Positions 1-64,000 of a DNA stretch of 64,000 bases are shown here, piece after piece. The stretch is taken from contig JAPPFC010000046.1 of assembly GCA_028824015.1 (NCBI GenBank), forward strand, positions 1 through 64,000. Direction: 5' to 3'. The notes beneath the pieces are model-generated. The model was not told the origin of the DNA. It worked only from the letters and a program-made list of their open reading frames with translations, and made no database searches. Numbering within the stretch: position 1 is the first letter of the stretch; every line of letters begins with the position of its first letter. The stretch comes from a bacterium. GTDB taxonomy: Bacteria > Actinomycetota > Acidimicrobiia > Spongiisociales > ZC4RG35. A program made the position numbers and the translations under genes.

Positions 1-5
1 CAGGG

Positions 6-47
6 TGGGGAATTTCGGTGATCGACTCTGGGGAATTTCGATGATCG
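6..47. repeat. Two IS21-like terminal repeat units
   Basis: Two 19-bp units at 6-24 and 29-47 begin TGGGGAATTTCG, differ at one base and are spaced 23 bp apart. Multiple short direct repeats of this GGGGAATTTCG-TGATCG type are typical of the ends of IS21-family elements. No transposase (istA) or helper ATPase (istB) is visible to the right, so either the element lies to the left of the window or only its end remains. The family assignment rests on remembered end sequences, not on a search. Confidence 0.5.
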
Positions 48-607
48 CCATCACACTGGGAGGCAATTGGCGTTGGGTCGGCACACCGGCTTCAACTATG
101 TCAGAACGCCGCACAGCAAATCTGCGACCGCCCGCTAGTTACGCGCCAGCTCAGGTAACGCGGCCACATGAGGTCTATAGGATGGGATGCATCATGTCCC
201 TTGGCACGCGCCGTCTCTGGCCAGGGACAAGCAATGAAACCCCATCGAGGCTCCCTCGGCAGACTGTTCGGGGAGATGAAAGACGAGGTCGCCGCACTGT
301 TAGCCGACTGTTTGGTGGCTGAGGTACTTGAGGAATGAGACGTTGCTACGACCCCCGGTGGGGAGAGGCCTGCCAGCGGGTGGACCGAGCCGCCTCCCTG
401 CTGGAAAGGACCCGAAGGAGCGGCGATCCGAGAGTGTGGGAGGCCAGAAAAGGGTACTGGTTCAGTTCGGATTTGAGAGGGGGGGGCGGGGGGCTAGCCC
501 CCCGGCTGGGGGTTTCTGGTGGTTTATGGAGGGCGCCAACCACCGTCTCCGGGGTACTGGCTCAGTTTGGGATGGGAACGCCACAAAGGGTTAGGGCGGG
601 CCTCCGA
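48..607. other. Non-coding or decayed stretch at the left edge
   Basis: No convincing gene is present. The short open frames here overlap each other on both strands and have no recognisable protein character. It holds an 18-bp perfect palindrome at 487-504 (CGGGGGGCTAGCCCCCCG) and two imperfect repeats at 452-470 and 552-570. The mixture suggests insertion-sequence debris. Confidence 0.5.
452..570 (+). repeat. Two direct copies of a 19-bp repeat
   Basis: GGGTACTGGTTCAGTTCGG at 452-470 and GGGTACTGGCTCAGTTTGG at 552-570 match at 17 of 19 positions. An inverted copy lies at 1964-1980, on the far side of the methyltransferase-HNH gene. The arrangement resembles ends of a small mobile element. 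Confidence 0.45.
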
Positions 608-1837
608 TCATGCGGCGAGGCGGAGCTTAGCCCGTAGGTATTCCATGCCTCGGTTGCCTTTCACTCGGTTGCAGTGTCCGCATAGTAGTTGTAGGTTGTC
701 GAGGTGGTCTGTTCCGCCCTTTGTTCGGGCGATGATGTGGTCGACTTCCAAGTGGTGGATTTTGAAGTGCTCTCCGCATCCCGCGCAGTGTCCACCCTGA
801 ACCCCATACAGGTGGTGACGGTTCTCCAAGCTACCAGCGGCGGGTAGCGGTCCCAGGTCGGTCCGTTGGGGTACATCGGTGCGGTGGGTGATATCCCGAA
901 ACAAGCCCTGTCGTTCCTGAACGCGGTGTACCACTAGTTCGGCGGCCTTGGGGGAGATGTCAATGCCGATCCATTGGCGGGCATGATCATCGGCGGCCAC
1001 CATGGTTGTAGCGCATCCGCAAAACGGATCCAACACCACATCCCCCGGTTTGCTGCTGGCCTTGATGACTTGGTTGAGGAGAGCCAGAGGCTTTTGGGTG
1101 GGATATCCCGTGCGTTCCTTGGACACAGACGAGATTAGGGAGATTTCCCACCAGTCAGGAACCATTTTCCCATCAGGGTGATAACCCTTGTCTGTCTGTA
1201 TTTTTCCCGCCTTGTCGTACGCATAAATGTCGCGATAAGGGATGCCTCTGAGTGGTTGGTGGAATGACTTTTTGGCATCCTTCCCGTAGAGCAGCAACAC
1301 GTCATGTTTGCGTGGGAAGTACCGTCTTGACGCACCCCCGGCGTGGTAGGCCCAGATGATTTCGTTGCGAAAGTTTCCCCGCCCGTAGATGGCATCCATT
1401 AGGAGCTTCAGATAGTGGCTCATGGTCGGATCACAGTGAAGATAGATCGACCCGGTGGGTTTTAGAAGCCGCCGCATCTCTAAGAGTCGGATGGCCATGT
1501 ACACCAGATAGGATTTGTCCGAAGGGGTCATGGCCGCCAGTAGCACCCGCCACAGGGCGGGGTGTTTGTCCTCGATCAGGTCAATCCATTCGATGTCGAG
1601 GTCGGTGAGCGTCCAGGTGTCCTTGAATGCCGCGCCAGCCGCAGCACTGCCGATTGGCGCGGCATAGTCTGCCTTGCTGTTGAACGGCGGGTCAAGATAC
1701 AGTAGATCCACCGTCTCGGAGTTCATGCCGCGCATCACGTCAATGTTGTCCCCCGTCCAGACGGTCTTGTTGACCCAGTTCGCTCCAACTTTGGGGGCCA
1801 CGTTAGGCGAATAGGTCCTTACAGCCACAACGGCCAA
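608..1837 (-). CDS. DNA methyltransferase (N6-adenine/N4-cytosine type) fused to C-terminal HNH nuclease domain
   Basis: The N-terminal part is a DNA amino-methyltransferase. The catalytic motif DPPFN is at residues 49-53 and the SAM-binding motif DPFCGCATT at about 270-278, so motif IV precedes motif I as in the beta class (N6_N4_Mtase). From about residue 342 there is an HNH endonuclease domain with two CxxC pairs (C351/C354 and C386/C389) and the core LEVDHI at about 364-368. The 409-residue length is given from the TTG at 1837; GTG at 1828 has a better-placed AAGG upstream and may be the real start. No separate restriction subunit or specificity gene is adjacent, so the HNH domain may supply the cutting activity of a one-protein restriction-modification enzyme. 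It could also be a phage-type modification protein. Short inverted repeats flank the gene. Confidence 0.85.
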   Translation of the reverse strand: MAVVAVRTYSPNVAPKVGANWVNKTVWTGDNIDVMRGMNSETVDLLYLDPPFNSKADYAAPIGSAAAGAAFKDTWTLTDLDIEWIDLIEDKHPALWRVLLAAMTPSDKSYLVYMAIRLLEMRRLLKPTGSIYLHCDPTMSHYLKLLMDAIYGRGNFRNEIIWAYHAGGASRRYFPRKHDVLLLYGKDAKKSFHQPLRGIPYRDIYAYDKAGKIQTDKGYHPDGKMVPDWWEISLISSVSKERTGYPTQKPLALLNQVIKASSKPGDVVLDPFCGCATTMVAADDHARQWIGIDISPKAAELVVHRVQERQGLFRDITHRTDVPQRTDLGPLPAAGSLENRHHLYGVQGGHCAGCGEHFKIHHLEVDHIIARTKGGTDHLDNLQLLCGHCNRVKGNRGMEYLRAKLRLAA

Positions 1838-2691
1838 ACCTTATGTTTGCATGCATTTATCATGCTATTCGTGGGTATTACATGAAGAGAATAGGGAACT
1901 ACAAGTATGGGATTCAACTTTGCGGGGCTTTCCGGTTTCTCTCATGACGGGAAGACCACGGTTCAAACTGAACCACTACCAAGAAATCGGATCTTCCCAG
2001 TCTTTAGCTGATGGACCTGCTCTCGGCGGGTCCGCCTGAGAGACGCCAGGGTTGGGGAGTCCACACCCGGCGGGATGGCTGCGGAGACGGCCAGGGGTTT
2101 GTCAATGGCCGTCGTGTCTTGGAGCGGCTGGTGGCGGTCCGGGATTCGTCAAGGGTGAGGGCGGGTTGGTGGTAGCGGCCCCGGGCGGCGTATTCCTGCT
2201 GCTGGTTCCCCCGCCCGGAGGGACCATTGCCTTTCTCGCCCCGGGCAAGTTTTAGCCCGCCCGAAACTGGGGGAGCGAGGGACCGACCTGGAGAATCTGC
2301 CTGTGCCCGCCCTAATCTCCACTCGATCGGACTTCGACGACATGGTCTCGATGGTCGACCGGACCCTGGATCGGGCAGGTCTTCACCTGCCTGGCGTCCG
2401 AACAATCTCACCTGGAAAGCAGAGCAATATCGCGTTGCGGCATGTTTCAACCGACCGCTTGGATTTGGAATCTCGGTACCCGGCTTCGAGTCGGAGCAGT
2501 CGTGGATCCAAGCCTGCACCGCGAGAACCGTCCTCCAGAGCTTGGCGCCGGGAGGGAAACACCATATTAGGCCGCTACTCGATTCAGACCTGGCCGGCCG
2601 AAGGGTTGGAACGCCATATGTCAGCACACTTTCAGGGTTGGACAGGTAGATTCCTTGTCTCCAACCACGGACACCGTCGAGACCGACACGA
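1838..2691. other. Long stretch without a recognisable gene
   Basis: About 850 bases hold only overlapping short frames with no family resemblance. An inverted copy of the left-hand repeat lies at 1964-1980. Around 2179-2320 the sequence resembles that at 7405-7485: both carry CCCCGGGCGGC(G/A)TATT followed by GGGAC(C/T)GACC and GTGCCCGC. The stretch is probably the debris of lost island genes. Confidence 0.45.
1964..1980 (-). repeat. Inverted copy of the 17-19 bp repeat
   Basis: The reverse complement reads GGTAGTGGTTCAGTTTG. It matches 15 of 17 bases of each left-hand copy (452-470 and 552-570). Together they bracket the methyltransferase-HNH gene. Confidence 0.4.
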
Positions 2692-3828
2692 TTGTCGTGT
2701 CCCAGATGCCATCCGAAGCGAAAGGGAACCAGGTTGAATAAACGAGCGGAGCAACCCAGTAGAGGAACACCAGCGGAAAGGACGCACGGTTTTGGCTTGT
2801 CCGAGTTGCCTGACCGGGAGTTCGTCGAGAGACTCCGACAGTTTGAGGATGACCGTTGGCCTGTGGGCCATTTATTCGAGTTAAATAGACGAGGGTTGCA
2901 CATCCTGGACGACGACTCGAAACTGCGGATGGCCGCCAACGAGCAGATCCGAGTCGCCAAGGAAGCCATGCAGAGGATGTCCAAGGAGGCATCTGGGTCG
3001 GTTGTCTCGTTGACGTCTCGGGATTTTCTGGTCCGGGGTTTCAAAGGGCTGGGATCACACTTGGATGCGCTGCAAAAGGAAGCCTTCCAGGGTCTTGAAG
3101 CGATCAGGTCACACGTTGGAGTGTTCCGGGAACAGGTCAGAGCATCTCTCTTCGACTTGGGAAAGCACATGTCGGACGCCTTGGAGTCATACTCGGAGGT
3201 CGTTGAAGGCGAGGCCATTCTTGCCATGGCTCGGCATGGGTGGTTCCCTGATCTTGAGGTTCCCTTTGGACAGATCAAACTGTGGGCCGATGACCTCGAC
3301 TCCGACCCGGAGCGGGCACACAAAGCCAACCAGGAGCTATGCGACAGGTTCCGAGACCTGCTCGACAGCATCGAGAACAAACTCAGAAGCGAGTTCCCCG
3401 ACCGGTCGGAGATACTGGGAGACGCCTTCCAAGCCCACAGGCAAGGCAAGTACAACCTGAGCGTGCCCGTATTCCTCACACAAATCGACGGTTTGTTCTA
3501 TGACCGCTACCTCAAGAACCTCTTCTACGGGCCAGACCGGGACGACGTCGCTAAAGCCCTAGGGCGGATCCCGTACGAACTCGACCGCTCGCTATGCCGC
3601 GCCCTGCTGTACGACGGCTTGCCTCTTCTAGCGAATCGGAGTCAGAGACAGCAGCAGCCGGACGGTCACTCTGAACTCAACAGACACCAGGTGCTCCACG
3701 GAGAGGCCACCGACTACGGCACAGAACAAAACAGCCTCAAAACAATATCCCTTCTGAACTACTGCGCGTTCGTTCTGCCAGAGGTCCGTCTAACAGAGAT
3801 GGAGCAACAGACCAATATAGGCGGTTAG
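2692..3828 (+). CDS. HEPN-like hypothetical protein
   Basis: The product is 378 residues, mostly helical and charged, of unknown biochemical role. Near the C-terminus the segment NRHQVLHG (about 330-337) followed by YGTEQNSLKTISLL fits the Rx4-6H signature of HEPN RNase-like domains, which occur in abortive-infection and toxin-antitoxin proteins. A central helical region at about 75-250 has no recognisable family. The start used is a TTG at 2692; the first 40 or so residues are basic and low-quality, so a later start is possible. It stands alone, with no antitoxin-like partner next to it. The island context supports a defence role, but that is inference. Confidence 0.65.
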   Translation: MSCPRCHPKRKGTRLNKRAEQPSRGTPAERTHGFGLSELPDREFVERLRQFEDDRWPVGHLFELNRRGLHILDDDSKLRMAANEQIRVAKEAMQRMSKEASGSVVSLTSRDFLVRGFKGLGSHLDALQKEAFQGLEAIRSHVGVFREQVRASLFDLGKHMSDALESYSEVVEGEAILAMARHGWFPDLEVPFGQIKLWADDLDSDPERAHKANQELCDRFRDLLDSIENKLRSEFPDRSEILGDAFQAHRQGKYNLSVPVFLTQIDGLFYDRYLKNLFYGPDRDDVAKALGRIPYELDRSLCRALLYDGLPLLANRSQRQQQPDGHSELNRHQVLHGEATDYGTEQNSLKTISLLNYCAFVLPEVRLTEMEQQTNIGG

Positions 3829-3991
3829 TCTCCGCAAGAACCGGGGTTGGCGTTGCTCGAAACGGGTTTCCGCTCCATGGAAGCGGGCTGTGGAGCTAGC
3901 ACGCGCCTTTCTTCGAGAGGGGGGAGATTGGGCGCGGCCAGAGCGCGAGGGCAAGGTGGGGTGAGCACACCAACCGAGGCATCGTTCAGGA

Positions 3992-4732
3992 TCACACGCA
4001 AGTATCCGCGCTAGTTACGGGAACTTGCAGCCCATGCTCATGAGTAATGCTCCTGACACAATCTGATGTCCGGGCGTCCATGCGCGGAGACACCCACACC
4101 TCTTTGACCAGCGTTGACAGGTTTACTTCCTTTAGGTGGCTTCTGGCTCTAAGGGGCCGTGACAGAATGTTGACTAACGAAGCCATGTGCGCTATCTCTC
4201 CCTCTGTGATGAGATCAGTGAGCAACATGTGTTGTGATACATCGAAAACACGGACCTCTTGTTCCCAGGCATGCTCCGCGCTCTTGGTCCGTATATGTGC
4301 GAGAGAGTCGAATAGCCGAAATTGGGCATCGGCTGGTTCGTCTGAATACTCCACTGGCACCAAGGTGACCATATACGTCCCGTTCAGACTGGACTTCAAA
4401 GACTCAACATCGGTCTTAATGGCGATTCCGCTCCCCTCGTCTGTGTACTCTCGCCACGCTCGCTGCGACAAAGACGCATCGGAGCGCCAACAACTCGCCG
4501 TCGTGGATTCCCGAGCAAAACTCCTCAACAGCATGTCTACCGTCTCAGCCTGTCCATCTCCATACTCGTACCACCAGCCCTCATGCTGGTCATCAAACTC
4601 ATCCAATCGAGAGAACCACAGTGATCGAGTTCTTAGCAGAGACACGTACTTGTCGAGATTCATGTAGCGCCACAGCGTGTTTGTAGCTATCGAATTCCAC
4701 AGCTTCTCAAATCCACGAAAGTCAATGTGCAT
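3992..4732 (-). CDS. DUF2971 family protein
   Basis: The 246-residue protein has the DUF2971 pattern: an N-terminal LWRYMNLDKYVSLL segment, LWFSRLDEFDDQHEG at about 38-52, then a conserved SCWR...SQRAWREYT...GSGIAI stretch at about 80-105. Its biochemical function is unknown. Members are frequent in phage-defence and mobile islands, which matches this setting. The start is an ATG at 4732 with a short gap to the next gene on the same strand (4950-6272), so the two may be co-transcribed. Confidence 0.75.
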   Translation of the reverse strand: MHIDFRGFEKLWNSIATNTLWRYMNLDKYVSLLRTRSLWFSRLDEFDDQHEGWWYEYGDGQAETVDMLLRSFARESTTASCWRSDASLSQRAWREYTDEGSGIAIKTDVESLKSSLNGTYMVTLVPVEYSDEPADAQFRLFDSLAHIRTKSAEHAWEQEVRVFDVSQHMLLTDLITEGEIAHMASLVNILSRPLRARSHLKEVNLSTLVKEVWVSPRMDARTSDCVRSITHEHGLQVPVTSADTCV

Positions 4733-4949
4733 CCAGTGTTACACGCTTACCCTTGCCTCCTGGGGCGGGCCTTTGGCAAGGTAATTGTACGCGACGGCGG
4801 CTGTCAGACTGTGAGGGGCAGCCGCAACCACAATGGCATGTGGTCGTTCAGGGAGTGCTCGGCTTCCTTCCCCGTCCCCACACCTGGAGATTCGACGTGA
4901 CTGGGGTCATTGGCGGTGGGTGACCATCTTTCCGCGGCCAGGTCTGTTC

Positions 4950-6272
4950 TCAATTGCCGAGGTCGTGTTCAATGTCGTCGAAGGAGACAGGATCGTCGCT
5001 GAGAGTGATTTCATAGACACCTCTCGTGACTCCATTGACACTTGTCGACGTTGCTGTCCAGAGCAGACGGACTTTTTTGGAAGGCTTCGGAATATCCACG
5101 AGTATGCATATTTGCTCGGAAGCAATCGTCTCCTCCGGCCGTAAGTGACCTACCTCCCAGACCAGTTCTGCATTGCCGTTGCCATGGGTCACGCGGATCG
5201 TGGCTGGATAGTCCGAATGGTGATACTCCCTGAAGAGGAGAGGATCCCAATCGTTGCCTAGGAAATCGGAGAGTCCAAAGTCTCGGCCGAATGGCGTTGG
5301 TTTCTCCGGTAGGCGAACCGGGGTTGAAGGGACGTGGTCGACGATCTGGATGTCTCTGGCCTGGAGGCGTACCTGGACACTGCTGAAGTTCTCATCAGTC
5401 AAGTTGGTCAACTCCAATACATAGACTCCATGACCAGCTTCCGCATATTTCTGGAACCAATGCTGCGGAGCGCATTCTTTCCATTCAGCGCACCACCTGT
5501 CGACCTGGCTCTCAAAGGTGTCTAAAGAACGCCTTTCCCTTCCGACAAACTGCGCAGCGGCTAGACCGTAAAGGTCGAATGCGCTGGGTTGCCTGTCATA
5601 ATTGCGGGCTCTAGCCAGTTGCGAGCTTCGTTCGTGATCTGAGATGCCCGCGACGGCATCTTCAAGCGCAACTCGGTCAAACCAGCTAATCCGGTCTGCT
5701 CCTACCAACAGGAATCGGATGTCCAGCCGAGTCCCCCGTGCACGCTGCTCGAGGATTTCGATGTCATCAGGCTCAGCAGGATGGGTCTTGCCATTCTTCC
5801 TAACAAAGATCATTCCTCGATGAATGTTGTCAAAACCCCTACGGAGAGTGTGGATTCTGTCTCCCGATCGTGGTGGGTCGACTTCTACAACGAGTCCCAC
5901 GACATTGCCGTCTCGCAGGTCCCGAGGGCGCCAGGCCGGGCCAGTTGCCCCGATGTAGGGGTTGATCCAATCGTGCAACTGCGCTGGGTCGAATTGCGGC
6001 GCTCCCGGAAAGGACCCTTTCTCTACACCGATAAAGATGTAGCCGTAGCCTTCGCAGTTGCGTTGAGCTACTTCCGGAGGGCGGTTTGCCATCCCGAGGA
6101 TGTGTTTTGACAGTCGGAACCGCGCTCGCTGGTCATTGAGATCGAGTTCCCTCTTCCATTCCAGCCAGTCCTCCTCAATGCTCATCCTGCCTGCCCTGAT
6201 CTCGCGGGCAAGCACCCGAAGACGTTCGTCACTCAAAGGTCCGCGTTCCATCTGGGCCTTCCAGGCAGGCAT
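4950..6272 (-). CDS. AlbA_2 (Schlafen-like, divergent AAA_4) domain protein
   Basis: In this 440-residue protein the N-terminal 180 residues carry the AlbA_2 pattern: an EWKRELDLND start, a HILGMANRP helix, a GYIFIGVEKG strand and a late MIFVRKNGKTHPA segment. AlbA_2 domains bind nucleic acid and occur in bacterial regulators and defence proteins. The C-terminal 250 residues are predicted mixed alpha/beta and unassigned. The start is ATG at 6272; a second ATG at 6251 is possible. It lies upstream of the DUF2971 gene on the same strand. Confidence 0.7.
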   Translation of the reverse strand: MPAWKAQMERGPLSDERLRVLAREIRAGRMSIEEDWLEWKRELDLNDQRARFRLSKHILGMANRPPEVAQRNCEGYGYIFIGVEKGSFPGAPQFDPAQLHDWINPYIGATGPAWRPRDLRDGNVVGLVVEVDPPRSGDRIHTLRRGFDNIHRGMIFVRKNGKTHPAEPDDIEILEQRARGTRLDIRFLLVGADRISWFDRVALEDAVAGISDHERSSQLARARNYDRQPSAFDLYGLAAAQFVGRERRSLDTFESQVDRWCAEWKECAPQHWFQKYAEAGHGVYVLELTNLTDENFSSVQVRLQARDIQIVDHVPSTPVRLPEKPTPFGRDFGLSDFLGNDWDPLLFREYHHSDYPATIRVTHGNGNAELVWEVGHLRPEETIASEQICILVDIPKPSKKVRLLWTATSTSVNGVTRGVYEITLSDDPVSFDDIEHDLGN

Positions 6273-6511
6273 CCATTCTCACTCCCCGCCCAGTCACAAT
6301 ACAGGCCACCGACAAGCCCTCCTAGCCCTTCGATAACACCGGGGTGGATCCAAGGGTCCGATTCGCTTCTCGTGGGGTAGTTTCCTGATTTGGACTGACA
6401 CGGCAAGGGGTTGCTTAAGGTGTGGCCAATCCCTGTTGGTAGGCAGGTGATGCCCTTGTGCGCTTTGGCAATCTAGTCGTTAGCCCTTCCGCACCGAAAG
6501 CTACGCGGGGG

Positions 6512-7294
6512 CTATTCGGCCAGGTCGATCCAGTTGAGAATATCCCTAAGCAGAGACCGGTACCACCGCCACTGTGGCGTCACGGACTCCACATGTGCCC
6601 ATAGTCTCTCCACAAACGAGGGATCGGCGATTGAGTCTCCGCCCGTGGGTTGCATCATTTGGTTCAGTGTGTCTCTGGTCAGGTCGTCGCGATGCCGGCC
6701 GCCGGCGAGGATCAGCACAGTGACCATATGCAGTCCGGTATGGTCGTCCGAGGTGACAGCGAGCGCGTCGCGGAGGGCAGCGGCGGCGTCGTAGATGCTG
6801 TCGTGGTTCATGGCCAGTTCGTGGTAGGCGGCGGGTGCACCGGTGCGTAGGGCCAGCACGGAGAGGAAGGCTTGCAGAACCAGAGGAGCGGGGTTGACGT
6901 TGCCGAGAGCGTCGAGGGAGACAGCAGCCCTATGAATCAACTGTTGGGTGTCGCGTAGGCTCATGCCCAGCCGGTCGATCATCGCTTTTGTCATCGTTGT
7001 GGTGTTCTTTTCGTAGGGGCCGCTCCGCCACATGTCGGTGTCTGCAGCCGTGGAAAGACTGTCCAGGAACTGGTCGATTCCGCCGTCTTCCGCGGGCGGT
7101 CGTCGCAAATCTATGGAGTAGTCAACGAAACGCTTGAGGAATGTTTCCGCGTCGGTCTCGGGGCCGTAAAGCTGCTGGACCGGGAAGAATGCGATTTCTA
7201 TTTGCCGCACCCTGCGGTGCACGCGTGGGCGTTGCAGGTCGAGTTCGAAACCGACGACGGCGGAACCGTCGAAACGGTGTGGCACACCCTTCAC
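6512..7294 (-). pseudogene. C-terminal fragment of a KAP-family P-loop NTPase
   Basis: The segment VQQLYGPETDAETFLKRF followed by DYSIDL matches the region just after the NTPase core in KAP-type P-loop proteins, where LYG..FDAE.YL.RF..L..L is conserved. No Walker A or Walker B motif precedes it, so the catalytic half is missing. The first 36 or so residues of the open frame run antisense to a plausible plus-strand gene tail (7187-7360), so the true KAP remnant probably begins near 7190. I read this as a gene cut by recombination. Confidence 0.55.
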
Positions 7295-7360
7295 TCAGGT
7301 GCTCTGCGGTTGGTGCGACTGATCGACTACGCCGGCGCCCAAACGACCAACACCAACTAG
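7187..7360 (+). pseudogene. Possible 3' end of a lost gene
   Basis: An open frame ending in TAG at 7358-7360 reads ECDFYLPHPAVHAW, then LQVEFETDDGG, then RLVRLIDYAGA. The composition is protein-like, and a strong hairpin follows 20 bp later. No start codon or upstream part is present, because the upstream DNA belongs to the KAP fragment on the other strand. The family is unknown. Confidence 0.3.
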
Positions 7361-7379
7361 CCCAAGCGGCTAGTTCCTC

Positions 7380-7435
7380 GCCGCCCGGGGGGTACTTGAG
7401 CCTTCCCCCCGGGCGGCATATTGCTGTTGATTTTT
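7380..7435 (+). terminator. Strong GC hairpin, possible terminator
   Basis: A perfect 13-bp inverted repeat (7380-7392 with 7405-7417) encloses a 12-base loop. A run of five Ts at 7431-7435 follows, but 13 bases after the stem, so it is not a canonical intrinsic terminator. The position fits transcription ending after the plus-strand fragment at 7360. Confidence 0.4.
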
Positions 7436-7522
7436 CCAAGGAGAGGACCGGAGGGGACTGACCCGGGCACCGTGCCCGCTCATACCGGCGGCCTTAACAC
7501 CGGGTTGTAAGCCGTCGACAAG

Positions 7523-9238
7523 TTAGGTATTGTCTCCGGTTCTCATGTGCGTCACTCCCGAGGTGGCGCCGATCAGGTCGGCGACGGTTTGCAGGGTTCT
7601 GCCGATGGGTATCTCCATGTGGTCCTGCGAGTTGAGCTTTCGGAGGAGGATCGGCCAGGTTTCTTTCGCCAGTTCGACCTTGGATAGGTGCCATCCCCAG
7701 TTCTTCCACACGGTCCTGATGTTCTGCTTTTCTCTGCGGTGGGTTGCCAGGGCTTGTTCGATCTTGTCGGCCGGTGGGGCGGTCTGCTTTTGTTTCCGGG
7801 CTGTTCGGTGGATGGCCTGAGCGAGTTCTTCGTCGGTGAAGTGGGCGAACTCGAAGCAACCTCCTGCGCCCCACGTCTCCACTACGACCAAGTGTTCAAG
7901 GTTTTCCAGGATCGCGGATGTTTGGAAATCTTCTGGTAGGGCCTCCCAGATTTCTTTGATGATCCTGATCCGCTGGTTCTGTTGCTGTTCGTCAGTTTCG
8001 TAGCGTCCTTCTTGGTCCACGGCTACTACTAGCCCGGTCAGCGGGCGGAGAAGACGTGCTCGGTCCCGAGCCTGCCGTTCGAGTTTCGGCGTGGCCACAG
8101 CGCGGGCGATCGGGGTCACGTCCTTGTCGATGCCTTTCAGATTGACAATGTCCACCAGTCCGGTGTCCGCTCCCATGCCTGCCCATTCGAGAGCACGAGG
8201 CATCATGTATTCCTCGGTTTGTCCTTCCACCACCACTACAACAGCGGGTGCGTCCTCAAGGCGGAAACGCTGCAGGGCTCGGGAGCGTTCCAGATAGTTC
8301 ATCGTCAGACGGTCTCGTCTTGGCGGACCCCACATCTCGGTAGGTTCTGACAGCGGTTCGGCAAGACCCTGGTCGGCGAGGTCTTCGTAGAAGAACAGAA
8401 GCATCTCGGCCGCTATTCGCCAGTCCATGGCTTGCAACGCGTCGAACCTCAGGTCGGGCCACCGATCCGGCGTACCGGCCCGGACTATTTGGTGCCATTC
8501 TCCCAGCGGGTCGAAAGACCTCGCGCCCAACAGCAAGTCTTCCGCCTCACCGAGCAGCATGTCAGGTTCGATCCCTGACAGCAAACGCTGCTCGCTGCTT
8601 GTGCTGGTCGGCGCGGACCGGGCATGGTTTTGCATCTCGGCACGGTCGAGGGGGAATGGGATCTTCACCCTGCCCACTACCCGGGGTCTGTACCGGGGAG
8701 ATAGAACCTCCAGAACAATGGCGAGGGACCGGGTGTCCCGAGCCGTTTCCACTGCCCTGCGATTGGGGTAAGCCAACTCCAATGCGAGGCGGTCGTCTAC
8801 CCACCCACCTTTGAACTCTTTGACCCATGGGCCAAGTTGTTGCAGTGCCATGAGTTGGTACCACGAGTAGAACACCCCTGCCGACGAACCCGGCCTGGGC
8901 CAGGGACGGAAAGGAGTCGTGCTCGGATCACGCAAGCGACCCTCCGCCCAAGCCACGTGAACATCATCACCCCACCCAGGACGGGGGCGCTCGGAACTAG
9001 GATGCTCGGGTGGTTCTACCGGCCGCGAGTACACCCGGAAGAGAGGCACCAGCAGGCGTCTGCGGTGAAGAAACTCCAACTGGTCCCACAAGACATGAAC
9101 ACCGCGGTTTCGCGCCTCCCGAATGAAGGAATGGGGGTTTAGAAGCCGTTCTTGCGAAAAGACAAAGGGGACCGATAGCAGTTCCAGGGCGGACGGAGCA
9201 CTATCGGAAGCGATTCTGGAGATCAGAGACGACCTTGC
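7523..9238 (-). pseudogene. TOPRIM-domain protein, 5' end missing
   Basis: A TOPRIM-type motif set is visible: AVVVVVEGQTEEY with its glutamate, followed about 80 residues later by GLVVAVDQEG. This pattern occurs in OLD-like nucleases and related defence proteins, but no ABC-type ATPase half is present. The usual start would be TTG at 9091, giving 522 residues. The frame, however, stays open and protein-like for 49 more codons upstream (SLISRIASDS, ALELLSVPFVFSQERLLNPH) to a TAG at 9239-9241. That extension has no ATG, GTG or TTG. The gene has therefore probably lost its beginning at the island border. Confidence 0.6.
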
Positions 9239-9417
9239 CTAGGGAATTGATGTCACCCACAGACTATCCCACCCCTTTGTGACACACCATGCAACGCAGA
9301 CGTGACTCCTTGTTACAGTCCAGGTCAGAGGTAATGGCAAACTGGCCACCTGGGAGATGTCGCCCCCTGCCGATGCTGCGACCTCTCCGTAGGTGACGCC
9401 CGGCTCGAAATAGGGAC

Positions 9418-10269
9418 ATGCAACACAAACCGCTAAAAGGAAAAGTCGCAATCGTCACCGGCGCCGGCAGCCCCATCGGTATGGGCCGGGCCATGACGTT
9501 TGCCCTGGTGCAGGCCGGGGCGCGCGTCGCGATGCTGGACATCAACGAAGAGTGGCTGGAGCAGTCCGCAGGCGAGGTCCGAGCGGCCGGCGGGGACGAA
9601 TGTGTCCTGGACCTGGTGTGCGATGTCTCGGACCCCGAGAGCGTGGAGGACGCCGTGCGCAAGACGATTGCCGGGCTCGGCGGGCTCCATGTGCTGATCA
9701 ACAACGCTGGAACGATGCACCTGGCAGACCTGGCAGGCGGCAATATCCCCAAGTTCTGGGAGATCACCCCCGAGACTTGGAGCAGGATAATCGCGGTCAA
9801 TTCCAGTGGATCGTTCTTCATGGCCCGGGCGGCAGTGGGCCACATGCTCGACCAGGGATGGGGCCGGATAATCGGTGTCACGACCAGCGTCGACACCATG
9901 TACCGGCCGGGCATGTGCCCCTACGGTCCTTCCAAGGCAAGCCACGAGGCGCTCGTCGCTCTCATGTCCCGTGAACTGGAGGGGACCGGAGTAACCGCCA
10001 ACGTACTCGTTCCCGGCGGCACGACCGACACCCACGTTATCCCCGCTGACATCGCGGTGGGGCGGGCGGTCCTCATGCGGCCGGAAGTGATGAACAAGCC
10101 TGCGGTGTGGCTGGCGTCCGAGGAGTCGGACGGGATCAACGGCATGCGCCTGATAGCCCATTACTGGGACGAAAGCCTGCCCATGGAACAGCGGCTCGAC
10201 AAGGCCGCCGCGCCTGCCGCCTGGCCGCAACTTGGCAAGCAGTCAATAGTCCCGGGAGACGAGTTGTGA
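9418..10269 (+). CDS. SDR family NAD(P)-dependent oxidoreductase
   Basis: This 283-residue classical short-chain dehydrogenase/reductase has the cofactor motif TGAGSPIGMG at 14-23, the NNAG motif at 95-98, and the catalytic residues Ser157, Tyr169 and Lys173 (YGPSK). It probably reduces or oxidises a keto/hydroxy group on a small substrate; 3-oxoacyl-ACP reductase-like annotations would be typical, but the substrate cannot be read from the sequence. The C-terminal tail is longer than in minimal SDRs. It is the first gene to the right of the accessory island, with cupin and acyltransferase genes downstream on the same strand. Confidence 0.85.
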   Translation: MQHKPLKGKVAIVTGAGSPIGMGRAMTFALVQAGARVAMLDINEEWLEQSAGEVRAAGGDECVLDLVCDVSDPESVEDAVRKTIAGLGGLHVLINNAGTMHLADLAGGNIPKFWEITPETWSRIIAVNSSGSFFMARAAVGHMLDQGWGRIIGVTTSVDTMYRPGMCPYGPSKASHEALVALMSRELEGTGVTANVLVPGGTTDTHVIPADIAVGRAVLMRPEVMNKPAVWLASEESDGINGMRLIAHYWDESLPMEQRLDKAAAPAAWPQLGKQSIVPGDEL

Positions 10270-10447
10270 AACGGTCGAAGCCGAATCCCGACGAAGCACT
10301 TTGACTTGCCGCCCCGTCGCCGCCGTCCGCATGTTCACGGCCCATTCTCACCACCTGCGCAGCGAGTGCCCGTAGACTAACCATCGAACCGAACATGTGG
10401 TTACGCCGTGTCGGCCGCGGCGCATACGCGAACGAGGAGGCAAAGCT

Positions 10448-10867
10448 ATGGCAGCGACGACTGAGCCCAGAGTCCCGAAAGTGGTCCGCGGCACCGTCCC
10501 GATGGTGGTCCACGGCACCAGATCGCCAAGCGAGACGGCGCAGACTCCCGGCCTGACCCGCCGTCCCGCAATCGACGCGTCAGCGGTAGGTGCCAGCAAG
10601 ATCTGGTTCGGCACCGTCACCTCTGAGCCCAATCACACGGGCCCGCCCCACATGCACGGCGAGGCCGAGACCGCCGCTTACGTCATTTCCGGCCACGTCC
10701 GCGTCTACTACGGCGAGGACTTCAAGGAATGGGTAGAGGCCGGACCGGGCGACTTTCTATTCGTGCCTGCCCACATGTGGCACATCGAGGAGAACCCATA
10801 CGACATACCGTCGGAACAGTTCCTGGCCCGCGGACCGGACAACATAGTCATAAACATGGAGGAGTAG
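10448..10867 (+). CDS. Cupin domain protein
   Basis: The start is ATG at 10448, 7 bases after AGGAGG. The 139-residue product has one cupin barrel: PPHMHGEAETAAYVISG carries the first His-His-Glu metal motif and GDFLFVPAHMWH the second His motif. Small cupins of this type are metal-dependent isomerases, dioxygenases or binding proteins. The neighbouring SDR and C45 genes suggest a shared small-molecule pathway, but no reaction can be assigned. Confidence 0.8.
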   Translation: MAATTEPRVPKVVRGTVPMVVHGTRSPSETAQTPGLTRRPAIDASAVGASKIWFGTVTSEPNHTGPPHMHGEAETAAYVISGHVRVYYGEDFKEWVEAGPGDFLFVPAHMWHIEENPYDIPSEQFLARGPDNIVINMEE

Positions 10868-10903
10868 GGTCTCCGTCCTGCCGCTTGGAGGTATTCTGGG
10901 GGG

Positions 10904-12016
10904 ATGCGACGGCCGCCGATAAGGCAAATCGACCTGGCAGGGTCGCCCGAGGCCATGGGCGACGCCCACGGACGGGCCCACGCGGCCGAGATCCGCCGCT
11001 ACGCCTTCGATCGGGTGGGACTGGTGGCCGAGGGGCCATGGAACGGTGGTCCGCTGGAGCGGGGTGCGGTTCTGGAGTTGGCCGAGGCGTGCCTCCCCGC
11101 CCATGAAACGTTCTCGCCCCCGTTGCACGCCGAGATGATGGCCATGGCGTCCGCGGCGGGCATCACCCCGGCGGAAGCAGTCGTGGTGGGCGGGTTCACC
11201 GACTTCGTGGACACCGTGCGGGCCGCAACCGGGGGCCCGCAGCCCGGCGCGGTGATCGAGGACGACTGCACCGCGTTCATGGTGCCCGACGGGCGGGCCG
11301 AGGGCGCGGGGATGCTGGGCCAGACCTGGGACATGCACGACATCGCCACCGACCATGTGGTCGTGGCCCGCCTGCGACCCGACAACGGACCCGACGCCTT
11401 GATGTTCACCACGGTGGGATGTTTGGGCCAGATTGGCATGAACTCCGCCGGCGTGTGCGTGGCCATCAACAACCTCACCGGCAACGACGGCCGCTTCGGG
11501 GTGACGTGGCCCACCGTCGTCCGCGAGATGCTCCTACAGCCAACCGCGGCCGATGCGCTGGACGTGCTGCTGGGAGCCGACCTGGCCGGCGCTCACAACT
11601 ACCTGATACTCGACGCCGCGGGACAAGGGTTCAACGTCGAGGCCATGCCCTCGACCCGGCCGGTGCAAGCCCTCGGGTCCGATCCGCTGGTGCACACCAA
11701 CCACGTGACGGACCCCGCGGCCCTGCCGTACGAGGGAGAGAGGAACCTCGATCTGATGGCCAACTCGCTCCAGCGCCTCGAAGTAGCCACGAGCATGCTC
11801 GGCGACGACGAACCGGTGGATGTCGAACGGCTGATGGAGGTCACCCGCGAGCCCACCGCCATCTGCCGATGGCCCGACGACACCTACCAGTCGGAGACGA
11901 GCGGGGCGGTGATCATGCGGCCCCGAACCGGCGACTTCTGGGCGTGCTGGGGCCAGCCCGCCGAGAACGACTACGAACGCTTCTCGCTGGCGCCCGCCTC
12001 GGCCGGCCGCGCATAG
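10904..12016 (+). CDS. C45 family autoproteolytic acyltransferase/hydrolase
   Basis: The 370-residue protein resembles acyl-CoA:6-aminopenicillanic acid acyltransferase (peptidase family C45, Ntn-hydrolase fold). The probable nucleophile is Cys122 in EDDCTAF, where self-cleavage would create an N-terminal cysteine. Supporting segments are GQTWDMH at about 139, the GQIGMNSAGV strand and TNHVTDP near 265. Family members cleave or transfer acyl groups on amides. GGAG lies upstream of the ATG. The cupin gene ends 36 bases upstream, so they are probably co-transcribed. Confidence 0.8.
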   Translation: MRRPPIRQIDLAGSPEAMGDAHGRAHAAEIRRYAFDRVGLVAEGPWNGGPLERGAVLELAEACLPAHETFSPPLHAEMMAMASAAGITPAEAVVVGGFTDFVDTVRAATGGPQPGAVIEDDCTAFMVPDGRAEGAGMLGQTWDMHDIATDHVVVARLRPDNGPDALMFTTVGCLGQIGMNSAGVCVAINNLTGNDGRFGVTWPTVVREMLLQPTAADALDVLLGADLAGAHNYLILDAAGQGFNVEAMPSTRPVQALGSDPLVHTNHVTDPAALPYEGERNLDLMANSLQRLEVATSMLGDDEPVDVERLMEVTREPTAICRWPDDTYQSETSGAVIMRPRTGDFWACWGQPAENDYERFSLAPASAGRA

Positions 12017-12088
12017 GCCGCCACTCTTCCAGCCGGTACCGTAGCTTCCCGTCAATAGGGTGGTGAGGTGGGGTACCCTTCCTAGCGG

Positions 12089-13204
12089 ATGTCTGAGCGC
12101 TCGGTTGTCGCCACACTGGAAGAGCTTTCCGCCTCCATACCTTGGGATCAGGCCGCTGATTGGGACGTCAGCGGCCTGACGCTGGGCGATCCCCATCAGC
12201 CGGTGACGACGGCCGCGGTGTGCCATGAGGTCACCCCATCGGTGGTGGAGGCACTGGAACGGGAGCCGGCGGACCTTCTGATCACCTACCATCCGCTCCT
12301 CTTCCGTCCGGTCCGGAGCCTCCTGGCCGGTCGCGGTCCGGAAGGGCTGGCGTTCAGGTTGGTCAGGATGGGAGTGGCCCTGGCGGTCGCCCATACCGCC
12401 TTCGACGTGTGCCCGGGGGGCGCGGCAGACGCCTTGGCCGACGCCCTGGACCTCGAGGATGTGAGCGGATTCGGAGCTATGGAGACCTCTCCCCAGATCA
12501 AGGCGGTCACCTTCGTGCCTGCGGAGTCAACCGAGGAGGTGGCGGAGGCGTTGGCCGCGGCCGGCGCCGGCCGGATCGGGCAGTACCGTGGCTGCAGTTA
12601 TAGAAGCGAGGGGGTGGGCGCCTTTCTTCCCGAGCCGGGCGCCGATCCCGTGGTCGGCGAGGTGGGAGAGGAGAACCGAGTGCCCGAAGTGCGACTGGAG
12701 ATGGTGGCTCCCGCATCCCGGAAGGACGCCCTGGCTGCGGCCCTCGTGGCTGCCCATCCCTACGAGGAGCCGGCCTATGACCTCTATCCCGTGTCGGCCA
12801 ACCTCCCGCTCCTGGGACGGGTCGGGACATCGGCGGCGGCGGTCTCGGGTCCGGAGTTCTGTGACCGGGTCATGCAGGTATTGGGGGTGGACGCCATGCG
12901 TTGCCAGGGCGTGGACGAAGGGCCGGTCGGGAGAGTGGCGGTGCTGCCCGGCGCGGGAGGGTCCTTCCTGGCGGAGGGAGCGTCGGCGGGCGCTTCCCTG
13001 GTGGTCACCGGGGATGTCTCCCATCATCAGATGGCGCAGGCCTCCCACCTGGGAGTGGGGGTGATCGACCCCGGACACGCTCCCACCGAAGCGCCGGGGG
13101 TGGCGAGGCTGGCGGAACTGGTGGCGACCGTGGTCCCCCGCACCATCGACCTGACCGGGCTGCGCCCGGGTCCGCAGATCAAAGTCAGGAGGGGACAAGG
13201 GTGA
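12089..13204 (+). CDS. NIF3-like metal-binding protein (GTP cyclohydrolase I type 2 / NIF3 family)
   Basis: At 371 residues the protein has the full NIF3 layout with an inserted middle domain. Metal-binding segments are LLITYHPLLF at about 62-71, VAHTAFDVCP at about 97-106 and GDVSHHQM near 308. The cellular role of NIF3 proteins is not settled. The gene heads a tightly packed operon: its TGA overlaps the GTG of the zinc-ribbon gene. This order with a zinc ribbon and RNase H is common in actinobacteria. Confidence 0.9.
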   Translation: MSERSVVATLEELSASIPWDQAADWDVSGLTLGDPHQPVTTAAVCHEVTPSVVEALEREPADLLITYHPLLFRPVRSLLAGRGPEGLAFRLVRMGVALAVAHTAFDVCPGGAADALADALDLEDVSGFGAMETSPQIKAVTFVPAESTEEVAEALAAAGAGRIGQYRGCSYRSEGVGAFLPEPGADPVVGEVGEENRVPEVRLEMVAPASRKDALAAALVAAHPYEEPAYDLYPVSANLPLLGRVGTSAAAVSGPEFCDRVMQVLGVDAMRCQGVDEGPVGRVAVLPGAGGSFLAEGASAGASLVVTGDVSHHQMAQASHLGVGVIDPGHAPTEAPGVARLAELVATVVPRTIDLTGLRPGPQIKVRRGQG

Positions 13205-13902
13205 ATCCCCTCTACGATCTGGTGGCTCTCCAGTCGGTCGACCTGGAGATAGATCGCCTGGAGCGGAGAAAGGCCACTCTTCCCGAACTGGAGGAGTTAC
13301 GCCGTCTGCACGAGAGGCGGCTCGGGGTCGAGGCCGAGCACTCCGAGATCTCCGGTCAGGCACGGTCGGTCGACCTGGAGTTCGACCGCGCCAACGGGGA
13401 GTTGCAGATCATGGAGGAGCGCCTGGAGGTGGCCGAGAAGCGGCTGTTCGGGGGAGGGATGAGCGCCAAGGAGACCGAGAATCGCCGGATGGAGGTGGAG
13501 TCTCTGCGGACGCGGATCGGTGAGCAGGAGTCCGCGGCGCTGGATCTCATGGAGCAGCGGGAAGAACTCACCTCCCGGCTCTCTGATTTGTCGGCTGAAC
13601 TGGAAGAGGCCACCGCCTCGGAGATGAGCCTCGGCGGGGTGGTTCGAGGGATCTGGGGGGAGATCGACGCCGAGTTGACCAAGCGGCGGTCCGAGCGGGA
13701 TCTCGCGGTTTTCCCGGTGCCGTCGCGGGTGTTGGAGGTCTATGAGAGGTTGCGAAAGGACAAGGGGGGAGTGGCCGCCGGTCGGTTGGAGGGGGGCACC
13801 TGCGGGGGATGCAACCTGGCCCTCTCGGAGTCCGAACGCCAGGAGGCCGCCGAGACCGACCCGGCGCGCTGTCCCCACTGTCGAAGGATCCTGGTTCTCT
13901 GA
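13201..13902 (+). CDS. C4-type zinc ribbon protein with coiled coil
   Basis: The GTG start at 13201 overlaps the NIF3 stop. The 233-residue product is a long charged coiled coil (about residues 5-175) followed by a C-terminal zinc ribbon with CGGCNL and CPHC. This is the CT398-like / YbgI-neighbour family, predicted to bind nucleic acid or act in a trafficking scaffold; the function is unproven. A frame continuing upstream of the GTG overlaps NIF3 and is not used. Confidence 0.85.
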   Translation: MNPLYDLVALQSVDLEIDRLERRKATLPELEELRRLHERRLGVEAEHSEISGQARSVDLEFDRANGELQIMEERLEVAEKRLFGGGMSAKETENRRMEVESLRTRIGEQESAALDLMEQREELTSRLSDLSAELEEATASEMSLGGVVRGIWGEIDAELTKRRSERDLAVFPVPSRVLEVYERLRKDKGGVAAGRLEGGTCGGCNLALSESERQEAAETDPARCPHCRRILVL

Positions 13903-13908
13903 CCTTTC

Positions 13909-14319
13909 GTGGACGACACTTACTTTCTCTACACGGACGGCGCCGCCCGGGGCAACCCCGGTCCGGGAGCTGTGGGAGCGGTGCTGTACCGGGGCAGCCC
14001 CCGTCCCGAGAACCAGGTGGCCGAGTTGAGCCTCGCCATCGGGCACACCACCAACAACGTGGCGGAGTACCAGGCTGTGGTGGACGGGCTTAAGATGGCA
14101 GCCGACTACCAGCCGGTCAAGTTGGCGCTCCGCTCCGATTCCCAGTTGCTGGTGCGCCAGCTGTTGGGACAGTATCGAGTGCGCTCTCCGTTGCTGCGGC
14201 CCCTCCACCGAGAGGTGGTCCGGCTCTTGGATCGGATCCCGGAAGTGAAGATCCAGCACGTCCCCAGGGAGGAGAACCGCCATGCCGACCGGCTGGCCAA
14301 CCTGGCCCTCGACTCGTGA
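13909..14319 (+). CDS. Ribonuclease HI family protein
   Basis: This 136-residue RNase H fold has the catalytic carboxylates in place: Asp10 in YTDGAARGNPGPGA, Glu53 in NNVAEYQAV, Asp77 in RSDSQL and Asp127 in NRHADRLAN. It would cleave RNA in RNA-DNA hybrids. Actinobacterial homologues are often fused to a CobC-like phosphatase; this copy is the RNase H domain alone. The start is GTG at 13909, 7 bases after the upstream stop, and its TGA overlaps the next GTG. Confidence 0.9.
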   Translation: MDDTYFLYTDGAARGNPGPGAVGAVLYRGSPRPENQVAELSLAIGHTTNNVAEYQAVVDGLKMAADYQPVKLALRSDSQLLVRQLLGQYRVRSPLLRPLHREVVRLLDRIPEVKIQHVPREENRHADRLANLALDS

Positions 14320-14825
14320 TCCTCTGGCATCTCGCCACGGCCCTCTTCGGGTTCCGGTGGGTGTTCCGCGATCCCGAGGCGGACCTGAGGTGGCTGATGG
14401 TGGGCGCTCTGGCGCCGGACGTGTTGGACTTGCCGATCGGTATCCCGCTCTATTCGTCTCCTGAGGTCTTCGCCCACAGCCTTGCCGGGGTGATGGTGGT
14501 GGGGGTGGCGGTGCTTCTCTTTACCGATCGCCGCGGCCGGATGAGGCGCAACCTGATGGTGATGACGGCCGGTTGGCTGATCCACCTGCTGGCTGACGGG
14601 ATCTGGCTGGAACCGTCGGTGCTGTGGTGGCCCTTCGCGGGATGGTCGTTCCCCGCCGAAGCCACTCCATTCTGGCCGGCGGCCTGGGAGCGGGCCGCAT
14701 CCGACGTGTGGCGCTGGGTAGCCGAGGGCCTCGGCCTTATATACCTGGGCTGGCTGTGGCGGAGTTCGGGCCTCGGGTCCCCCCAAGCGCGTCGGCAGTT
14801 CCTGGTCACGGGAAAGCTCTCATGA
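14316..14825 (+). CDS. Small membrane protein, possibly metal-dependent hydrolase-like
   Basis: The GTG start overlaps the RNase HI stop. The 169-residue protein has three or four hydrophobic segments, with His and Asp residues placed near membrane edges (WHLAT, GALAPDVLDL, VFAHSLAG, IHLLADG). That pattern recalls YdjM/DUF457 membrane-bound hydrolases, but the resemblance is loose. It is translationally coupled to the next gene by an ATGA overlap. Confidence 0.65.
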   Translation: MILWHLATALFGFRWVFRDPEADLRWLMVGALAPDVLDLPIGIPLYSSPEVFAHSLAGVMVVGVAVLLFTDRRGRMRRNLMVMTAGWLIHLLADGIWLEPSVLWWPFAGWSFPAEATPFWPAAWERAASDVWRWVAEGLGLIYLGWLWRSSGLGSPQARRQFLVTGKLS

Positions 14826-15544
14826 GGGGCCTACCTTCCCCGAAGCGTCCCTTGAGGATCCTGGCGGTGCTCTCTGTGGTTCTGGGCATCGCCGTGGCCG
14901 GGTGTGGTGACGACCCCACTCCCAACTCGGGCACGGCCGTCACGGCCTCCTCTCCCTCGGGCTACGCCGAGCCGGTCGAGACCGTCAGGGCCCTCCTCGC
15001 CGCACTGGCAGCCGACCGTTGGGAGGAGGCGGCCAGGCTCACCGTGGAGGGGCAGATGGCCCTGATGGCCCTGGCGGAGGGGGCCGATCTGGAGACCGTC
15101 TCCGACTATTTGCGGTTCGGGGAGATAGGGGTGGGAATCAACTTCTGGGCAGGCTTCGTCGAGGTGTCCGATCAGTTTCCGGTCGGAGCCGTGGAAGACC
15201 TGACGTTGATCACCGAGCAGCGCTATGAGGCGGGTGGGGTCTCCTTCGCCGACTTCGGGGTGGTCAGTTCGTCGTCGCCGGAGGGCCGCGTCTTCGAGCT
15301 CACGACGGCCCAGGGGGATAATCAGCTCTGGAGGGTGGACGTGATCGCCACTTTCGTGGACGTTCTGGCCCTTCGCCTGTCGGAGACGGCAGAGATCACC
15401 AGGGCGACCCGCACCGAGGACGCGGCGGTGGTCTCGGCCGAGTTGATGCGTCACATACCGTCTCTGGAGGCGGTGCTCATCGATCCCGACTTGACTCCCG
15501 AACTGCGACAGGCCGTCGTCTCCGCACTGGCGGCCATCCAGTAG
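14822..15544 (+). CDS. Predicted lipoprotein
   Basis: The ATG at 14822 overlaps the previous stop. A signal peptide ends in a lipobox AVAGC near residue 28, followed by a Ser/Thr-rich linker, so a 240-residue lipoprotein is expected on the outer face of the membrane. The mature part has an NTF2/SnoaL-like flavour (TVRALLAALAADRWEEAARL), but I cannot assign a family. It is the last gene of the NIF3 operon. Confidence 0.75.
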   Translation: MRGLPSPKRPLRILAVLSVVLGIAVAGCGDDPTPNSGTAVTASSPSGYAEPVETVRALLAALAADRWEEAARLTVEGQMALMALAEGADLETVSDYLRFGEIGVGINFWAGFVEVSDQFPVGAVEDLTLITEQRYEAGGVSFADFGVVSSSSPEGRVFELTTAQGDNQLWRVDVIATFVDVLALRLSETAEITRATRTEDAAVVSAELMRHIPSLEAVLIDPDLTPELRQAVVSALAAIQ

Positions 15545-15863
15545 CACCCGGGGGAGAAGGTCTCTGCATTCCCAGTAGTCACCCTCCGGCATTGGGTGAA
15601 AGGGACAGTCCGGGTATTTACCTCAAAGTCCCCTGACAGAGGCGGAGCAGAGAAACATAACTTGACGGCAAAACGGGGTTATACCTCCCAATCTGGCGGA
15701 TCGGCTACGACAAACGCTTCACAAGTTGCCGTTATCCCCTTCGAGGAAGGGATGCTGCAATGATCGAACAGATAGAAGGGGGTTGCCCCCACAGTTACAG
15801 TTGGTCCGATCCTGCCGAGTTCCGCACCGCCATCGGGGACCTGGACGCCGAGAATTGATTCAC
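15545..15863. other. Intergenic stretch with a possible 32-residue gene
   Basis: A small frame at 15760-15858 encodes 32 residues (MIEQIEGGCPHSYSW...). A GAGGAAGG sits 8-9 bases upstream of its ATG. Otherwise the region shows no gene; it separates the rightward NIF3 operon from the leftward channel gene. Confidence 0.35.
15760..15858 (+). CDS. Possible small protein (32 residues)
   Basis: ATG at 15760 is preceded by GAGGAAGG at about 15744-15751, and the frame ends in TGA at 15856-15858. The product is acidic, with one Cys and one Trp, and has no membrane segment. The well-placed ribosome binding site is the only support. It could be chance. Confidence 0.3.
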   Translation: MIEQIEGGCPHSYSWSDPAEFRTAIGDLDAEN

Positions 15864-16562
15864 CTAAGGTCGCGGGTTACCTGTCTTCGACAATGCTGAA
15901 GCGAAGAGGCCAGAAGGTACCGCCACTATGCCTAGACCTATCAGGACCAATAGCATCGCCAGGATTTTGCCCGCCACCGTGCTTGGTGCGATCCCCTCCG
16001 CACCCATCGTCAGGGAGGCCACCGACCAATAGACGCATTCGAAGAGGTTCCCGTAAGCCTCGTTCGTTTCGTGCTCAAACTCCCAGATCCCATAAGCAGC
16101 AATGAAGGTCATGACCGCCGTCACCCCGGAGAAAAGGGCCAGTTCGTCCTTTATGTCATCAAAGGCTTCGGAGAATCGGTCAACCGCCGAACTGTACCGA
16201 GCCAGCTTCAACACCCTTAGGGCCCGCAGCAAACGCAAGGGTTTACCGGCTCCCAACATCTCTATTGCCGATAGACCGGCTACCACAGCCAGCAGATCGA
16301 CGATCCCATAGAACGACCGAAGGTACTTGATGGGTTGATCGGACGAGTAAATGCGCATCGCATACTCCGCGGTGAACAGTCCCCAGAAGGCAATCTCGGC
16401 GCGGCCTAACCAAACATCGAGCGCCGTCCCCTCCGTAACGACTGTGTGTAACACCAAAGTGACTAGAGCCGAGATGACAATGATGCCCGACGTGGCTTCC
16501 GAGGCGCGTCCTACCCGCGTGTCCATATTGAAGAGTCGCGACCGGAGATCGCCTGACCTCAT
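15864..16562 (-). CDS. Voltage-gated cation channel-like protein with atypical filter
   Basis: This 232-residue protein has six membrane segments in the arrangement of a voltage-gated channel subunit. S4 is visible as RLLRALRVLKLARY at about 110-123, with a charge every third position. The pore loop reads YWSVASLTMGAEGIAP at about 178-193. Potassium channels have TVGYGD here; this protein has TMGAEG, so the canonical potassium filter is absent. Selectivity is therefore uncertain. The ATG overlaps the TGA of the upstream exonuclease gene, so the two are translationally coupled. Confidence 0.8.
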   Translation of the reverse strand: MRSGDLRSRLFNMDTRVGRASEATSGIIVISALVTLVLHTVVTEGTALDVWLGRAEIAFWGLFTAEYAMRIYSSDQPIKYLRSFYGIVDLLAVVAGLSAIEMLGAGKPLRLLRALRVLKLARYSSAVDRFSEAFDDIKDELALFSGVTAVMTFIAAYGIWEFEHETNEAYGNLFECVYWSVASLTMGAEGIAPSTVAGKILAMLLVLIGLGIVAVPSGLFASALSKTGNPRP

Positions 16563-17740
16563 CTTGATGCCCCTCTGGCGATGAGCGTGATGAAGTGAGT
16601 GGCGTCGATCATCGGCAGCCCCAGATCGCGGGCCTTGCGAGCCTTACCGGAGCGGGAACGGACGTCACCGGCAACCACCAGACCGCAGCGCTTGGTTACC
16701 GATTTGACGGGGTGGAGGCCTACCTGTCGTGCCAGGTTTTCTAAGGTTGGCCGTGGGATGGGGTCACCGTCCACCATGGCTGCCCCGGTAAAGCAAACGG
16801 CCATCCCAGGTGTCAACTTGACAACCTTCTTCTCATCGGTCTCGGTCTCTTCGCCGATCCGTTCATCACCATCGATCGCCAATGCGGCAGCCACTTTGTC
16901 GTGAAGGGCACGCTCCTCTCTTGTTACTACCCCGTCGGCCAAGATCTGTTTAACCAGTCTCTCGTAGTACCTCTGGTGCATTTCCACCCGATGCCCTTCA
17001 CTCAATTGCAGTGCCCGTGCAGTGGAGTTCAGCCAGACTTGCTCCTCGTGACTTAGCTCACCGTCGTCGAGGCAACGGTCGAGGGTGTCCAAGTACAACA
17101 CCTCTGCCTCGTTAGTCGTGCGGGGCCAAGCCGTCCGGAGCGCCAGCATGCTCAGAGCTCCTCTCCGGGGTGGAGCACCAGGTCGTCTAACGGTCAAACC
17201 GGTGGAGTCAATGTTCGAACGGCAAGTTGCAGAAGAAAAGTTTCCATCGGCCCATTGGCTTGATCGAGTGAGCAACAGTTGTGCCGAAACCCTTGCGTCG
17301 CCCAGAGCCGTGTGATCTGGTTGGCCAATACCCGCCTGCTGCGCTGCTACTGATAGCTTTTGGTTTGTTAGGCGATAGGTGCAAATACCTACCCCCGGAT
17401 CGAAAACCATGGTCGGGACCCGCCTGATCTCTTGAGCCAGCATCCTTAGGTCAAAGTTGATGTGATGAGCTACGATCACCGCCCCATTTAAGCGAGCGGC
17501 GATGTCTCCGGCCACCCAGTCGAACTCGGGCGCTGCCTCAAGCATCGAGGGTGTAATGCCGTGAATGTTTACAGGACCCGGGTCCCGATTGGGCTGAAGA
17601 AGAGTCTCATACTCTTCCACAATTTCACCGTCCAGGATTGTCACACACGCGAATTCCACTATCCGATCAGTACGATAGAAGCCCGTGGTTTCGGTGTCGA
17701 CAACGGCGATTCTGGCTTTGTTGGCAGGAGGTCTCATCAT
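16559..17740 (-). CDS. DEDDh 3'-5' exonuclease with C-terminal BRCT domain
   Basis: The N-terminal exonuclease domain is of the DnaQ type: VVDTETTG (Asp, Glu), AHHINFDLRML (second Asp) and HTALGDARVSAQLL (His and last Asp). A helical middle region follows; its GELSHEEQVWLN and DGVVTREERALHD repeats resemble TerB-like segments. The C-terminus, from about TPGMAVCFTGA, is a BRCT domain. Such proteins are DNA-repair or proofreading-type nucleases. The start is one of two adjacent ATGs (17740 or 17737), giving about 393 residues. It is coupled to the channel gene downstream. Confidence 0.8.
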   Translation of the reverse strand: MMRPPANKARIAVVDTETTGFYRTDRIVEFACVTILDGEIVEEYETLLQPNRDPGPVNIHGITPSMLEAAPEFDWVAGDIAARLNGAVIVAHHINFDLRMLAQEIRRVPTMVFDPGVGICTYRLTNQKLSVAAQQAGIGQPDHTALGDARVSAQLLLTRSSQWADGNFSSATCRSNIDSTGLTVRRPGAPPRRGALSMLALRTAWPRTTNEAEVLYLDTLDRCLDDGELSHEEQVWLNSTARALQLSEGHRVEMHQRYYERLVKQILADGVVTREERALHDKVAAALAIDGDERIGEETETDEKKVVKLTPGMAVCFTGAAMVDGDPIPRPTLENLARQVGLHPVKSVTKRCGLVVAGDVRSRSGKARKARDLGLPMIDATHFITLIARGASR

Positions 17741-17830
17741 TTGACCATAGATTAGACCTTGGCTGTGACAGAGAATGGGGCTGGACCTTCGCACCCCCCA
17801 AGTGCTAGCAGTAGCGCCGGGGGAGGGTTC

Positions 17831-18544
17831 CTACCAGAGGGGCCAGGGAAGGGCCGAGCGGTCGGTGGGAGGGTTAGGGTGCCGGGGGTCGTCCAGGAGG
17901 CATTCGGCACGCCGGAGAAGGGCGTCGGCTTCCTGTGGGTTGAGGAGTTCGGCCGCCCGGAGGGCCATCTCTCCTTCGAGGGATACCCGCAGTCGATCAA
18001 CCGCTTCGACGAAGGGATCGGGAATCGGTTCTCCGGCGAAGGCCCACAGGACGGTGCGGAGTTTCTGATGGGCGTGGAAGGTGAGTCCGTGGTCGATGGC
18101 GAAGAGCCGTCCGGTGTCCGACTCGACCAGCACATGGCCGAGTTTCCGGTCGGCGTTGTTGGCCACCAGGTCGAAGACGGCCACCGGCCACAGGCGGAGA
18201 TCCAGTTGGTCCTCGAACCACTTGCGATAGTCGAAGTCGGGGTCGGGATCCAGATAGCGCTGCGCGGCGCCCGGTCCCAGGGGACCGGAGGCTTCGACCG
18301 TTTCGGGCACCAGATCCAGTCCCATCCAGGTGCTCACCTCGTAGGCCATGATCTCCCGGTTGGCGAGGGAGTCGGGGGGGAAGTCCCAGAGGTGGCGCGC
18401 TCCAGCCACCGGTTTGTAGACCCACAGAACGCCTTCGGGGTCCTCTCCCAGGAAGGTGGCGTTGGAGGCGGAGGCGAACCGGCCCACCAGTTCGCTGATG
18501 ATCAACCGTTCGGTCTGGCTCTCAGTTGCGGGCGGGACACTCAT
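17831..18544 (-). CDS. SCO1664 family protein (PI3/4-kinase-like fold)
   Basis: The 237-residue protein belongs to the actinobacterial SCO1664 family, distantly related to phosphatidylinositol 3/4-kinases. Kinase-like segments are VLWVYKPVAG (lysine strand), VAVFDLVANNADRKLGH (catalytic-loop-like NNADRK) and LFAIDHGLTFH (DFG-like Asp). The substrate is unknown. It is the third gene of a trio with the histidine phosphatase and DUF3090 upstream and overlaps the DUF3090 frame slightly. Confidence 0.85.
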   Translation of the reverse strand: MSVPPATESQTERLIISELVGRFASASNATFLGEDPEGVLWVYKPVAGARHLWDFPPDSLANREIMAYEVSTWMGLDLVPETVEASGPLGPGAAQRYLDPDPDFDYRKWFEDQLDLRLWPVAVFDLVANNADRKLGHVLVESDTGRLFAIDHGLTFHAHQKLRTVLWAFAGEPIPDPFVEAVDRLRVSLEGEMALRAAELLNPQEADALLRRAECLLDDPRHPNPPTDRSALPWPLW

Positions 18545-19004
18545 GGCCTTCGGGGTTCTTCGGCAGACGGCACCAGGGGCAGATCGGCCGTCCGGCCCGG
18601 ACCAGCCGGCGGGCCACCAGCGCCATGGCCCGGAACTGCTCGGGCGAGACCATGAACATCAGACCTTTTTCGTCCCGGTCCGATTCGAAGGAGATGTTCA
18701 TGAGCCCTGACGGTCGGATACCCACGTTGATGGTTCCCACCCGGAAGTCTTCGGTCCCGGCCGGATCGTCGATCTCCAGGTCGGAGGAGAGTATGGACTC
18801 CACCGCCGACGCGTCGACCTCCACCCCCGAGCGCTGGAGGCTCCGCCATCCCTGGGAGGCCAGGGCCTCCACCTGTTGCTTCTCGGCCAGCAGGGAATGG
18901 CGGTGGCCGTCGGCCACCACCTGAAAGTAGAAGCGACGCTTTCCCGGCGGTCCGATGGCGCCCACCACGAACCACTCGGCGGGCCCGAGGTTGTTCATTG
19001 CCAT
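18522..19004 (-). CDS. DUF3090 family protein
   Basis: This 160-residue member of DUF3090 starts at ATG 19004 (MAMNNLGPAEW). A C-terminal CPWC...GHEC pattern could bind zinc (ICPWCRLPKNPEGHECPARN). Function is unknown, but the gene is conserved beside SCO1664 and the phosphatase in actinobacteria. Its start overlaps the end of the phosphatase gene, indicating one operon. Confidence 0.85.
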   Translation of the reverse strand: MAMNNLGPAEWFVVGAIGPPGKRRFYFQVVADGHRHSLLAEKQQVEALASQGWRSLQRSGVEVDASAVESILSSDLEIDDPAGTEDFRVGTINVGIRPSGLMNISFESDRDEKGLMFMVSPEQFRAMALVARRLVRAGRPICPWCRLPKNPEGHECPARN

Positions 19005-19606
19005 GAGCTCGGGTCTCCGTTGGTGTTGATGGCGGTTACCACCACCCCGCCCTTCTTGGAGATATCCAGCACCGACACCGACGTGGGAGAGACGGTGAGC
19101 CTGGACAGGAAGTCGAGCGGCTGTCCCAGATAGAACCCCAACACCAGGCGAATGATATCTGAATGGGTGACTATCGCTAGGGCCCCGTCGGGGTGGCGGC
19201 CGACCAGTTCTTCGCAGGCCTGCACGCCTCTGAGTTGGGCTTCGGCAAGGGACTCCCCGCCCGGAAAGCGCATGCGGGAGGGTTGGCGGACCACGGTCTT
19301 CCATTCCGGCAACTTGTACAGTTTCGCCAGTTCCTGGCCGGTCCACTCCCCGTAGTCCACCTCCATCAGTCCCGCTTCGGCAACGGGCGAATGGCCCTGA
19401 GGCTCGGCGATCTGGGCAGCGGTCTCTCGGGTGCGCTCGGTGGGGGAGCAATAGACCGCCTGGATCTCCACCTTGGCGAGTCGTTGGCCGAGTTCCCGGG
19501 CGGCGGCCAGTCCCTCCTCGGTGATGTGGTGCCCGGGCTGGCGTCCGTACAGGACCTTCCCGGTGGTGGGCACCGGAGCATGACGGACGAGCAGCATACG
19601 GGTCAC
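18995..19606 (-). CDS. Histidine phosphatase family protein (MSMEG_4193 type)
   Basis: The phosphatase signature LLVRHAP is at the N-terminus (phospho-accepting His in RH). Supporting residues are the SPTERTRETA segment, GEWTGQ and IVTHSD with the second His near the C-terminus. The start is GTG at 19606 (VTRMLLVRH); ATG at 19597 is possible. About 203 residues. It leads the trio with DUF3090 and the SCO1664-type protein. Confidence 0.85.
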   Translation of the reverse strand: MTRMLLVRHAPVPTTGKVLYGRQPGHHITEEGLAAARELGQRLAKVEIQAVYCSPTERTRETAAQIAEPQGHSPVAEAGLMEVDYGEWTGQELAKLYKLPEWKTVVRQPSRMRFPGGESLAEAQLRGVQACEELVGRHPDGALAIVTHSDIIRLVLGFYLGQPLDFLSRLTVSPTSVSVLDISKKGGVVVTAINTNGDPSSWQ

Positions 19607-19642
19607 CGCACCAAGGCTACCGGAGCTATCGTATTGCGAACT

Positions 19643-20428
19643 GTGATAGGCGAAGAGGTGGCGGAGCAGTGGGCGGAGACCCTCTTCGAGTCCTATAAGA
19701 CCGGGGTGGCGATCGAGCCGCTGTCGGACGCCGATCCTTCCCTGGACGCGGGGGACGCCCATCGTATCCAGGGGATGTTCGCCGCCAAGCTCATCGACTG
19801 GATGGGCGGACACGTCATCGGGTACAAGCTGGGCTTGACGTCGCAGCCCATGCAGAAGCTCCTGGGGGTGGACACCCCCGACTTCGGCCCGGTGATCTCC
19901 ACCATGACCCACAACTCGGGAGAGCGGGTGGGGTTGGGGAACGCCATCGCTCCCAAGGCCGAGGCGGAGATCACCCTGATGCTGGCAGAGACCCTGCGGG
20001 GTCCGGGGGTGACCGCCCTGGCCGCGGCCCGGGCCGTGGAGGGCGCGGTGGCCTCCATCGAGGTGGTGGACTCGCGGGTGGCGGACTGGCGCATCAGGCT
20101 GGTCGACACCATCGCCGACCTGGGTTCTTCCCGGGCGGCGGTGCTGGGCGATCGGGTGGTGCCGGTGGACTTCGACCTGCGGTGGTGCGGGGTGGCCGTC
20201 TACCACAACGGCGACCTGGCCGGGACCGGTGCGGGAGCGGCCTGCATGGGCAGTCCCTTCAACGCCCTGGCCTGGCTGGCGAACGAACTGTCCCTGCACG
20301 ACGAGGAGTTGCCGGCCGGGTGTTTCGTGCTCACCGGCGCCCTTCACGCCGCCTTCCCGGTCAAGGCGGGTGACACCGTCTGGGCGGCCTTCGACCGGCT
20401 GGGCTCGGTCTCGGTAAGCTTCGACTGA
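19643..20428 (+). CDS. 2-keto-4-pentenoate hydratase-like protein (fumarylacetoacetate hydrolase family)
   Basis: About 261 residues resemble MhpD/hydratase-decarboxylase enzymes: GYKLGLTSQPMQKLLGVD, then PKAEAEITLML with the metal-binding glutamates, then VEVVDSR-type VASIEVVDSRVADW. These enzymes act in meta-cleavage of aromatic compounds or related keto-acid chemistry. The start is uncertain: GTG at 19643 or TTG at 19634. It is divergent from the phosphatase trio, with 36 bases between the two starts. Confidence 0.8.
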   Translation: MIGEEVAEQWAETLFESYKTGVAIEPLSDADPSLDAGDAHRIQGMFAAKLIDWMGGHVIGYKLGLTSQPMQKLLGVDTPDFGPVISTMTHNSGERVGLGNAIAPKAEAEITLMLAETLRGPGVTALAAARAVEGAVASIEVVDSRVADWRIRLVDTIADLGSSRAAVLGDRVVPVDFDLRWCGVAVYHNGDLAGTGAGAACMGSPFNALAWLANELSLHDEELPAGCFVLTGALHAAFPVKAGDTVWAAFDRLGSVSVSFD

Positions 20429-20452
20429 CCCGAGTCACTGGAGACCTTTCTC

Positions 20453-20707
20453 ATGCAGGTAGAGATCACCATCACCAACCCGGCGGGACTCCACGCCCGG
20501 CCGGCCGCCGAGTTCGTAAAGCGCGCCAAGGCTTCCCCCTCCAAAATCACGGTCACCTCCGGAGAAAAAAGAGTGGACGCCAAGAGCATGCTGGGCATCC
20601 TCAAGCTGGGCGCCACCGAGGGAACCACCATCTCGGTGGAGGTGGAAGGCGACGATGGCGACCAGGTCATAGCCGACTTCACCGCCCTGCTGTCGGTGGA
20701 GGGCTGA
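20453..20707 (+). CDS. ptsH: HPr phosphocarrier protein of the PTS
   Basis: The 84-residue length is normal for HPr. The active-site His14 lies in GLHARPA, and the regulatory-site position is Ser45 in AKSMLGI. HPr carries phosphate from EI (here at 23396-25090) to EIIA (28751-29197). The gene is separated from the rest of the mannitol-type PTS by about 2.7 kb and lies on the opposite strand, 24 bases after the hydratase gene. Confidence 0.93.
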   Translation: MQVEITITNPAGLHARPAAEFVKRAKASPSKITVTSGEKRVDAKSMLGILKLGATEGTTISVEVEGDDGDQVIADFTALLSVEG

Positions 20708-20857
20708 GGGTTCATCCATCGACAACCCCAACGATTCGCCACCTTGAACATGTCTGAAAAGATTCGCAACCTGCGGGAGAGGTAGTCCGGCTGCCCACAG
20801 GGTTTATCTCACCTGTCCCCATCAAGCCCTTGCTGTCTCTGCACGGCCGGTATTCAT

Positions 20858-21976
20858 ATGAACCTGCCCGGCTCGGATAGGCAACGGGCGATGGACGGAC
20901 ACACCGGAGCGAAGCGGCGTCATCGCCAAGCGGTGGCGCTGATGGCCACCGCAGTGATGTTCTTCTCCACCAATGCACTCTTCATCAAGCTGACCCTGGG
21001 AGACAATGACGCCTTCCTGTACAACGGCGGGATCTGGGTGGGGATGTCGCTGGGACTGGGATTCGCGGCGTGGCTGTTCTACCGTCCAGCCTTTTCTGAT
21101 CCCGACACCCGGAGGGTGCTTTTCCGGCGGGTGGCGGGTTTGAAGACCGATGGTGTGCGAAGATGGGATTTGATCGGACTGCTTTGGCTGGGGGTGTTCG
21201 GGAGGTTTGCGGTGGCGTTCTTCGCCTGGGCCACCCAATACGTGGAGGCTGCCACGGTCTCGGTTTTGCACTACACCTGGCCGGTCATCTTCATTCTGGG
21301 ACTCTCCAGGTGGGACCGCTCCAAGCGGCGAAGGTACCGGAGGGTGACCGGTTTCTCTTGGACGGGGTTGGGTCTGGCGTTCGTCGGGATGTCCGCGGTG
21401 GTGATCGGGACCCTTGGCTTCGACCTCTCCGGAGCGGACCTGCTGGAGAGGGTGTTCGGGATGGTCCTGGCGGTCATTTCGGCTCTGTTGTTGGCCTGCA
21501 ACACGGCAGTGGGCTATCCGATGAGCGAGAGCCTCTCCTCGGAGATCACCGAGAAGACCGACGTCCACCCGGACGAGCACCGGTTGGAGTTCGGCTGCCT
21601 GTTGTTCGTCGGATGCGCCTCGGGACTGTTGGCGATTGTGCCGAACCTGGTGATCGGATGGGCAGGGGGCGGGCAGATCACATTGGCGACCTTCGGCTGG
21701 GCGGTGGCCGTCGGACTCACTTTCGTTCCGGGAGGGGTCCTTGCCCGGAAGGCCGTCCTGATCACCCCCGACCTGGCCGTGAACGCCCTGGCCTACGCAT
21801 CGCCGGTGGTGGGCCTGGTGTGGCTGGGGTTGTTCACCGAGATCGTTGTTGCGCGCCTGGACCTGCTGGTGGCAGGGAGCCTCCTGGTGGCGGTGGCCAA
21901 CGTATTGCTGAACCGGCCAAGGGCTGAGGCCGATGGAGAAATGCTCCCGCTTGATGGTGGGCAGCGGCGGACGTGA
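20858..21976 (+). CDS. EamA/DMT-like transporter, paralogue 1
   Basis: A membrane protein of 372 residues with about ten hydrophobic segments in two halves. It shows the family pattern seen six times in this window: a first helix ending before DNDAFLYNGG, a basic cytosolic loop (VLFRRVAGLKTDGVRRWDL), a long central loop and a C-terminal LVWLGLFTEI...LLVAVANVLLN helix pair. Drug/metabolite transporter superfamily proteins move small metabolites; the substrate is unknown. ATG at 20891 is an alternative start. The stop overlaps the GTG of the next copy. Confidence 0.75.
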   Translation: MNLPGSDRQRAMDGHTGAKRRHRQAVALMATAVMFFSTNALFIKLTLGDNDAFLYNGGIWVGMSLGLGFAAWLFYRPAFSDPDTRRVLFRRVAGLKTDGVRRWDLIGLLWLGVFGRFAVAFFAWATQYVEAATVSVLHYTWPVIFILGLSRWDRSKRRRYRRVTGFSWTGLGLAFVGMSAVVIGTLGFDLSGADLLERVFGMVLAVISALLLACNTAVGYPMSESLSSEITEKTDVHPDEHRLEFGCLLFVGCASGLLAIVPNLVIGWAGGGQITLATFGWAVAVGLTFVPGGVLARKAVLITPDLAVNALAYASPVVGLVWLGLFTEIVVARLDLLVAGSLLVAVANVLLNRPRAEADGEMLPLDGGQRRT

Positions 21977-23052
21977 GCGTGGAAATGAAGAGTCGTCATG
22001 GCCGGGCTGTGGCGTTGATGGTGGCCGGGGTCGGGTTCTTCTCCACCAACGGCCTGTTCGTGGAACTGACGTTCGGAGACAACCACCCCTTCCTGTACAA
22101 CACCGGGGTGTGGGTGGGGACGTCGCTGGGACTGGGGGTCCTGCTGTTCGTGTTGCACCGTCCGGTCTTTTCCGATCCCGTCAGTCGACGGGTGCTCTTC
22201 CGGCGGTCGGTGGGGTTGAAGACCGACGGCGTTCGCAGATGGGATCTGGTGGTGCTGCTGTGGTTGCTGGTGGTCGGGCGGTTCGCGTTCGCCTTCTTCG
22301 GGTGGGCCATCCACTACGTGGACACGGCCACGGTCTCGGTGTTGCACTACACATGGCCGGTCCTGTTCGTCCTGGTCCTTGCCCGATGGGACCGGACCAT
22401 GGGGGGAAGGTACCGGAGGGTTGGCGCCTTCTCGTGGTTCGGGCTGGGCCTGGCCTTCATCGGAATGGCGGCGGTCGTGGTCGGGACCGTCGGTTTCGGC
22501 GCCCGGGGGACGGTGCTGGCGGGAGGCGTGTTCGGGATCATCCTGACGTTCATATCCGCTCTTCTCCAGGCCGGCGTGGCAACTCTCGGGTTTCCCTTCG
22601 CCTATGGCGTTGCTTCGGAGATTTCCCGGAAGACCGACGCTCGCCTGGACTGGGAGAACCTGGAGTTCGGATGCCTGCTGTTCGTCTACTTCCTTTCGGG
22701 GGCAATAGCAATCCTTCCCAACGCCTTGATCGGGTTTGCTACGGGCGGGACCATCACTCCCGATTCGTTCGGTTGGGCGGTGGCCGTGGGGGTCAGTTTC
22801 GTTCCCGGAGCGGCCCTGGCCCGGAAAGCCGTCCTGATCACCCCGGACCTGGGCGTCAACGCTCTCATCTACGCGTCGCCGGTGGTGGGTTTGCTGTGGC
22901 TCGGGCTGTTCACCGACATCACGGTCGCCCGCCTCGACCTGCTGGTCGTGGGAGCCGTCATCGTGGCGGTGGCAAACGTGTTGCTGAACAGACCCTCGGG
23001 CCGCTCCTACCGAAGGCCTGGCGGGCGGAGACTCCCCGGCGCGCCCGCCTGA
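21973..23052 (+). CDS. EamA/DMT-like transporter, paralogue 2
   Basis: The GTG start at 21973 overlaps the previous stop. The 359-residue product is closely similar to its upstream neighbour throughout: GFFSTNGLFVELTFGDN, SVGLKTDGVRRWDL, ATVSVLHYTWPVLF, LARKAVLITPDLGVNAL. A tandem duplication is the simplest origin. If the two half-proteins pair, they could form a heterodimeric transporter, but that is conjecture. Confidence 0.75.
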   Translation: MSVEMKSRHGRAVALMVAGVGFFSTNGLFVELTFGDNHPFLYNTGVWVGTSLGLGVLLFVLHRPVFSDPVSRRVLFRRSVGLKTDGVRRWDLVVLLWLLVVGRFAFAFFGWAIHYVDTATVSVLHYTWPVLFVLVLARWDRTMGGRYRRVGAFSWFGLGLAFIGMAAVVVGTVGFGARGTVLAGGVFGIILTFISALLQAGVATLGFPFAYGVASEISRKTDARLDWENLEFGCLLFVYFLSGAIAILPNALIGFATGGTITPDSFGWAVAVGVSFVPGAALARKAVLITPDLGVNALIYASPVVGLLWLGLFTDITVARLDLLVVGAVIVAVANVLLNRPSGRSYRRPGGRRLPGAPA

Positions 23053-23105
23053 GCTATGGAGCCACCTTTCGGGGGAGATCCGTCCGGTAGGGGACTCGGG
23101 GGATC

Positions 23106-23399
23106 TCAGCCGTGGTCTATGGAGAAGCGTCTCCAGCGATCCCGGGGCGTCGACCACTTCACCTCCACGCCGGTCACCGCCGCGTGCCGAGGCCCCACCC
23201 AGAGCCCATCGGCCAACTCCTCCAACCCTGCCCGGCTCCCCTCCGCCATAACCAGAACGGTGCCATCCCGCCGGTTGGAGACCCGTCCCACCAGGTCCAG
23301 GCTCCGGGCGAGTTCCAGCACCCACCAGCGGAATCCCACTCCCTGCACCCGTCCCCGGACCACCGCCCGCAGATGGGCTCGATCAGACGGCTCGGTCAC
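23106..23399 (-). CDS. Acylphosphatase
   Basis: From GTG 23399 the product is 97 residues, normal for acylphosphatase. The phosphate-binding loop is VRGRVQGVGFRWW, with its catalytic Arg, and the catalytic Asn lies in GRVSNRRDGTV. It hydrolyses acyl phosphates. The start codon overlaps the stop of the PTS enzyme I gene, so it is the last gene of the PTS operon. Confidence 0.88.
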   Translation of the reverse strand: MTEPSDRAHLRAVVRGRVQGVGFRWWVLELARSLDLVGRVSNRRDGTVLVMAEGSRAGLEELADGLWVGPRHAAVTGVEVKWSTPRDRWRRFSIDHG

Positions 23400-25090
23400 A
23401 TCCCGCTCAGGAGGTCTCTCGCCTCTTGGGCGTCGGCGGCCTCCAGGCACCGAGCCGCCACCCGGCGACATTCCTCCAGGTTCAGGGAACGGACCCTGTC
23501 TTTGATGGTGGGCACCGCAGGGATGGCCACCGAGAGTTCGGTGACGCCCAACCCGATCAGCACGGGCACCGCCAGGGGATCTCCGGCCATCGCTCCGCAG
23601 ACCCCGACCCAGCTGTCATGGGCCTCCCCGGCCCGGGCGGTCTCGGCGATCAGGCGCAGCACGCCGGGATCGAAGGGATCGGCGAGGTCGGCCACCTCCC
23701 GGTTGGTTCGGTCCACCGCCAGGGTGTATTGGGTCAGGTCGTTGGTGCCGATCGAGAAGAAGTCGATGTGGGGAGCCAGCCGGGAGGCGATGAGAGCCGC
23801 CGAGGGGACCTCGATCATGATCCCCACCTGATAGTCGGTCGAGTGTGAGAGCCCGTCCGCTTCCAGCGAGCGCTCGGCCTCCTCCAGCGCCGCCCGGAAT
23901 GCCATCAGCTCGGCCCTGCCCGCCACCATGGGAGCCATGATCGCCAAACGCCCGGCGCTTCCGGCTCGCAGAAGGGCCCGCAACTGGGCCTGCATCATCT
24001 CGGGGCGGGCCAGGGTCAGCCTGATCCCCCGCAGCCCCAGGAAGGGGTTGAGCTCTTCGCCGATCTCTATCCCGGGGACCTGTTTGTCCCCCCCGACGTC
24101 GAGGGTTCGCACCACCACCAAATGGTCGCCGAAGGTCTGGAGGACCGTCCGGTAGGCCTCGTACTGCTCCTCCTCGGAGATGGGTCGGGTCCGGTCGAGG
24201 AACAGGAATTCCGTGCGGAACAGCCCCACCCCCTCGGCGCCCAACTCCACCGCCCGGACGGCGTCCTCCTCGGCGCCGATGTTGGCGGCAACCTCTATCC
24301 GGACTCCGTCGAGGGTGACGGCCGGCTCGTGGGCCCGCTCGGCCGCTCCTTCCCGGCTCCGGCGCTGCTCTTCCTGCCGGCCCCGGAGGCGGTCCACCAC
24401 TTCGGGGGAGGGATCGATGTAGACCTCCCCGGTCTCCCCGTCGAAGGCCAGCATCGTGCCGGGCTCCAGTGGCGGGAGGTCGACTCCCACCACGGCGGGC
24501 AGCCCCATGCCGCGGGCGAAGACCGCGATGTGGGAGGTGGGGCTCCCCTCCTCGGTGCACAAACCGAGTGCCATCCCCGGGGGGATGGTGGCCGTCTCCG
24601 AGGGAAAGAAGTCGGAGGCCACCAGCACGGAAGGCGCCGACAGGTCATCCCAGGTGTCCAGGGGAAGCCCCAGGACCGCTCGTAGGAGTTGGGTGCCCAC
24701 GTCGCGGACGTCGGCTGCCCGCGCCGCCAGGTACTCGTCGTCGAGAGCCTCCAGCATCCCCGCCGACTCCTCGGTCACCCGGAAGGTCGCCGCTTCGGCG
24801 CAAAGCGACTCGGCCTCGATGAGCGAGCGGATCTCGCCGGTGAACTCGGGGTCTTCCAATAAAAGGAGGTGTGCTCCTATCACCTCGGCCTCCTCGGACC
24901 CTTCCCCGTGTAACTCTTGGAGCCCTTCCATGCGTTCCCGCACCACAGTCTCGGCGCGGGCCAACGACTCCACCTCTTCGTCGGGACTCTCCACCCGCCG
25001 GGGAACGATGTCGGGGAGAGAAGAGGAGTGCAGGTATACGGGGCCGATGGCGATCCCCGGTGAGGCGCCGATCCCGGTCCGTTCAATCAT
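23396..25090 (-). CDS. ptsI: PTS enzyme I (phosphoenolpyruvate-protein phosphotransferase)
   Basis: At 564 residues it is the normal length of EI. The phosphohistidine is His187 in EGSPTSHIAVFARG. PEP-domain segments follow: GLFRTEFLFLDR, IRLTLARPEMMQAQLRAL, MIEVPSAAL, SIGTNDLTQY and GVCGAMAGDP. It transfers phosphate from PEP to HPr. Stop-start overlaps join it to the genes on both sides, placing it in the mannitol-type operon. Confidence 0.93.
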   Translation of the reverse strand: MIERTGIGASPGIAIGPVYLHSSSLPDIVPRRVESPDEEVESLARAETVVRERMEGLQELHGEGSEEAEVIGAHLLLLEDPEFTGEIRSLIEAESLCAEAATFRVTEESAGMLEALDDEYLAARAADVRDVGTQLLRAVLGLPLDTWDDLSAPSVLVASDFFPSETATIPPGMALGLCTEEGSPTSHIAVFARGMGLPAVVGVDLPPLEPGTMLAFDGETGEVYIDPSPEVVDRLRGRQEEQRRSREGAAERAHEPAVTLDGVRIEVAANIGAEEDAVRAVELGAEGVGLFRTEFLFLDRTRPISEEEQYEAYRTVLQTFGDHLVVVRTLDVGGDKQVPGIEIGEELNPFLGLRGIRLTLARPEMMQAQLRALLRAGSAGRLAIMAPMVAGRAELMAFRAALEEAERSLEADGLSHSTDYQVGIMIEVPSAALIASRLAPHIDFFSIGTNDLTQYTLAVDRTNREVADLADPFDPGVLRLIAETARAGEAHDSWVGVCGAMAGDPLAVPVLIGLGVTELSVAIPAVPTIKDRVRSLNLEECRRVAARCLEAADAQEARDLLSGM

Positions 25091-26376
25091 CGCGTTGCTC
25101 CCATCAGTGAGTCCTGGAGACGGCGGAGAGACACGATCTCTGAGGACTCGTCCAACTCCACGTCATCGTAGGTGATCGGCACTCCGGCCCGGACCGGTGA
25201 AACCACCGCTGCGCCGGGGGCCAGGCCCACCGGCAGCAGATCCTCGGAAACGGCGGTCTTGGCATTGTCGATCATGCCATACACACAGTACCCGCCAAGG
25301 TCGTCGATTGTCTCTCCGGCTCGGAGATTCCGCTTGGCGAAGGCCACGGTCTCGGCGCTGGGCGGGTTCGGGGTGGCGAGGGTGGTCTCGCCGTACAGCA
25401 CCGCCCGGGCTATGGAGATGGGGGTCTCCAGGTTGGCCAGGTGGTAGGGCCGGTACAGGGCGTAGTAGGGCCCCGGTCCCATGGAGAGATAGCCGAGGTC
25501 GCGGGCCAACTTGGGATGATCGGTGGTGAACACCACGAACACCCCCGGGGCAACGCCGCGACCGTAATCGACACGGCCGTGGCCCGAGAGCACCCCGCCG
25601 CAATTGGTGGGGACGTAGGTGGTGGCGATGGTCTCCACCGTAACCGGGGGACCGTGCATCCCCCGCACATCGGGCACGAAGCCGATCCCGTTGGCCAGAG
25701 AGGTCATCTCCACCATGGTCTTGGTGCCGTCCACGAACGAGGAGAGCATCTTCGGGTTCATTCGCCGCCTCTCGGCCACCTCCGCCACCGTGTCGGGTGT
25801 CGCTGTCCGGTCCAGGCGGTTGTTCTTCCCCTTGCCGGCGCTGATCACCTCGAAGCCCAGGCTGGCCGCGAAGTCATAGAGGCCCATGATGGCTCCCGGC
25901 TCGTCTCCTCCCGACAGGGTGTAGACCACACCCGCCTCGGCAGCCAACCCATGTAGGGCGTATCCCACCGTGGCGTCGGTCTCCACGTTCATCTGGAGGA
26001 CGTGTTTTCCGGCCTCGATCGCTCCCCGGGCCACCCGGGCGCCCACCTCGGGAATCCCGGTCACCTCCACCGAGATGTCCACCGGGGAACACCACGCCAG
26101 AGAAGGATCGGAACTCGCCACCCGCCGCCCGTCGGACAGGGCGGCGATGGCCCGATCGGCATCGTCCGTCTCCACCACCTGGGAGGGTGGCGTGCCCGCA
26201 GAGACGAACGCCTCCCTGGCTCGGCTGGGGACCGAGTCGACCACCACGCTCGGCTCCATCCCGGGAATCTTCTCTAGCATCACCGCCAGGCCCTCTCCCA
26301 TCTGTCCTGCGCCCACCATGCCCACCCGGATCCTGGGACCCGTCCTCTCCAGGTCCTCCAGGTGGCGGTGCAGCAT
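25087..26376 (-). CDS. NAD(P)-binding oxidoreductase with SAF domain (COG4091, homoserine dehydrogenase-like)
   Basis: The N-terminal Rossmann motif is VGMVGAGQMGEGLA at about 18-31. The middle contains VEVTGIPEVGA and VLQMNVETDA, as in homoserine dehydrogenase-like proteins. The C-terminal part from about 340 (AKRNLRAGETIDDLGGYCVYG) is a SAF domain. Family members sit in sugar and sugar-alcohol operons, and the annotation homoserine dehydrogenase is historical. In this PTS operon, a role in oxidising or rearranging a sugar derivative is likelier than homoserine metabolism. ATG 26376 overlaps the stop of the upstream phosphatase gene. Confidence 0.75.
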   Translation of the reverse strand: MLHRHLEDLERTGPRIRVGMVGAGQMGEGLAVMLEKIPGMEPSVVVDSVPSRAREAFVSAGTPPSQVVETDDADRAIAALSDGRRVASSDPSLAWCSPVDISVEVTGIPEVGARVARGAIEAGKHVLQMNVETDATVGYALHGLAAEAGVVYTLSGGDEPGAIMGLYDFAASLGFEVISAGKGKNNRLDRTATPDTVAEVAERRRMNPKMLSSFVDGTKTMVEMTSLANGIGFVPDVRGMHGPPVTVETIATTYVPTNCGGVLSGHGRVDYGRGVAPGVFVVFTTDHPKLARDLGYLSMGPGPYYALYRPYHLANLETPISIARAVLYGETTLATPNPPSAETVAFAKRNLRAGETIDDLGGYCVYGMIDNAKTAVSEDLLPVGLAPGAAVVSPVRAGVPITYDDVELDESSEIVSLRRLQDSLMGATR

Positions 26377-27203
26377 CAGGAAAAGCCCTGCTGGAGGGTC
26401 TCGAGGAATCTCCGGTGGATCAACCCGTTGGTGGCCGCAACGAACGGCGTACAGGTACCGACCGGATTGCCTGCCTGATCGGTCACCGTACCGCCCGCTT
26501 CGGTCACCATCAGCACCCCGGCGCCCATGTCCCAGGGGGAGAGGTCTTCCTCCCAGTAGCCGTCCAGTTTCCCGGAGGCCACCATGCACAGATCGAGCGA
26601 CGCCGCCCCTAAACGGCGGATTCCCTGGGCTACCGCCAGTACCTCGCGGAATCTCGTTTCGCAGATTTCGGCCCGATCCCTCCGGTTATAGGGGAACCCG
26701 GTGACTATCAGGGCTTTGCCAAGGTCCTGTGTCCGGCTCACCCTGATCGGGGATCCGTTCAACCATGCTCCCCGCCCGGCGACCGCCGTGTATTCATCGC
26801 CGGTGGTGACGTCAATCACTACCCCAACCGCAGGAGCGTCATCGATCCAAAGCGCCACCGACACACCCACCCAGGGGAACCCCCGGATGAAGTTGGTGGT
26901 GCCGTCAATGGGATCCACCAGCCACACCCGCCCTCCATCAGGAAGTTCGCCACCGCTCTCTTCCCGCACCACCGGGTCGTAGGGGCAATGCCGTGACAGC
27001 ACATCCAGGATCGCTCGCTCGGACCGGTGGTCCACTTCCGTGACTGGGTCTGAGTCACCCTTGAAGAAGATTTCGGTCGCCTGGCCCAAAGCAGCTGCCA
27101 CCACATCCGCACCCGCCCGGGCCGCCTCCAGGACTACCCCCACATCGGCCTCAACCGCGAGCCTGAGCGGGACCTCTGTGACACCCCCGGTGAATGTGTT
27201 CAT
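26376..27203 (-). CDS. Inositol monophosphatase family phosphatase
   Basis: Both metal-site motifs are present: the VREESGGE glutamate with DPIDGTTNFIRGFP, and SPWDMGAGVLMVTEAGG. These are Mg-dependent sugar-phosphate phosphatases (inositol-1-P, histidinol-P or fructose bisphosphate type). The substrate is unknown. The location between mtlD and the COG4091 oxidoreductase suggests a hexitol- or hexose-phosphate. The ATG at 27203 lies directly after AAGGAG, a tight spacing, so GTG at about 27182 is an alternative. Confidence 0.8.
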   Translation of the reverse strand: MNTFTGGVTEVPLRLAVEADVGVVLEAARAGADVVAAALGQATEIFFKGDSDPVTEVDHRSERAILDVLSRHCPYDPVVREESGGELPDGGRVWLVDPIDGTTNFIRGFPWVGVSVALWIDDAPAVGVVIDVTTGDEYTAVAGRGAWLNGSPIRVSRTQDLGKALIVTGFPYNRRDRAEICETRFREVLAVAQGIRRLGAASLDLCMVASGKLDGYWEEDLSPWDMGAGVLMVTEAGGTVTDQAGNPVGTCTPFVAATNGLIHRRFLETLQQGFS

Positions 27204-27276
27204 CTCCTTAGGGGATGCTAACTCCGAGCGGGGTGAGGAGAATCGCCGCTGCAAGGCGCCCCCGGCCTGGGCCTAT

Positions 27277-27576
27277 CTAGCGTTTGCGGGGGAGGTCGGC
27301 GGCTTTCAGGGTTGAGCCTTGGGCGTCGAGGATGCCGATCTTGGTGCCGATGGTGGCCGGGCTGGCGGCGAACAGGTCGGCTCGGTTGATCACCAGGAAC
27401 CGGTAGGTCATCAGGGGTCTCAACCGCTTGACCACCTTCTTGATCTGCTTGTGGTCCTCGGCGATTCCCAAAGACCCCTTGGAGCAGACCAGATCGGCCG
27501 TCCCGGATGGGTCGGGTTCGGCGGCCAACTTCTCGATCATCGCTTGTTTGAGTTGTTCGTGTGTCAAGCGGGACAT
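27277..27576 (-). CDS. Hypothetical protein in the mannitol PTS operon
   Basis: ATG at 27576 is preceded by AGGTGAG. The 99-residue product is basic, with no signal or membrane segment, and its ends are LTHEQLKQAMIEKLAAE and AADLPRKR. I recognise no family. It lies between mtlD and the phosphatase gene on the same strand, so it is probably co-transcribed; a regulatory or carrier role is possible but unsupported. Confidence 0.6.
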   Translation of the reverse strand: MSRLTHEQLKQAMIEKLAAEPDPSGTADLVCSKGSLGIAEDHKQIKKVVKRLRPLMTYRFLVINRADLFAASPATIGTKIGILDAQGSTLKAADLPRKR

Positions 27577-27632
27577 ATCTCACCTGCCGGGGTTCGTCTC
27601 GTGCCTCTTCCGATCATATACGGACGGATTGA

Positions 27633-28754
27633 CTATGCCGGCAGCGCCAAGCGGTTCTCCAGCATTTCCAGCAAAGGCTGGTCTCCGGCGCCCAGTCCCA
27701 CGACCGCCTGCCACCCCGACCCCGAGAGAGCATCATGCAACTCTTCCGAACCGGGTACTTCGGGGTCGTCCAGGGCGAGCCCTGCCACTATCGCGTCGCA
27801 CAAGGCGTCGACCGGCAGTCCCCGGCGGACGGCCGCTCTTGCGGGTCCCACGAGTCGTTCGGTCGGGCCGAGTTTTCTCAGCGGGTTCCTCGCCACTCTC
27901 CTGATGGGATCCACCAACGTAGTGGTCTCGAACCGTGCCAGGTTGTACCGCCCGTACCCGGCCAGTTCGTCCCGGCGCCAATCATCGGACTCGGCGGAAA
28001 GCGCCGCGGCCATGGTTTCTGTGATCTCATCCAGGCGTTCCCGGATGATTGGATCGGAGACCGCCTCCGCCACGGTCTCATGACCCTTTCGCAGCCCGAT
28101 GAAGGCGGCGGCGGCATGCAGTCCGTTCACCAGCCACAGTTTCCTCTTCCGGTGGAGAGCCAGGTCGTCGACAAGCGTGAACCCCTCTATTCCGGGGTCT
28201 TCCCCCACCCACTCCTCACGGGAGACCTTGAAATCGAATCGGGCCTCCACTTCCACCGACAGGTCGTCTCCGCTGCCGCCGGGAACCATCCGGTCCACAA
28301 GCGTCTCGGGAAACCCCACCCCGGTGGTCGACCCTCCCAGGAGGCTCTCCACATGCTTCCGCAGCGCCGCCGAGTTGGGATCGGCGTTCTCGCAGGCAAG
28401 CACGTTGCGGATGCGGGAGTCACTTCTGGACAGGGCGGCCGCCACTACGGGCGCCACCCGATCCAGGATTCCCACTCCCACCGCGGTGCACACCACCTCC
28501 GCCTGGGATGCCTCGGCGGCGGCCTGATCGGCGTCGGCGCTGTTTACCCCCCGCACACCGCGGATCAGCCGGGTAGACCGGCTACCGTTTCCCACCTCGA
28601 TAACCCGGTATTCGCCTTCGCGGTTCAAGAGGTCCACCAGGGGAGCGGAGACGTCCAGGAAAACCACTTCCCAACCCGCCCGTCCGAACAGCCATCCCAG
28701 AAGTCCCCTTCCGATATTCCCAGCGCCGAATACGGCTACCCGCCGAGGGGTCAT
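27633..28754 (-). CDS. mtlD: Mannitol-1-phosphate 5-dehydrogenase
   Basis: The 373-residue length fits MtlD. It has the NAD motif AVFGAGNIGRG at about 7-17, the CENADPN segment and a catalytic-type region KRKLWLVNGLHAAAAFIG with the conserved lysines. It converts mannitol-1-phosphate, delivered by the PTS, to fructose-6-phosphate. The start overlaps the EIIA stop, and the gene follows EIIA as in classical mtl operons. Confidence 0.88.
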   Translation of the reverse strand: MTPRRVAVFGAGNIGRGLLGWLFGRAGWEVVFLDVSAPLVDLLNREGEYRVIEVGNGSRSTRLIRGVRGVNSADADQAAAEASQAEVVCTAVGVGILDRVAPVVAAALSRSDSRIRNVLACENADPNSAALRKHVESLLGGSTTGVGFPETLVDRMVPGGSGDDLSVEVEARFDFKVSREEWVGEDPGIEGFTLVDDLALHRKRKLWLVNGLHAAAAFIGLRKGHETVAEAVSDPIIRERLDEITETMAAALSAESDDWRRDELAGYGRYNLARFETTTLVDPIRRVARNPLRKLGPTERLVGPARAAVRRGLPVDALCDAIVAGLALDDPEVPGSEELHDALSGSGWQAVVGLGAGDQPLLEMLENRLALPA

Positions 28755-29197
28755 TCCGGGGGAGCCGCCAGGGTATCCCGTACGTAGTTTTCGTCGGTGG
28801 ACGCCGCCAGCCGGTCACAGAGGTCCTCGTCGTCCAAGACCTCCGCCAGATGTGACATGACCGCCAGATGCTCCTCTCCCACGGCTGCCAATCCGAACAC
28901 CAGGTAGGCTATGTCGTCGTCATCGCCCCAGGGGATGCCGGCAGGGTATTGAGCCAGCACCAGGGCGGTATGTTTGATCAGGTTCTTGTCCTCGTAGGTG
29001 CAGTGGGGGAGGGCGATCCCGTTGCCCAGATAGGTGGAGATCACCTCTTCTCGGGCCAGCATCGAGGCTCCATATCCCTCTTCCACGGCTCCCAGGTCGA
29101 GCAGCATGCCTGACACCCGGTCTATGGCCTCCTTCATGGTCCGGCCCTTTTCCCCCAGGGAGATGGCCTCCACCGCTGCCACGGACTTTTCCGCCAC
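28751..29197 (-). CDS. mtlF: PTS mannitol/fructose-type EIIA component
   Basis: This 148-residue EIIA domain has the phosphohistidine His65 in GNGIALPHCTYEDK. It passes phosphate from HPr to EIIB. It is a free-standing subunit, not fused to EIIC-EIIB. The stop overlaps the mtlD start and the EIIB gene lies 3 bases upstream. Confidence 0.88.
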   Translation of the reverse strand: MAEKSVAAVEAISLGEKGRTMKEAIDRVSGMLLDLGAVEEGYGASMLAREEVISTYLGNGIALPHCTYEDKNLIKHTALVLAQYPAGIPWGDDDDIAYLVFGLAAVGEEHLAVMSHLAEVLDDEDLCDRLAASTDENYVRDTLAAPPE

Positions 29198-29200
29198 CGG

Positions 29201-29524
29201 CTAGATCCCTTGCACGTCCTGGCCGTTGGCGAGGTTCTTCACCAACTGGGTCAGAGCCGGGTCCTTGAGAAAGGTCCTGAATGGAACAACCGCGGCGCCG
29301 GGAGCAACTTGCTTGACACGGGTGGCCAGTCCCTGGTGGGTGACCACCACGTCGGCGGCGGCGGGTATGTCGTGCACCGGTGAGTGCGTGACCTTAACGT
29401 CGAGTTTGGCCTTCTTGACCATCTTCTTGAGAGCATTGGTGACCATCAGACTGGATCCCATCCCGGCCTCACAGGCCAGGACGATCCACTGGACATCCGA
29501 TGCTGCTTTTATGACTGAACTCAT
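29201..29524 (-). CDS. PTS mannitol-type EIIB component
   Basis: The 107-residue product contains the phospho-cysteine Cys18 in VLACEAGMGSS. It phosphorylates the sugar alcohol transported by EIIC. Having EIIB as a separate protein is less common than the fused EIICB of many bacteria. A long hairpin lies just upstream (29546-29582). Confidence 0.88.
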   Translation of the reverse strand: MSSVIKAASDVQWIVLACEAGMGSSLMVTNALKKMVKKAKLDVKVTHSPVHDIPAAADVVVTHQGLATRVKQVAPGAAVVPFRTFLKDPALTQLVKNLANGQDVQGI

Positions 29525-29545
29525 GTTGCAATCCTCCGGATAAGA

Positions 29546-29582
29546 GAGTGGGGAGAGCCTCCTAGCAGGAGACTCTCCCCAC
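29546..29582 (-). terminator. Hairpin between EIIC and EIIB
   Basis: Arms AGTGGGGAGAG (29546-29556) and CTCTCCCCACT (29572-29582) pair perfectly over 11 bp, with an inner 5-bp stem and a 3-base loop. On the operon strand no T run follows, so it is more likely a processing or stability element than a full terminator. It could lower expression of the genes downstream of EIIC. Confidence 0.5.
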
Positions 29583-29604
29583 TTTATACGAGAGGGAAGT
29601 TTGT

Positions 29605-30699
29605 TTAGCCGGTCGGGACGGCGGGCATGGTGCCGATCATCTCGTCCGTGCCCTCGGTCTCCTTGACCGGTGAGATCCGCAACAGCAGCGTACCTACCAC
29701 GAAGGCTGCCGCGACCGCGGCTGCCATTCCTAGATACACACCTAAGTGTTCGCCCCTCGGCGTCACTGCCAGATAGGCGAATATCGAGCCAGGCGAAGGC
29801 GTTGCCGAAAGTCCCGCATCGAAAGCCACGAAGATGATGTCAGCGACGATTCCGCCGGCCCACATCGAGAGAATCATGATGGGATGCATGAGAACATACG
29901 GGAAGTAGATCTCATGGATTCCACCGAAGAAGTGGATAACGATGGCGCCCGGAGCCGAAAGCTTGGCCATTCCCTTACCGGCGAACCAGTAAGCAAGCAG
30001 CAAACCGAGGCCCGGACCGGGGTTGGTTTCCAGCAGGAAGTAGATCGACTTGCCTGTTTCGGCAGCGTCCGCTGCACCCAGTGGCGCCAGGATTCCGTGG
30101 TTGATGGCGTTGTTGAGGAACAACACCTTTCCGACTTCGATTGGTATGTCTGCGACCGGTAAGAGTCCTGCATCGGTGATGCCCTCCACCAGGTTCCCGA
30201 GAGCATTGGCGATACCGCCCATGATCGGGCCCATGATGTAACGGCCGAGGATCGCCAGGCCGAAGCCCAGAATGCCGAGCGAGAAGTTGTTGTAGAGCAT
30301 CTCGAAGCCGACGCCGACCTTGTCCTCGAAGGCCTGGTCGATTTTCATCATGATCCAAGCCGCGAGGGGACCGACCAACATCGCGCCCAAGAACTGAGGC
30401 GGGTCACCGGTGGCGCCGCTTGCCAGTGAGAAGTCGGCGCCCACGATGATCCCCATGGTGGCAATGGAGCCAATCACGCCTCCCCGGTGGCCGTACACCA
30501 TCTTGCCGCCTGTGAATCCGATCAATACGGGCAGCAGGTAGACAATGATGGGGCCTACCAGTTCGAGCAGATCGTCGTTAGGAGTCCATCCGGTGGGAAT
30601 GAAAAAGGCGGTGATCAATCCCCAGGCTATGAAAGCCCCGATGTTGGGAATGACCATACCCGCCAAGAACCCGCCAAACTTCTGTAGACGTGCGAGCAT
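29605..30699 (-). CDS. mtlA: PTS mannitol-type EIIC permease
   Basis: From ATG 30699, preceded by AAGGAGG, the product is 364 residues with multiple membrane helices. The signature FFGGIHEIYFPYVLM holds the conserved GIHE sugar-binding motif of the mannitol EIIC family. It imports and orients the sugar alcohol for phosphorylation by EIIB. It is the first gene of the operon running leftward to 23106. Confidence 0.9.
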   Translation of the reverse strand: MLARLQKFGGFLAGMVIPNIGAFIAWGLITAFFIPTGWTPNDDLLELVGPIIVYLLPVLIGFTGGKMVYGHRGGVIGSIATMGIIVGADFSLASGATGDPPQFLGAMLVGPLAAWIMMKIDQAFEDKVGVGFEMLYNNFSLGILGFGLAILGRYIMGPIMGGIANALGNLVEGITDAGLLPVADIPIEVGKVLFLNNAINHGILAPLGAADAAETGKSIYFLLETNPGPGLGLLLAYWFAGKGMAKLSAPGAIVIHFFGGIHEIYFPYVLMHPIMILSMWAGGIVADIIFVAFDAGLSATPSPGSIFAYLAVTPRGEHLGVYLGMAAAVAAAFVVGTLLLRISPVKETEGTDEMIGTMPAVPTG

Positions 30700-30819
30700 C
30701 TGTCCTCCTTGTTTGAGGTTTTGTTGTGCCTTTACCCTAGAGGCTGAGACCGCTTCGCGCAACTATTTCCGAGGTGCTCCTTCTTAGCCTCGTTCGGCTC
30801 CCATCGGCGGTGGCTGCAC

Positions 30820-31437
30820 TCAGTTGGAAGTGAGGATCCGGTAGGCGGCGGCCATTATGGTCGCTACCAGGGAGAGTGCTGGAGCTCCCAGCACCCACAG
30901 GGCCAATATGCCTGGGAATCCGGCAATCTGGAAGAACAGAAATATCGCGGGGGCGAAGAACAACAGGGCGGCCAGCATCAGGCCCAAAAGCGGCATCCGG
31001 TTCCCCTTGCCCAACTCCGAACTCAAGGCCAGCGATCCGAAGCCCTTGGCCGTCCTGTCCACGATCACGAAGGGATAGAGGCTGTAGATCATCAGCACCA
31101 GGATCGCTGGAACCACCAGGAAAACGGTCCCAACCGCCACCGTGAAACAGAAGACCGCCGTGGTTCTCACGAAACCGTCCCTCACCCACCAGTCGTCGTC
31201 GCTTGGGATGTAGTCGGGCGAGGCCGCGGCCAGGGCGGTACGGGCCAGTGGCCATCCCGCATATCCGGTCCCCACGAAGCCCCCCAGCCAGATCAGCAGG
31301 TAGAACCAGAAGAAGAGCGGGTTCGTCTCTCTGAGGTTCTCGGCGGACTGCCACACGAGAAGCACCAGGCTCGGCACGGCCATCAGGACTAGCGATCGGA
31401 TCAGCAGTGGAACCGGAGATCGTAGAAAGGCCCCCAC
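30820..31437 (-). CDS. Multi-pass membrane protein, unknown
   Basis: This 205-residue protein has about five hydrophobic segments and no soluble domain. Segments such as LVVPAILVLMIYSLYPFVIVDR resemble the DUF975/glycerophosphodiesterase membrane-domain type of helical proteins, only loosely. It lies upstream of the mtl operon on the same strand, 120 bases away, and may be transcribed separately. Confidence 0.65.
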   Translation of the reverse strand: MGAFLRSPVPLLIRSLVLMAVPSLVLLVWQSAENLRETNPLFFWFYLLIWLGGFVGTGYAGWPLARTALAAASPDYIPSDDDWWVRDGFVRTTAVFCFTVAVGTVFLVVPAILVLMIYSLYPFVIVDRTAKGFGSLALSSELGKGNRMPLLGLMLAALLFFAPAIFLFFQIAGFPGILALWVLGAPALSLVATIMAAAYRILTSN

Positions 31438-31538
31438 TCCATGGCTGAAAGCCGTGCGTATCGGGAAGGGGGAGACGTTGTTACCCAGGAGAATCGGGCC
31501 TTTTGGAGGAGAGTCTTGAAGGCTACTCTAGGGGGACT

Positions 31539-31802
31539 GTGAGCGGAAAGCGCCAGCCTGATATGGAGTCGGTCGCATCGGCTTTGCAGCCCTATTCGTC
31601 GGGCTTGCAGGCCGATGGCTACTCGTTGGAGGTGGGGTTTGACGGTGACAGCCTGCACGTTGAGATCGTGGCCGGACCCGAAGCATGCGAGGACTGTCTG
31701 ATCCCCAAAGACATGTTCACGCCGATGATCGCCTCGACCCTGAACTCGAAGGGGTTGGCCTTCGAGCAGATAACCCTGGTCTACCCGAACGACCGGACTT
31801 GA
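31539..31802 (+). CDS. Small hypothetical protein with CxxC
   Basis: GTG at 31539 is preceded by AGGGGG; the product is 87 residues. It contains GPEACEDCLIPKDMF with a CxxC pair that might bind metal or be redox-active. The family is not recognised. It ends 1 base before the start of the aminotransferase gene and is probably co-transcribed with it. A TTG start at 31503 would extend it by 12 residues. Confidence 0.6.
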   Translation: MSGKRQPDMESVASALQPYSSGLQADGYSLEVGFDGDSLHVEIVAGPEACEDCLIPKDMFTPMIASTLNSKGLAFEQITLVYPNDRT

Positions 31803-31803
31803 T

Positions 31804-32949
31804 GTGGTGAGAGCACCCTATTCGGGCCTCGAACTCCCGGCGCAGGACCTGTTCAGCCTCACCGGCGGCATTGCCTGGCTGAACAGCGCGTACCTGGGGG
31901 CTCGGGCCATCCCGGTTGCCGAGGCGGTGGCCGCCGCGGTCAACCGTCCGCTCTCCGAAGTGGAGGTCTCGGACTTCTTCACAGCCGGCGACCGGATCAG
32001 AGGACTGTTCTCGTCCCTGGTGGGTGGGGATGCGGACGGGGTGGCGTTGATTCCATCCGCCAGCTACGGCGTGGCCACCGCTGCTTCGGCCCTGGGTACG
32101 GGCAAGGGCGACAAAGTGCTGATGCTTGATGAACAGTTCCCCGCCATGGTGTATCCATGGACCGAGAGGGGTGCTGAGCCGGTGTTCGTAAAGCGCCCGC
32201 TCGATGACGACTGGACTTCCGCGGTTCTGGATAGCCTGGATGAGAGCATCTCGGTGGTGTCTGCGCCGGCATGTCATTGGACCGACGGGACGCGGGTGGA
32301 TCTGGCGGTGGTGGGCAAGGCTGCCCGAAGGGTGGGCGCCAGGTTGGTGGTGGACCTCTCCCAGAGTCTTGGCATGGCCCCCTTCGATGCAGGGACGATC
32401 CAGCCCGACTTCGTGGCGTGCGTCGGGTACAAGTGGCTGCTGGGCCCTCCGGGTATGTCGTATCTGTGGGCTTCGCCGGAGAACCGGGAGGGACGGCCGC
32501 TGGACGCCAACTGGATGGCCAGGGCGGGGAGCGAAGACTTTTCGAGGGTCAACGAGTACCGCTGGGAGCTGGCCTCCACGGCCCGGCGCTACGACGCCGG
32601 CCAGACCTGGAACCTCTGGCTGTCGGAGGCGGCCTGCAGTGGCCTGGAGATCGTTGCGGGGGTGGGGGCAGACCGGCTACAGGCCCATAGCGGGCTGCTC
32701 ACCGACCACCTGGCGGAAGAAGCCGCCGATCTGGGGCTGGCGGCTCCCAGCTCGCAGTTTCGCAGCGCCCACCTGGTGGGCCTCCGACTGCCGGAGGGCG
32801 CTGATCCACGGTCCCTGGTGGCGGAGTTGGCCGACCGGTCCGTCTTCGTTTCGGTGAGGGGCAACTCGGTGCGGGTCTCTGTTCACATGTGGAACACCCG
32901 GGAAGACATCGACCGACTGATGGAAGGCCTCGCTGCCTGGGTCGGGTGA
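31804..32949 (+). CDS. Class V aminotransferase-fold PLP enzyme
   Basis: The 381-residue protein follows the class V fold: VVDLSQSLG with the PLP-binding Asp184 and VACVGYKWLLGPPG with the Schiff-base Lys210. Segments LNSAYLGA and ALIPSASYGVATAA are also typical. Members include cysteine desulfurases, isopenicillin N epimerase and kynureninase. The lack of an obvious catalytic Cys loop argues against a desulfurase. Confidence 0.8.
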   Translation: MVRAPYSGLELPAQDLFSLTGGIAWLNSAYLGARAIPVAEAVAAAVNRPLSEVEVSDFFTAGDRIRGLFSSLVGGDADGVALIPSASYGVATAASALGTGKGDKVLMLDEQFPAMVYPWTERGAEPVFVKRPLDDDWTSAVLDSLDESISVVSAPACHWTDGTRVDLAVVGKAARRVGARLVVDLSQSLGMAPFDAGTIQPDFVACVGYKWLLGPPGMSYLWASPENREGRPLDANWMARAGSEDFSRVNEYRWELASTARRYDAGQTWNLWLSEAACSGLEIVAGVGADRLQAHSGLLTDHLAEEAADLGLAAPSSQFRSAHLVGLRLPEGADPRSLVAELADRSVFVSVRGNSVRVSVHMWNTREDIDRLMEGLAAWVG

Positions 32950-33000
32950 ATGTCGCCGGCGGCGGGAGGGACGTTTGGCGAACCCGGGATCAACCGGGGC

Positions 33001-33318
33001 CTAGACTGAAATCTCCTTGTAGTCGCCCGGCTCCATGCTATCAACAGCGTCTAGGACTTCTTCGATTCTTCGGCGGATGCGGGGCCACGAGGCGGACATC
33101 AAAACGAGAATGGCCAGGTGTGATCCAGAGAGGTTCTGTTGATGGCGCAGGTTTTGGTCGGTGGTTATCAGGAGGTGAAAGTCGTTCTCCTGGGCTTTGG
33201 CTATCAGGATGCTGTTTCGTAGAGTGCTCCATCCACGTTCGTAGGCTGTAACCACAGAGTGTCCCGTGAGGTGCCCTCGCAGTGGCACGGGAGTGCCCTG
33301 ATCGAGCAGGATTTTCAC
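33001..33318 (-). CDS. DUF5615 family PIN-like toxin
   Basis: This 105-residue protein starts KILLDQG and has LLITTDQNLRHQQNL in the middle, matching the DUF5615 PIN-like family found in toxin-antitoxin pairs. The acidic residues D6 and D54 or so would bind metal for RNA cleavage. Its start overlaps the stop of the DUF433 gene by 4 bases, the usual order for this pair. Confidence 0.8.
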   Translation of the reverse strand: MKILLDQGTPVPLRGHLTGHSVVTAYERGWSTLRNSILIAKAQENDFHLLITTDQNLRHQQNLSGSHLAILVLMSASWPRIRRRIEEVLDAVDSMEPGDYKEISV

Positions 33319-33542
33319 AAGCGGGAAGATGCTGCGAGTTCAGCCATACCGTGGCTGAGGACAGCTTCCACCTTCCAACGATTGACTCCCGGGAACCACT
33401 CTAGGAACTGGTCGATAGACGCACCGTCCTGCAGGTTGTCGAATAGGGCGCTGATGGGCAAGCGGGTCCCGGTGAAAACCCAGGCTCCGCTGACCCTTTC
33501 CGGGTGTCGCTCCACGGCGTCGCAGGTGTCCCATTTGGTCAT
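33315..33542 (-). CDS. DUF433 family antitoxin
   Basis: The 75-residue DUF433 protein has the pattern GTRLPISALFDNLQDGASIDQFLEWFPG. DUF433 proteins are helical DNA-binding partners of DUF5615/PIN toxins, and the downstream overlapping gene is such a toxin. Confidence 0.8.
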   Translation of the reverse strand: MTKWDTCDAVERHPERVSGAWVFTGTRLPISALFDNLQDGASIDQFLEWFPGVNRWKVEAVLSHGMAELAASSRL

Positions 33543-33724
33543 GTCACATAACTCTTCCCGCTGCCCGACGGGCCTGTTTCAAGTCCGTGTTCCACAGACT
33601 TACATGCCTGAAACGTCGGAACAGTAACGGCGAAACAAATTCTACTACGTTGGACGGCTTTCCGCCCGGAGAGAGTCGATGGCGTTGAAGATCCTGGGAA
33701 CCGTATGGCGCTTAGAAAACGCCG

Positions 33725-34828
33725 TCAGCGGCGGGCTCTGATCTTCCACTCCTCCAGGTCGCCTTCCTCTCCGACCACCAGCGCCCGGTTCCACATGTTC
33801 ACGGTGGCGCAGGCGTGATTGGGCAGGATGCGCACAATGTCACCCACCCGGAGCGTCCTGACTGCCGGTCCTTTCAGGAAGCCGTGCTCCTCGTTGGCCT
33901 TGAAGAAGTCGAGGTCGGCGTAGCGGCCGTCCTGGGTGAGGACCCTTCCGAACCCGACTCCCGAAGTGGGACCGTCTGAGCTCATCGATTTGCTCCCGGC
34001 GTCGATTATCGCCTCCCCGGGCCGGGGAGTGCTAACCACCCTGGCGGCCACGGTGAGCGCGCAGCCGGACAGGTTGGTGCTCCCCAGAGTCACCTGGTTG
34101 GCGTCGTTGAAGACATATGTTCCAGGTCGGGCCTCGGTTATTCCCGACACCGTGGGTGTGGAGGTGGAACCGGGCGTGGACCCGACCGACACCACCGTCA
34201 CCTGAAAACCTGCTTCGCGAAGCGCCTGCGCGATTCCGACCATGGTCCTTCCCACGGCTCTTCCCTCTGCCTCGAGGTTTGACCGGTCATTGCCGAATCC
34301 GCTCAGGTGTCCGGCGTGGGTGATTATCCCTTCGAACTCCAGGCCGGCCAGGCCCGCCATCCGCCCTGCTAACTCAAATACCTGATCGGGCGTGACTCCT
34401 GCCCGTCCCAGTCCGGTGTCCACTTCAATCAGGTAGGGAACCACAACCCCAGCAACTACGCTGGCTTCGGACAGGGGGGCGGCTGCCTCCAAGGAGTCGA
34501 GCGCCACCCGCACCCGGCCCCTCCGGTTGGCTGCCACCGCGAAATCCACCTTGGAGGGCCCCACCGGTTGGTGAGCCCAGGTGAGGTCGGTGTAGCCGTG
34601 GTCGAGGAGGCAGTCCACCTCGGCGGGGGTGGCGCAGGTGAACCCCACACAGCCGGCCTGGTACTGGAGGCTGGCGGCCTCCACCATTTTTGAGGTCTTC
34701 CAATGGGGACGAAGGGCCACTCCCAGATCGCGCATCCGCTGCGCCATCTCCACGATGTTGTATTCCATCACGGCCCGGTCCACCAAGAGGGCGGGGGTCG
34801 GCAGGTCAGTTGAAGAGGCGAGGTTCAC
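33725..34828 (-). CDS. D-threonine aldolase/D-serine dehydratase-like PLP enzyme (DSD1 family)
   Basis: A 367-residue alanine racemase-type barrel with PLP Lys44 in RPHWKTSK. The barrel strand VPYLIEVDTGLGRAGV and the C-terminal VRILPNHACATVNMWN with His and Cys metal ligands match the DSD1 family. Likely reactions are D-threonine aldol cleavage or D-serine/3-hydroxy-D-aspartate dehydration. It lies 3 bases from the acyl-CoA ligase gene upstream on the same strand. Confidence 0.85.
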   Translation of the reverse strand: MNLASSTDLPTPALLVDRAVMEYNIVEMAQRMRDLGVALRPHWKTSKMVEAASLQYQAGCVGFTCATPAEVDCLLDHGYTDLTWAHQPVGPSKVDFAVAANRRGRVRVALDSLEAAAPLSEASVVAGVVVPYLIEVDTGLGRAGVTPDQVFELAGRMAGLAGLEFEGIITHAGHLSGFGNDRSNLEAEGRAVGRTMVGIAQALREAGFQVTVVSVGSTPGSTSTPTVSGITEARPGTYVFNDANQVTLGSTNLSGCALTVAARVVSTPRPGEAIIDAGSKSMSSDGPTSGVGFGRVLTQDGRYADLDFFKANEEHGFLKGPAVRTLRVGDIVRILPNHACATVNMWNRALVVGEEGDLEEWKIRARR

Positions 34829-34831
34829 CAG

Positions 34832-36349
34832 TCAACCCGTGTGTCTCGTGTGCGTCTCCACCAGGAGATGCTTCAGGATCTTACCGGTGGCGCTGCGGGG
34901 CAGGCGATCTGCGAGGATTAGTCGCTTGGGTTTCATGTGGGTGGCAAGGCGGGCGCCGACCCATTCGGCCAGATCCTCCAAAGTCGGAGCCTGTCCCTCG
35001 CGGGGCACCACCACTGCGGTCACTGCCTCTCCCCATTGGCGGTCGGGGAGGCCGATGACGGCAATCTGCTCTACCTGGGGATGATGGGAGAGGACATTCT
35101 CGATCTGGGGAGGGTAGATGTTCACGCCACCGCTGATGATCAGTTCCTTCAGGCGACCCGACAGGTAGAGATGCCCCTGGCGGTCCCGGTATCCGAGGTC
35201 GCCGGTGTGGAGCCAGCCGTTCCGTATCGCCTGGGCGGTGGCCTGTTTCTGTCTCCAATACCCGGACATCAGCTTTGGGGTACGGACCAGCAGTTCCCCC
35301 ACCTGGTCGGGCTCGGCGTCTCTTCCTTCCCTGGTTGTGATCCTTATGTCAACCCCGACGATGGGACGACCGATGGAGAGCCCGCTCGAAGTGATCCCGG
35401 CCCTGCGTTCATGGTCCTCGGGCCCCAGCGCCGCGCAAACCGCGGTGGCCTCGGTGAGCCCGTACCCGTGATAGAAGGCGCAGGGAAGGGAATCCATCAT
35501 TCTGTCGACCAGATTGGACCGGGTGGAAGCCGCGCCGTAGAGAAGCAGGCGCATGGAACGGAACAGGTCTGGGTCGAAGCCGGGAGAATCGAGGATTCTC
35601 TGAAGCTGGGTGGCGACCATGATGGTGGTGGTGACTCCGGTTTGGGAGATCGTACGCATTGCTTCTTCGGGATTGAACGAGGGGAGCACGACATGGCCCT
35701 GTCCGTCCACCAGCATGGTGATGACCCGCAGCCCGGCGGAGGCATGGTACAGGGGCGTGGCCGAGAGGTACACGTCAGCGGGAACCAGTTCTTGCGAGAC
35801 TGCCGACACGAAAGCGTTGAAGGTCAAGGCCCGCTGGGATAGACAAACCCCCTTGGGATCTCCGGTGGTGCCGCTGGTGTAGATGATCAGCGCCGTATCC
35901 TCGGGCCGGGCCTCCGGAGAAACCGGATCGGACGTGGAGAGCAAGCGCCGGTATTCGGCGCCATCGTGCTCGAGCAGGGTCATTTCGGCGTTCCCGGCCC
36001 GCGCAACCATCTCTCCGTATTTCTGCCCGACGATCGCAGCCCGGGGATCTGCGTCGGACAGTTGCCTACCAATCTCGGCCGGAGCCAGTTGGGTGGACAG
36101 GGGAACTGCGGCGGCGCCCAGCCGGGCGGCGCCCAGGTAGGCGTCGAAGAACGCCAGGCCTGCAGGAGCCATGACGGCCACGCGATCGCCTCTTTCCACA
36201 CCCGTGCGGGCCAGCAGGGCGGCCACTCTCTCCACTCGCTGGGACAACTCGGCGTAAGTGAGGGAAGGGCCTCCCATGATTTGCACCGCCCGCCGTTCGG
36301 GATAGAGCCGGGCGGACCGGTTCAAGAGGTCGGTGACCAGGGCGGACAT
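34832..36349 (-). CDS. AMP-dependent acyl-CoA synthetase/ligase
   Basis: This 505-residue ANL-family enzyme has the ATP motif YTSGTTGDPKG at about 157-167, GYGLTEAT near 315, HTGDLGYRD, and a C-terminal SATGKILKHLL with the catalytic lysine. It activates a carboxylic acid to its CoA thioester; the acid is not identifiable. The gene precedes the DSD1-type gene and follows the block of four transporter copies on the same strand. Confidence 0.9.
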   Translation of the reverse strand: MSALVTDLLNRSARLYPERRAVQIMGGPSLTYAELSQRVERVAALLARTGVERGDRVAVMAPAGLAFFDAYLGAARLGAAAVPLSTQLAPAEIGRQLSDADPRAAIVGQKYGEMVARAGNAEMTLLEHDGAEYRRLLSTSDPVSPEARPEDTALIIYTSGTTGDPKGVCLSQRALTFNAFVSAVSQELVPADVYLSATPLYHASAGLRVITMLVDGQGHVVLPSFNPEEAMRTISQTGVTTTIMVATQLQRILDSPGFDPDLFRSMRLLLYGAASTRSNLVDRMMDSLPCAFYHGYGLTEATAVCAALGPEDHERRAGITSSGLSIGRPIVGVDIRITTREGRDAEPDQVGELLVRTPKLMSGYWRQKQATAQAIRNGWLHTGDLGYRDRQGHLYLSGRLKELIISGGVNIYPPQIENVLSHHPQVEQIAVIGLPDRQWGEAVTAVVVPREGQAPTLEDLAEWVGARLATHMKPKRLILADRLPRSATGKILKHLLVETHTRHTG

Positions 36350-36442
36350 CGCCTCAGAACGATACAGCCGAGACCTGACCGGACTCCGGCCCGAAAGGCT
36401 CAGCCATGGTGGGATTGGTGGTTTCGGTGCGCACGGGGCGGG

Positions 36443-37525
36443 TCACTCGGATCCGGTCTGGGACCCCAAGTTGGAGAGGAGGACGATACCGGTGCCGATC
36501 AGCAGCGCCAGGGGGTTGGCGATGGAGACTTCGGCGAAGAGCCAGATCCAGAGCATCTGGAGCACCGGGGTGAAGAAGATGATCCGCTGGACGCTCAGGC
36601 TGGAGGTCACGTACATGGAGTACCGGTAACTGAGCGCTCCGCCGGCATTGAATATCCCTATGAGGGTCAGGAAGCCCACGGTGGTCCAGGACAGCTCGAA
36701 TGTCTTCTCGGTTGGGGGGAAGAACAGTGCGCTTCCCAGGAGGGTAAGGGGAAGGCCGATTACCCGCGCCGCGACGGCCGAATAGGTGGAGTTCCAGGCC
36801 AGGTCGTTCGGGTCGTCGCCCGGCCAGGTCATCAAGCGGCCAACGGAAACGGTTCCCCACAGGCTCCAGACGCCGGTGGCGGTGCCGACCACCGCCACGA
36901 CTATGCCCTGCCAGTTGAGGGCGCCGACCTCGGCGGTTTCCGACCAGATGACCAGTGCGGCGCCCAAGAAGGAGATGGCCATCAATGTCCAGTGCTTCCC
37001 GCCGATGACATGGGGGGATGCCCGGTCTCCGGAGGAGATCTTCTTGCCCAGCCTGGCCGCTGCCCAGACCATGCCGATGAAGGCCAGCTGGAAGATGATG
37101 GTCACCACCAGGGGGTCGATCAGGGTGGCCGCCCAGACCCAGAATGCCAGGTCGAGGGCGAAGCCGATCGTCATCCAGAAAGCCGGAGTCCGCACCACTT
37201 CCAGAGGTGTCCGGATGCGAACCGGCTCTCCGTCCTTGCCCCAATACAGCAGCAGCCCGGCGGCCTTTCCTTTCCAGTCCCTGTTCTTTGAGGGGAGAAC
37301 GAAGAGCAACGCGGCCAGACCTGCTCCCTGGAAGACGAACGACCAGGAACGCCACACGAAGGGATCGTCGCTGGTGTGGGTGAAGAGGTAGAGCACCGGT
37401 CCCACGGAGAGGCCGAAAGCCGCACTCCCGGCCCAGAGGGTCCCCTTGGTGGTTGGGTTCACGGGTCGAGCGGTCCTGTTCTCTGATCTGGCTGGAGGGG
37501 CGGGCGACGTAGTCCGGTTGGGCAA
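36443..37525 (-). CDS. EamA/DMT-like transporter, paralogue 3
   Basis: A 360-residue membrane protein with about ten helices. Shared hallmarks with the neighbouring copies are TKGTLWA, SDDPFVWRSWSFVFQ, the polar loop GEPVRIRTPLEVVRTPAFWM, ATLIDPLVVTIIFQ, SFLGAALVIWSET and a C-terminal SLSVQRI...LWIWLFAEVSIANP. It is the last of four tandem copies. The soluble N-terminal 20 residues may be overannotated; conserved sequence begins at RPVNPTTKG. Confidence 0.75.
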   Translation of the reverse strand: MPNRTTSPAPPARSENRTARPVNPTTKGTLWAGSAAFGLSVGPVLYLFTHTSDDPFVWRSWSFVFQGAGLAALLFVLPSKNRDWKGKAAGLLLYWGKDGEPVRIRTPLEVVRTPAFWMTIGFALDLAFWVWAATLIDPLVVTIIFQLAFIGMVWAAARLGKKISSGDRASPHVIGGKHWTLMAISFLGAALVIWSETAEVGALNWQGIVVAVVGTATGVWSLWGTVSVGRLMTWPGDDPNDLAWNSTYSAVAARVIGLPLTLLGSALFFPPTEKTFELSWTTVGFLTLIGIFNAGGALSYRYSMYVTSSLSVQRIIFFTPVLQMLWIWLFAEVSIANPLALLIGTGIVLLSNLGSQTGSE

Positions 37526-37609
37526 CCGCCCCCGGGCCTTCGGTGCTTCCGAGGTTAGCCTTCCCGCCCCCTGCCCCGGCGGGAGGGTCAGGTCAACCCT
37601 GCGTCAGAT

Positions 37610-38638
37610 TCAGAGTGGATCCTTGGTCTGGGTCTGGGATCCCAGGTTGGAGAGGAGCACGATCCCTGTGCCGAGCAGCAGCGCTTGGGGGTTGGCGATG
37701 GAGACATCGGCGAAAGCCCAGATCCAGAGCATCTGGAAGGCTGGGTTGAAGAACATGATCCGCTGCACGCTCAAACTGGACGTCACATACAGCGAGTACC
37801 GGTAACCCAACCCCCCGGCCGCATTGGAGACTCCCAGGAGGCTGAGGAGTCCCAACATCGCCCAGTTGATCTCGAAGCTGTTCTCGGTCGGGGGGAAGAA
37901 CACAGCGCTTCCCAGGAGGGCCAGGGGGAGGGCGAGAATCCGACCGGCCGCCGCCGCAAAGGTGGCGTTCCACACCAGGTCGTGGGAGTTGCCGCCCGGC
38001 CATCCCATCAGATGTCCGGTCGAGATGGATCCCCAAAAGGTCCCGACTGCGGTGGCGGCGCCTGCGAGAGAAAGGACGACGCCGAACCAGTTGAGGGAGC
38101 CGACCTCCCCGGTCTCCGACCAGATAACCAGTGCGGCCCCGAAGAATGAGAGGACCATCAGAGCCCAGTACTTCCCGCTTATGACATGGGGCGAGTTGCG
38201 CCGACCAGCCGACATTTTCTTCCCCAGCCTGGCTGCCATCCACACCATCCCGATCACGAACAACTGGAAGATCGTGTTCACCACCAGGGGGTCGATCAGG
38301 GTTGCCGCCCAAACCCAGACGGCCAGGTCCAGGGGGAAGCAGATGACCATCCAGAACGCCGGGGTTCGAAGCACTTCCAGGGGCTTTCGGACCCGGACCG
38401 GTTCGCCGTCGTCGCCCCAGTAGAACAGGAGCCTTTTGGCCTTCTTCCTCCAGTCCTTGTCGGAAGCGGGAACCAGGAGGATCACCGGGGCCAACAGAAC
38501 CGTCTGGAAGACGAACGACCAGGAACGCCACACGAAGGGATCGTCGCTCACATGTGTGAAGAGGTACAACAGAGGCAACCAAGAGCCGAAGACCACCGAA
38601 CTGACGGCCCATAACGTCCCCTGGGTGGTTGCCTTCAC
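37610..38638 (-). CDS. EamA/DMT-like transporter, paralogue 4
   Basis: The 342-residue copy carries the same motifs: SDDPFVWRSWSFVFQ, WGDDGEPVRVRKPLEVLRTP, ATLIDPLVVNTIFQ and SVQRIMFFNPAFQMLWIWAFADVSIANPQ split over two helices. The chosen GTG start lies inside a conserved segment (LRPVKATTQG), so the true start may be upstream. The substrate is unknown. Confidence 0.75.
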   Translation of the reverse strand: MKATTQGTLWAVSSVVFGSWLPLLYLFTHVSDDPFVWRSWSFVFQTVLLAPVILLVPASDKDWRKKAKRLLFYWGDDGEPVRVRKPLEVLRTPAFWMVICFPLDLAVWVWAATLIDPLVVNTIFQLFVIGMVWMAARLGKKMSAGRRNSPHVISGKYWALMVLSFFGAALVIWSETGEVGSLNWFGVVLSLAGAATAVGTFWGSISTGHLMGWPGGNSHDLVWNATFAAAAGRILALPLALLGSAVFFPPTENSFEINWAMLGLLSLLGVSNAAGGLGYRYSLYVTSSLSVQRIMFFNPAFQMLWIWAFADVSIANPQALLLGTGIVLLSNLGSQTQTKDPL

Positions 38639-38672
38639 CGGTCGGAGGGTCCTGTCAGGTTCAAGGGGGAGG

Positions 38673-39851
38673 TCACAGTGTCTTGGCCTGCGTTCCCAGG
38701 TTGGAGAGGAGCACGAGCCCGGCTCCGATGAGGAGGGCGGAGGGATTGGCGATGGAGACTTCGGCGAAGAGCCAGATCCAGAGCATCTGGAGGATCGGAG
38801 AGAAGAACATGATCCGCTGGACGCTCAAGCTGGTGGTCACATAGAAGGAAAATCTGTGGCTGGACGCTCCGACCGCGTTGAAGGCTCCTGTCAGAGCCAG
38901 GAGCCCCAGGGTGGACCAGAAGAGGTCGAAACTGTTTTCGGTGGGTGGGAAGAACAGGACGCTTCCGCCCAGGGTCAGGGGGAGAGCCAGAAAACGCCCG
39001 ACCACCCCTGAGAAGGAGGAGTGCCACACCAGGTCGTTGGGGTCGGTGCTCGGCCATGCCATGAGGCGGCCGAGGGAGATGGTTCCCCAGAAACTGCCGA
39101 CCGCGGTTGCGGTTGCGGCGAAAGCCACGACAATGCCCAGCCAGTTGAGGGTTCCGACCTGGCCGGTCTCCGACCATATGACCAGGGCGGCGCCCAGGAA
39201 GGAAAGGCCCATCAGCGTCCAGTACTTCCCGCTCATGACATGAGGGGAGGCCTGGCGCCCGGATGACATCTTCCTGCCGAGCCGGGCCGCCATCCACACC
39301 AGGCCGATCAGGAACAGCTGGAAGATGATGGTCACCACCAGCGGGTCGATGAGAGTCGCCGCCCAAACCCAGAATGTCAGGTCGAGAGCGAAGGAGACCA
39401 CCATCCAGAACGCCGGGGTGCGCAGTATTTCTATCGGATTCCGTACGCGTACCGGTTCACCGTCCGCTCCCCAGTAATAGAGCAGTCGGCGGAGTTTCTT
39501 CCTCCAGTTCCTCTTCGAAGCGGGAACCAGCATGAGCACGGGGATCAACCCCGCCGCCTGGAAGGCGAACAGCCAGGAGCGCCACACAAAGGGGTCGTCG
39601 CTGACATGGGTGAAGATGTAGAAGAGAGGCAGCCAGGAACTGGTGGCCGCCGCCCCCACTGCCCACATTGTCCCCTTGGTGATCGGGTTCACCGGTCGAA
39701 CGGTCCTCTTCTCTGCTCTGGCCTGCTTGGGGTTGGTGACTGGATGACCCCGGTGGGCAGTCGCCGGCGAGGCTTCGTCCTTCATGAAGGTTAGCTCTCG
39801 GGTACCGCCCGGTAGGGGAACGGGACAGCGGGTTACGGACCCTTTCGCCAT
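38673..39851 (-). CDS. EamA/DMT-like transporter, paralogue 5
   Basis: The frame from 39851 gives 392 residues, but the first 22 look spurious; ATG at 39785 (MKDEASPATAHRG) is a better start and gives about 370. The core matches the neighbouring copies (SWLPLFYIFTHVSDDPFVW, ADGEPVRVRNPIEILRTP, WIWLFAEVSIANPSALL). By eye it is closest to copies 4 and 6. Confidence 0.75.
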   Translation of the reverse strand: MAKGSVTRCPVPLPGGTRELTFMKDEASPATAHRGHPVTNPKQARAEKRTVRPVNPITKGTMWAVGAAATSSWLPLFYIFTHVSDDPFVWRSWLFAFQAAGLIPVLMLVPASKRNWRKKLRRLLYYWGADGEPVRVRNPIEILRTPAFWMVVSFALDLTFWVWAATLIDPLVVTIIFQLFLIGLVWMAARLGRKMSSGRQASPHVMSGKYWTLMGLSFLGAALVIWSETGQVGTLNWLGIVVAFAATATAVGSFWGTISLGRLMAWPSTDPNDLVWHSSFSGVVGRFLALPLTLGGSVLFFPPTENSFDLFWSTLGLLALTGAFNAVGASSHRFSFYVTTSLSVQRIMFFSPILQMLWIWLFAEVSIANPSALLIGAGLVLLSNLGTQAKTL

Positions 39852-39882
39852 CAGGGCGGAGGGATGATGACGCAGACGGGAT

Positions 39883-40902
39883 TCAAGCGGACTTGGTCTG
39901 GTGACCCAGGTTGGAGAGGAGCACGATGGCGGTGCCGATCAGGAGGACCTGGGGCTTGGCGATGGAGACGTCGGCAAAAATCCAGAGCCACAACATCTGA
40001 AGGGGCGGGGAGAAGAACATGATCCGCTGGACGCTCAACCTGGAGGTCACATACAGCGAGTAGCGGTGGCTGACCGCCCCGGCCATGTTGAACACTCCTA
40101 TCAGGCTCAGAAAACCGAGGGTGGTCCAGGTGAGGTCGAAGCGGTCGTCGGTGGAGGGAAAGAAGAGGACGCTTCCCAGAAGCGTCAGGGGGAGGGCGAA
40201 GAACCGTCCCACCACGGCCGAGAGAGAAGCGGCCCAAACCAGGTTGTTCGGGTCGTCGTCGGGCCATGTCATGAGACGCCCGGTGGAGACGGTCCCCCAG
40301 AAACTTCCGATTCCGAAAGCGGTGGCGGCGAGGGCCAAGGCTATGCCCAGCCAATTCAGGGTCCTGACCGTGCCGGTCTCCGACCAGATGACCAGGGCGG
40401 CGCCCAGGAAGGAAGACGCCATGAGGGCCCAGTGCCTTCCACCTATGACGTGCGGCGCGGTTCGGTTTCCGGCGGAGATCTTCCTGCCCAGCCTGGCTGC
40501 CATCCACACCATTCCAAGCGGGAACAACTGAAAGACGAGGGTGGCCACCAGCGGGTCGATCAGGGTAGCTGCCCAAACCCAGAAGGTCAGATCAACGGCG
40601 AAGCCGATGACCATCCAGAAGGCGGGCGTTTTCAGCACTTCCAGCGGATTTCGGACCCGGACCGGCTCACCGCTTCCTCCCCAGTAGAACAGGAACCTAC
40701 GGGTCTTCGCTCTCCAGTCCTTGTCCTTGGCCGGCATCACGACCAGGGCCAGTCCCAATACCCCCGACTGGAACATGATCAGCCAGGAGCGCCAAACGAA
40801 GGGGTCGTTGCCGGTATGGGTGTACAGAAAGAACAGGGGCAACCAGGAGAGGGAGACAGCCGCTCCGACGGCCCATAGGGTGCCCTTGGCAGTTGGGCTC
40901 AC
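39883..40902 (-). CDS. EamA/DMT-like transporter, paralogue 6
   Basis: The 339-residue first gene of the four-copy tandem carries GNDPFVWRSWLIMFQ, SGEPVRVRNPLEVLKTP, ATLIDPLVATLVFQ and LWLWIFADVSIAKPQ. As in copies 3 to 5, the in-frame upstream sequence (ENRIPRPVSPTAKG) is conserved, so translation may begin earlier than the GTG at 40902. Confidence 0.75.
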   Translation of the reverse strand: MSPTAKGTLWAVGAAVSLSWLPLFFLYTHTGNDPFVWRSWLIMFQSGVLGLALVVMPAKDKDWRAKTRRFLFYWGGSGEPVRVRNPLEVLKTPAFWMVIGFAVDLTFWVWAATLIDPLVATLVFQLFPLGMVWMAARLGRKISAGNRTAPHVIGGRHWALMASSFLGAALVIWSETGTVRTLNWLGIALALAATAFGIGSFWGTVSTGRLMTWPDDDPNNLVWAASLSAVVGRFFALPLTLLGSVLFFPSTDDRFDLTWTTLGFLSLIGVFNMAGAVSHRYSLYVTSRLSVQRIMFFSPPLQMLWLWIFADVSIAKPQVLLIGTAIVLLSNLGHQTKSA

Positions 40903-41143
40903 CGGTCGAGGGATCCTGTTCTCTCCTCCGGCATGCTCGAAGCTGGCGCTACGTGACCACGAAGATCAAGTGCCGGTGAGGATCGGTCCATTGTCGGAGG
41001 CTAACTTCCCAGGCCAGTGCAGGGGGGTTAATGGCACTCCCGGCCCGGGAAGGGCCAGTCACTAGGATGCCGAGTGTGCTGATGGTGGAGGTCCTCACCC
41101 CCGCCAAACAGGTGTTCAGCGGTGCCCATTTGGGAGGTAGGTG

Positions 41144-41647
41144 ATGAGTTTCAAATCGGTTGACCACATCGGGATAACAGTTACGGATCTGGAAGTCTCG
41201 GTCCCGTGGTGGAGCTACTTTCTCGAGTCTGATCCCTTCATGCAGGGAACTTGGGTGGCTGCGGAGATCGACGACTATGTGGGTGACATCGTGGGTTATC
41301 CCGATTGCGACATGTCGGGAGCGTTCTGGGCGCTACCCGGCGGCACCGTGCTGGAGATGCTTCAGTATCACAACCCACCGCCGGGAAGGGTTGACATGGC
41401 GACCTACAACGCCGGGAACACCCACTTATGCCTGGAAACCCACGACATTCACCGCGACTACCAACGGATGCGGGGACGAGCCGAATTCCGCTCTCCCGAG
41501 CCGGTTCGCTGCGCTTGGGGAAGGTATGAGGGGGCCCTCACCTGTTACCTGCGGGACCCCGATGGCATCTCCATCGAGTTGATCGAGTTTGGGCAGGTGG
41601 GAAGGCCGTTCCAGGTCGAAAGCCCCTTCGCCGACCCTTACGGATAG
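41144..41647 (+). CDS. VOC (glyoxalase-fold) family protein
   Basis: From ATG 41144, with GGGAGG upstream, the product is 167 residues. Glyoxalase/dioxygenase-fold features are VDHIGITVTDLE with its metal His, then GNTHLCLETHD and LRDPDGISIELIEF with the later His and Glu. Such proteins are isomerases, epimerases or dioxygenases. GTG at 41141 is an alternative start. Confidence 0.8.
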   Translation: MSFKSVDHIGITVTDLEVSVPWWSYFLESDPFMQGTWVAAEIDDYVGDIVGYPDCDMSGAFWALPGGTVLEMLQYHNPPPGRVDMATYNAGNTHLCLETHDIHRDYQRMRGRAEFRSPEPVRCAWGRYEGALTCYLRDPDGISIELIEFGQVGRPFQVESPFADPYG

Positions 41648-41672
41648 GGGCGGCCAAGAGCAGGCGCGTCAA

Positions 41673-41906
41673 CTACTCTCCCCAGGCGTCCAGCACTGCC
41701 TCGGGTAGCGGCAGGAGAATCTCGGGGCCAACGTACTCCCCGGCCAGTCGTCCGGCCCAGCGGGTGGTGGAAGACAGGGGTATGGGTCCCAACAGAGCGT
41801 AGGGCTTGCCGGCTTTTGCCAGAATGATCTGTTCTCCGGCATGGGCGCGGTCCATCAACCTGGACAAGTGGGTCTTCGCCTGGTTCACGTCCACCATCAC
41901 GGTCAC
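41673..41906 (-). CDS. Phd/YefM-type antitoxin, apparently without partner
   Basis: The 77-residue protein has the pattern VDVNQAKTHLSRLMDRAHAGEQIILAKAGKPYALL of Phd/YefM antitoxins, split here by its two conserved helices. The usual toxin gene downstream on the same strand is absent: the VOC gene ends 25 bases away on the other strand. It may be an orphan or may act with a toxin elsewhere. Confidence 0.8.
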   Translation of the reverse strand: MTVMVDVNQAKTHLSRLMDRAHAGEQIILAKAGKPYALLGPIPLSSTTRWAGRLAGEYVGPEILLPLPEAVLDAWGE

Positions 41907-42047
41907 CTCGGACCTCCTCTCGATCCACCGGAATATAGGCCTAGATCCCGGTGAATTTAGACCTTGAGAATGTCTTCCGGGCCCCGGAGTCCTTTTCCTT
42001 GAGGCGGGGCGATCACCCCGTCGTCGATGACGGGCGATCCGGTCGCC

Positions 42048-43274
42048 TTAGGCCGGGGTCAGCCTGACCCTCACCTCGGCGGGGGAGCGGAGGGAGTATC
42101 CGGTCATGGGGGGAGGTCCGTTCACCCACTCGGCCCAGCGGACCCGGTCCATGAAGCGGTTGATCACCACTTCCATCTCCATCAGGGCCAGGAGGGACCC
42201 CGTGCAGTGGTGCTTTCCCGCACCGAACGGCAGGATGTCGGCGCGAGGTGTGAACTGGCGGAAGGCGCTGTCGGCGAATCTGTGCAGTTGGAACTCATCG
42301 GGAGACTCGAACCAGGTCTCGTCCCGGTTGGCCGACGCCAACAGCACCATGATCTTGTCGCCTGCGCCGATCCCCACTCCGGCCAGGTCCGTGTCAACTT
42401 TCGCCTTTCTCACCAGGGCATGGGCGGGAGCGAGAAAGCGGAGGATCTCCGCGCAGGCCAGGGTCACCAGATCCCGGTCCTCTCTGATCTCCTCCCAGAG
42501 GTCCCGGTCCGAGAACAGCACCCACATCAGGTTGGACAGGCCTCGGGAGGTGGTTTCCACTCCGGCCGCCAGCAGTAGCGAGCAGGTGGAGGCGATCAAC
42601 TCCGTGGAGAGGGGTTCTCCGTCGATCTCTGCTTGGCACAGTTCGGAGAGAAGGTCATGGGTGGGATGACGGCGTTTTTCGGCGATGATCGGCGCCAGGT
42701 ACTCACCCAATGCCTCCCGGGCCTCGACGCCCTGGCGGGTGATCTCGGGATCGTTCCTGATGTTGGTGACGCTGGCTTTCCCGATGGCGTCGTACCAGCC
42801 CCGAAAACGCGCCACGTCGGGGATGCCCATCATGGTGGCCGTCACATCCATGGGAAGAGACGTGTTGAGGCCCTGATGGAGTTCAGCCGGGCGGTCCCAG
42901 GGCAACTGGTCCAGGAGCCGAGCGGTGATCTGTTCGGTCATCTCCCGCAACTCACCGGCCAGTTTGCCTCGATGGCGAATCCACCGGCTCAACAGACCGG
43001 AGTGGCGCCGGTGCTCCCGCCCTTCCATGTGCAGGATGACCCGTCCGTGTATGGCCGAAGAGCCCGGACCGCCCATCAGGGGCGCGAACCGGTCTTCGTC
43101 TACCAGCACCTCGGCCACCTCGGAGCGCCGGGAAGCCACCCACCCCTCGATTCTGGGACTCCAGAAGACCGGGGCTTGCCGGCGGGCCCGGGCGTAGAAG
43201 GGAAAAGGATCGGCCTCGTCCACCACCACCTTGGCAAACTCGGCCTGAAGTCCTGGTGAGGTGCTATTTTTCAT
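42048..43274 (-). CDS. Cytochrome P450
   Basis: From ATG 43274 the product is 408 residues, typical of soluble bacterial P450s. The heme ligand is Cys357 in FGAGKHHC, the I-helix oxygen-binding motif is AAGVETTSR, and the ExxR motif lies in ACAEILRFL. It is a monooxygenase needing external electron donors; no ferredoxin or reductase gene is adjacent. It is divergent from the TRAP operon, with 142 bases between the starts. Confidence 0.9.
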   Translation of the reverse strand: MKNSTSPGLQAEFAKVVVDEADPFPFYARARRQAPVFWSPRIEGWVASRRSEVAEVLVDEDRFAPLMGGPGSSAIHGRVILHMEGREHRRHSGLLSRWIRHRGKLAGELREMTEQITARLLDQLPWDRPAELHQGLNTSLPMDVTATMMGIPDVARFRGWYDAIGKASVTNIRNDPEITRQGVEAREALGEYLAPIIAEKRRHPTHDLLSELCQAEIDGEPLSTELIASTCSLLLAAGVETTSRGLSNLMWVLFSDRDLWEEIREDRDLVTLACAEILRFLAPAHALVRKAKVDTDLAGVGIGAGDKIMVLLASANRDETWFESPDEFQLHRFADSAFRQFTPRADILPFGAGKHHCTGSLLALMEMEVVINRFMDRVRWAEWVNGPPPMTGYSLRSPAEVRVRLTPA

Positions 43275-43333
43275 TGCTCGAAGTGAGGATTCATGCAGGG
43301 CTCTGCAGATCAGGGGAAGCTGGTGCTGTATTA

Positions 43334-43343
43334 TGGTATACAA
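43334..43343. promoter_or_regulatory. Possible GntR-type operator
   Basis: The sequence TGGTATACAA holds a GTATAC palindrome at 43336-43341. Operators of GntR-family regulators often have this core, and such regulators frequently control TRAP transport loci. It lies between the divergent P450 and TRAP starts. No GntR gene is present in the window. Confidence 0.25.
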
Positions 43344-43416
43344 AGCGGCTTCCCCTGTGTAGGCAGCATCCGGGATACCGCACCTACCAAAATCTATTCG
43401 CCAACGGAGGTAACCA

Positions 43417-45438
43417 GTGAGGAAGTTCTTAGCAGTATTAGGAGTTCTCGCTCTCTTGGCCGCGGCCTGCGGAGACGGAGACGACGAACCCACCGCCACC
43501 ACTGAAGCAGCGGTGGTAACCACCACTGCCGCGCCGGCCGAGACTCCCGATGAACCCGCCGATGAACCGGCCGATGAACCGGCGCCGGCAGAGCCCGACT
43601 ATCCCGAGATCACCATCAATATCGGGCATTCGGGCGCTCCTGACGGTTATGCCGACGTGGCGGCCGTCAAGTTCAAGGAACTTGTCGAAGAGGGTTCCGG
43701 AGGCCAGATCACGGTGGAGGTGTTCCCCTCCTCGCAGATCGGTTCCGAGCGTGAGTTGGTGGAAGGCGCCCAGTTGGGATCCATCGACGCGGGCGTGGTG
43801 TTCGCCGGGATTCTCGAGAGCTTCGTTCCCGAGATGGGAGTGGTGAATCTGCCGTTCCTGTTCGACGGACAGGACCACGTGAACGCGGTGTTCGACGGCC
43901 CGGTGGGACGCGAACTCCTCGGTCTGGCTGAGGGTGTGGGCATCAAGGCCCTGGCCATCGGCCAGTTCGGTTTGCGTTCGATGATGAACAGCCAACGTCC
44001 CATCTATACCCCCTCCGATGCGGCCGGTCTGAAATTCCGGGTGCCGGAGTCCGACATCTACATCAGCACCTATGAGTCGGTGGGCGCCAATCCGGTGCCG
44101 CTGCCCGGTCCGGAGATCTTCACGTCGCTCCAGAACGGAGTGGTGGACGGAACCGGCGCGCCGATCTTCGCGGCGGTCACCCAGAAGTACTACGAGACGC
44201 CCGTGCAATACCTGTCGCTCACCGAGCACATCTACGCGGCGCTTCTCATGTTCATGTCGGGTGAGCTGTGGGACAGCCTGACCCCCAAGGCCCAGGACCT
44301 GATCGAGCAGTCGGCTTCCGCCGCTGCCGCGCATCAGCGGGCCGAAGCAGCCAAGTTGGACGCCGGCTACCTCGCCGAGTTGCAGGACCAGGGCTGGCAG
44401 GTCAACGACGTCGACAAGGGCCTGTTCCGCACCGCGGTGGCGGGCGTCTATGACGCCAATCCCCACCTGGCGGAGTGGGCCGACCGGATCCGGGTTGTGA
44501 GCCCGAGCGGCGCCATGGACGTATCTCTCTTGCCCGAGATCACCATCAACATCGGGCATTCGGGCGCTCCTGACGGTTATGCCGATGTGGCGGCCGTCAA
44601 GTTCAAGGAGTTGGTCGAGGAGCGCTCCGGCGGCCGCATGACCGTGGAGGTCTTCCCCTCCTCGCAGATCGGTTCCGAGCGTGAGTTGGTCGAGGGCGCC
44701 CAGTTGGGTTCCATCGACGCCGGTGTGGTGTTCGCCGGACTCCTGGAGAGCTTCGTTCCCGAGATGGGCGTGGTGAACCTGCCCTTCCTGTTCGACGGCC
44801 AGGACCACGTCGACGCGGTGTTCGACGGTCCGGTGGGACGCGAACTACTCGGTCTGGCCGAGGAAGTGGACATCAAGGCCCTGGCCATCGGTCAGTTCGG
44901 TCTGCGTTCGATGATGAACAGCCAGCGGCCGATCTATACCCCCTCGGATGCGGCGGGCCTGAAGTTCCGGGTTCCCGAATCCGACATCTATATCCGGACC
45001 TATGAGTTGGTGGGCGCCAATCCGGTGCCGCTGCCGGGTCCGGAGATCTTCACTTCGTTGCAGAACGGGGTGGTTGACGGGACCGGCGCGCCGATCTTCG
45101 CGGCGGTCACCCAGAAGTACTACGAGACGCCGGTCAAGTACCTGTCGCTCACCGAGCACATCTACGCGGCGCTTCTCATGTTCATGGGTGGCGAGTTGTG
45201 GGACGGCCTGGGTCCGGCCGCACAGCAGTTGGTGCAGCAGGCTGCCATCGAGGCCGCCGCGCATCAGCGGGCCGAAGCGGCCAAGCTGGACGCCGGTTAC
45301 CTCGCAGAACTGCAGAACCAGGGCTGGGAGGTCAACGACGTAGACAAGGACGCTTTCCGCGCTGCGGTTGCGGGCGTCTATGACGAACGGCCCGAGTTGG
45401 CCGAGTGGGCGGACCGCATTCGTGCGGCTGCTCCGTGA
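43417..45438 (+). CDS. dctP: TRAP transporter solute-binding protein (DctP type), internally duplicated
   Basis: GTG 43417 follows GGAGGT. The signal peptide ends in a lipobox with Cys18 (LLAAACGDG), followed by a Thr/Glu/Pro-rich linker. Two complete DctP domains follow, from residues 63 and 373, both beginning PEITINIGHSGAPDG and both containing PSSQIGSERELVEGAQLGS and GLKFRVPESDIYI. At 673 residues it is about twice the normal length of one DctP. The repeat unit is 930 bp. DctP captures a carboxylate outside the cell for the DctQM permease. Confidence 0.9.
   Translation: MRKFLAVLGVLALLAAACGDGDDEPTATTEAAVVTTTAAPAETPDEPADEPADEPAPAEPDYPEITINIGHSGAPDGYADVAAVKFKELVEEGSGGQITVEVFPSSQIGSERELVEGAQLGSIDAGVVFAGILESFVPEMGVVNLPFLFDGQDHVNAVFDGPVGRELLGLAEGVGIKALAIGQFGLRSMMNSQRPIYTPSDAAGLKFRVPESDIYISTYESVGANPVPLPGPEIFTSLQNGVVDGTGAPIFAAVTQKYYETPVQYLSLTEHIYAALLMFMSGELWDSLTPKAQDLIEQSASAAAAHQRAEAAKLDAGYLAELQDQGWQVNDVDKGLFRTAVAGVYDANPHLAEWADRIRVVSPSGAMDVSLLPEITINIGHSGAPDGYADVAAVKFKELVEERSGGRMTVEVFPSSQIGSERELVEGAQLGSIDAGVVFAGLLESFVPEMGVVNLPFLFDGQDHVDAVFDGPVGRELLGLAEEVDIKALAIGQFGLRSMMNSQRPIYTPSDAAGLKFRVPESDIYIRTYELVGANPVPLPGPEIFTSLQNGVVDGTGAPIFAAVTQKYYETPVKYLSLTEHIYAALLMFMGGELWDGLGPAAQQLVQQAAIEAAAHQRAEAAKLDAGYLAELQNQGWEVNDVDKDAFRAAVAGVYDERPELAEWADRIRAAAP
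43603..44532 (+). repeat. First unit of 930-bp internal tandem duplication
   Basis: This unit spans from CCCGAGATCACC at 43603 to just before the second occurrence at 44533. The two units agree over most positions but differ at many third-codon positions, so the duplication is not brand new. Confidence 0.85.
44533..45430 (+). repeat. Second unit of 930-bp internal tandem duplication
   Basis: This unit begins with CCCGAGATCACC at 44533 and ends near the stop of the binding-protein gene. It has 310 codons of offset to the first unit and lacks the first unit's final linker. Confidence 0.85.
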
Positions 45439-45938
45439 GCTCGGTAGCCGGATTAATTAGCAAAGGCAGTCGGAGCACCATTTCGGTGCTCCGACTGCTC
45501 CTAGCCGTACTGCTGGGTGGCCTGTCGCTTCTGATGTTCGTACAGGTCGTGATGCGGTACGTATTCAACTCTTCGATCGTGTGGTCCGAGGAGGTGCCCA
45601 GAATCATGCTCATCTGGCTGGTGTTCGTGGGGCTGGCCACCACCATGAAGGGCAAGCACCTGATCATCGACGTCGTGCGGGAACGTCGCTGGATAGCGGT
45701 GGTCTCCATCGTCTTCAAGTGGGCCATGCTGATCTTCTTCGTTTACTACGGGACGGTCCTGGCCACCAAGGTGTCGGGCCAGACCATGCCGATCACCAAG
45801 ATCTCCCGCTCCTGGCAGTACGCGGCCGCTCCGGTGGGCGCCGCCCTGGCGCTGATCCTGGGAGTGGACGAGATCTTCGACTTGTTCCGGTCATCTGATT
45901 CCGAAGAGCCGTCCTCCGTGGCGGCTGCGGAGGCCTGA
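45435..45938 (+). CDS. dctQ: TRAP transporter small permease (DctQ)
   Basis: GTG at 45435 overlaps the stop of the binding-protein gene. The 167-residue product has four membrane helices and the DctQ signature RYVFNSSIVWSEEVPRIMLIW, split over helix and loop. It pairs with DctM in the membrane. It ends 3 bases before the DctM start. Confidence 0.88.
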   Translation: MSSVAGLISKGSRSTISVLRLLLAVLLGGLSLLMFVQVVMRYVFNSSIVWSEEVPRIMLIWLVFVGLATTMKGKHLIIDVVRERRWIAVVSIVFKWAMLIFFVYYGTVLATKVSGQTMPITKISRSWQYAAAPVGAALALILGVDEIFDLFRSSDSEEPSSVAAAEA

Positions 45939-45941
45939 GCC

Positions 45942-47231
45942 ATGCTGCTGCTGGCGGTGTTCGGGACGTTGTTCCTGTTGCTGCTGCTGCGGGTGCCGAT
46001 CTTTGCGGCGCTGGGCGGCGCCACCATCGTGGGCGTCCTGCTGCACCCTTCGGCCTCCCTCATCGACGTGGTGCGCAACTCCATCAACGGGATCGACTCG
46101 TTGGTGCTGTTCGCGGCGCCCCTGTTCGTTCTGGCCGGCAATCTCATCCTGGCGGGAGGCGTTTCCCGGCGTTTGATCGGCTGGGTGGACCTTCTGTTCG
46201 GTTTCAGCCGGCTCCGCCTGGCATATGTGAACGTGTTCGGGTCGATGTTCTTCGGGGGGATCTCCGGTTCGGCCACCGCCGACTCCGCAGCCATCGGCTC
46301 GGTGCTGGTGCCGGAGATGAAAAAGGGTGGGTATCCCACTCCCTACGCGGCGGGGGTCACCGCCGCTTCGAGTTCAATAGGGATCATCGTCCCTCCCAGC
46401 GTGCCGATGATCCTGGCGGGGGCCGCCACCAGTGTCTCGATCACCAAGCTGTTCGTGGGAGGGTATGGCCCCGGAATACTGATCGCGGTCTCCCTGGCCA
46501 CGGTGGCCTGGATAAGGCGCCCGCGTTCGGGCGTGAAGGCCGATCCCGAGAGGTTCAGCATCAAGCGCATGGGCACAACCACCTACAAGGCGTTGCCCGC
46601 CCTGGTCTTCCCGGTGGTGATCATGGGAGGGATCCTGGCCGGAGTCTTCACGGCCACCGAAGCAGCGGCGGTGGCGGTGGTCTATTCGCTTCTGGTAGCC
46701 ATCTTCATATACCGGGAGATGGGATGGAAGACCTTCTTCAAAATTCTCAAGGAATCGGCCGAGTTCGCCGCGGTGTTGTTCATCATCGTCGCCACGGCCC
46801 AGGCTTTCGGGCGGTTCCTGACCCTGGCCAAGGTGCCCCAGCAGCTCACCGAGTTCATGCTGGGATTCTCGAGCACCCCGGCGGTGGTGATCCTGATGAT
46901 GATCCTTCTCCTCCTGATCATCGGCACCTTCATGGAGACAGTCCCCATCGTGCTGGTGCTCTATCCCATCCTCGAGCCGATCGCCACCTCACCCGAGGTG
47001 GGGATGGATCCCATCCACTACGGTGTCACCTTCATGGGCGCCATCGCGGTCGGCCTCCTCACTCCCCCCTACGGAGTTCTCCTGTTCGTCAACTCCAAGA
47101 TCGCCGGGATCCCCTCTGCCGACCTGATCAGGGCCGTGCTGCCCTTCATCGCGGTGCTCATCGTCGACGTGCTGATCATCGCCTTCTTCCCACCCCTCAC
47201 TCTGGGGCCGGTGAATTTCTTCTTCGGCTAG
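45942..47231 (+). CDS. dctM: TRAP transporter large permease (DctM)
   Basis: The 429-residue large subunit has about 12 membrane helices. It carries the characteristic GSMFFGGISGSATADSAAIGS and PPSVPMILAGAATSVSITKLF segments. It drives solute uptake by a sodium or proton gradient together with DctQ and DctP. Confidence 0.92.
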   Translation: MLLLAVFGTLFLLLLLRVPIFAALGGATIVGVLLHPSASLIDVVRNSINGIDSLVLFAAPLFVLAGNLILAGGVSRRLIGWVDLLFGFSRLRLAYVNVFGSMFFGGISGSATADSAAIGSVLVPEMKKGGYPTPYAAGVTAASSSIGIIVPPSVPMILAGAATSVSITKLFVGGYGPGILIAVSLATVAWIRRPRSGVKADPERFSIKRMGTTTYKALPALVFPVVIMGGILAGVFTATEAAAVAVVYSLLVAIFIYREMGWKTFFKILKESAEFAAVLFIIVATAQAFGRFLTLAKVPQQLTEFMLGFSSTPAVVILMMILLLLIIGTFMETVPIVLVLYPILEPIATSPEVGMDPIHYGVTFMGAIAVGLLTPPYGVLLFVNSKIAGIPSADLIRAVLPFIAVLIVDVLIIAFFPPLTLGPVNFFFG

Positions 47232-47252
47232 CTTTCCATGAAAGGTCCTTCC

Positions 47253-48647
47253 ATGTCCAGAGACGACTTCCGCATCCTCTCCTTCGTGAACCACATCCCC
47301 GTCCACCCCAGGGTGGATGAGTTCCTGGCCGAGACGGCCCGCCGGGGAGTGGACGCGGTGTGCTCGCAGGGCACCGGGATGGACTTCGGCCCTTACATGC
47401 TGGGGAGCGGCACCCAGTTCACCAGCGAGAACTTCCGTGAGAACGTCCGACCCTACATGCGCTTCGCCAAGGAACAAGGCGTTCCGTTCGTGTTCTCGGT
47501 GGGGATCGCCGGGGGGCGCACCCAGTTGGACGAGTGCCTCGACCGGGTGGACGAGATCACCTCGGAGGAGGACCTGTCTCTCCGGATCGCGGTGATCGAC
47601 GGAGAAGTCGACCGGGAGATGCTGACCGAGCGGATCAGAGACGGGGCGAAAGCCCCCCGGGCCGTGGAGTCGCCGCACCTCTCGGAGATGCTGACCCCCG
47701 AGGACGTCGAGGCGTCCGAGCACATAGTGGCGCAGATGGGGCCCGAGCCGATCATGGCGGCCCTGGAGGCCGGGGTGGACGGCGTGATCACCGGTCGGGC
47801 GCTCGATGTGGGGATATACATGGCCCCTCCGCTGGCGGCCGGATTCCCTCGCGGGTCCACCACCCACATGGCCAAGGTGCTGGAGTGCGCCGGCCTGGCG
47901 CTCCATCCCGGCGACCCGTCCGAGCCGATCTACGGAGTTCTGGAGCCCGACGCCATCACCGTCTACCCGGTGTCGGACACCCAGGCCGCCACGGCCCGGT
48001 CCATCGCCAGCCACTCCATGTACGAGCGGGACAATCCCTTCATGGAGAAGAACCCGGGAGGGTATCTCGACCTGACCGACGCCACCTACACCGAGGTCCC
48101 CGGTTCCGGGGTGCGCTCGGAGGGAGCGATCTGGGTTGACACGCCCTACACGATCAAGCTGGAAGGCGCCCGGCGAGAAGGGTACCGCACCATTGCCGTG
48201 TTCGGAGTGCGGGAACCGGCTTTCATCGACTGCCTGGACTGGTTCCTGGACAACATCCGCTCCACCATTGCCGGGTCACCGCGGTTCGGGCACCTGGACG
48301 AGGGCAAGCACTACAAGATCACTTTCGACCAGTACGGGCGAAACGGCGTGCTGGGGCCCAACGAGCCGCTCCGGGGACGGACGCCTCATGAGATCGGCCT
48401 GCTGGTGGACGTCATCGCCGAAACCCAGGAATTGGCCGAGAACCTGGCCTACTTTATCTGCATGGAACTGTGGATCAAGCCCTACCCGAACCGCCAGACG
48501 TCGGCGGGAAACCTGGCCACCCGGTTCGCTCCTCCCACCATCAATGTGGGCCCGGCGTTCTCTTTCAATGTGTGGCATCTCCTGGAGGTGGAGGACCCGC
48601 TGGAACTCTTCCCCTACCAGGTGGTCGATTTCCCGAGGGGGCGCTGA
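47253..48647 (+). CDS. DUF1446/AtuA-like protein
   Basis: ATG 47253 (MSRDDFRIL) has AAAGG at a good distance; ATG 47238 is an alternative. The roughly 464-residue protein matches DUF1446, the acyclic terpene utilisation AtuA family. Segments are PRVDEFLAETARRGVDAVCSQ, GGRTQLDECLDRVDE and GVITGRALDVGIYMAPPL. AtuA's exact reaction is unknown; the family occurs in carboxylic acid and terpene catabolic operons. Here it follows the TRAP genes by 21 bases and is followed by DUF4387, its usual companion. Confidence 0.85.
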   Translation: MSRDDFRILSFVNHIPVHPRVDEFLAETARRGVDAVCSQGTGMDFGPYMLGSGTQFTSENFRENVRPYMRFAKEQGVPFVFSVGIAGGRTQLDECLDRVDEITSEEDLSLRIAVIDGEVDREMLTERIRDGAKAPRAVESPHLSEMLTPEDVEASEHIVAQMGPEPIMAALEAGVDGVITGRALDVGIYMAPPLAAGFPRGSTTHMAKVLECAGLALHPGDPSEPIYGVLEPDAITVYPVSDTQAATARSIASHSMYERDNPFMEKNPGGYLDLTDATYTEVPGSGVRSEGAIWVDTPYTIKLEGARREGYRTIAVFGVREPAFIDCLDWFLDNIRSTIAGSPRFGHLDEGKHYKITFDQYGRNGVLGPNEPLRGRTPHEIGLLVDVIAETQELAENLAYFICMELWIKPYPNRQTSAGNLATRFAPPTINVGPAFSFNVWHLLEVEDPLELFPYQVVDFPRGR

Positions 48648-48970
48648 TGCCTCGGCTTCGCGACTTCGCCAAGACCCTTCGGTCCAAGAACTGCGATCCC
48701 TTCAACACCACCTTCGATGTTTTCTTCGACTCCGAAGAGGCTTACCGGCAGGTGAAGGACTCGGGACGGATCACCGCCGAGGTGCTGGCGCCGCTGTACG
48801 GGCTCACCAACGACCAGGTGCTGGGCATCTACTTCCTGGACAATGCCCTGGCCTTCAAGGTCACCATGGTGAAGGACATCGCCTCCTCCGACCCGGCCTG
48901 CAAGGACGTGTTCGGCGCCCACCAGCATCTGATGCTCGCCGATCTCGAGATACCGGAGGAAAAGAGATGA
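48647..48970 (+). CDS. DUF4387 family protein
   Basis: ATG 48647 overlaps the DUF1446 stop. The 107-residue product shows the DUF4387 pattern RSKNCDPFNTTFDVFF and GRITAEVLAPLYGLTNDQV. It is nearly always found next to DUF1446 proteins; the two presumably act together. Its function is unknown. Its stop overlaps the start of the selenoprotein candidate. Confidence 0.88.
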   Translation: MPRLRDFAKTLRSKNCDPFNTTFDVFFDSEEAYRQVKDSGRITAEVLAPLYGLTNDQVLGIYFLDNALAFKVTMVKDIASSDPACKDVFGAHQHLMLADLEIPEEKR

Positions 48971-49506
48971 GACTGTTGGACCCCCGAGCCGAGGAGTACC
49001 GCCGGTTGGACGGCGCCGATCCCCTCAAACCCGTGGAAGCCGTGGAACTGAACGTGGGCATCCTCAACTCGCGCTGGGAGTCGATGACCCGTATAGCCGC
49101 ACTGGTGGATGAACGCCTCCGGCGCCTGTCGTTCATCAGAGACGTTCGGCACTGGAAGATCAAGCACTCCGAGCCCACGCCCCAGGAGGTGATCGATCAG
49201 GTGGTGGGTTACAGCCATTTCGCGGTGCTGGGACTCGGCAACTGAGGGGCTTGCACAGCGTGGAGTTGCCACGACGGGACCGAGTTGAGAAAGCGGGGGC
49301 TGGGAACGGTGGTGCTGATCACCGAGGCCTTCGAGGAGTTGGCCAAAGCCACCCTGGCCAGCCGGGGAGTGCCCGATCTGCCCATGGTGATCTTCCCGCA
49401 CCAGACCGAGGTGATGACCACCGAGGAGTTGCGGCCGTACGTGGAGTTGGCGGTCGACCATGAGATCGTCCCTCTCATCAAATCGGTCCGGGAACCCTTG
49501 GCCTGA
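48967..49506 (+). CDS. UGSC family protein, probable selenoprotein (TGA at 49243-49245 read as Sec)
   Basis: ATG 48967 has GGAGG upstream and overlaps the DUF4387 stop. Residues 1-92 end in HFAVLGLGN, where an in-frame TGA follows. The same frame continues GACTAWSCHDGTELRKRG, then LGTVVLITEAFEELAKATL, ending at TGA 49504-49506. The joined 179-residue protein has the layout of the UGSC (Sec-Gly-Ser-Cys) family, with U93-G-A-C here. A plain stop would split one recognisable domain exactly at its key motif. The reaction is unknown; a thiol/selenol redox or C-heteroatom chemistry is plausible. No Sec machinery genes lie in the window. Confidence 0.85.
49259..49273 (+). promoter_or_regulatory. Candidate bacterial SECIS hairpin
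   Basis: CGTGG (49259-49263) pairs with CCACG (49269-49273) around a 5-base loop AGTTG. The loop begins 18 bases after the TGA and has a G in its second position, as expected of bacterial SECIS elements. The stem is short, so this is supportive but not proof. Confidence 0.55.
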
Positions 49507-49528
49507 GCGGCCGGAGGACTGCGTCTAG

Positions 49529-50560
49529 ATGGAACTGTTGTCCCGGGAGCTTGACTGCCCGACCGATCTTGGCCTGGACGCGATCCAGGACTGGTTTCAC
49601 CGAGAGGACCTGTCCGACGGACTGCCAGTGATACCCCCCACGCCCGGGCGGGTGGCCGCCATGGTGGCCGGGAGTGGACGCGACCCGGCCGAAGAGGTCG
49701 GGATCATCGACCCCAAGCGGGGCGTGGCCACCGTGGAGAAGTTGGCTATCAATGCGGTGATGGCCGGATGCCTTCCCTCTTACATGCCGGTGATCGTGGC
49801 CGCCGTCTCGGCCATGTGCGAACCCATCTTCAACCTCCACGCCATCCAATCGACCACCAACCCGGCCACGCCCCTGGTGGTGGTGAACGGGCCGATCCGC
49901 CGGGAACTCTCCATGAACACCGACCGCAACCTGCTCGGTCCGGGCAACCGGGCCAACGCCACCATCGGCCGGGCCCTGCGGTTGGCCATGCGCAACCTGG
50001 GGGGCGCCTACATCGGCGTGGACCAGGCCACCCACGGAAGCCCGGCCAAGTACAGCCTGGTGGTCCCCGAGGACGAGGAGTCGAGTCCCTGGGAGCCGCT
50101 GCACGTCCAGTTGGGGTACCGGCCGGATGACTCCACCGTCTCGGTGGCGGGCATCGAGTCGGTGATCAACTCCACGGCGGTGTGGTGGACGCCCGACTCG
50201 CTGGCCAAGATGCTGGCCAAGACCCTCCGCTCCACCGCCACCAGCCAGTTCTTCTCCCGGGGGACCCTCACCCTGTTGATGAGCCCTGCCCACGCCGGGG
50301 TGTTCGCCCGGGACGGGTGGAGCAAGAAGAGACTTCGCGAGCACCTGTGGGAGATGGCCAAGGTCCCGCTGTCCGACTACCCGCCGGAGGGCAATATCCC
50401 GCAGGGCGACTGGACGGTGGATGAAGACCGCGTGTTGATTTGCGAGACGCCCGACGATCTGCGGATCGTGGTCGGGGGCGGCACCGAGGGAAACGCCTCC
50501 CACTCGGTTTTCTTCTCGGGATTCTGCCTCTCCAAGGGCGTGACCAGGAGGATCGAGTGA
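49529..50560 (+). CDS. Partner protein of the UGSC family, 343 residues
   Basis: The protein has the pattern SDGLPVIPPTPGRVAAMVAG, then GVATVEKLAINAVMAGC and PSYMPVIVAAVSAM. I recall this arrangement from proteins adjacent or fused to UGSC domains, with an invariant AINAVMAGC cysteine. The enzymatic role is unknown. The ATG follows GGAGG by about 12 bases and lies 22 bases after the UGSC gene. Its stop overlaps the acyl-CoA dehydrogenase start. Confidence 0.75.
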   Translation: MELLSRELDCPTDLGLDAIQDWFHREDLSDGLPVIPPTPGRVAAMVAGSGRDPAEEVGIIDPKRGVATVEKLAINAVMAGCLPSYMPVIVAAVSAMCEPIFNLHAIQSTTNPATPLVVVNGPIRRELSMNTDRNLLGPGNRANATIGRALRLAMRNLGGAYIGVDQATHGSPAKYSLVVPEDEESSPWEPLHVQLGYRPDDSTVSVAGIESVINSTAVWWTPDSLAKMLAKTLRSTATSQFFSRGTLTLLMSPAHAGVFARDGWSKKRLREHLWEMAKVPLSDYPPEGNIPQGDWTVDEDRVLICETPDDLRIVVGGGTEGNASHSVFFSGFCLSKGVTRRIE

Positions 50561-51663
50561 ACGGGGACCTGCTGGATCATCTTCGCTCCGAGGTGGAACC
50601 CCGGGTGGACGGCTGGGAGGAGGAAGGCCACGTCCCGCCCGAAGCGCTCTGGGAGGTGGGGCGCCGCTTCGGGCTGCTGGGTATGATGACTCCCGCCGAC
50701 CGGGGCGGGAATCCCAGGCCGTGGGCGGAGATCGTGGCGGTGGCCGGCGCCCTGGGCCGTGTGTATCGACCCTTCGGGTTCCTGCTCACCAACGCACTGA
50801 TCGCCGGGTACCTGGCGGAGGTCGCCAACGACCTGCAGTGGAACAGGCGCGGGCTTCCCATCGTGGAAGGCCGGGCCGCTTCGGTGCTGGCTCTGAACGA
50901 GCCCGGCTCCGGTAACGACCTGGCGGCCCTTGCGACCATTGCCGAAAGGCGTGACGGCGGTTTCCGGCTGACCGGGACCAAGACCTACATTCCCAACGCC
51001 GATCAGGTCGACTTCCTGCTGGTGGCCGCCCGGGAAGCCCCGGATGCCGATCCGTCGATCTACGCGGTCGATCCCGGCTCGCGGGGAAGCGAGGTGCGGC
51101 GACTGGGCCCGACCATGGCGTTGCGAGGAGTGCACCTGTGCGAGGTCGAGTTCGACGGGTGCCTCGTGGCCCCCGAGGACCGGATAGGGGAGATGAGAGA
51201 TCTGTGGCCCCATCTGGGAAGGAGTCGATTGCTCACCGCCGGTCTGGCATTGGGATGCGCCACCGAGGCACTGGAGTTGGCTCTCGAATACACCGCCCGG
51301 ACCCGCCGGTTCGGAAAGCCCCTCAACCGCCAGGGCGCGGTCCAGCAGAGCCTCGCCGGGATGGGAATAGCGGTGGAGACCGGCCGGATCTATCTGGATC
51401 ACGCCGCGTCGCGGGTCGACGCCGGCGAACGGGCGTCGCTTCAGATCTCGGCGGCCAAGGTGTATGCGACGGATCTGGCGATGAGCGTGACGACCTCGGC
51501 CACCCAACTCATGGGAGGGTGGGGATACCTTACCTCCGGCAAGGTGGAGAGGCTGATGAGAGAGGCGAAACTCAACCAGATCGTGGACGGGGCAAACGAG
51601 ATCCACCGCACCCTGATCGCCAGGGAGTTGTCCGACCGATACTCAGAGAAGGGAGAGAAATGA
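50557..51663 (+). CDS. Acyl-CoA dehydrogenase family protein
   Basis: GTG 50557 overlaps the previous stop. The 368-residue flavoprotein has ALNEPGSGNDLAAL for FAD/substrate contact, GFRLTGTKTYIPNADQVDF, and IVDGANEIHRTLIARELSDR with the catalytic Glu position in the NEI segment. It oxidises a CoA thioester to the enoyl form. It is slightly shorter than typical 380-residue members. Confidence 0.85.
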   Translation: MNGDLLDHLRSEVEPRVDGWEEEGHVPPEALWEVGRRFGLLGMMTPADRGGNPRPWAEIVAVAGALGRVYRPFGFLLTNALIAGYLAEVANDLQWNRRGLPIVEGRAASVLALNEPGSGNDLAALATIAERRDGGFRLTGTKTYIPNADQVDFLLVAAREAPDADPSIYAVDPGSRGSEVRRLGPTMALRGVHLCEVEFDGCLVAPEDRIGEMRDLWPHLGRSRLLTAGLALGCATEALELALEYTARTRRFGKPLNRQGAVQQSLAGMGIAVETGRIYLDHAASRVDAGERASLQISAAKVYATDLAMSVTTSATQLMGGWGYLTSGKVERLMREAKLNQIVDGANEIHRTLIARELSDRYSEKGEK

Positions 51664-52424
51664 GCGATCAAGCTTCTTCTGTGGCCGTGATAACCGGCGG
51701 GGCCAGCGGCATCGGCTGGAAGACCGCCGAGGTGCTGCTGGAACGCCGGCCGGACGTGGCCTGCGCCCTGGTCGACCTCAACGAGGCGCAGTCCGCAGAG
51801 TTGATCGAACGCTTCGGGGAGGACCGGGTCCGTTTCGTGCAGTGCGACGTGACCGATCCGGCGGCTGTGAACGCCGCGGCAGCGGGGATCGAGGGGTGGA
51901 AGAGCCCGATCAGGATGCTGGTCACCTGCGCGGGGATCCAGATCGTGGGGGACAGCTTCGAGTTGCCGGTCGAGCATTGGCAGAAGGTAACCGGGGTGCA
52001 CCTGAACGGGACCTTCTACTGGTGTCAGGCGGCGGGGAGGGCCATGAGGGACGGGGGAGGGGGATCGATCGTCACCGTGGGCTCGATAGCACAGGACTTC
52101 GGGTTTCCCGGCCGGGCCGCCTACACGACGTCGAAGGCGGGGATCGGGGGCCTCACCAGGGTGCTGGCGGTGGAATGGGCCCCGGCGGGGATAAGGGTCA
52201 ACCAGGTGATCCCCGGGATGGTGGAGACCCCGCTCTTCCAGCGGGCTGCCGCCCAGGGAATCGTGGACGCCGAGGCGGCCGCTTCCGAGCATGCCCTGGG
52301 TCGGCTGGGGACCACTGGGGAGTTGGCCGAGGCCATCGTGTTTTTGTTGTCGGAACAGGCAAGTTTTATCACCGGGGAACTGGTGCATGTGGACGGGGGC
52401 TTCAGGGCCCAGCGTCTCGAGTAA
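51660..52424 (+). CDS. SDR family oxidoreductase
   Basis: ATG 51660 overlaps the previous stop (ATGA). The 254-residue classical SDR has TGGASGIG near residue 13, the catalytic YTTSK, and a C-terminal ASFITGELVHVDGG typical of 3-oxoacyl-ACP or hydroxyacyl-CoA dehydrogenases. In this operon it would oxidise the hydroxyacyl product to a beta-keto compound for the BKACE enzyme. Confidence 0.87.
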   Translation: MSDQASSVAVITGGASGIGWKTAEVLLERRPDVACALVDLNEAQSAELIERFGEDRVRFVQCDVTDPAAVNAAAAGIEGWKSPIRMLVTCAGIQIVGDSFELPVEHWQKVTGVHLNGTFYWCQAAGRAMRDGGGGSIVTVGSIAQDFGFPGRAAYTTSKAGIGGLTRVLAVEWAPAGIRVNQVIPGMVETPLFQRAAAQGIVDAEAAASEHALGRLGTTGELAEAIVFLLSEQASFITGELVHVDGGFRAQRLE

Positions 52425-52442
52425 AAGGAGCGCATTCAAAAC

Positions 52443-53447
52443 ATGGCAAAAGACAGAATCAACTGGGACAGAGTCAACGCATACATGGAGCGGAGCAAGA
52501 CCCGCGCCGTGCTGAAGCCCTACGGGATGCCCGACATCACCAACCCCTTCACCTCCGCATACGCCGATGTGGACGTGTCGCCGCGCTGGCCCATCTCAGA
52601 GGAGGTGGCCATCTCGGTTGCGCTTACCGGTGGGTTCTTCATGACCCGCCACAACCCCGCGCAGCCCATCTCGGAGCAGGAGATCATGGAGGCAGGGAGG
52701 GCCTGCATGCGGGCGGGCGCTACGGCTCTGCACATTCACGTTCGGAACGAGGCGGAGTGGTCCATCCTGGACCTGGCCCGGTTCGTCACCATAATCGAAC
52801 CGCTCCGTGACGAGTTCGAGGACCTGTATGTCTCGGCCGGAGAGGTGGCGATCGGTCCCGACGACTGGAACGAGATGATCAAGATCTCCAACTCGGGCCT
52901 GATCACCGGGTCGCCAGTCAACACCACCGCCACCTTCTGCGGCGACACCCTGTTCGCAAAGCCCCCGGCGGTGGTGATCGAAAAGACCCGTATCCTGATG
53001 GAGGCCGGAGTAAAGCCCGAGATCGCCGTCTACACCGACGCCGACGTGGACAATGCTCGCCGGTATCTGATCGAATCGGGCCTGCTGGAAGAGCCCCTCT
53101 ACTGGGTGGTCCTGCCGGCGCTTCCCGGCGGCAGTCCCATGCACAACCCCCGCCAGATGATCCAGGGCCTCACCCGCATCGTCGATTCGATATTCGACAT
53201 CAACCCCGACTCGATCGTCTCGGTGTGCGCGGCGGGCCGTCCCTCGGTCTACCTGGTCACCCTGGCCATGCTGATGGGACTCCACGTCCGCCTGGGAATG
53301 GAGGACACCGTCTGGCGCTACCCGCATCGTGACGAGTTGATAGCCTCCAACCTCCAGCAACTCCAAGCCGTGACAGCCATAGCCGAAAACCTAGGCCGCA
53401 CTCCCATGTCCGGCGCACGCTACCGAGAACTTTTGGGAGTGAGCTAA
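52443..53447 (+). CDS. BKACE family beta-keto acid cleavage enzyme (DUF849)
   Basis: This 334-residue TIM barrel matches BKACE: AISVALTGGFFMTRHNPAQP, the zinc ligands in ALHIHVRNE, then GLITGSPVNTTATFCGD, and PSVYLVTLAMLMGLHVRLGMED split over strands. BKACE enzymes condense a beta-keto acid with acetyl-CoA to give acetoacetate and a new CoA ester. It is the last gene of the TRAP-DUF1446-UGSC operon. Confidence 0.88.
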   Translation: MAKDRINWDRVNAYMERSKTRAVLKPYGMPDITNPFTSAYADVDVSPRWPISEEVAISVALTGGFFMTRHNPAQPISEQEIMEAGRACMRAGATALHIHVRNEAEWSILDLARFVTIIEPLRDEFEDLYVSAGEVAIGPDDWNEMIKISNSGLITGSPVNTTATFCGDTLFAKPPAVVIEKTRILMEAGVKPEIAVYTDADVDNARRYLIESGLLEEPLYWVVLPALPGGSPMHNPRQMIQGLTRIVDSIFDINPDSIVSVCAAGRPSVYLVTLAMLMGLHVRLGMEDTVWRYPHRDELIASNLQQLQAVTAIAENLGRTPMSGARYRELLGVS

Positions 53448-53514
53448 GGGGAAACAACTCCTAGCACCCTCGGGGTATTGACGTGCGGGCCTAGTTCCTG
53501 GTTGTTGTACTCTT

Positions 53515-53820
53515 GTGTCTGTGAGGGATATGTCCGTTGATGAGATGATTGCAGTCCTGAATGATCCTGGCCAAAAACTGGGATGGAAGGGCGCCCCAGC
53601 CGGGCTTGAAACTGAAGAGCAGGTTCGAGAGTGGGCGTTTGGGCTCTTCGCCGGTTGGGAGACCGAGCATCAGGTGAGTCACCTGCTAGAGGTGGGCGCC
53701 GAGGAAGCGGCGGACATTCTCAGCATGGCTGCCGAGTCGGATAAGGCCAAGCTGTTGTCCCTTCTACCCCCCGATTTCCGAGTTAGAGTCGAGACCCTCC
53801 TGCCCGTTCGGGGTCCCTGA
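53515..53820 (+). CDS. Hypothetical protein, 101 residues
   Basis: The protein is acidic and helical, with no family I recognise (MIAVLNDPGQKLGWKG, EHQVSHLLEVGAEEAADIL). GTG 53515 is used; GTG 53521 or ATG 53530 are alternatives. It pairs closely with the next gene, 12 bases downstream. The two small proteins could be a toxin-antitoxin-like module, but there is no direct evidence. Confidence 0.6.
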   Translation: MSVRDMSVDEMIAVLNDPGQKLGWKGAPAGLETEEQVREWAFGLFAGWETEHQVSHLLEVGAEEAADILSMAAESDKAKLLSLLPPDFRVRVETLLPVRGP

Positions 53821-53832
53821 AGCCTACCTGCT

Positions 53833-54093
53833 GTGCCTATCTGGTTTCACGGCCAGCGTCTAGGTATTCATCCTGCTGCTTTGAAGCACCGCACGGTGGA
53901 GGACATCGAGCGCGTTCTTCGTAGGAATGTAAGGGTGGATACCGATCAGGTGCACGGCCGGCAGGATATCGTGGCGGTCGCTAGATGGGATATGCAGGGA
54001 CTTCCCACCATCGTGCTCATCAATTCCAGCCAAGGTCTTATCTTCCATGCCAACAAGCCCTGTTCCGAGTTCCTATACATGTTTGAGGTATGA
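53833..54093 (+). CDS. Hypothetical protein, 86 residues
   Basis: The product begins with GTG (MPIWFHGQRLGIHPAALKHR). Features are an RTVEDIERVLRRNV segment and a DIVAVARWDMQGLPTIVLINSS core that vaguely recalls compact RNase-like toxins. I cannot assign a family. It follows the 101-residue gene on the same strand. Confidence 0.6.
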   Translation: MPIWFHGQRLGIHPAALKHRTVEDIERVLRRNVRVDTDQVHGRQDIVAVARWDMQGLPTIVLINSSQGLIFHANKPCSEFLYMFEV

Positions 54094-54215
54094 GTTGACA
54101 TCGGACAAGGCCTCGGACTGCCTTTAGGTTGCCCGTATAGGGAAACTCGTTGTCACGCGGTCTTATGGCTGCCGGTGAAGCGAGTAGCTGAGGACGAGTA
54201 GGCCTGAGGAGCGGA

Positions 54216-55394
54216 TCAGGGGCGTTCGAAGATGGCTGCCATGCCCTGGCCTCCGCCGATGCACATGGTGACGATGCCGCGGCGGCCGTCTATCCGCTCC
54301 AGGGCTCGCATGAGCTTGATGGCGAGGATCGCTCCGGTAGCTCCCACCGGGTGACCCAGCGCGATGGCGCCGCCGTCGACATTGGTTTTCTCGGGATCTA
54401 GGCCTGCGTCGCGGATCACGGCCACCGCCTGGGCGGCGAACGCTTCGTTGAGTTCGATCAGGTCGATGTCGTCGAGGGTCAGACCGGCTTTTTCCAGCAC
54501 CTTGGGAACTGCCAGGGCCGGCGCGTATCCCATCACCTCCGGGTCGATACCGCTCACCGCCCAGGCCACCAGGCGCAGGAGGGGTTCGGCGCCCCGGGCT
54601 TCGGCCGTCTTCTGGCTCATCAGGACCACCGAGGCGGCGCCGTCGTTGATTCCCGACGAGTTCCCGGCTGTAACCGAGCCGCCCTTTTGGAACACCGGAC
54701 GCAACCGCGCAAGGCGCTCCACTGTGGTGTTGGGTCGTGGATGCTCGTCGACCAGGAACGGGGTGTCCTTGGGACGATCCACTCCCACGATGTCTTCTTC
54801 GAAGAGTCCGTCTTTGATTGCGATGGCGGCGCGGCGCTGGCTCTCGGCGGCGAAGCGGTCTTGATCTTCGCGGCTGACGCCATAGCGTTCGGCCACCTTC
54901 TCAGCGGTGGCGCCCATCGGATACCCGCCGAAGGGATCGCTCACCAATGACAGGGTGCCGTCTATGACTTTTCGAGGGCCCAGTTTCCAACCGTCGCGGG
55001 CCTGATAGTCCAGGAACGGCTGGCTGCTCATATTCTCGTCGCCACCGGCGACCACGATGTCGGCCGATCCCAGCATGACCTGCTGGGCGCCGGTGATGAT
55101 CGCCTGAAGGCCCGACGAGCAGAGGCGATTGACGTTCATGGCGGTGGTGTGTGTGGGAAGCCCCGCCTCGAGCGCGCAGCGCCTCGCGTTGTAGGCATCG
55201 GGTCCCACCTGGCCGATCTGTCCCATGACCACCTCGTCGACCTCTCCGGGTTCCACTCCGGCCCGGCTCAACGATTCCTTGATGGTTATGGCGCCGAGTT
55301 TGTAGGCGTCGATGCCGCTCAGCGATCCTCCGTATGTTCCAATGGCGGTCCGGGCCGCCCCGACCACCACCACTGGGTCTATATCAGCAGCCAT
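54216..55394 (-). CDS. Acetyl-CoA C-acetyltransferase (thiolase)
   Basis: A 392-residue thiolase with the nucleophile Cys92 in NRLCSSGLQ, the NEAFAAQ segment, the His in GGAIALGHPVGATGA and the second Cys in CIGGGQG. It interconverts two acetyl-CoA and acetoacetyl-CoA or cleaves longer 3-ketoacyl-CoA. It could accept the acetoacetate branch from the BKACE operon, but it is separately transcribed on the other strand. Confidence 0.93.
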   Translation of the reverse strand: MAADIDPVVVVGAARTAIGTYGGSLSGIDAYKLGAITIKESLSRAGVEPGEVDEVVMGQIGQVGPDAYNARRCALEAGLPTHTTAMNVNRLCSSGLQAIITGAQQVMLGSADIVVAGGDENMSSQPFLDYQARDGWKLGPRKVIDGTLSLVSDPFGGYPMGATAEKVAERYGVSREDQDRFAAESQRRAAIAIKDGLFEEDIVGVDRPKDTPFLVDEHPRPNTTVERLARLRPVFQKGGSVTAGNSSGINDGAASVVLMSQKTAEARGAEPLLRLVAWAVSGIDPEVMGYAPALAVPKVLEKAGLTLDDIDLIELNEAFAAQAVAVIRDAGLDPEKTNVDGGAIALGHPVGATGAILAIKLMRALERIDGRRGIVTMCIGGGQGMAAIFERP

Positions 55395-55513
55395 GTCGCC
55401 TCCTTTTGGCCCTCGTCATCTTCGGCCCGATACCGGACCAGGCTGATACTACTAAGCGCGCCATAGGGTCTGACCAGGGCATTTAGGAAAGTGAGTCAGG
55501 AGGGATCGAGCCG

Positions 55514-56161
55514 CTATTTGGTGCCGAAGATCCGGTCCCCGGCGTCGCCGAAGCCGGGCACTATGTACCCCGAGGGGTCCAGGCCTTCGTCCACCGCCGC
55601 GCAGTAGATGGGGACGTCGGGGTGGTACTTGTGGAGGTAGTCCACTCCCTCGGGAGCGGCTATGAGACATATGAAGACCAACTCTTTGGGGTTGGTGCCC
55701 TTGACCCGGGTGATCGCCGCTTCCGCCGAGTGGCCGGTGGCCAGCATGGGGTCCACTACCAGGGCGGTGCGATCGGACATGTTCCGGGGGGCCTTGAAGT
55801 AGTACTCCACCGTCATCTGGGTCTTCCGGTCCCGGTACAGCCCGATGTGGCCCATCCGCGCCGAGGGGATGGCGTCTATGATGCCGTCGGCGATGGCGGT
55901 GCCGGCACGCAAGATGGAGATCACCACCAGCTTCTTTCCGTCCAGGAGCGGCGCGGACATAGCCTTGAGGGGAGTGTTGATCCGGGTGAACGTCACGGGG
56001 TGGTGGCGAGTCACCTCGTAGGCCAAGAGGCCCGAGATCTCCGAGGCGAGTCGGCGGAAGGCGCTGGAACTCGTCTCGCGCTTTCTCATCAGGGTCAGCT
56101 TGTGCTGGACCAGGGGATGATCGATCACGCGGACCTGGGTACCGAGGGTCTGGGAGGTCAT
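55514..56161 (-). CDS. upp: Uracil phosphoribosyltransferase (Upp; URC6 role)
   Basis: From ATG 56161 the product is 215 residues. It has the PRPP-binding motif VVDPMLATGHSAEAA and the uracil-contact segment YIVPGFGDAGDRIFGT. It makes UMP from uracil. Here it is the third gene of a URC-type cluster; the yeast URC pathway uses a UPRT of this kind. It starts 2 bases from the DUF1688 stop. Confidence 0.92.
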   Translation of the reverse strand: MTSQTLGTQVRVIDHPLVQHKLTLMRKRETSSSAFRRLASEISGLLAYEVTRHHPVTFTRINTPLKAMSAPLLDGKKLVVISILRAGTAIADGIIDAIPSARMGHIGLYRDRKTQMTVEYYFKAPRNMSDRTALVVDPMLATGHSAEAAITRVKGTNPKELVFICLIAAPEGVDYLHKYHPDVPIYCAAVDEGLDPSGYIVPGFGDAGDRIFGTK

Positions 56162-56163
56162 GC

Positions 56164-57330
56164 TCAGAAGATAGTCCCGTTGCTGAGCACGTTGAGCGGC
56201 GGGCTGGCGTCGGGGCGGGCCGCGGCGGCCAGTCGTCTTCCGGCCGCCCATGTTCCGCCCTCGAGAATCTGGGCCATGGAGAGTCTTGCGCCCAACTCCC
56301 CCCGGACCATCTCGGCCAGACGGCTGAGCAGGGCGACGGTGAGGGCGCGCCACTCCACCACCAGGGACGAGGAGACCGGATGGCTGGTGGTCCGCCATCC
56401 GGGAGCCACGGGGGTCAGGGCACCTCCGTCGATGAGCAGTCCCCCGTTCCGGTATTCCGCCAGCGGAGTCAACCTATCCACGTCGGTGACGGTGATTCCT
56501 GCGGCGTGCAGAGGCTCTATCAAGGAATAGGCCAGCCACTGTGTGAGCTTGTGAAAGGGCACCAACCCCAGCGGGGCATACGGCCAGACGTCCCCCAGGT
56601 ATTCGCCGTCCAGCCTCGTGGAGTCGGGCCACAGGGGCGAGAGTTGCTCCAAGAGGATCCCCAGCAGGACCACCGCCGACAGGCGCCCGTCCGGGGAGAC
56701 TTGGCCGGAGAGCAGATCGTAGAGGCCTCCCACCCGCCGGCCGGGCCATCCGCATGACACCCTCCCCAGGGATCGCAGCAGCGCGGCCCGGTCTTCCGTT
56801 CCGACCAGGGGATTGTCCTCGGTCACCTGAAAGGCTTCGGCCAAAGATCCGGCGGTGAGGCCCGAGAGAGCTTCGGAGTCCGCCCGGGGAAGACCATGGT
56901 TGGAGAATGCACCCCTCTCCCAGGCCCGGAAGCTGGCCACCGCCAGCCCTTCGGACCTGCTCAACTCGCCGGGGATCCGCGTGTCGGTGTAACGCCACCG
57001 AGGCCCGCTCCCTGCGTCCAGCAACACCGAGACGACGATGAGTTCCACATCGGACCTGGCTGCCTCTGCCCGGTCGGCGGGGCGGGGGCGCGTCTCCCAG
57101 AGGTCGATGCCGCCCACCCTGAAGTGAAGACGGCGTCCGTGCGTCGGCACCGCCAGGTCCGGGAACCGGGCCCGGGTCAACTCCCCAACCATCCGGCCCA
57201 GTTGCGGGAGCCTGTCCAGGTCGATCTCCCACCTCTCCAGTCTGCCTTCCGTAGCCAGGGCGAGCATCCGCTCGGATTGGCGCCTGATGGTGTCGGGATG
57301 GCGGAGCCGGGCCACCTCGGACAGTGTCAA
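56164..57330 (-). CDS. DUF1688 family protein (URC4-like, uracil catabolism)
   Basis: TTG 57330 overlaps the stop of the upstream gene; 388 residues. It contains HFRVGGIDLWETRP, SCGWPGRRVGGLYDLL and GLVPFHKLTQWLAYSLIEPL, characteristic of DUF1688, the family of fungal Urc4. The reaction it performs in uracil catabolism is not established. It is flanked by URC1-like and UPRT genes. Confidence 0.85.
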   Translation of the reverse strand: MTLSEVARLRHPDTIRRQSERMLALATEGRLERWEIDLDRLPQLGRMVGELTRARFPDLAVPTHGRRLHFRVGGIDLWETRPRPADRAEAARSDVELIVVSVLLDAGSGPRWRYTDTRIPGELSRSEGLAVASFRAWERGAFSNHGLPRADSEALSGLTAGSLAEAFQVTEDNPLVGTEDRAALLRSLGRVSCGWPGRRVGGLYDLLSGQVSPDGRLSAVVLLGILLEQLSPLWPDSTRLDGEYLGDVWPYAPLGLVPFHKLTQWLAYSLIEPLHAAGITVTDVDRLTPLAEYRNGGLLIDGGALTPVAPGWRTTSHPVSSSLVVEWRALTVALLSRLAEMVRGELGARLSMAQILEGGTWAAGRRLAAAARPDASPPLNVLSNGTIF

Positions 57331-58568
57331 AGAAGGGGGCGTCCCTTGGTCTCGGCCAACTCTCCGGTGCTGGGAACGGAACTGTCGGTGAAGTAACCGG
57401 CCGCCACCTTGGCGTCCAGTTCCACCCAGGCGTCGGCGGGCACCAACTCCGGTGGGAGGGAGAGCCGTTCGCCCACCTCTATGCCCGAGCCGGTGATCGC
57501 TCCGTACTTGTCGTCGGACATGGACACCAGCTTGTCGATCCTTCCGATGCCCAGCCAGTGCAACGAATCGGGCATCAACAACTGGTGGCGGGCGTCCTGC
57601 ACCCCCGCCACGCACTCGGTCCGTTCGAAGTAGGCGTCGGCGCGATCGCCGCCTTCCTGGCGCTTGCGGGCGTTGTACACCAGGAATTTGGTGACCTCGC
57701 CCAGCGCCCGGCCTTCCTTCCGGTTGTAGACGATGATCCCGGCTCCTCCCTCCGAAGCGGTCTGGATGCAGACCTCGATGCCGTGCACCAGATAGGGTCG
57801 GCAGGTGCAGATGTCCGATCCGAACACATCGGAGCCGTTGCATTCGTCATGGACGCGGGCCGCCAGGGGCTTGTCGGGATGGGCCAGGTTGGCAGGATCG
57901 CCGAATATGTACACGGTCTGTCCCCCGATGGGCGGCAGGAAGACCTCCAGGTCCGAGCGGGTGACCAACTCCGGGTACATCCCCCCGGTCTCCTCGAAGA
58001 GAATCCGCCGCAGGTCGCGTTCGGGGACGTCGAGCCTGTCGGCCACGCTGGGAAGGTGCCACACCGGTTCGATGGCTGCCTTGGTGACCCGGCAGGAGCC
58101 GTCGGGCAGGCACAGGGACCCGTCGGGGACGATCCGGCCCTCCTCTATGGCGTCCTCCAACTCAGGGATGAAGATGTGAGCCGTGGTCACGGCAATGGTG
58201 GGCCGGATGTCGTAGCCATCGGACAGCAGACCCGAGAAGGACTCTCCGGTCATCGCTCCCCAGGGGTCCAGGGAGACGATCTTGTCGGGCTGTCGCCAGG
58301 CGGGGTGCGGCCCGATCCGATGGGTGGGTGCGGTGTTGGTCAGGTCGGCCCGGTAGTCGCGATCGAGCTTTCCCTGGGCGATGGAGACCGCCCGGTAGAC
58401 GGCGTAGGAGCCGCCGTGGGTTCCGACCACGTTGCGATGATCGGGGTTGCTCAGAGTAGCGATGACCGGACCCCGGACGGCTGCTGTGGCGGCTCCCCAT
58501 CGGATGGGGGGAGGTTGGGGTCCGTGGCTGTCGATGTGAGAAGTTAGGCGGATATGCCGGGTCCTCAT
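57327..58568 (-). CDS. GTP cyclohydrolase II homologue (URC1-like, uracil catabolism)
   Basis: The 413-residue product begins at ATG 58568. The C-terminal half has RibA-type features: a zinc cluster in CNGSDVFGSDICTC and the nearby IVYNRKEGRALG. The N-terminal half is the URC1-specific extension. It sits with DUF1688 and UPRT, and no riboflavin genes are nearby, which favours uracil breakdown over riboflavin synthesis. It is divergent from the uracil permease. Confidence 0.88.
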   Translation of the reverse strand: MRTRHIRLTSHIDSHGPQPPPIRWGAATAAVRGPVIATLSNPDHRNVVGTHGGSYAVYRAVSIAQGKLDRDYRADLTNTAPTHRIGPHPAWRQPDKIVSLDPWGAMTGESFSGLLSDGYDIRPTIAVTTAHIFIPELEDAIEEGRIVPDGSLCLPDGSCRVTKAAIEPVWHLPSVADRLDVPERDLRRILFEETGGMYPELVTRSDLEVFLPPIGGQTVYIFGDPANLAHPDKPLAARVHDECNGSDVFGSDICTCRPYLVHGIEVCIQTASEGGAGIIVYNRKEGRALGEVTKFLVYNARKRQEGGDRADAYFERTECVAGVQDARHQLLMPDSLHWLGIGRIDKLVSMSDDKYGAITGSGIEVGERLSLPPELVPADAWVELDAKVAAGYFTDSSVPSTGELAETKGRPLL

Positions 58569-58596
58569 CGAATGACAGTTTACTATGAATGGAAAA

Positions 58597-58622
58597 GCAT
58601 GCCATGAGGAAGCGGGCATGCC
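58597..58622. promoter_or_regulatory. Paired GCATGCC sites in the divergent URC promoter region
   Basis: GCATGCC occurs at 58597-58603 and again at 58616-58622, 19 bp apart (about two helical turns). The GCATGC core is palindromic. The position between the divergent URC1 and uraA starts suits an operator. No known regulator is assigned. Confidence 0.35.
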
Positions 58623-58707
58623 TATTCCACCGCTCTGGCTTCTCCTGCTTAGAGAGTTAAGGGAGTCAGGGGCTAGATACGTATGGTTCCCCAGAGAGGA
58701 GGAAACT

Positions 58708-59901
58708 ATGGAACTCAATACCCAACGCAAAGTCGTATTGGGAGTTCAACACACGATTGCCATGTTCGGCGCCACCGTGCTGGTGCCGCTTCTGACCGGA
58801 CTGGACGCATCGGTAGCCCTCTTGGCGGCGGGCATTGGAACCCTGATATTCCATGTTCTCACCAAGTTGATGGTCCCGGTATTCCTGGGCTCGTCATTCG
58901 CCTTCATCCCACCGATAGTCGCCGCCCTCAACGACGAGGGCTTCTCCATGTCGGCCACCGTGGGAGGCATAGCGGCCGCCGGTGTGGTGTACGCGATCGT
59001 CTCGGTGATCGTCCGGTTCATCGGATCGGACAAGATCAAGAGACTGGTTCCGCCGGTGGTTGCCGGCCCGGTGATCGTAATCATCGGAATCACCCTGGCG
59101 CCGGTGGCCGTCGACATGTCCAACGCCAACTGGTGGCTGGCCATCCTCACCCTGCTGGTGACCGTGGCCGCGGCCATATTCATGAAGGGCCTCTGGAAGA
59201 TGCTGCCCATCCTGTCCGGCGCAGTGGTCGGCTACGTGGTCGGCGCCATCGCCGGAGAAGTGGACTTCGACGGGATCGCGGATGCAGACTGGTTCGGCCT
59301 GCCCGACTTCACCTTCGCCACCTTCGAGTGGGGCGCCATCGTCCTGATCGCACCGGTGGCGTTCGTCACCATGATCGAGCACGTCGGGGACGTCATCACC
59401 AACGGTCGAGTGGTCGGGAAGGACTTCTTCGAAGAGCCGGGCCTGGACCGCACCCTCATGGGTGACGGAGCGGCCACCTTCCTGGCCGGGTTGGTGGGCG
59501 GTCCCGCCAACACCACCTACTCGGAGAACACCGGAGTCCTGGCGGTGACCAAGGTCTATGACCCTGCCGTCCTTCGCATCGGGGCGATCGTGGCCATCAT
59601 CCTGGGGATCATCCCCAAGGTGGCGGCGGTCCTGCAGTCCATTCCCCTCTCCGTGCTGGGAGGCCTGTCCATCGTTCTGTTTGGCATGATCGCCGCAGTG
59701 GGCCTCCGCACCCTGGTGGAGAGCCAGGTGGAGATGCACAAGAGCCGCAACCTGATCGTGGTGGCGGTGATCCTGGTGCTGGGTCTGGGGACTTCGGGTC
59801 TCGAGAACCTCCAGATCGGCGGAGTCGCCATCTCCGGCCTGGCATTGGCCGCGGTGGTGGGCGTGGTGCTCAACCTGATACTCCCCGCCGACGACTCCTG
59901 A
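58708..59901 (+). CDS. uraA: Uracil/xanthine permease (NCS2 family, UraA-like)
   Basis: ATG 58708 follows GAGGAGG. The 397-residue protein has about 12-14 membrane segments, with VQHTIAMFGATVLVPLLTG, the GSSFAFIPPI segment, a conserved Glu in VTMIEHVGD, and VGGPANTTYSENTGVLAVT. It brings uracil into the cell, matching the divergent catabolic cluster. Confidence 0.92.
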   Translation: MELNTQRKVVLGVQHTIAMFGATVLVPLLTGLDASVALLAAGIGTLIFHVLTKLMVPVFLGSSFAFIPPIVAALNDEGFSMSATVGGIAAAGVVYAIVSVIVRFIGSDKIKRLVPPVVAGPVIVIIGITLAPVAVDMSNANWWLAILTLLVTVAAAIFMKGLWKMLPILSGAVVGYVVGAIAGEVDFDGIADADWFGLPDFTFATFEWGAIVLIAPVAFVTMIEHVGDVITNGRVVGKDFFEEPGLDRTLMGDGAATFLAGLVGGPANTTYSENTGVLAVTKVYDPAVLRIGAIVAIILGIIPKVAAVLQSIPLSVLGGLSIVLFGMIAAVGLRTLVESQVEMHKSRNLIVVAVILVLGLGTSGLENLQIGGVAISGLALAAVVGVVLNLILPADDS

Positions 59902-59927
59902 GTTAGGACAAACCCTGGGAGGGGAAC

Positions 59928-59962
59928 CCTTCGCTCCCTGATGTGATGTCAGGGAGCGAAGG
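59928..59962. terminator. Bidirectional hairpin between convergent genes
   Basis: A perfect 14-bp stem (59928-59941 with 59949-59962) has a 7-base loop. It lies between the uraA stop and the stop of the zinc-ribbon membrane gene, the usual place for a shared terminator. The T run is weak on both strands. Confidence 0.65.
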
Positions 59963-59965
59963 TCT

Positions 59966-60229
59966 TTAAAGGTCCGAGCCGCAGTAGCGGCACTTCACCG
60001 CTTCGCTCCGGATCAACTCGGCGCAGTATTGACACTTCTGGTACGCGCCGCTTTGAATCGCTTCTATTTCGATTTTGACGGCATTGGACGGGACGACCAG
60101 GGACAGAATCAGCCCGAACGGGCCGAGGAGCGCTCCCAGCACGAGCCAGCCACACCCGCTGCGGCCTTTGTTCGAGGCAACGAAGGCGCTGATAGCGCCG
60201 CACAGGATCCAGACGGTGATGATGTCCAT
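59966..60229 (-). CDS. Small membrane protein with zinc ribbon
   Basis: From ATG 60229 the product is 87 residues. The N-terminal half has two hydrophobic segments (ITVWILCGAISAFVAS and WLVLGALLGPFGLILSLVV); the C-terminus is a zinc ribbon CQYCAELIRSEAVKCRYCG with two CxxC pairs. It is a common actinobacterial type of unknown role. An upstream extension to 60343 is open but not needed. Confidence 0.75.
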   Translation of the reverse strand: MDIITVWILCGAISAFVASNKGRSGCGWLVLGALLGPFGLILSLVVPSNAVKIEIEAIQSGAYQKCQYCAELIRSEAVKCRYCGSDL

Positions 60230-60329
60230 ATTGCGACTCCGTAGACGCAGGCTGGTTTCCGGATCACGATAAGGCATGGGTGTGACAGCCCTGACTCCGG
60301 CTGGAGCGTCGTGGGATCGCTCTTGCCGA

Positions 60330-63300
60330 TCAGTGCCAATCATGGGCGGCGGGCATCGAGACCGGGACTTCGACCGCTTCCAGGGCCGAGACGATCACCG
60401 ACGTGGTGCCGTCCCATCGGGAGATCACGCCCCGCACCAGGATCACCTGGCTCCGGAGTTGCTTCTTGTATTGGGCGAAGACGTCCGGCCAGATGATCAC
60501 CTGCACGTCCCCGGTCTCGTCCTCGATGGTCACGAACACCGTGCCGCCTATCCCGCGCGGGTGCTGTCGGGCGATGGGCCAGCCCGCCACCAGCACCTCT
60601 TCTGCTTCGGCGCGGTCCTCAACCTCGGCGGTGGTCAGCACCTCCTCGTCCAGCGTTCCCCGGAGGTACTCCATGAGGTGGCCACCCGGATGGATGCCCA
60701 GGACCTGGTAGTGGCTGGCCATCCGCTCGTAGTCGGTGAAATCGGCCAGGTCGGGCTTTCTTCCTCCCCGGGTCGTGTCCAGGACGGTCTGTCCGTTGCG
60801 GGAGGGGCGGACCGACAGCCCCGCGTCCCAGAGGGCGGTGCGGCGGTTGGGGGAGAGGCCGTCCAGGGCGCCCGCCATCACCAGGGAGACCACGGCCTGG
60901 GGACTGAGCCCGGTGCGTCGGATCAGGTCCCCGGCGCCTCCATAGGGACCGCGGCGCTTCCTCTCGGAGACGATTGTCTCGGCGGACCGGTCTCCCACGT
61001 CCTTGACGATTCCCAGGCCCAGCCGCACCGCGCCCTCTTCGGGTACGCACTTGACGTCGCTCCGGTTGACGCAGGGACCGAGGAACGGCACGCCGAATGT
61101 ATTGGCGTCCTGTTTGAGGGTCTCCAGCGGGTAGAACCCCATGGGCTGGTTGTTGATGAGGGTCGTGAAGAACTCCAGGGGGTGGTAGCGCTTGAGCCAG
61201 GCCACCTGGTAGGCGGTGACCGCGAAGGCGTGGGAGTGGGATTCGGGGAACATGTAGTGGCCGTTGATCTTGGAGAAGATCTTCCGCGCAGTTCGTTCCG
61301 GGACGCCCCGCCTCCGGGCGCCTTGGAGGAAGTCTTTCCAGTGCATGGCTATCAGGTGCTGGTTGTTGGAACGAGCGAAGGACCTTCGTATCTCGTCGGC
61401 CTGGGCGGCGGTCATCCCCGCCACGTCCATAATCAACTGGACCACCTGTTCCTGCCAGACGATCACCCCGAATCCCCGCTCGAGGGCGCGTCTCTCCAGT
61501 GGATGGTCGTAATCCCAGGAGACGCCGTGGCGGTATCTCTCCAGGAACTGGGAGACGGCGCTTCCCTGCACGCCCACGCCCGGGCGGATCAGCGCCACCT
61601 GGTAGGCCAGGTCCAGGAGGTTCTCGGGCCGGAGGCGCCTTCCCATCTTCAACTGGGCGGGAGACTGGAGCAGGAACACCCCCTTGGAGCGGCCTTCGGT
61701 GATCATCCCGTACACCTCGGGATCCTCGGGGTCGATCCTGGACAGGTCCGGCCGCTCGCCGGTCCGCTCTTCGATCAGATCCAGGGATTCGTGCAACTGG
61801 TCGAGCGCCGGCAGGGAGAGCAGGTCTATCTTGGCGAAATTGGCGTCGGCGACGTTGTCCTTGTCCCAGTCCATTATGTAGCGGCCCTCGATGGCCCCTT
61901 CCCGGACGGGGACCATCTCCGGGATGGGGGTGCTGCTGAGGATCATCCCTCCGGGGTGCTGGCTGAGGCCTTTGGGCGCCCCCATCAGTTGGGGGGAGAT
62001 CTCGATCAGGTTCTTCCACCCGTAGGCGTCCACCCGGTCCCGGAAGGCGGGAAGTTCCAGCATCTCTGCTCTCAGGTCCGCCGCATGGTGGGAGTGGATC
62101 TGTTTGGACAGAAGTGTCAACTCCCGGCCCGGCAGCCCGAACGCCTTGCCGAGGTCCTGGATGATGCCCTTGACGGTGTAGGTGGAGACGGCTCCGGTCA
62201 GCACCGCGTATTCGGGGCCGAAATGCCGGTGGATCCGCTCGATGAGCTTGTCCCGAAGGTTGCGGGGGAAGTCGAGGTCGATGTCGGGAAGGAGGGTGGT
62301 GTCGTCGGAGATGAACCGGTCCAGGGTGAGGTTCCACCGGAGAGGGTCGACGTGGCTGATGCCGATCAGATACCCCACCAGAAGGGCCACCGACGATCCT
62401 CGCCCTCTCCCGGGCGGCCGTTCTTCGAGGGGCGTCCCGGGACGCACCAGTCCCTCTTCTTCCATGATCCTCTGGGCGATGAGCACGATCTCCCGGTAGA
62501 GCAGCAGGAACCCGGAAAGACGGTGCATCCCGATCAATCGGAACTCCTCGGCGAGGCGTTCCCGGACGGGAGGAGAGAGGGATCCGTAGCGGCGGAGAGC
62601 GGCCTGGCGGCAGAGTTCTCGAAGGTAGCTGTCGGGAGTGTGCCCCTCCGGCACGTCGGGTTCGGGGAGGCGGTAGCCGAGGTCGGTGCTGAGATCGAAA
62701 GAGCACTGCTCGGCGATCTTCAGGGTGTTGGAGATGGCCTCGGGGAGGTGCCCGAACAGTCGCTCCATCTGTTCGGGAGACTTGAGAGAGAGGTGATGGT
62801 TGGGTCTGATGTACCGGAGGGCCTGGTCCATGGTGATGTTGTGCTTGGCGGCCACCAGCGCGTTCTGAAGGCGGTAGCGCTCCGGTGAGTGGTAGTGGAC
62901 GTCGTTGGTGGCCGCCACCGGGACGCCTTCGGCGTGAGCCAGGGACTCGAGTTCCCGGTTGCGCCGGGTATCGCCCTCCAGGAGGTTCTGCTGCACTTCC
63001 ACATACATCCGGTCGGGGCCGAACCAGTCCCGGTACCCACCGAGAAGATCCCGCGCCTCCGAATGCCGGCCGGAGATCACCAGTCGAGAGAGGTGACTGT
63101 CGCGCCCTCCGGCGAGGAGGACCAGCCCTTCCGAGTAGACCGGCAGGTGCGCGGGATCGAGGCGCGGGTTCTGGCGGTCCGCGCCGTTGGCCAGGGTGAA
63201 CAGCCGGGACAGGTTGGCGTATCCCTGGCGCGTCCCGGCCAGAAGGGTAAGCCGCGTGCCGTCTGTGAGGGTCAGTTCTCCGCCGGTGATGGGCCGGATG

Positions 63301-63476
63301 CCCAGGCTGTTGGCCAGGCGGGCGAACTCCAGGGCGCCGCACAGGTTGGTGTCGGTAAGGGCCATGGCCGGGTACCCGTATTCTTTGGCCCGGGCCAGCA
63401 GTTCGTGGACGTGTGACGCTCCCATCCCGAAGGAATAGAAGCTCTTCGCGTGAAGCTCCACGTAGCCCGAAGCCAT
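60330..63476 (-). CDS. dnaE2: Error-prone DNA polymerase DnaE2 (ImuC)
   Basis: The 1048-residue C-family polymerase is of the DnaE2 type. It has an N-terminal PHP region (AMALTDTNLCGALEFARLA), the palm with PDIDLDF at 397-403 and GRGRGSS near 356-362, and a C-terminal OB-fold (TVFVTIEDETGDVQVIIWP). Start is ATG 63476 with GGGAGG upstream. It is the DNA-damage-inducible polymerase of the mutasome. The ImuB-type gene ends 16 bases upstream on the same strand. Confidence 0.93.
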   Translation of the reverse strand: MASGYVELHAKSFYSFGMGASHVHELLARAKEYGYPAMALTDTNLCGALEFARLANSLGIRPITGGELTLTDGTRLTLLAGTRQGYANLSRLFTLANGADRQNPRLDPAHLPVYSEGLVLLAGGRDSHLSRLVISGRHSEARDLLGGYRDWFGPDRMYVEVQQNLLEGDTRRNRELESLAHAEGVPVAATNDVHYHSPERYRLQNALVAAKHNITMDQALRYIRPNHHLSLKSPEQMERLFGHLPEAISNTLKIAEQCSFDLSTDLGYRLPEPDVPEGHTPDSYLRELCRQAALRRYGSLSPPVRERLAEEFRLIGMHRLSGFLLLYREIVLIAQRIMEEEGLVRPGTPLEERPPGRGRGSSVALLVGYLIGISHVDPLRWNLTLDRFISDDTTLLPDIDLDFPRNLRDKLIERIHRHFGPEYAVLTGAVSTYTVKGIIQDLGKAFGLPGRELTLLSKQIHSHHAADLRAEMLELPAFRDRVDAYGWKNLIEISPQLMGAPKGLSQHPGGMILSSTPIPEMVPVREGAIEGRYIMDWDKDNVADANFAKIDLLSLPALDQLHESLDLIEERTGERPDLSRIDPEDPEVYGMITEGRSKGVFLLQSPAQLKMGRRLRPENLLDLAYQVALIRPGVGVQGSAVSQFLERYRHGVSWDYDHPLERRALERGFGVIVWQEQVVQLIMDVAGMTAAQADEIRRSFARSNNQHLIAMHWKDFLQGARRRGVPERTARKIFSKINGHYMFPESHSHAFAVTAYQVAWLKRYHPLEFFTTLINNQPMGFYPLETLKQDANTFGVPFLGPCVNRSDVKCVPEEGAVRLGLGIVKDVGDRSAETIVSERKRRGPYGGAGDLIRRTGLSPQAVVSLVMAGALDGLSPNRRTALWDAGLSVRPSRNGQTVLDTTRGGRKPDLADFTDYERMASHYQVLGIHPGGHLMEYLRGTLDEEVLTTAEVEDRAEAEEVLVAGWPIARQHPRGIGGTVFVTIEDETGDVQVIIWPDVFAQYKKQLRSQVILVRGVISRWDGTTSVIVSALEAVEVPVSMPAAHDWH

Positions 63477-63492
63477 GCTCCCACCTCCCCGG

Positions 63493-64000
63493 CTAGCCGC
63501 TCTGTCGGTACCAGCATTCTGCTCGCTGGTCGTAGAAGAGGGTGACCCCTCGCCCGTTCTCTCCTCCCAGCCGGTAATAGGTCCGGGTGATCGGTTGCGG
63601 CAACCACCACAGGTCGAAGGTCCAGAGGTCGGCCACCCGGTCCACGGTGCGCCACCGGTCACCCAGCAGCACGGCCGCCGGCCGGCGACGGTCCCCTTCC
63701 CGGACGGAGACCTGGGTGGGCGCCGCCACCGGCTTGATGGCATAGTCGCCCGATCGGTCGACGGGCACCTGGACCGACCGCATCTCCGGCGCCGGATGCC
63801 AGGGCGCCACCTCCACCACCCGGTGCAGGATATGGTCTCCTCGCGTCCGGGACCGGAGTTTTCTCTCCGTGTCTCGGATCCGGCGCCACCTGATCTGCTT
63901 CGGGTCCGCCCAGAGTCCCAGTTGCACTCCCGAGGATCCGCTGAGACCGGTGAGGGTCAGCCGGATCTCTTCGATGGGGATTCGGGGAGGGTCCATCTCC
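63493..64000 (-). CDS. imuB: ImuB / Y-family polymerase-like protein, C-terminal part (runs off window)
   Basis: The frame is open to the right edge, so only the C-terminal 170 residues are visible. They match the ImuB tail: LTLTGLSGSSGVQLGLW, DHILHRVVEVAPWHPAP and a final domain with WRTVDRVADLWTFDLWW, YYRLGGENGRGVTLFYD and WYRQSG. ImuB lacks polymerase active-site residues and links DnaE2 to the sliding clamp. Together with DnaE2 downstream it forms the mutasome operon. Confidence 0.82.
   Translation of the reverse strand, partial: EMDPPRIPIEEIRLTLTGLSGSSGVQLGLWADPKQIRWRRIRDTERKLRSRTRGDHILHRVVEVAPWHPAPEMRSVQVPVDRSGDYAIKPVAAPTQVSVREGDRRRPAAVLLGDRWRTVDRVADLWTFDLWWLPQPITRTYYRLGGENGRGVTLFYDQRAECWYRQSG

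Follow-up and report, generated by a model that had tools for sequence, protein, structure and literature searches.

Near the start of the window, the 64,000-nucleotide stretch of DNA analysed here (positions 1-64000 of contig C45), a minus-strand open reading frame at 608-1837 encodes a DNA methyltransferase (MTase) fused to an HNH domain in a single open frame of 409 aa. The start codon is TTG at 1837 or, alternatively, the GTG that lies three codons further in. Pfam searches placed N6_N4_Mtase (PF01555, E=2e-43) at residues 43-302 and HNH (PF01844, E=2.8e-13, scoring 50.2 bits where the cut-off is 21.4) at residues 351-396. Motif IV (LDPPF, residues 48-52), whose DPPF (residues 49-52; 1682-1693, minus strand) is invariant across a nine-member alignment, precedes a variable region and then motif I (DPFCGCATT, residues 270-278; DPFCGCAT, residues 270-277, at 1007-1030, minus strand, from translation and alignment). 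Because motif IV, recognition region and motif I follow in that order, the MTase belongs to the beta class. Sequence comparison marks the most variable part, residues 161-238 (1124-1357, minus strand), as the presumed target-recognition region. Beyond the linker RTDVPQRTDLG (residues 319-329; 851-883, minus strand), at which the HNH-less relatives L105-L107 stop, the HNH domain (650-787, minus strand) contains C351, C354, D366, H367, N381, C386, C389 and N390.

An earlier note on this DNA had described a complete beta-class amino-MTase followed, in the same protein, by an HNH domain with an intact zinc site, and this description holds: PF01555 is matched with motif IV before motif I, C351, C354, C386 and C389 are in place, and the search of the C-terminus that the note had named as a check returned PF01844. 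The metal His and Asn, whose loss it had named as evidence against an HNH nuclease, are also there (D366, H367, N381 and N390 are all present). The closest solved structures by sequence are 9c3u, 8urk, RsrI, CcrM and MboIIA (PDB 1g60, M.MboIIA, E=1e-13) for the MTase part, and, for the C-terminus, the HNH segments of a group II maturase and of proteins of the Cas9 and IscB types. In AlphaFold models (26 rows) many MTase blocks reached pLDDT 80-94 and the recognition region and HNH domain were modelled poorly; HNH pLDDT was 38-58, so it is the profile match that supports the HNH fold.

The gene sits 0.6 kb from the end of the contig, and statements on its neighbours therefore cover one side. 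On that side, the further claim that no other restriction-modification (R-M) subunit is adjacent was borne out for five neighbouring ORFs (2692-9091), none of which matched a restriction endonuclease or MTase family. The first of them (2692-3828) has no useful profile match and an HEPN-like Rx4H ending by eye; the others matched DUF2971/PDC-S31, SLFN_AlbA_2 (below cut-off), PDC-S20 (partial) and, weakly, an OLD-like TOPRIM. The genes of this stretch are candidate defence genes. GC content is 0.581 in the first 9.5 kb against 0.643, and 0.568 in the fusion gene against 0.643 in the rest of the window. The interval from the cassette to the defence-like genes contains an 88-bp fragment (2292-2379). 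DNA about 85-90% identical to it occurs in each of the six genomes of the genus, the window's own genome having a second copy on C36; in L209 the matching DNA is the 3' end of a gene for an aminotransferase-like protein. When positions 1981-2700 were used to look for an empty site in the genus, the only match elsewhere was this aminotransferase fragment. At the contig end itself, positions 6-47 hold two direct repeats of TGGGGAATTTCGRTGATCG. The end of contig G005:C106 has a 90% identical counterpart of positions 6-53, and a repeat element may therefore be where contigs break.

Family members and their nuclease domains

On C35, the genome that contains the window encodes a second MTase-HNH fusion, of 481 aa, and on C8 a 611-aa MTase whose C-terminus differs, being Mrr-like. 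A 16S search of this genome returned nothing. Homologue searches took in 34 genomes of the family, 138 of the order and 395 of the class. Open HNH fusions were found in G006, G339 (four, one of them with D-Q in place of the D-H pair), G194, G316, G068 and G311, and broken or partial ones in G005, G002 and G056; in G054 the HNH that accompanies the MTase is of another subtype and scores just below the Pfam cut-off. Among 396 genomes of the phylum searched at E<=1e-60 there were more family members, but only in G000 and G194 did a match span the whole of MTase and HNH. Frameshifts break the fusions of L077, L078 and L089, L084 is broken or truncated N-terminally, and the fusions of L082 and L085 are also split over two frames. 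The break in L077 (genome G005) falls in a G10 tract at about 2880-2890, at the start of the recognition region. Phase variation was considered and set aside: the window has G5 at this position, and homopolymer errors in MAGs are likely.

We used HMMs built in this analysis to call nuclease domains in relatives on viral contigs. Among the best 80 of 254 such relatives, 71 had an Mrr-like C-terminus, 3 had HNH, 6 had neither and none had both; in L163, one of the six with neither, HNH occupies a separate downstream ORF. A scan of the viral contigs for HNH alone returned one locus, on a contig already found. Pfam supports Mrr_cat in L056/L213, L082 and L091 (2.7e-5 to 2.4e-7), the assignment of L005 as Mrr-like falls below its cut-off, and L010/L011 have no Pfam support; the C-termini of this last pair align with other Mrr-like ones over a GDDGIDG...VQV motif. 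As judged by these matches, a predicted Mrr-like domain of the PD-(D/E)XK type stands in the place of HNH in other clades.

A tree of 215 MTase core columns was built by a quick method from 88 of 160 rows, with viral Mrr and Chloroflexi rows thinned. Thirteen HNH fusions group with L105-L107 (support 81), and L090 and L110, both with HNH of other subtypes, form a more distant pair apart from this main group. L105-L107 (support 99) are nested within the HNH group (supports 85-86). One change between HNH and Mrr suffices on this tree, so the alternation of nucleases is read as one switch and one apparent loss rather than many, and repeated swapping of HNH and Mrr is unsupported.

The MTases of L105-L107 terminate at the RTDxPQRTx linker. 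A programmed split of MTase and HNH was considered for these loci and rejected, as no downstream HNH occurs in any frame of the stretches read. Directly downstream of the MTase and convergent to it, L106 (4492-5583) and L107 (4667-5743) carry a gene for about 360 aa that weakly resembles HSDR_N, at 4.8e-4 in L106 and 0.052 in L107 (both below the Pfam cut-off). L105 retains a short remnant of this gene; it was not found in the compared loci outside L105-L107. In L106 its C-terminus resembles the SeqA C-terminal domain (1.2e-4, below cut-off), a fold that reads hemimethylated GATC in E. coli. These three loci have apparently lost HNH, and a separate putative nuclease gene, or its remnant, adjoins the MTase. 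The convergent gene of L106 and L107 is a possible candidate for a methylation-sensing restriction nuclease.

Where the HNH domain is present, its key residues are conserved. C351, D366, N381, C386, C389, N390, K393 and G394 are invariant in the alignment of nine fusions, and the catalytic-type D-H pair, checked by script and by eye, is kept in 20 of 21 HNH copies, the exception being D-Q in L102. We take residues of the D366/H367/N381 type to correspond to D839/H840/N863 of Cas9. Compared with L084, from the same genus, the window HNH domain is identical at 66 of 69 residues and differs by 26 synonymous and 3 non-synonymous changes (pS 0.51, pN 0.019, dN/dS 0.023). Other comparisons gave HNH dN/dS values of 0.09 (L077), 0.18 (L078), 0.04 (L100) and 0.15 (L104); the comparison with L080 was saturated at synonymous sites and so yields no value. 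The window HNH domain is under purifying selection, and because dN/dS is low in every comparison that gave a value, the domain is itself selected and is no hitch-hiker.

The recognition region behaves differently from the rest of the protein. Mean pairwise identity over the nine fusions is 0.66 in the N-terminal part, 0.70 in the motif-I part and 0.56 in HNH, against 0.27 in the recognition region, whose length (residues 163-236 in the window protein) ranges from 74 to 159 aa. Even the nearest fusions, L100 and L104, are 77% and 75% identical to the window protein in the core and 35% and 25% in the recognition region. The reverse holds for two poribacterial MTase-Mrr fusions, which match the window protein at 73-76% in the recognition region (59 of 78 residues, 76%, for L010) and at 46-61% in the core parts. 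Across 160 homologues, recognition-minus-core identity to the window protein averages -0.16 (sd 0.10); the poribacterial pair, at +0.25 and +0.22, are the only ones in which the recognition region exceeds the core by a wide margin. This disparity between region and core shows that the recognition region has recombined between enzymes with different nucleases. We found one variable region in the protein, and a recombining recognition region is what would be expected if a single region serves both activities.

Transposon carriage of the family

MTase-nuclease fusions of this family are cargo of IS1595-family and IS1-like transposons, an observation that is new here. An IS1595-family transposase on the same strand adjoins the upstream end of many fusions (Pfam DDE_Tnp_IS1595: L104 6.5e-36, L081 1.1e-34, L077 4.1e-35, L091 3.5e-37, L112 1.1e-39, L073 4.9e-37), and an IS1-like transposase (DDE_Tnp_IS1, 1.2e-5 to 7.9e-8) adjoins those of L213, L144 and L198. 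By exact check, nine elements combine perfect 8-bp target duplications, inverted ends and transposase sequence. Seven are of IS1595 type, 2.2-2.9 kb long, with HNH fusions in L077, L081, L089 (where the transposase frame is open for 153 aa only) and L104, and Mrr fusions in L085, L092 and L224 (ends checked with a 10-base pattern only). The other two, L144 and L213, are of IS1 type, 4.2-4.4 kb long, with Mrr fusions. In L082 the 8-bp flanks differ at a single base; the inverted ends of L091 and L112 are not accompanied by a duplication, and the exact check found no end pair with a duplication in L225. Local alignment detected no inverted ends above shuffles in L070, L078, L100, L101, L102, L103, L108, L113, L114, L010, L155, L198 or L214, nor, at its first settings, in L144; the flank of L073 is too short for this alignment.

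A transposase lies on the same strand within 600 bp (<=600 bp) of the upstream end in 17 of 110 fusion ORFs, a set that includes gene fragments and near-identical contigs, against 0 of 74 nuclease-less MTase ORFs; these are not independent cases, because the control ORFs come largely from other clades. By nuclease type, the adjoining transposase was found for 8/18 HNH fusions (L078 and L101 through short remnants) and 9/92 Mrr fusions. Within the genus (six genomes, four of them with IS1595 transposases), seven of nine IS1595-transposase loci adjoin a fusion; the exceptions are C39 of the window's own genome, with no fusion in the 5 kb read, and an uninspected fragment, G005:C15. No MTase lies in the 7 kb read at L221 and L222, two loci of the genus with an IS1-like transposase. 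For six inspected plasmid relatives of the two transposases, the PLSDB gene table, which is incomplete, lists no MTase within 3.5 kb; elsewhere, the transposases thus carry other cargo.

Two further observations concern these elements. On plasmids, IS1-like transposases adjoin other possible addiction genes, namely a RES-domain and MbcA/ParS/Xre pair and an XRE regulator (L228, L227), which suggests that the IS1-like elements of these two loci carry various stabilising cargoes. In L101 (640-2175, 512 aa) and L225 (2532-4982, 817 aa), open frames run from IS1595 transposase sequence into MTase-nuclease; these are possible transposase-R-M chimaeras or overlapping frames.

In the window, pattern matching located an IS1-type inverted-end-like sequence, GGTAGTGGTTCAGTTTG, on the 5' side of the gene (1964-1980, minus strand), another, GGTACTGGCTCAGTTTG, on its 3' side 38 bp past the stop codon (553-569, plus strand), and a second end-like copy, GGTACTGGTTCAGTTCG, at 453-469 (plus strand). 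The sequences at 453/553 and 1980 resemble the ends of L213, L144 and L207. The 17-mer at 1980 recurs identically in two other loci. In L206 it stands about 40 bp upstream of the N-terminal part of a close MTase, which runs off the contig before its C-terminus; in L207 an HNH end is followed by an IS1-like transposase, and the 17-mer comes directly after that transposase. Of 110 genes, 6 have an inward IS1-type end no more than 100 bp from the stop, against 0.09 expected from the rate in the same loci, a count that includes the window and the near-identical L144/L145 and uses an end pattern derived from these very sequences. The window's inverted-repeat score of 25 equals the best of 30 shuffles and is no better. 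Neither the pair 453/1980 nor 553/1980 has an 8-bp target duplication, and their flanks differ. No IS1595 transposase lies beside the window gene, the copies in its own genome being on C8 and C39 only, and the IS1-like transposase of L213 has no match in that genome. Lacking transposase and target duplication, the window copy is at most, and probably, a degenerate or transposase-less cassette and not a transposon.

Tentatively, and at somewhat less than even odds, we propose that these single-chain MTase-nucleases (HNH or Mrr-like) with recombining recognition regions form a dedicated cargo class of IS1595- and IS1-like transposons. These would be minimal R-M 'addiction' transposons, and transposase-less versions such as that of the window would be moved in trans.

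Function of the fusion and comparison with known systems

We think it probable, from the sequence comparisons above, that the window gene encodes a compact single-chain R-M enzyme, beta-class MTase plus C-terminal HNH, that works in the manner of Type IIC. Its variable region, at about residues 161-238, would enable the MTase half to bind a short DNA sequence and methylate a base in it, m6A being likelier than m4C because of the DPPF motif. Delivered by the same recognition region, the HNH domain would cut DNA with unmethylated sites. One chain would thus supply protection and attack with one specificity, so that the unit could be inherited, swapped or moved together. In this lineage such units travel as cargo of IS1595-family and IS1-like transposons. 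The protein is expected to methylate, to cleave, to couple the two and presumably to oligomerise for double-strand cuts. It may restrict phages or plasmids or act in post-segregational addiction, and the window copy may be, or have been, mobile.

The earlier note had left a choice between a one-chain R-M enzyme and a self-targeting module. Selection on HNH, the Mrr-like alternatives, the apparent loss of HNH beside an adjacent putative nuclease gene and the recombining recognition region all favour the former; self-targeting found no support. A related reading, that HNH cuts methylated or hemimethylated sites as a Type IV-like or self-targeting nuclease, could draw on the weak SeqA C-terminal-like match in the separate nuclease of L106, but a chain that cut the very sites it had marked would, if it were not regulated, kill the cell, and Pfam found no modification-reading domain in the window protein; to this we give hardly any credence. 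The poor modelling of HNH and the lost catalytic His of L102 would fit an orphan MTase whose HNH fold only bound DNA or gave structure as a zinc domain. Conservation of D-H in all other copies, purifying selection and the presence of other nucleases in HNH's place in relatives make such an orphan highly doubtful.

That the family could be single-chain R-M and the window copy a decaying or unexpressed remnant that does nothing here is suggested by its missing transposase and target duplication, the several broken relatives, the TTG or GTG start and the low GC of the gene. Its frame is nonetheless full-length with all motifs present, and its HNH differs from that of L084 mostly at synonymous positions, which leaves the remnant unlikely. 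HNH might instead be a homing or mobility nuclease that spreads the MTase gene or its transposon rather than a restriction nuclease: the family is mobile, and HNH homing insertions within a phage methylase gene are described in the available text of PMC11855218. Here, however, HNH is a C-terminal domain and not an insertion, relatives have Mrr-like domains in its place or a separate nuclease gene beside the MTase, and DDE transposases already supply mobility. We rejected homing insertion as the main explanation and regard a homing or mobility role as very unlikely.

Comparison with known systems bears on the Type IIC-like reading. Phage MTases of phrog_67, which we take to be the ParB-fused kind, are of the same MTase type as the window protein (E=4.3e-56) but have a ParB partner and no HNH. 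In the MboII system, MTase and nuclease are separate proteins; its MTase, M.MboIIA, is of the same kind and works with an HNH nuclease, whereas the window protein is one chain. In the available parts of the sources, ParB-N6_N4 fusions occur in phages (PMC12704722) and R.MboII is counted among HNH enzymes (PMC4081073). As in Type IIC/IIG enzymes such as MmeI, Eco57I and BtgZI, nuclease and MTase of the predicted protein are joined in one polypeptide, and one recognition module would serve both. The window protein differs from these in its beta-class MTase, C-terminal HNH and length of 409 aa, and its sharing of the recognition region is a prediction. According to the accessible text of PMC4081073, Type IIC enzymes mostly have an N-terminal PD-(D/E)XK nuclease and a gamma-class MTase, a layout that the window protein does not match, and BtgZI is an exception with an alpha-class MTase and a C-terminal PD-(D/E)XK variant. 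Given the beta-class order and C-terminal HNH, we say that the window protein would work like Type IIC and do not file it as canonical.

Insertion sequences with passenger genes (tIS) have been described, with Siguier 2009 cited on the IS1595 family (PMC5704250 and PMC3129680, in the parts available), and their passengers are given as resistance or mobilisation cargo (PMC5704250, likewise). Relatives of the window gene lie inside such IS1595-family or IS1-like elements, with inverted ends and 8-bp duplications; the window copy differs in having no transposase. A link between IS1 and MTases is already known as a statistic: in the available text of PMC9208149, the neighbour pair 'IS1 - Site specific DNA methyltransferase' is over-represented and makes up 37.2% of IS1 couples, and that text gives the pair without mention of a nuclease. 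The accessible parts of PMC12707154, PMC4752239, PMC12839542 and PMC10305163 do not mention a single chain of beta-class MTase and HNH. In the literature covered, which left most subscription papers and REBASE outside its scope, we found no methylase-HNH fusion or IS1595 R-M passenger.

The window gene encodes a maintained MTase-HNH fusion, probably a single-chain R-M enzyme of non-canonical architecture, from a family that is partly transposon-borne. The combination of beta-class MTase and C-terminal HNH is unlisted in the available text of the Type II review PMC4081073. If the protein works as we propose, it would be a very small complete R-M system of about 1.2 kb. Carriage on simple transposons would give R-M a direct route of spreading, and addiction would in turn stabilise the transposons. 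The changes of nuclease and of recognition region that occur in nature would be ready-made material for new specificities.

Follow-up and report, generated by a model that had tools for sequence, protein, structure and literature searches.

A two-unit DctP protein in an acidimicrobial TRAP operon as a candidate tandem receptor on one lipid anchor

A single frame in the window (the whole stretch of DNA analysed, 64,000 nucleotides) encodes a predicted lipoprotein, DctP2, that joins two DctP units. We read it as a two-receptor DctP-type TRAP lipoprotein in which each unit would bind the same organic acid for one DctQM permease, an interpretation to which we assign a probability of about 0.62. 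Gene conversion appears to have kept two thirds of each unit alike and to have spared the C-terminal third. TRAP transporters are thought to use one free or anchored single-domain receptor, in a 1:1 relationship with the permease.

Architecture and fold of DctP2

The original prediction of two DctP units within one 673-residue frame was borne out, as the Pfam DctP family matches the protein twice. The frame has a GTG start with a GGAGGT ribosome site upstream and contains no internal stops (Table 1). A signal peptide and LAAAC lipobox are predicted from a reading of the sequence alone, and similar N-termini are present in many other proteins of the same genome. The units are direct repeats spaced exactly 930 nt apart and in register, a repeat signal far beyond chance, with approximately 13 aa between the last helix of unit 1 and unit 2. 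We considered the internal ATG at 44515 as the start of a separate unit 2 product and rejected it; such a product would be without a signal peptide, and relatives show Val or Thr-Val at the site, with no Met.

Table 1. Features of the tandem receptor gene and its neighbourhood (window coordinates)
Feature	Position	Strand	Basis
DctP2, solute-binding protein with two DctP units and predicted lipoprotein, 673 aa	43417..45438	+	ORF, Pfam, relatives
Predicted signal peptide; lipobox LAAAC with Cys18 as the lipidation site	43417..43470	+	Read from sequence
Low-complexity T/A/E/P tether, length differs between species	43471..43602	+	Sequence, relatives
DctP unit 1 (aa 63-363)	43603..44505	+	Pfam, unit alignment, model
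Unit 1 codons 1-218, apparently homogenised by gene conversion	43603..44256	+	4-fold sites, trees, permutations
Unit 1 codons 219-301, apparently spared by conversion; 13/16 fixed differences	44257..44505	+	4-fold sites, trees
Inter-domain linker SGAMDVSLL	44506..44532	+	Unit alignment
DctP unit 2 (aa 373-673)	44533..45435	+	Pfam, unit alignment, model, structure match
Unit 2 codons 1-218, apparently homogenised by gene conversion	44533..45186	+	4-fold sites, trees, permutations
Unit 2 codons 219-301, apparently spared by conversion	45187..45435	+	4-fold sites, trees
DctQ small permease (PF04290)	45435..45938	+	GTG start overlaps DctP2 stop (GTGA)
DctM large permease	45942..47231	+	PF06808
AtuA-like protein	47238..48647	+	PF07287
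DUF4387 protein	48650..48970	+	PF14330
UGSC-family selenoprotein, in-frame TGA 49243-49245	48967..49506	+	Profile, conserved TGA, tRNA-Sec
Conserved protein, family unassigned, syntenic in relatives	49529..50560	+	Synteny
Acyl-CoA dehydrogenase, probably starting close to 50560	50440..51663	+	Profile search
Short-chain dehydrogenase (SDR)	51693..52424	+	Profile search
Beta-keto acid cleavage enzyme (BKACE)	52443..53447	+	Profile search
Cytochrome P450, divergent from TRAP operon; start probably near 43271	42048..43271	-	Profile search, synteny

Family membership is well supported at both the sequence and the fold level. DctP2 scored 483.7 bits against PF03480 over two stretches (cut-off 23.4) and 426 bits against TIGR00787, again with two matches (cut-off 175). 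In the AlphaFold model (mean pLDDT 89.8) both halves are folded, each with the secondary-structure order of a solute-binding protein; the pTM of 0.65 means that the relative orientation of the domains is not settled by the model. In Foldseek, TRAP receptors match one half of the protein at a time, with a TMt of approximately 0.95 to 4pdh and 4nq8, and the nearest solved folds are TRAP binding proteins such as 4pdh, 4pdd, 4nq8 and 4xeq. VIA-align returned a Z score of 44.0 for unit 2 (298 aligned, 1.2 Å) and 38.1 for unit 1 (305 aligned, 2.2 Å).

An arginine at unit index 145 is invariant in the homologue alignment and is kept in both units. It is the putative carboxylate-binding arginine, matched to Arg147 of SiaP through conservation rather than a residue-by-residue SiaP alignment; Arg147 occurs in 96.8% of the family, is required for high-affinity binding and limits ligands to carboxylates (PMC4646407). 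To judge by such features, both units look functional.

Divergence and concerted evolution of the two units

Over 301 shared codons, DNA identity between the units is 86.0% and protein identity 89.7%. The description of the units as near-identical was right about the repeat and overstated its degree, as DNA identity falls to 74% over the last 83 codons. There are 126 nucleotide differences over 903 sites, falling 29, 16 and 81 at codon positions 1, 2 and 3, and 31 amino-acid changes. The differences are thus mostly synonymous, as had been proposed, and the Ka/Ks comparison of the halves advised at that time gave a dN of 0.070 and a dS of 0.494 (NG86), a ratio that does not serve as a duplication clock because of conversion between the units. 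With dN well below dS for every unit pair compared, purifying selection acts on both units, which, with DctQ and DctM adjoining, agrees with the original prediction of one lipid anchor and two maintained DctP domains. In 30 rows of single-domain homologues, no position with 90% conservation coincides with any of the 31 differences.

The substitutions Q-I-T to R-M-T, S-T-Y to R-T-Y and T-P-K-A to G-P-A-A are all present as named. The second is correct for the window but is not a general difference between units, its Ser being private to unit 1 of the window: at 44065-44079 this unit reads S-T-Y-E-S, whereas unit 2 and all relatives compared read R-T-Y-E-L. The motif is a hint of relaxed constraint on the unit 1 copy, and, with its private substitutions, the first unit may be drifting in this strain.

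Across five genomes (the genus plus RHO1_bin_3), 16 positions carry fixed amino-acid differences between unit 1 and unit 2. Codons 219-301 hold thirteen of these, of which nine fall within a single helix or immediately ahead of it (unit index 224-239).

We compared 4-fold sites of the units in five genomes. For codons 1-218, the two units within a genome diverged by 0.135, compared with 0.302 for orthologues and 0.306 for non-orthologous units taken from different genomes, and the true within-genome pairing of units had the lowest distance of all 120 permutations. For codons 219-301, the corresponding values were 42.9, 32.7 and 46.9%. The trees follow the same division: in codons 1-218 units pair by genome where resolved (OM1 99/97, RHO1_3 99/99), and in codons 219-301 there is a unit-1 clade (96/100). 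Exact tracts of 316, 390, 179 and 269 nt are shared between units of one genome in four relatives, and the units of COS4_bin_33 are identical over 816 nt and then differ at 12 sites within the last 87 nt. These patterns indicate that the units evolve in concert, with conversion recurrent in several lineages and the C-terminal end spared each time. The C-terminal thirds, by the same comparison, appear to have split before the species did. The longest exact tract between the window units is 50 nt, and this pair shows no sign of recent conversion. An independent fresh duplication in COS4_bin_33 was also considered; it is disfavoured, as the 816-nt tract with its 12 end differences is a better fit to an older, converted pair.

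Proposed function and alternative readings

In the working that we propose, two complete DctP domains would be held by a single lipid anchor and its flexible tether, and either of them could pass a carboxylate to the single DctQM encoded directly downstream. Two sites per anchor would raise the frequency of capture and docking, and gene conversion, by repeatedly overwriting the ligand-binding two thirds of one unit with the sequence of its partner, would keep their specificity identical. The C-terminal third would be position-specific, probably through different contacts, either domain to domain or with DctQM. The reading of two receptors per anchor follows the example of GlnPQ, in which the tandem domains, joined by a 14-residue linker, bind ligand independently of each other and compete to dock (PMC8025302). 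We infer that both units bind ligand, and the same ligand, and the docking model and the reason why the C-terminal part escapes conversion have the same standing. The same-ligand reading is drawn from conserved positions rather than a solved pocket, and one functional unit alone could suffice for transport.

The second domain might instead be an intramolecular partner, the fusion being a built-in dimer with the C-terminal thirds as the two sides of its interface. The concentration of 13 of the 16 fixed differences in codons 219-301 would suit such an arrangement, as would the behaviour of TakP, in which the two chains of the dimer exchange a kinked C-terminal helix, and of a Thermus lactate-binding protein, which pairs through its C-terminal region (both reviewed in PMC5812351). 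This mode of pairing in dimeric TRAP receptors makes a pseudo-dimer, or asymmetric docking, a live alternative. However, a model with a pTM of 0.65 establishes no fixed interface, and the GlnPQ tandem domains are largely independent of each other, with a 14-residue linker close in length to that of DctP2 (PMC8025302); we regard a built-in dimer as unlikely.

Divergence of the units towards different ligand acids, which would widen the substrate range as in the GlnPQ domains, is improbable. The 16 amino-acid differences fixed between the units in five genomes could be taken in this sense, but no strongly conserved position is touched by a unit difference, most of the differences fall in or around a single helix of the C-terminal third, and it is the ligand-binding part that has been homogenised. 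Less credible again is a neutral tandem duplication, retained by chance and with one unit decaying. Unit 1 of the window does have private changes that are absent in all relatives, but every complete gene retains two intact units, even in a genome whose rpoB is only 62% identical; dN stays well below dS, and the C-terminal thirds separated earlier than the species.

Distribution among genomes

A search for other double DctP proteins, which had been suggested alongside the original prediction, found the intact two-unit gene in RHO1_bin_22, SB0665_bin_24 and OM1_bin76, all of the same genus, in RHO1_bin_3, which belongs to another family, and in COS4_bin_33, a distant member of the same class, for which the exact unit copy number is insecure from short reads. 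No frameshift lies between the units in relatives; the full two-unit frame recurs in independently assembled genomes from different projects, and the architecture agrees down to the linker. In two further metagenome-assembled genomes (MAGs) of the genus, contigs end inside the repeat, as is expected of a genuine repeat. An assembly duplication is rejected and the chance of an artefact in this MAG is negligible, even for a metagenome assembly with two relatives' contigs broken within the repeat, given 126 differing sites, the concurrence of independent assemblies and the lack of any exact shared run above 50 nt, which allows short reads to tell the copies apart.

The gene is present, whole or in contig-broken pieces, in all six genomes of the genus that were examined, and was absent from 34 genomes of other genera of the family. 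In surveys of the order (138 genomes) and of the class (a sample of 198), two DctP matches per frame occur only in this genus and in RHO1_bin_3 (G888). Among 31 TRAP-bearing genomes reached via homologues, mostly of other phyla, COS4_bin_33 has the only double protein among the approximately 150 matches listed. On plasmids, only single-domain proteins were among the matches listed, which do not amount to a survey. The expectation that TRAP binding proteins normally have a single domain therefore holds across the surveyed genomes. Pairs of neighbouring but separate dctP genes are found in other bacteria (G978:C56, 120021-121927; G980:C9, 77341-79307), and such pairs are a plausible forerunner of the fused gene.

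Compared with the RpoB of the window genome, that of OM1 is 90% identical, that of RHO1_bin_3 73% and that of COS4_bin_33 62%. The whole TRAP cluster of RHO1_bin_3 (G888/G575; C18, L017) is approximately 90% identical to that of the window, its proteins are about as similar to the window's as those of OM1, and DctM identity is 95% for RHO1_bin_3 and 94% for OM1. Such similarity despite 73% RpoB identity points to either horizontal transfer or a binning error: the cluster was likely moved into or out of RHO1_bin_3 or misbinned in that genome, which is listed with 6% contamination. The original prediction had missed three points: that conversion maintains the similarity, that it spares the C-terminal third, and that the gene lies in a catabolic cluster which is conserved and was probably transferred. 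The names RHO and COS seem to refer to the sponges Rhopaloeides and Coscinoderma sampled in PMC8163846. COS4_bin_33 also has a second, divergent RpoB-like sequence (G574 C137:43545-44372, L122), approximately 35% identical to normal RpoB, within an 1895-codon frame approximately 26 kb downstream of its TRAP gene.

Relation to known systems

Each half of DctP2 shares with DctP-type TRAP receptors (PF03480, TIGR00787; 4pdh, 4nq8, 4xeq, SiaP) the family match, the fold, the arginine and the DctQ/DctM neighbours. One domain per chain is usual for these receptors without being defining; DctP2 has two. Neighbouring separate dctP genes are likewise tandem copies, but as two genes in their own frames. 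In the dimeric TRAP binding proteins, such as TakP, two DctP domains may act together as in DctP2, but as separate identical chains instead of one fused chain. The ABC importers GlnPQ and OpuA also tether several receptor domains near one translocator, and the inter-domain linker of GlnP, at 14 aa, is close to the ~13 aa of DctP2. Unlike DctP2, these importers are ATP-driven, have an unrelated permease and carry the domains fused to a membrane subunit, and the two GlnPQ domains differ in specificity, unlike our reading of DctP2. No ABC domain was found in the DctP2 frame, and its neighbours are DctQ and DctM.

The reviews consulted describe QM fusions and rare P-Q fusions in TRAP systems (PMC8276074), with no P-P fusion mentioned, and our text searches for a two-DctP protein found only ABC tandem domains. 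DctP-DctP entries may exist in InterPro, and we do not claim DctP2 as the first of its type. We raise, tentatively, the broader possibility of a TRAP class with a covalent two-domain receptor, its pockets kept identical by conversion and its C-terminal faces specialised, such that docking falls to one unit and loading to the other, or the two engage the permease asymmetrically, in a cluster moved among mostly sponge-derived Acidimicrobiia. A natural tandem receptor offers a direct test of whether TRAP transport is limited by the number of receptors or by their proximity, which has so far been addressed in tandem-domain ABC importers. The homogenised ligand part set against a position-specific C-terminal third is also a natural experiment on the TRAP receptor surfaces that are important for more than ligand binding.

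Operon and substrate

The TRAP cluster is syntenic in relatives. The substrate of DctP2 is probably an organic acid, and the AtuA-like, DUF4387, UGSC selenoprotein, uncharacterised, acyl-CoA dehydrogenase, SDR, BKACE and P450 proteins encoded alongside the transporter suggest catabolism of a carboxylic acid via CoA or keto-acid steps. A literature search for a substrate clue in papers naming DUF1446 and DUF4387 together found no such paper. Elsewhere in the window, four tandem paralogous membrane-protein genes at 36446-40902 (minus strand) encode proteins of approximately 340 aa that are 63-68% mutually identical; one of them was tested and had no Pfam or NCBIfam match.

The selenoprotein gene of the cluster carries a UGSC-type motif, GLGN-U-GACT, and would be truncated by standard gene calling. 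Members of the family have been described in ocean metagenomes (PMC2398784), and the NF041046 score of 71 bits is below the cut-off of 125. All seven loci compared retain the in-frame TGA, and the genome has a tRNA-Sec gene (79.5 bits).

Follow-up and report, generated by a model that had tools for sequence, protein, structure and literature searches.

A probable UGSC-family selenoprotein gene and its near-constant partner gene in an actinobacterial operon

The window, by which we mean the whole 64-kb stretch of DNA analyzed here, carries an operon that runs in the order TRAP transporter (DctP, DctQ, DctM), AtuA, DUF4387, UGSC, partner, acyl-CoA dehydrogenase, short-chain dehydrogenase (SDR) and beta-keto acid cleavage enzyme (BKACE). 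Its features are as follows.

43417-47231, forward strand: TRAP transporter genes (PF03480, PF04290, PF06808)
43417-45438, forward strand: DctP gene, two DctP domains in one ORF
about 45405-45938, forward strand: DctQ gene
45942-47231, forward strand: DctM gene
47238-48647, forward strand: AtuA-family gene (PF07287, 73 bits)
48650-48970, forward strand: DUF4387 gene (PF14330, 94.9 bits)
48967-49506, forward strand: UGSC-family gene, very probably encoding a selenoprotein of 179 aa in which residue 93 is Sec
49243-49245, forward strand: in-frame TGA, very probably read as selenocysteine (U93 of UGAC)
49252-49254, forward strand: codon of Cys96, presumed to act as resolving Cys in the U-x-x-C pair
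49259-49273, forward strand: bacterial SECIS-like hairpin, CGTGG-AGTTG-CCACG
49529-50560, forward strand: partner gene, encoding 343 aa and presumably a second subunit
50548-51663, forward strand: acyl-CoA dehydrogenase gene, start approximate (PF00441/PF02770)
51657-52424, forward strand: SDR gene, start approximate (PF13561)
52443-53447, forward strand: BKACE gene (PF05853, 154.7 bits)

The two DctP solute-binding domains follow one another within a single frame, as a tandem duplication of the TRAP binding protein. An orthologous locus from another family has the same arrangement of genes between AtuA and the acyl-CoA dehydrogenase.

The UGSC gene starts with an ATG that overlaps the stop codon of the upstream DUF4387 gene (ATGA), and GGAGG lies 7 nt upstream of it. 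Ninety-two codons lead to HFAVLGLGN and the TGA at 49243-49245, the sole stop within the frame; the frame then continues (GACTAWSCHDGTEL...PLA) for 86 codons to the terminal TGA at 49504-49506. The first-pass annotation had proposed that one frame runs through the internal TGA and that the second half is the remainder of a UGSC domain. Both proposals held. When the TGA is read as Sec, the protein matches the Pfam UGSC family (PF24696) with 101.6 bits (cut-off 25, E 6.8e-29) over residues 3-164, so that the match crosses the TGA. NCBIfam UGSC_fam (NF041046) matches the protein as well, but with 71 bits, short of the 125 that its curated cut-off demands. For this reason the protein is placed in the broader Pfam family and not in the NF041046 equivalog. 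Gene callers that stop at the TGA could overlook such a gene, which in addition scores under the equivalog cut-off.

UGSC is a known selenoprotein family, described by 2008 in the GOS selenoproteome under the name 'UGSC-containing protein' (PMC2398784). The family is thus already known, and the window gene adds a divergent member to a family without known function. Its protein has Sec at the first motif position (U93) and Cys three residues on (C96). U/C93, G94, C96, G111, F122 and G134 are invariant across 27 aligned UGSC proteins. The literal U-G-S-C, which gives the family its name but does not delimit it, is absent, the motif being U-G-A-C. It had been described earlier as one residue away from the Sec-Gly-Ser-Cys signature, which is correct, but the oddity of this was overstated, since UGAC and CGAC are present in many members of the family. 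A Gly-Ala motif is frequent among the well-scoring homologues, so U-G-A-C does not bar the protein from Pfam UGSC membership. The Ala is ordinary, because UGAC, UGSC and even UAAC are found in homologues; in the UAAC homologue (L028:1669), whose genome belongs to the same family, the Gly is changed as well.

The TGA is present at the same codon in six orthologues, five of them from congeners (proteins 93-98% identical) and the sixth from a species that belongs to the same order but to a different family (87%). In the last of these, the internal TGA is kept and the terminal stop is not TGA. By comparison of the sequences within the genus, the region after the TGA is under purifying selection: the variable columns number 9, 5 and 32 at codon positions 1, 2 and 3 (32 of 46 at the third), and dN is far below dS. 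In a scan of named genomes, for which Cys replaced Sec in the query, Cys was found at the Sec position in 42 loci from Actinomycetota, Pseudomonadota and one Acidobacteriota bin. Of the distinct homologous sequences compared, 46 have TGC or TGT at this position and 33 have TGA, and the alignment thus confirmed that the homologues bear Cys or Sec exactly where the window gene has TGA. On a tree of the partner proteins, Sec and Cys were switched at least 7 times, and at least 3 of these switches are forced by well-supported branches.

Among 296 genomes sampled from the phylum, 24 had a UGSC match, most of them with one internal TGA. Within the same class, 124 of 395 genomes match the window protein, with up to seven matches per genome and mostly with TGA. 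Sec use is therefore widespread in this actinobacterial class, and the earlier suggestion that it would be notable in this lineage was not borne out. Some genomes of the class (G427, G391, G534, G594, G596 and G651) hold five to seven matches each, and the family is expanded in the class on that account. The subfamily of the window gene forms a long isolated branch; beyond its own genus, only one further genome of the order has it.

The host genome (2.9 Mb, 60 contigs, 95% complete) encodes the machinery for Sec insertion. Its tRNA-Sec, on contig C12, scored 79.5 bits (cut-off 47) and has the anticodon TCA (= UCA). SelA (339.9 bits) and SelB (287.8 bits) are encoded by adjacent genes on contig 46, at about 93-98 kb. 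SelD (381.6 bits) is encoded on contig 16 and has an in-frame TGA of its own near the N-terminus, in GAGUGCK, which we take to be the known Sec/Cys position of this protein. All four components that the first-pass annotation had named as a check (selA, selB, selD and a tRNA-Sec with UCA anticodon) are present. A second UGSC gene, with the motif UGSC, lies on contig 46. A WhiB gene is located near selA-selB on the same contig, at 97248; the host genome has three WhiB proteins, by which it belongs to the Actinomycetota, and among 14 control genomes only Corynebacterium matches.

The hairpin downstream of the TGA is positioned as had been claimed, with 13 nt from the TGA to the stem (CGTGG/CCACG) and 18 nt to the loop (AGTTG). 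By the published rules, a bacterial SECIS element has an apical loop of 3-9 nt with G as its first or second base, an upper stem of 4-16 bp, and 16-37 nt separating the UGA from the loop (PMC13188914). In geometry, the window hairpin agrees with these rules through its 5 bp stem, its loop AGUUG (G at position 2) and its 18 nt spacing. Taken alone, the hairpin is not unusually stable: 25% of synonymous recodings are as stable, and z against shuffles is +0.6. Its energy was not significant and was rejected as stand-alone evidence. No Rfam family scored above threshold in the window.

The weight of the hairpin therefore rests on the comparison of homologues. Of the 33 distinct Sec sequences, 32 have a stable stem that places the loop 17-20 nt past the codon, versus 5 of the 46 distinct Cys sequences (Mann-Whitney p 2e-14, a value inflated by the relatedness of the sequences). 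The top pair of the stem is either G-C or C-G, with both sides changed, and all 90 cells are paired in 18 sequences (100%); since this is one covarying pair only, the covariation evidence is modest by itself. Silent compensation was also observed. SWSVHD is encoded as GTGG-AGT-GTCCAC and SCSVHD as GTGC-AGT-GTGCAC, the change of the Trp/Cys codon being matched by a silent change of the valine codon. Synonymous change is lower in codons +3 to +14 (2 of 11 variable, versus 76 of 127; p 0.01), a range picked after the hairpin had been seen. Of the five Cys homologues in which a stable hairpin persists at the SECIS position, four are fusions to the partner (L044, L062, L064 and L070). In these fused Cys forms, the hairpin may descend from an ancestor with Sec or result by coincidence from the coding sequence.

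These results indicate that the gene product is very probably a genuine UGSC-family selenoprotein, with UGA codon 93 specifying selenocysteine. The codon would be decoded by the SelA, SelB, SelD and tRNA-Sec of the genome, guided by the downstream hairpin, and the comparative data support this. It is very unlikely that a near-cognate tRNA or a reassigned code inserts a different amino acid at the UGA: the site is the position of Cys/Sec exchange throughout the family, a tRNA-Sec with UCA anticodon is present together with SelA, SelB and SelD, the hairpin tracks the Sec forms, and TGA terminates other genes of the same operon. Still less probable is a real stop (a product of 92 residues, a pseudogene or a sequencing error), for although TGA also serves as the true stop of the same gene at 49504 and the window's own hairpin is statistically not unusual, the same TGA occurs in seven independent assemblies with purifying selection downstream, the Pfam domain runs through it, the invariant C96, G111, F122 and G134 lie beyond it, and the genome has the full Sec machinery.

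The selenoprotein itself is to be expected given the known family, and the value of the locus lies in what it suggests at the level of the family. What is new, and less certain, is the near-constant coupling to one unnamed partner and a distant likeness to GrdB/PrdB. A homologue of the partner (approximately 345 aa) adjoins the UGSC gene, whether Sec or Cys and on either side, in 85 of the 86 loci with a UGSC motif. The lone locus without an adjoining partner (L081) starts near a contig end. UGSC and partner occur in one frame in five ORFs (L044, L062, L064, L070 and the second copy in L056). A UGSC/Unknown_1 fusion was reported in the GOS study of 2008 (PMC2398784), and Unknown_1 may be the partner family. 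Because the partner adjoins so regularly and is at times fused, we consider it likely that the two proteins are the subunits of a single, two-part enzyme. None of 35 partner proteins had a credible Pfam or NCBIfam match, and a sequence search of solved structures gave no credible relative of the partner. Its predicted structure is good (pLDDT 87), and no fold match above background was found for it by Foldseek and VIA (best Z 5.6).

The AlphaFold2 model of the UGSC protein (pLDDT 83) predicts a doubly wound alpha/beta domain, in which Sec93 would lie between strand 3 (residues 85-91) and helix 3 (residues 94-109). Among the matches listed for this model are flavodoxin-, PurE-, receiver- and GTPase-like structures, and there is no thioredoxin entry among them. 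Foldseek returned no specific relative for either the UGSC or the partner model, and the picture for UGSC by Foldseek and VIA is that of a generic alpha/beta protein. Likewise, sequence searches of solved structures gave no credible relative for the UGSC, partner or GRDB profiles; a match to ARSA1, at 0.005, spans 36 residues.

The GRDB profile was built from ten actinobacterial PF07355 proteins read through their own in-frame TGA. When aligned to it by hhalign, the UGSC profile scored 39.8 (E 8e-5, probability 61%) over 80 columns, with Sec placed on Sec. In the controls, the maximum was 22.0 for 100 column-permuted profiles, and the scores were 17.0 for the reversed profile, 15.9 for an unrelated profile and 34.4 when U-G-x-C was masked. 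From these profiles, the Sec half of UGSC may be distantly related to the C-terminal domain of GrdB/PrdB, a relationship better than chance and short of proof. No PF07355 match was found for the UGSC protein or elsewhere in the host genome, and the likeness is only to the domain beyond the Pfam model. The Pfam GRDB model stops just short of the Sec codon. All twelve of the best actinobacterial GRDB-family genes (L114-L125) have an in-frame TGA followed by GTGTR.G, and the one checked for its neighbors (L116) adjoins a PF09338 Gly_reductase gene.

We also considered the partner as a relative of the GrdE/PrdA-type subunits (PF09338). No match to this Pfam family was found in the 35 partner proteins, and the hhalign score of 14.0 is within the permuted range, so this candidate was rejected. 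Since the partner showed no similarity to the PF09338 subunits, a pyruvoyl-type mechanism is unsupported. For the same reason, namely that the partner shows no relation to the PF09338 subunit that accompanies GRDB, UGSC is not filed as a member of GrdB/PrdB.

As to function, our best guess is that the pair acts as a substrate-specific reductase within a catabolic operon of TRAP/AtuA/acyl-CoA type. By analogy with GrdB/PrdB, the UGSC product would be the Sec-bearing subunit of a two-subunit reductase formed with the product of 49529-50560. The Sec would attack a substrate held by the partner, and a bond would be cleaved reductively; a selenenyl-sulfide between U93 and C96 would then form and be re-reduced by a thiol system, with Cys96 as the presumed resolving thiol. 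The gene order suggests that the substrate is probably a carboxylate or CoA ester imported by the TRAP transporter, and that the product might be handed to the acyl-CoA dehydrogenase, SDR and BKACE of the same operon. The pathway might thus consist of carboxylate uptake, activation, a reductive step by UGSC and partner, and a beta-oxidation-like breakdown. The neighbors of distant UGSC loci are mixed (thiolase-like, RraA-like, SGL, IclR, acyl-CoA dehydrogenase and P450), and no common pathway was found among them. As the other UGSC loci sit in different contexts, the operon informs on the substrate of the window's lineage only. Reductase chemistry for UGSC and partner, as suggested by the analogy, is plausible at somewhat less than even chances. 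A little more tentative is the broader proposal that the two form an unrecognised class of two-subunit selenoenzyme, in which a Sec domain distantly related to GrdB/PrdB would be combined with a different substrate-binding subunit, would catalyze a reductive step in carboxylate/acyl-CoA catabolism, and would have expanded in the actinobacterial class with repeated Sec/Cys exchange.

It is unlikely, though by no means negligibly so, that UGSC and partner form a non-redox enzyme such as a lyase, hydrolase or metal-binding protein, with Sec as nucleophile or ligand. The acyl-CoA type of the operon would suit such an enzyme, and the partner model shows a faint, low-quality likeness to class I fumarases and Toblerone-fold hydrolases (VIA Z about 5). 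However, this likeness does not rise above background (Z under 8, TM about 0.3), and the invariant U-x-x-C suggests a redox pair. We regard as slightly less probable again a general thiol-disulfide role, that of a thioredoxin-like redoxin, as the description of 2008 supposed. The U-x-x-C resembles redoxin motifs, and UGSC is listed among Trx-like folds in the literature (PMC2398784, PMC13188914). On the other hand, the model is doubly wound alpha/beta with the matches given above, and the near-obligate partner with its fusions, the several paralogues per genome and the catabolic operon suit a specific enzyme better.

Three known systems can be compared with the window protein. With the thioredoxin-like U-x-x-C selenoproteins, it shares a redox-type spacing of the motif, whereas its predicted fold and list of matches do not point to the Trx fold. 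With GrdB/PrdB, the selenoprotein subunit of the glycine, sarcosine, betaine and D-proline reductases (PF07355), it may share the C-terminal Sec domain, the two aligning in register as a hydrophobic strand, then U-G-x-x-T, then a helix, and the GRDB gene also lies beside the gene of a second subunit (L116). It differs from them in that the remainder of the GRDB domain is absent, the partner is not PF09338 and the profile probability is 61%. Within the UGSC family itself (PF24696/NF041046), the window member is distinguished by UGAC in place of UGSC, by an identity of only 20-30% to the other subfamilies, by its long isolated branch on the partner tree, by its score below the NCBIfam equivalog cut-off, and by its TRAP/AtuA/DUF4387/BKACE operon, AtuA and DUF4387 lying beside no other subfamily found. 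It nevertheless has in common with the family the whole domain across the TGA, the Sec position, the U-x-x-C pair, the exchange of Sec and Cys, a bSECIS-like hairpin and a second domain that is adjacent or fused.
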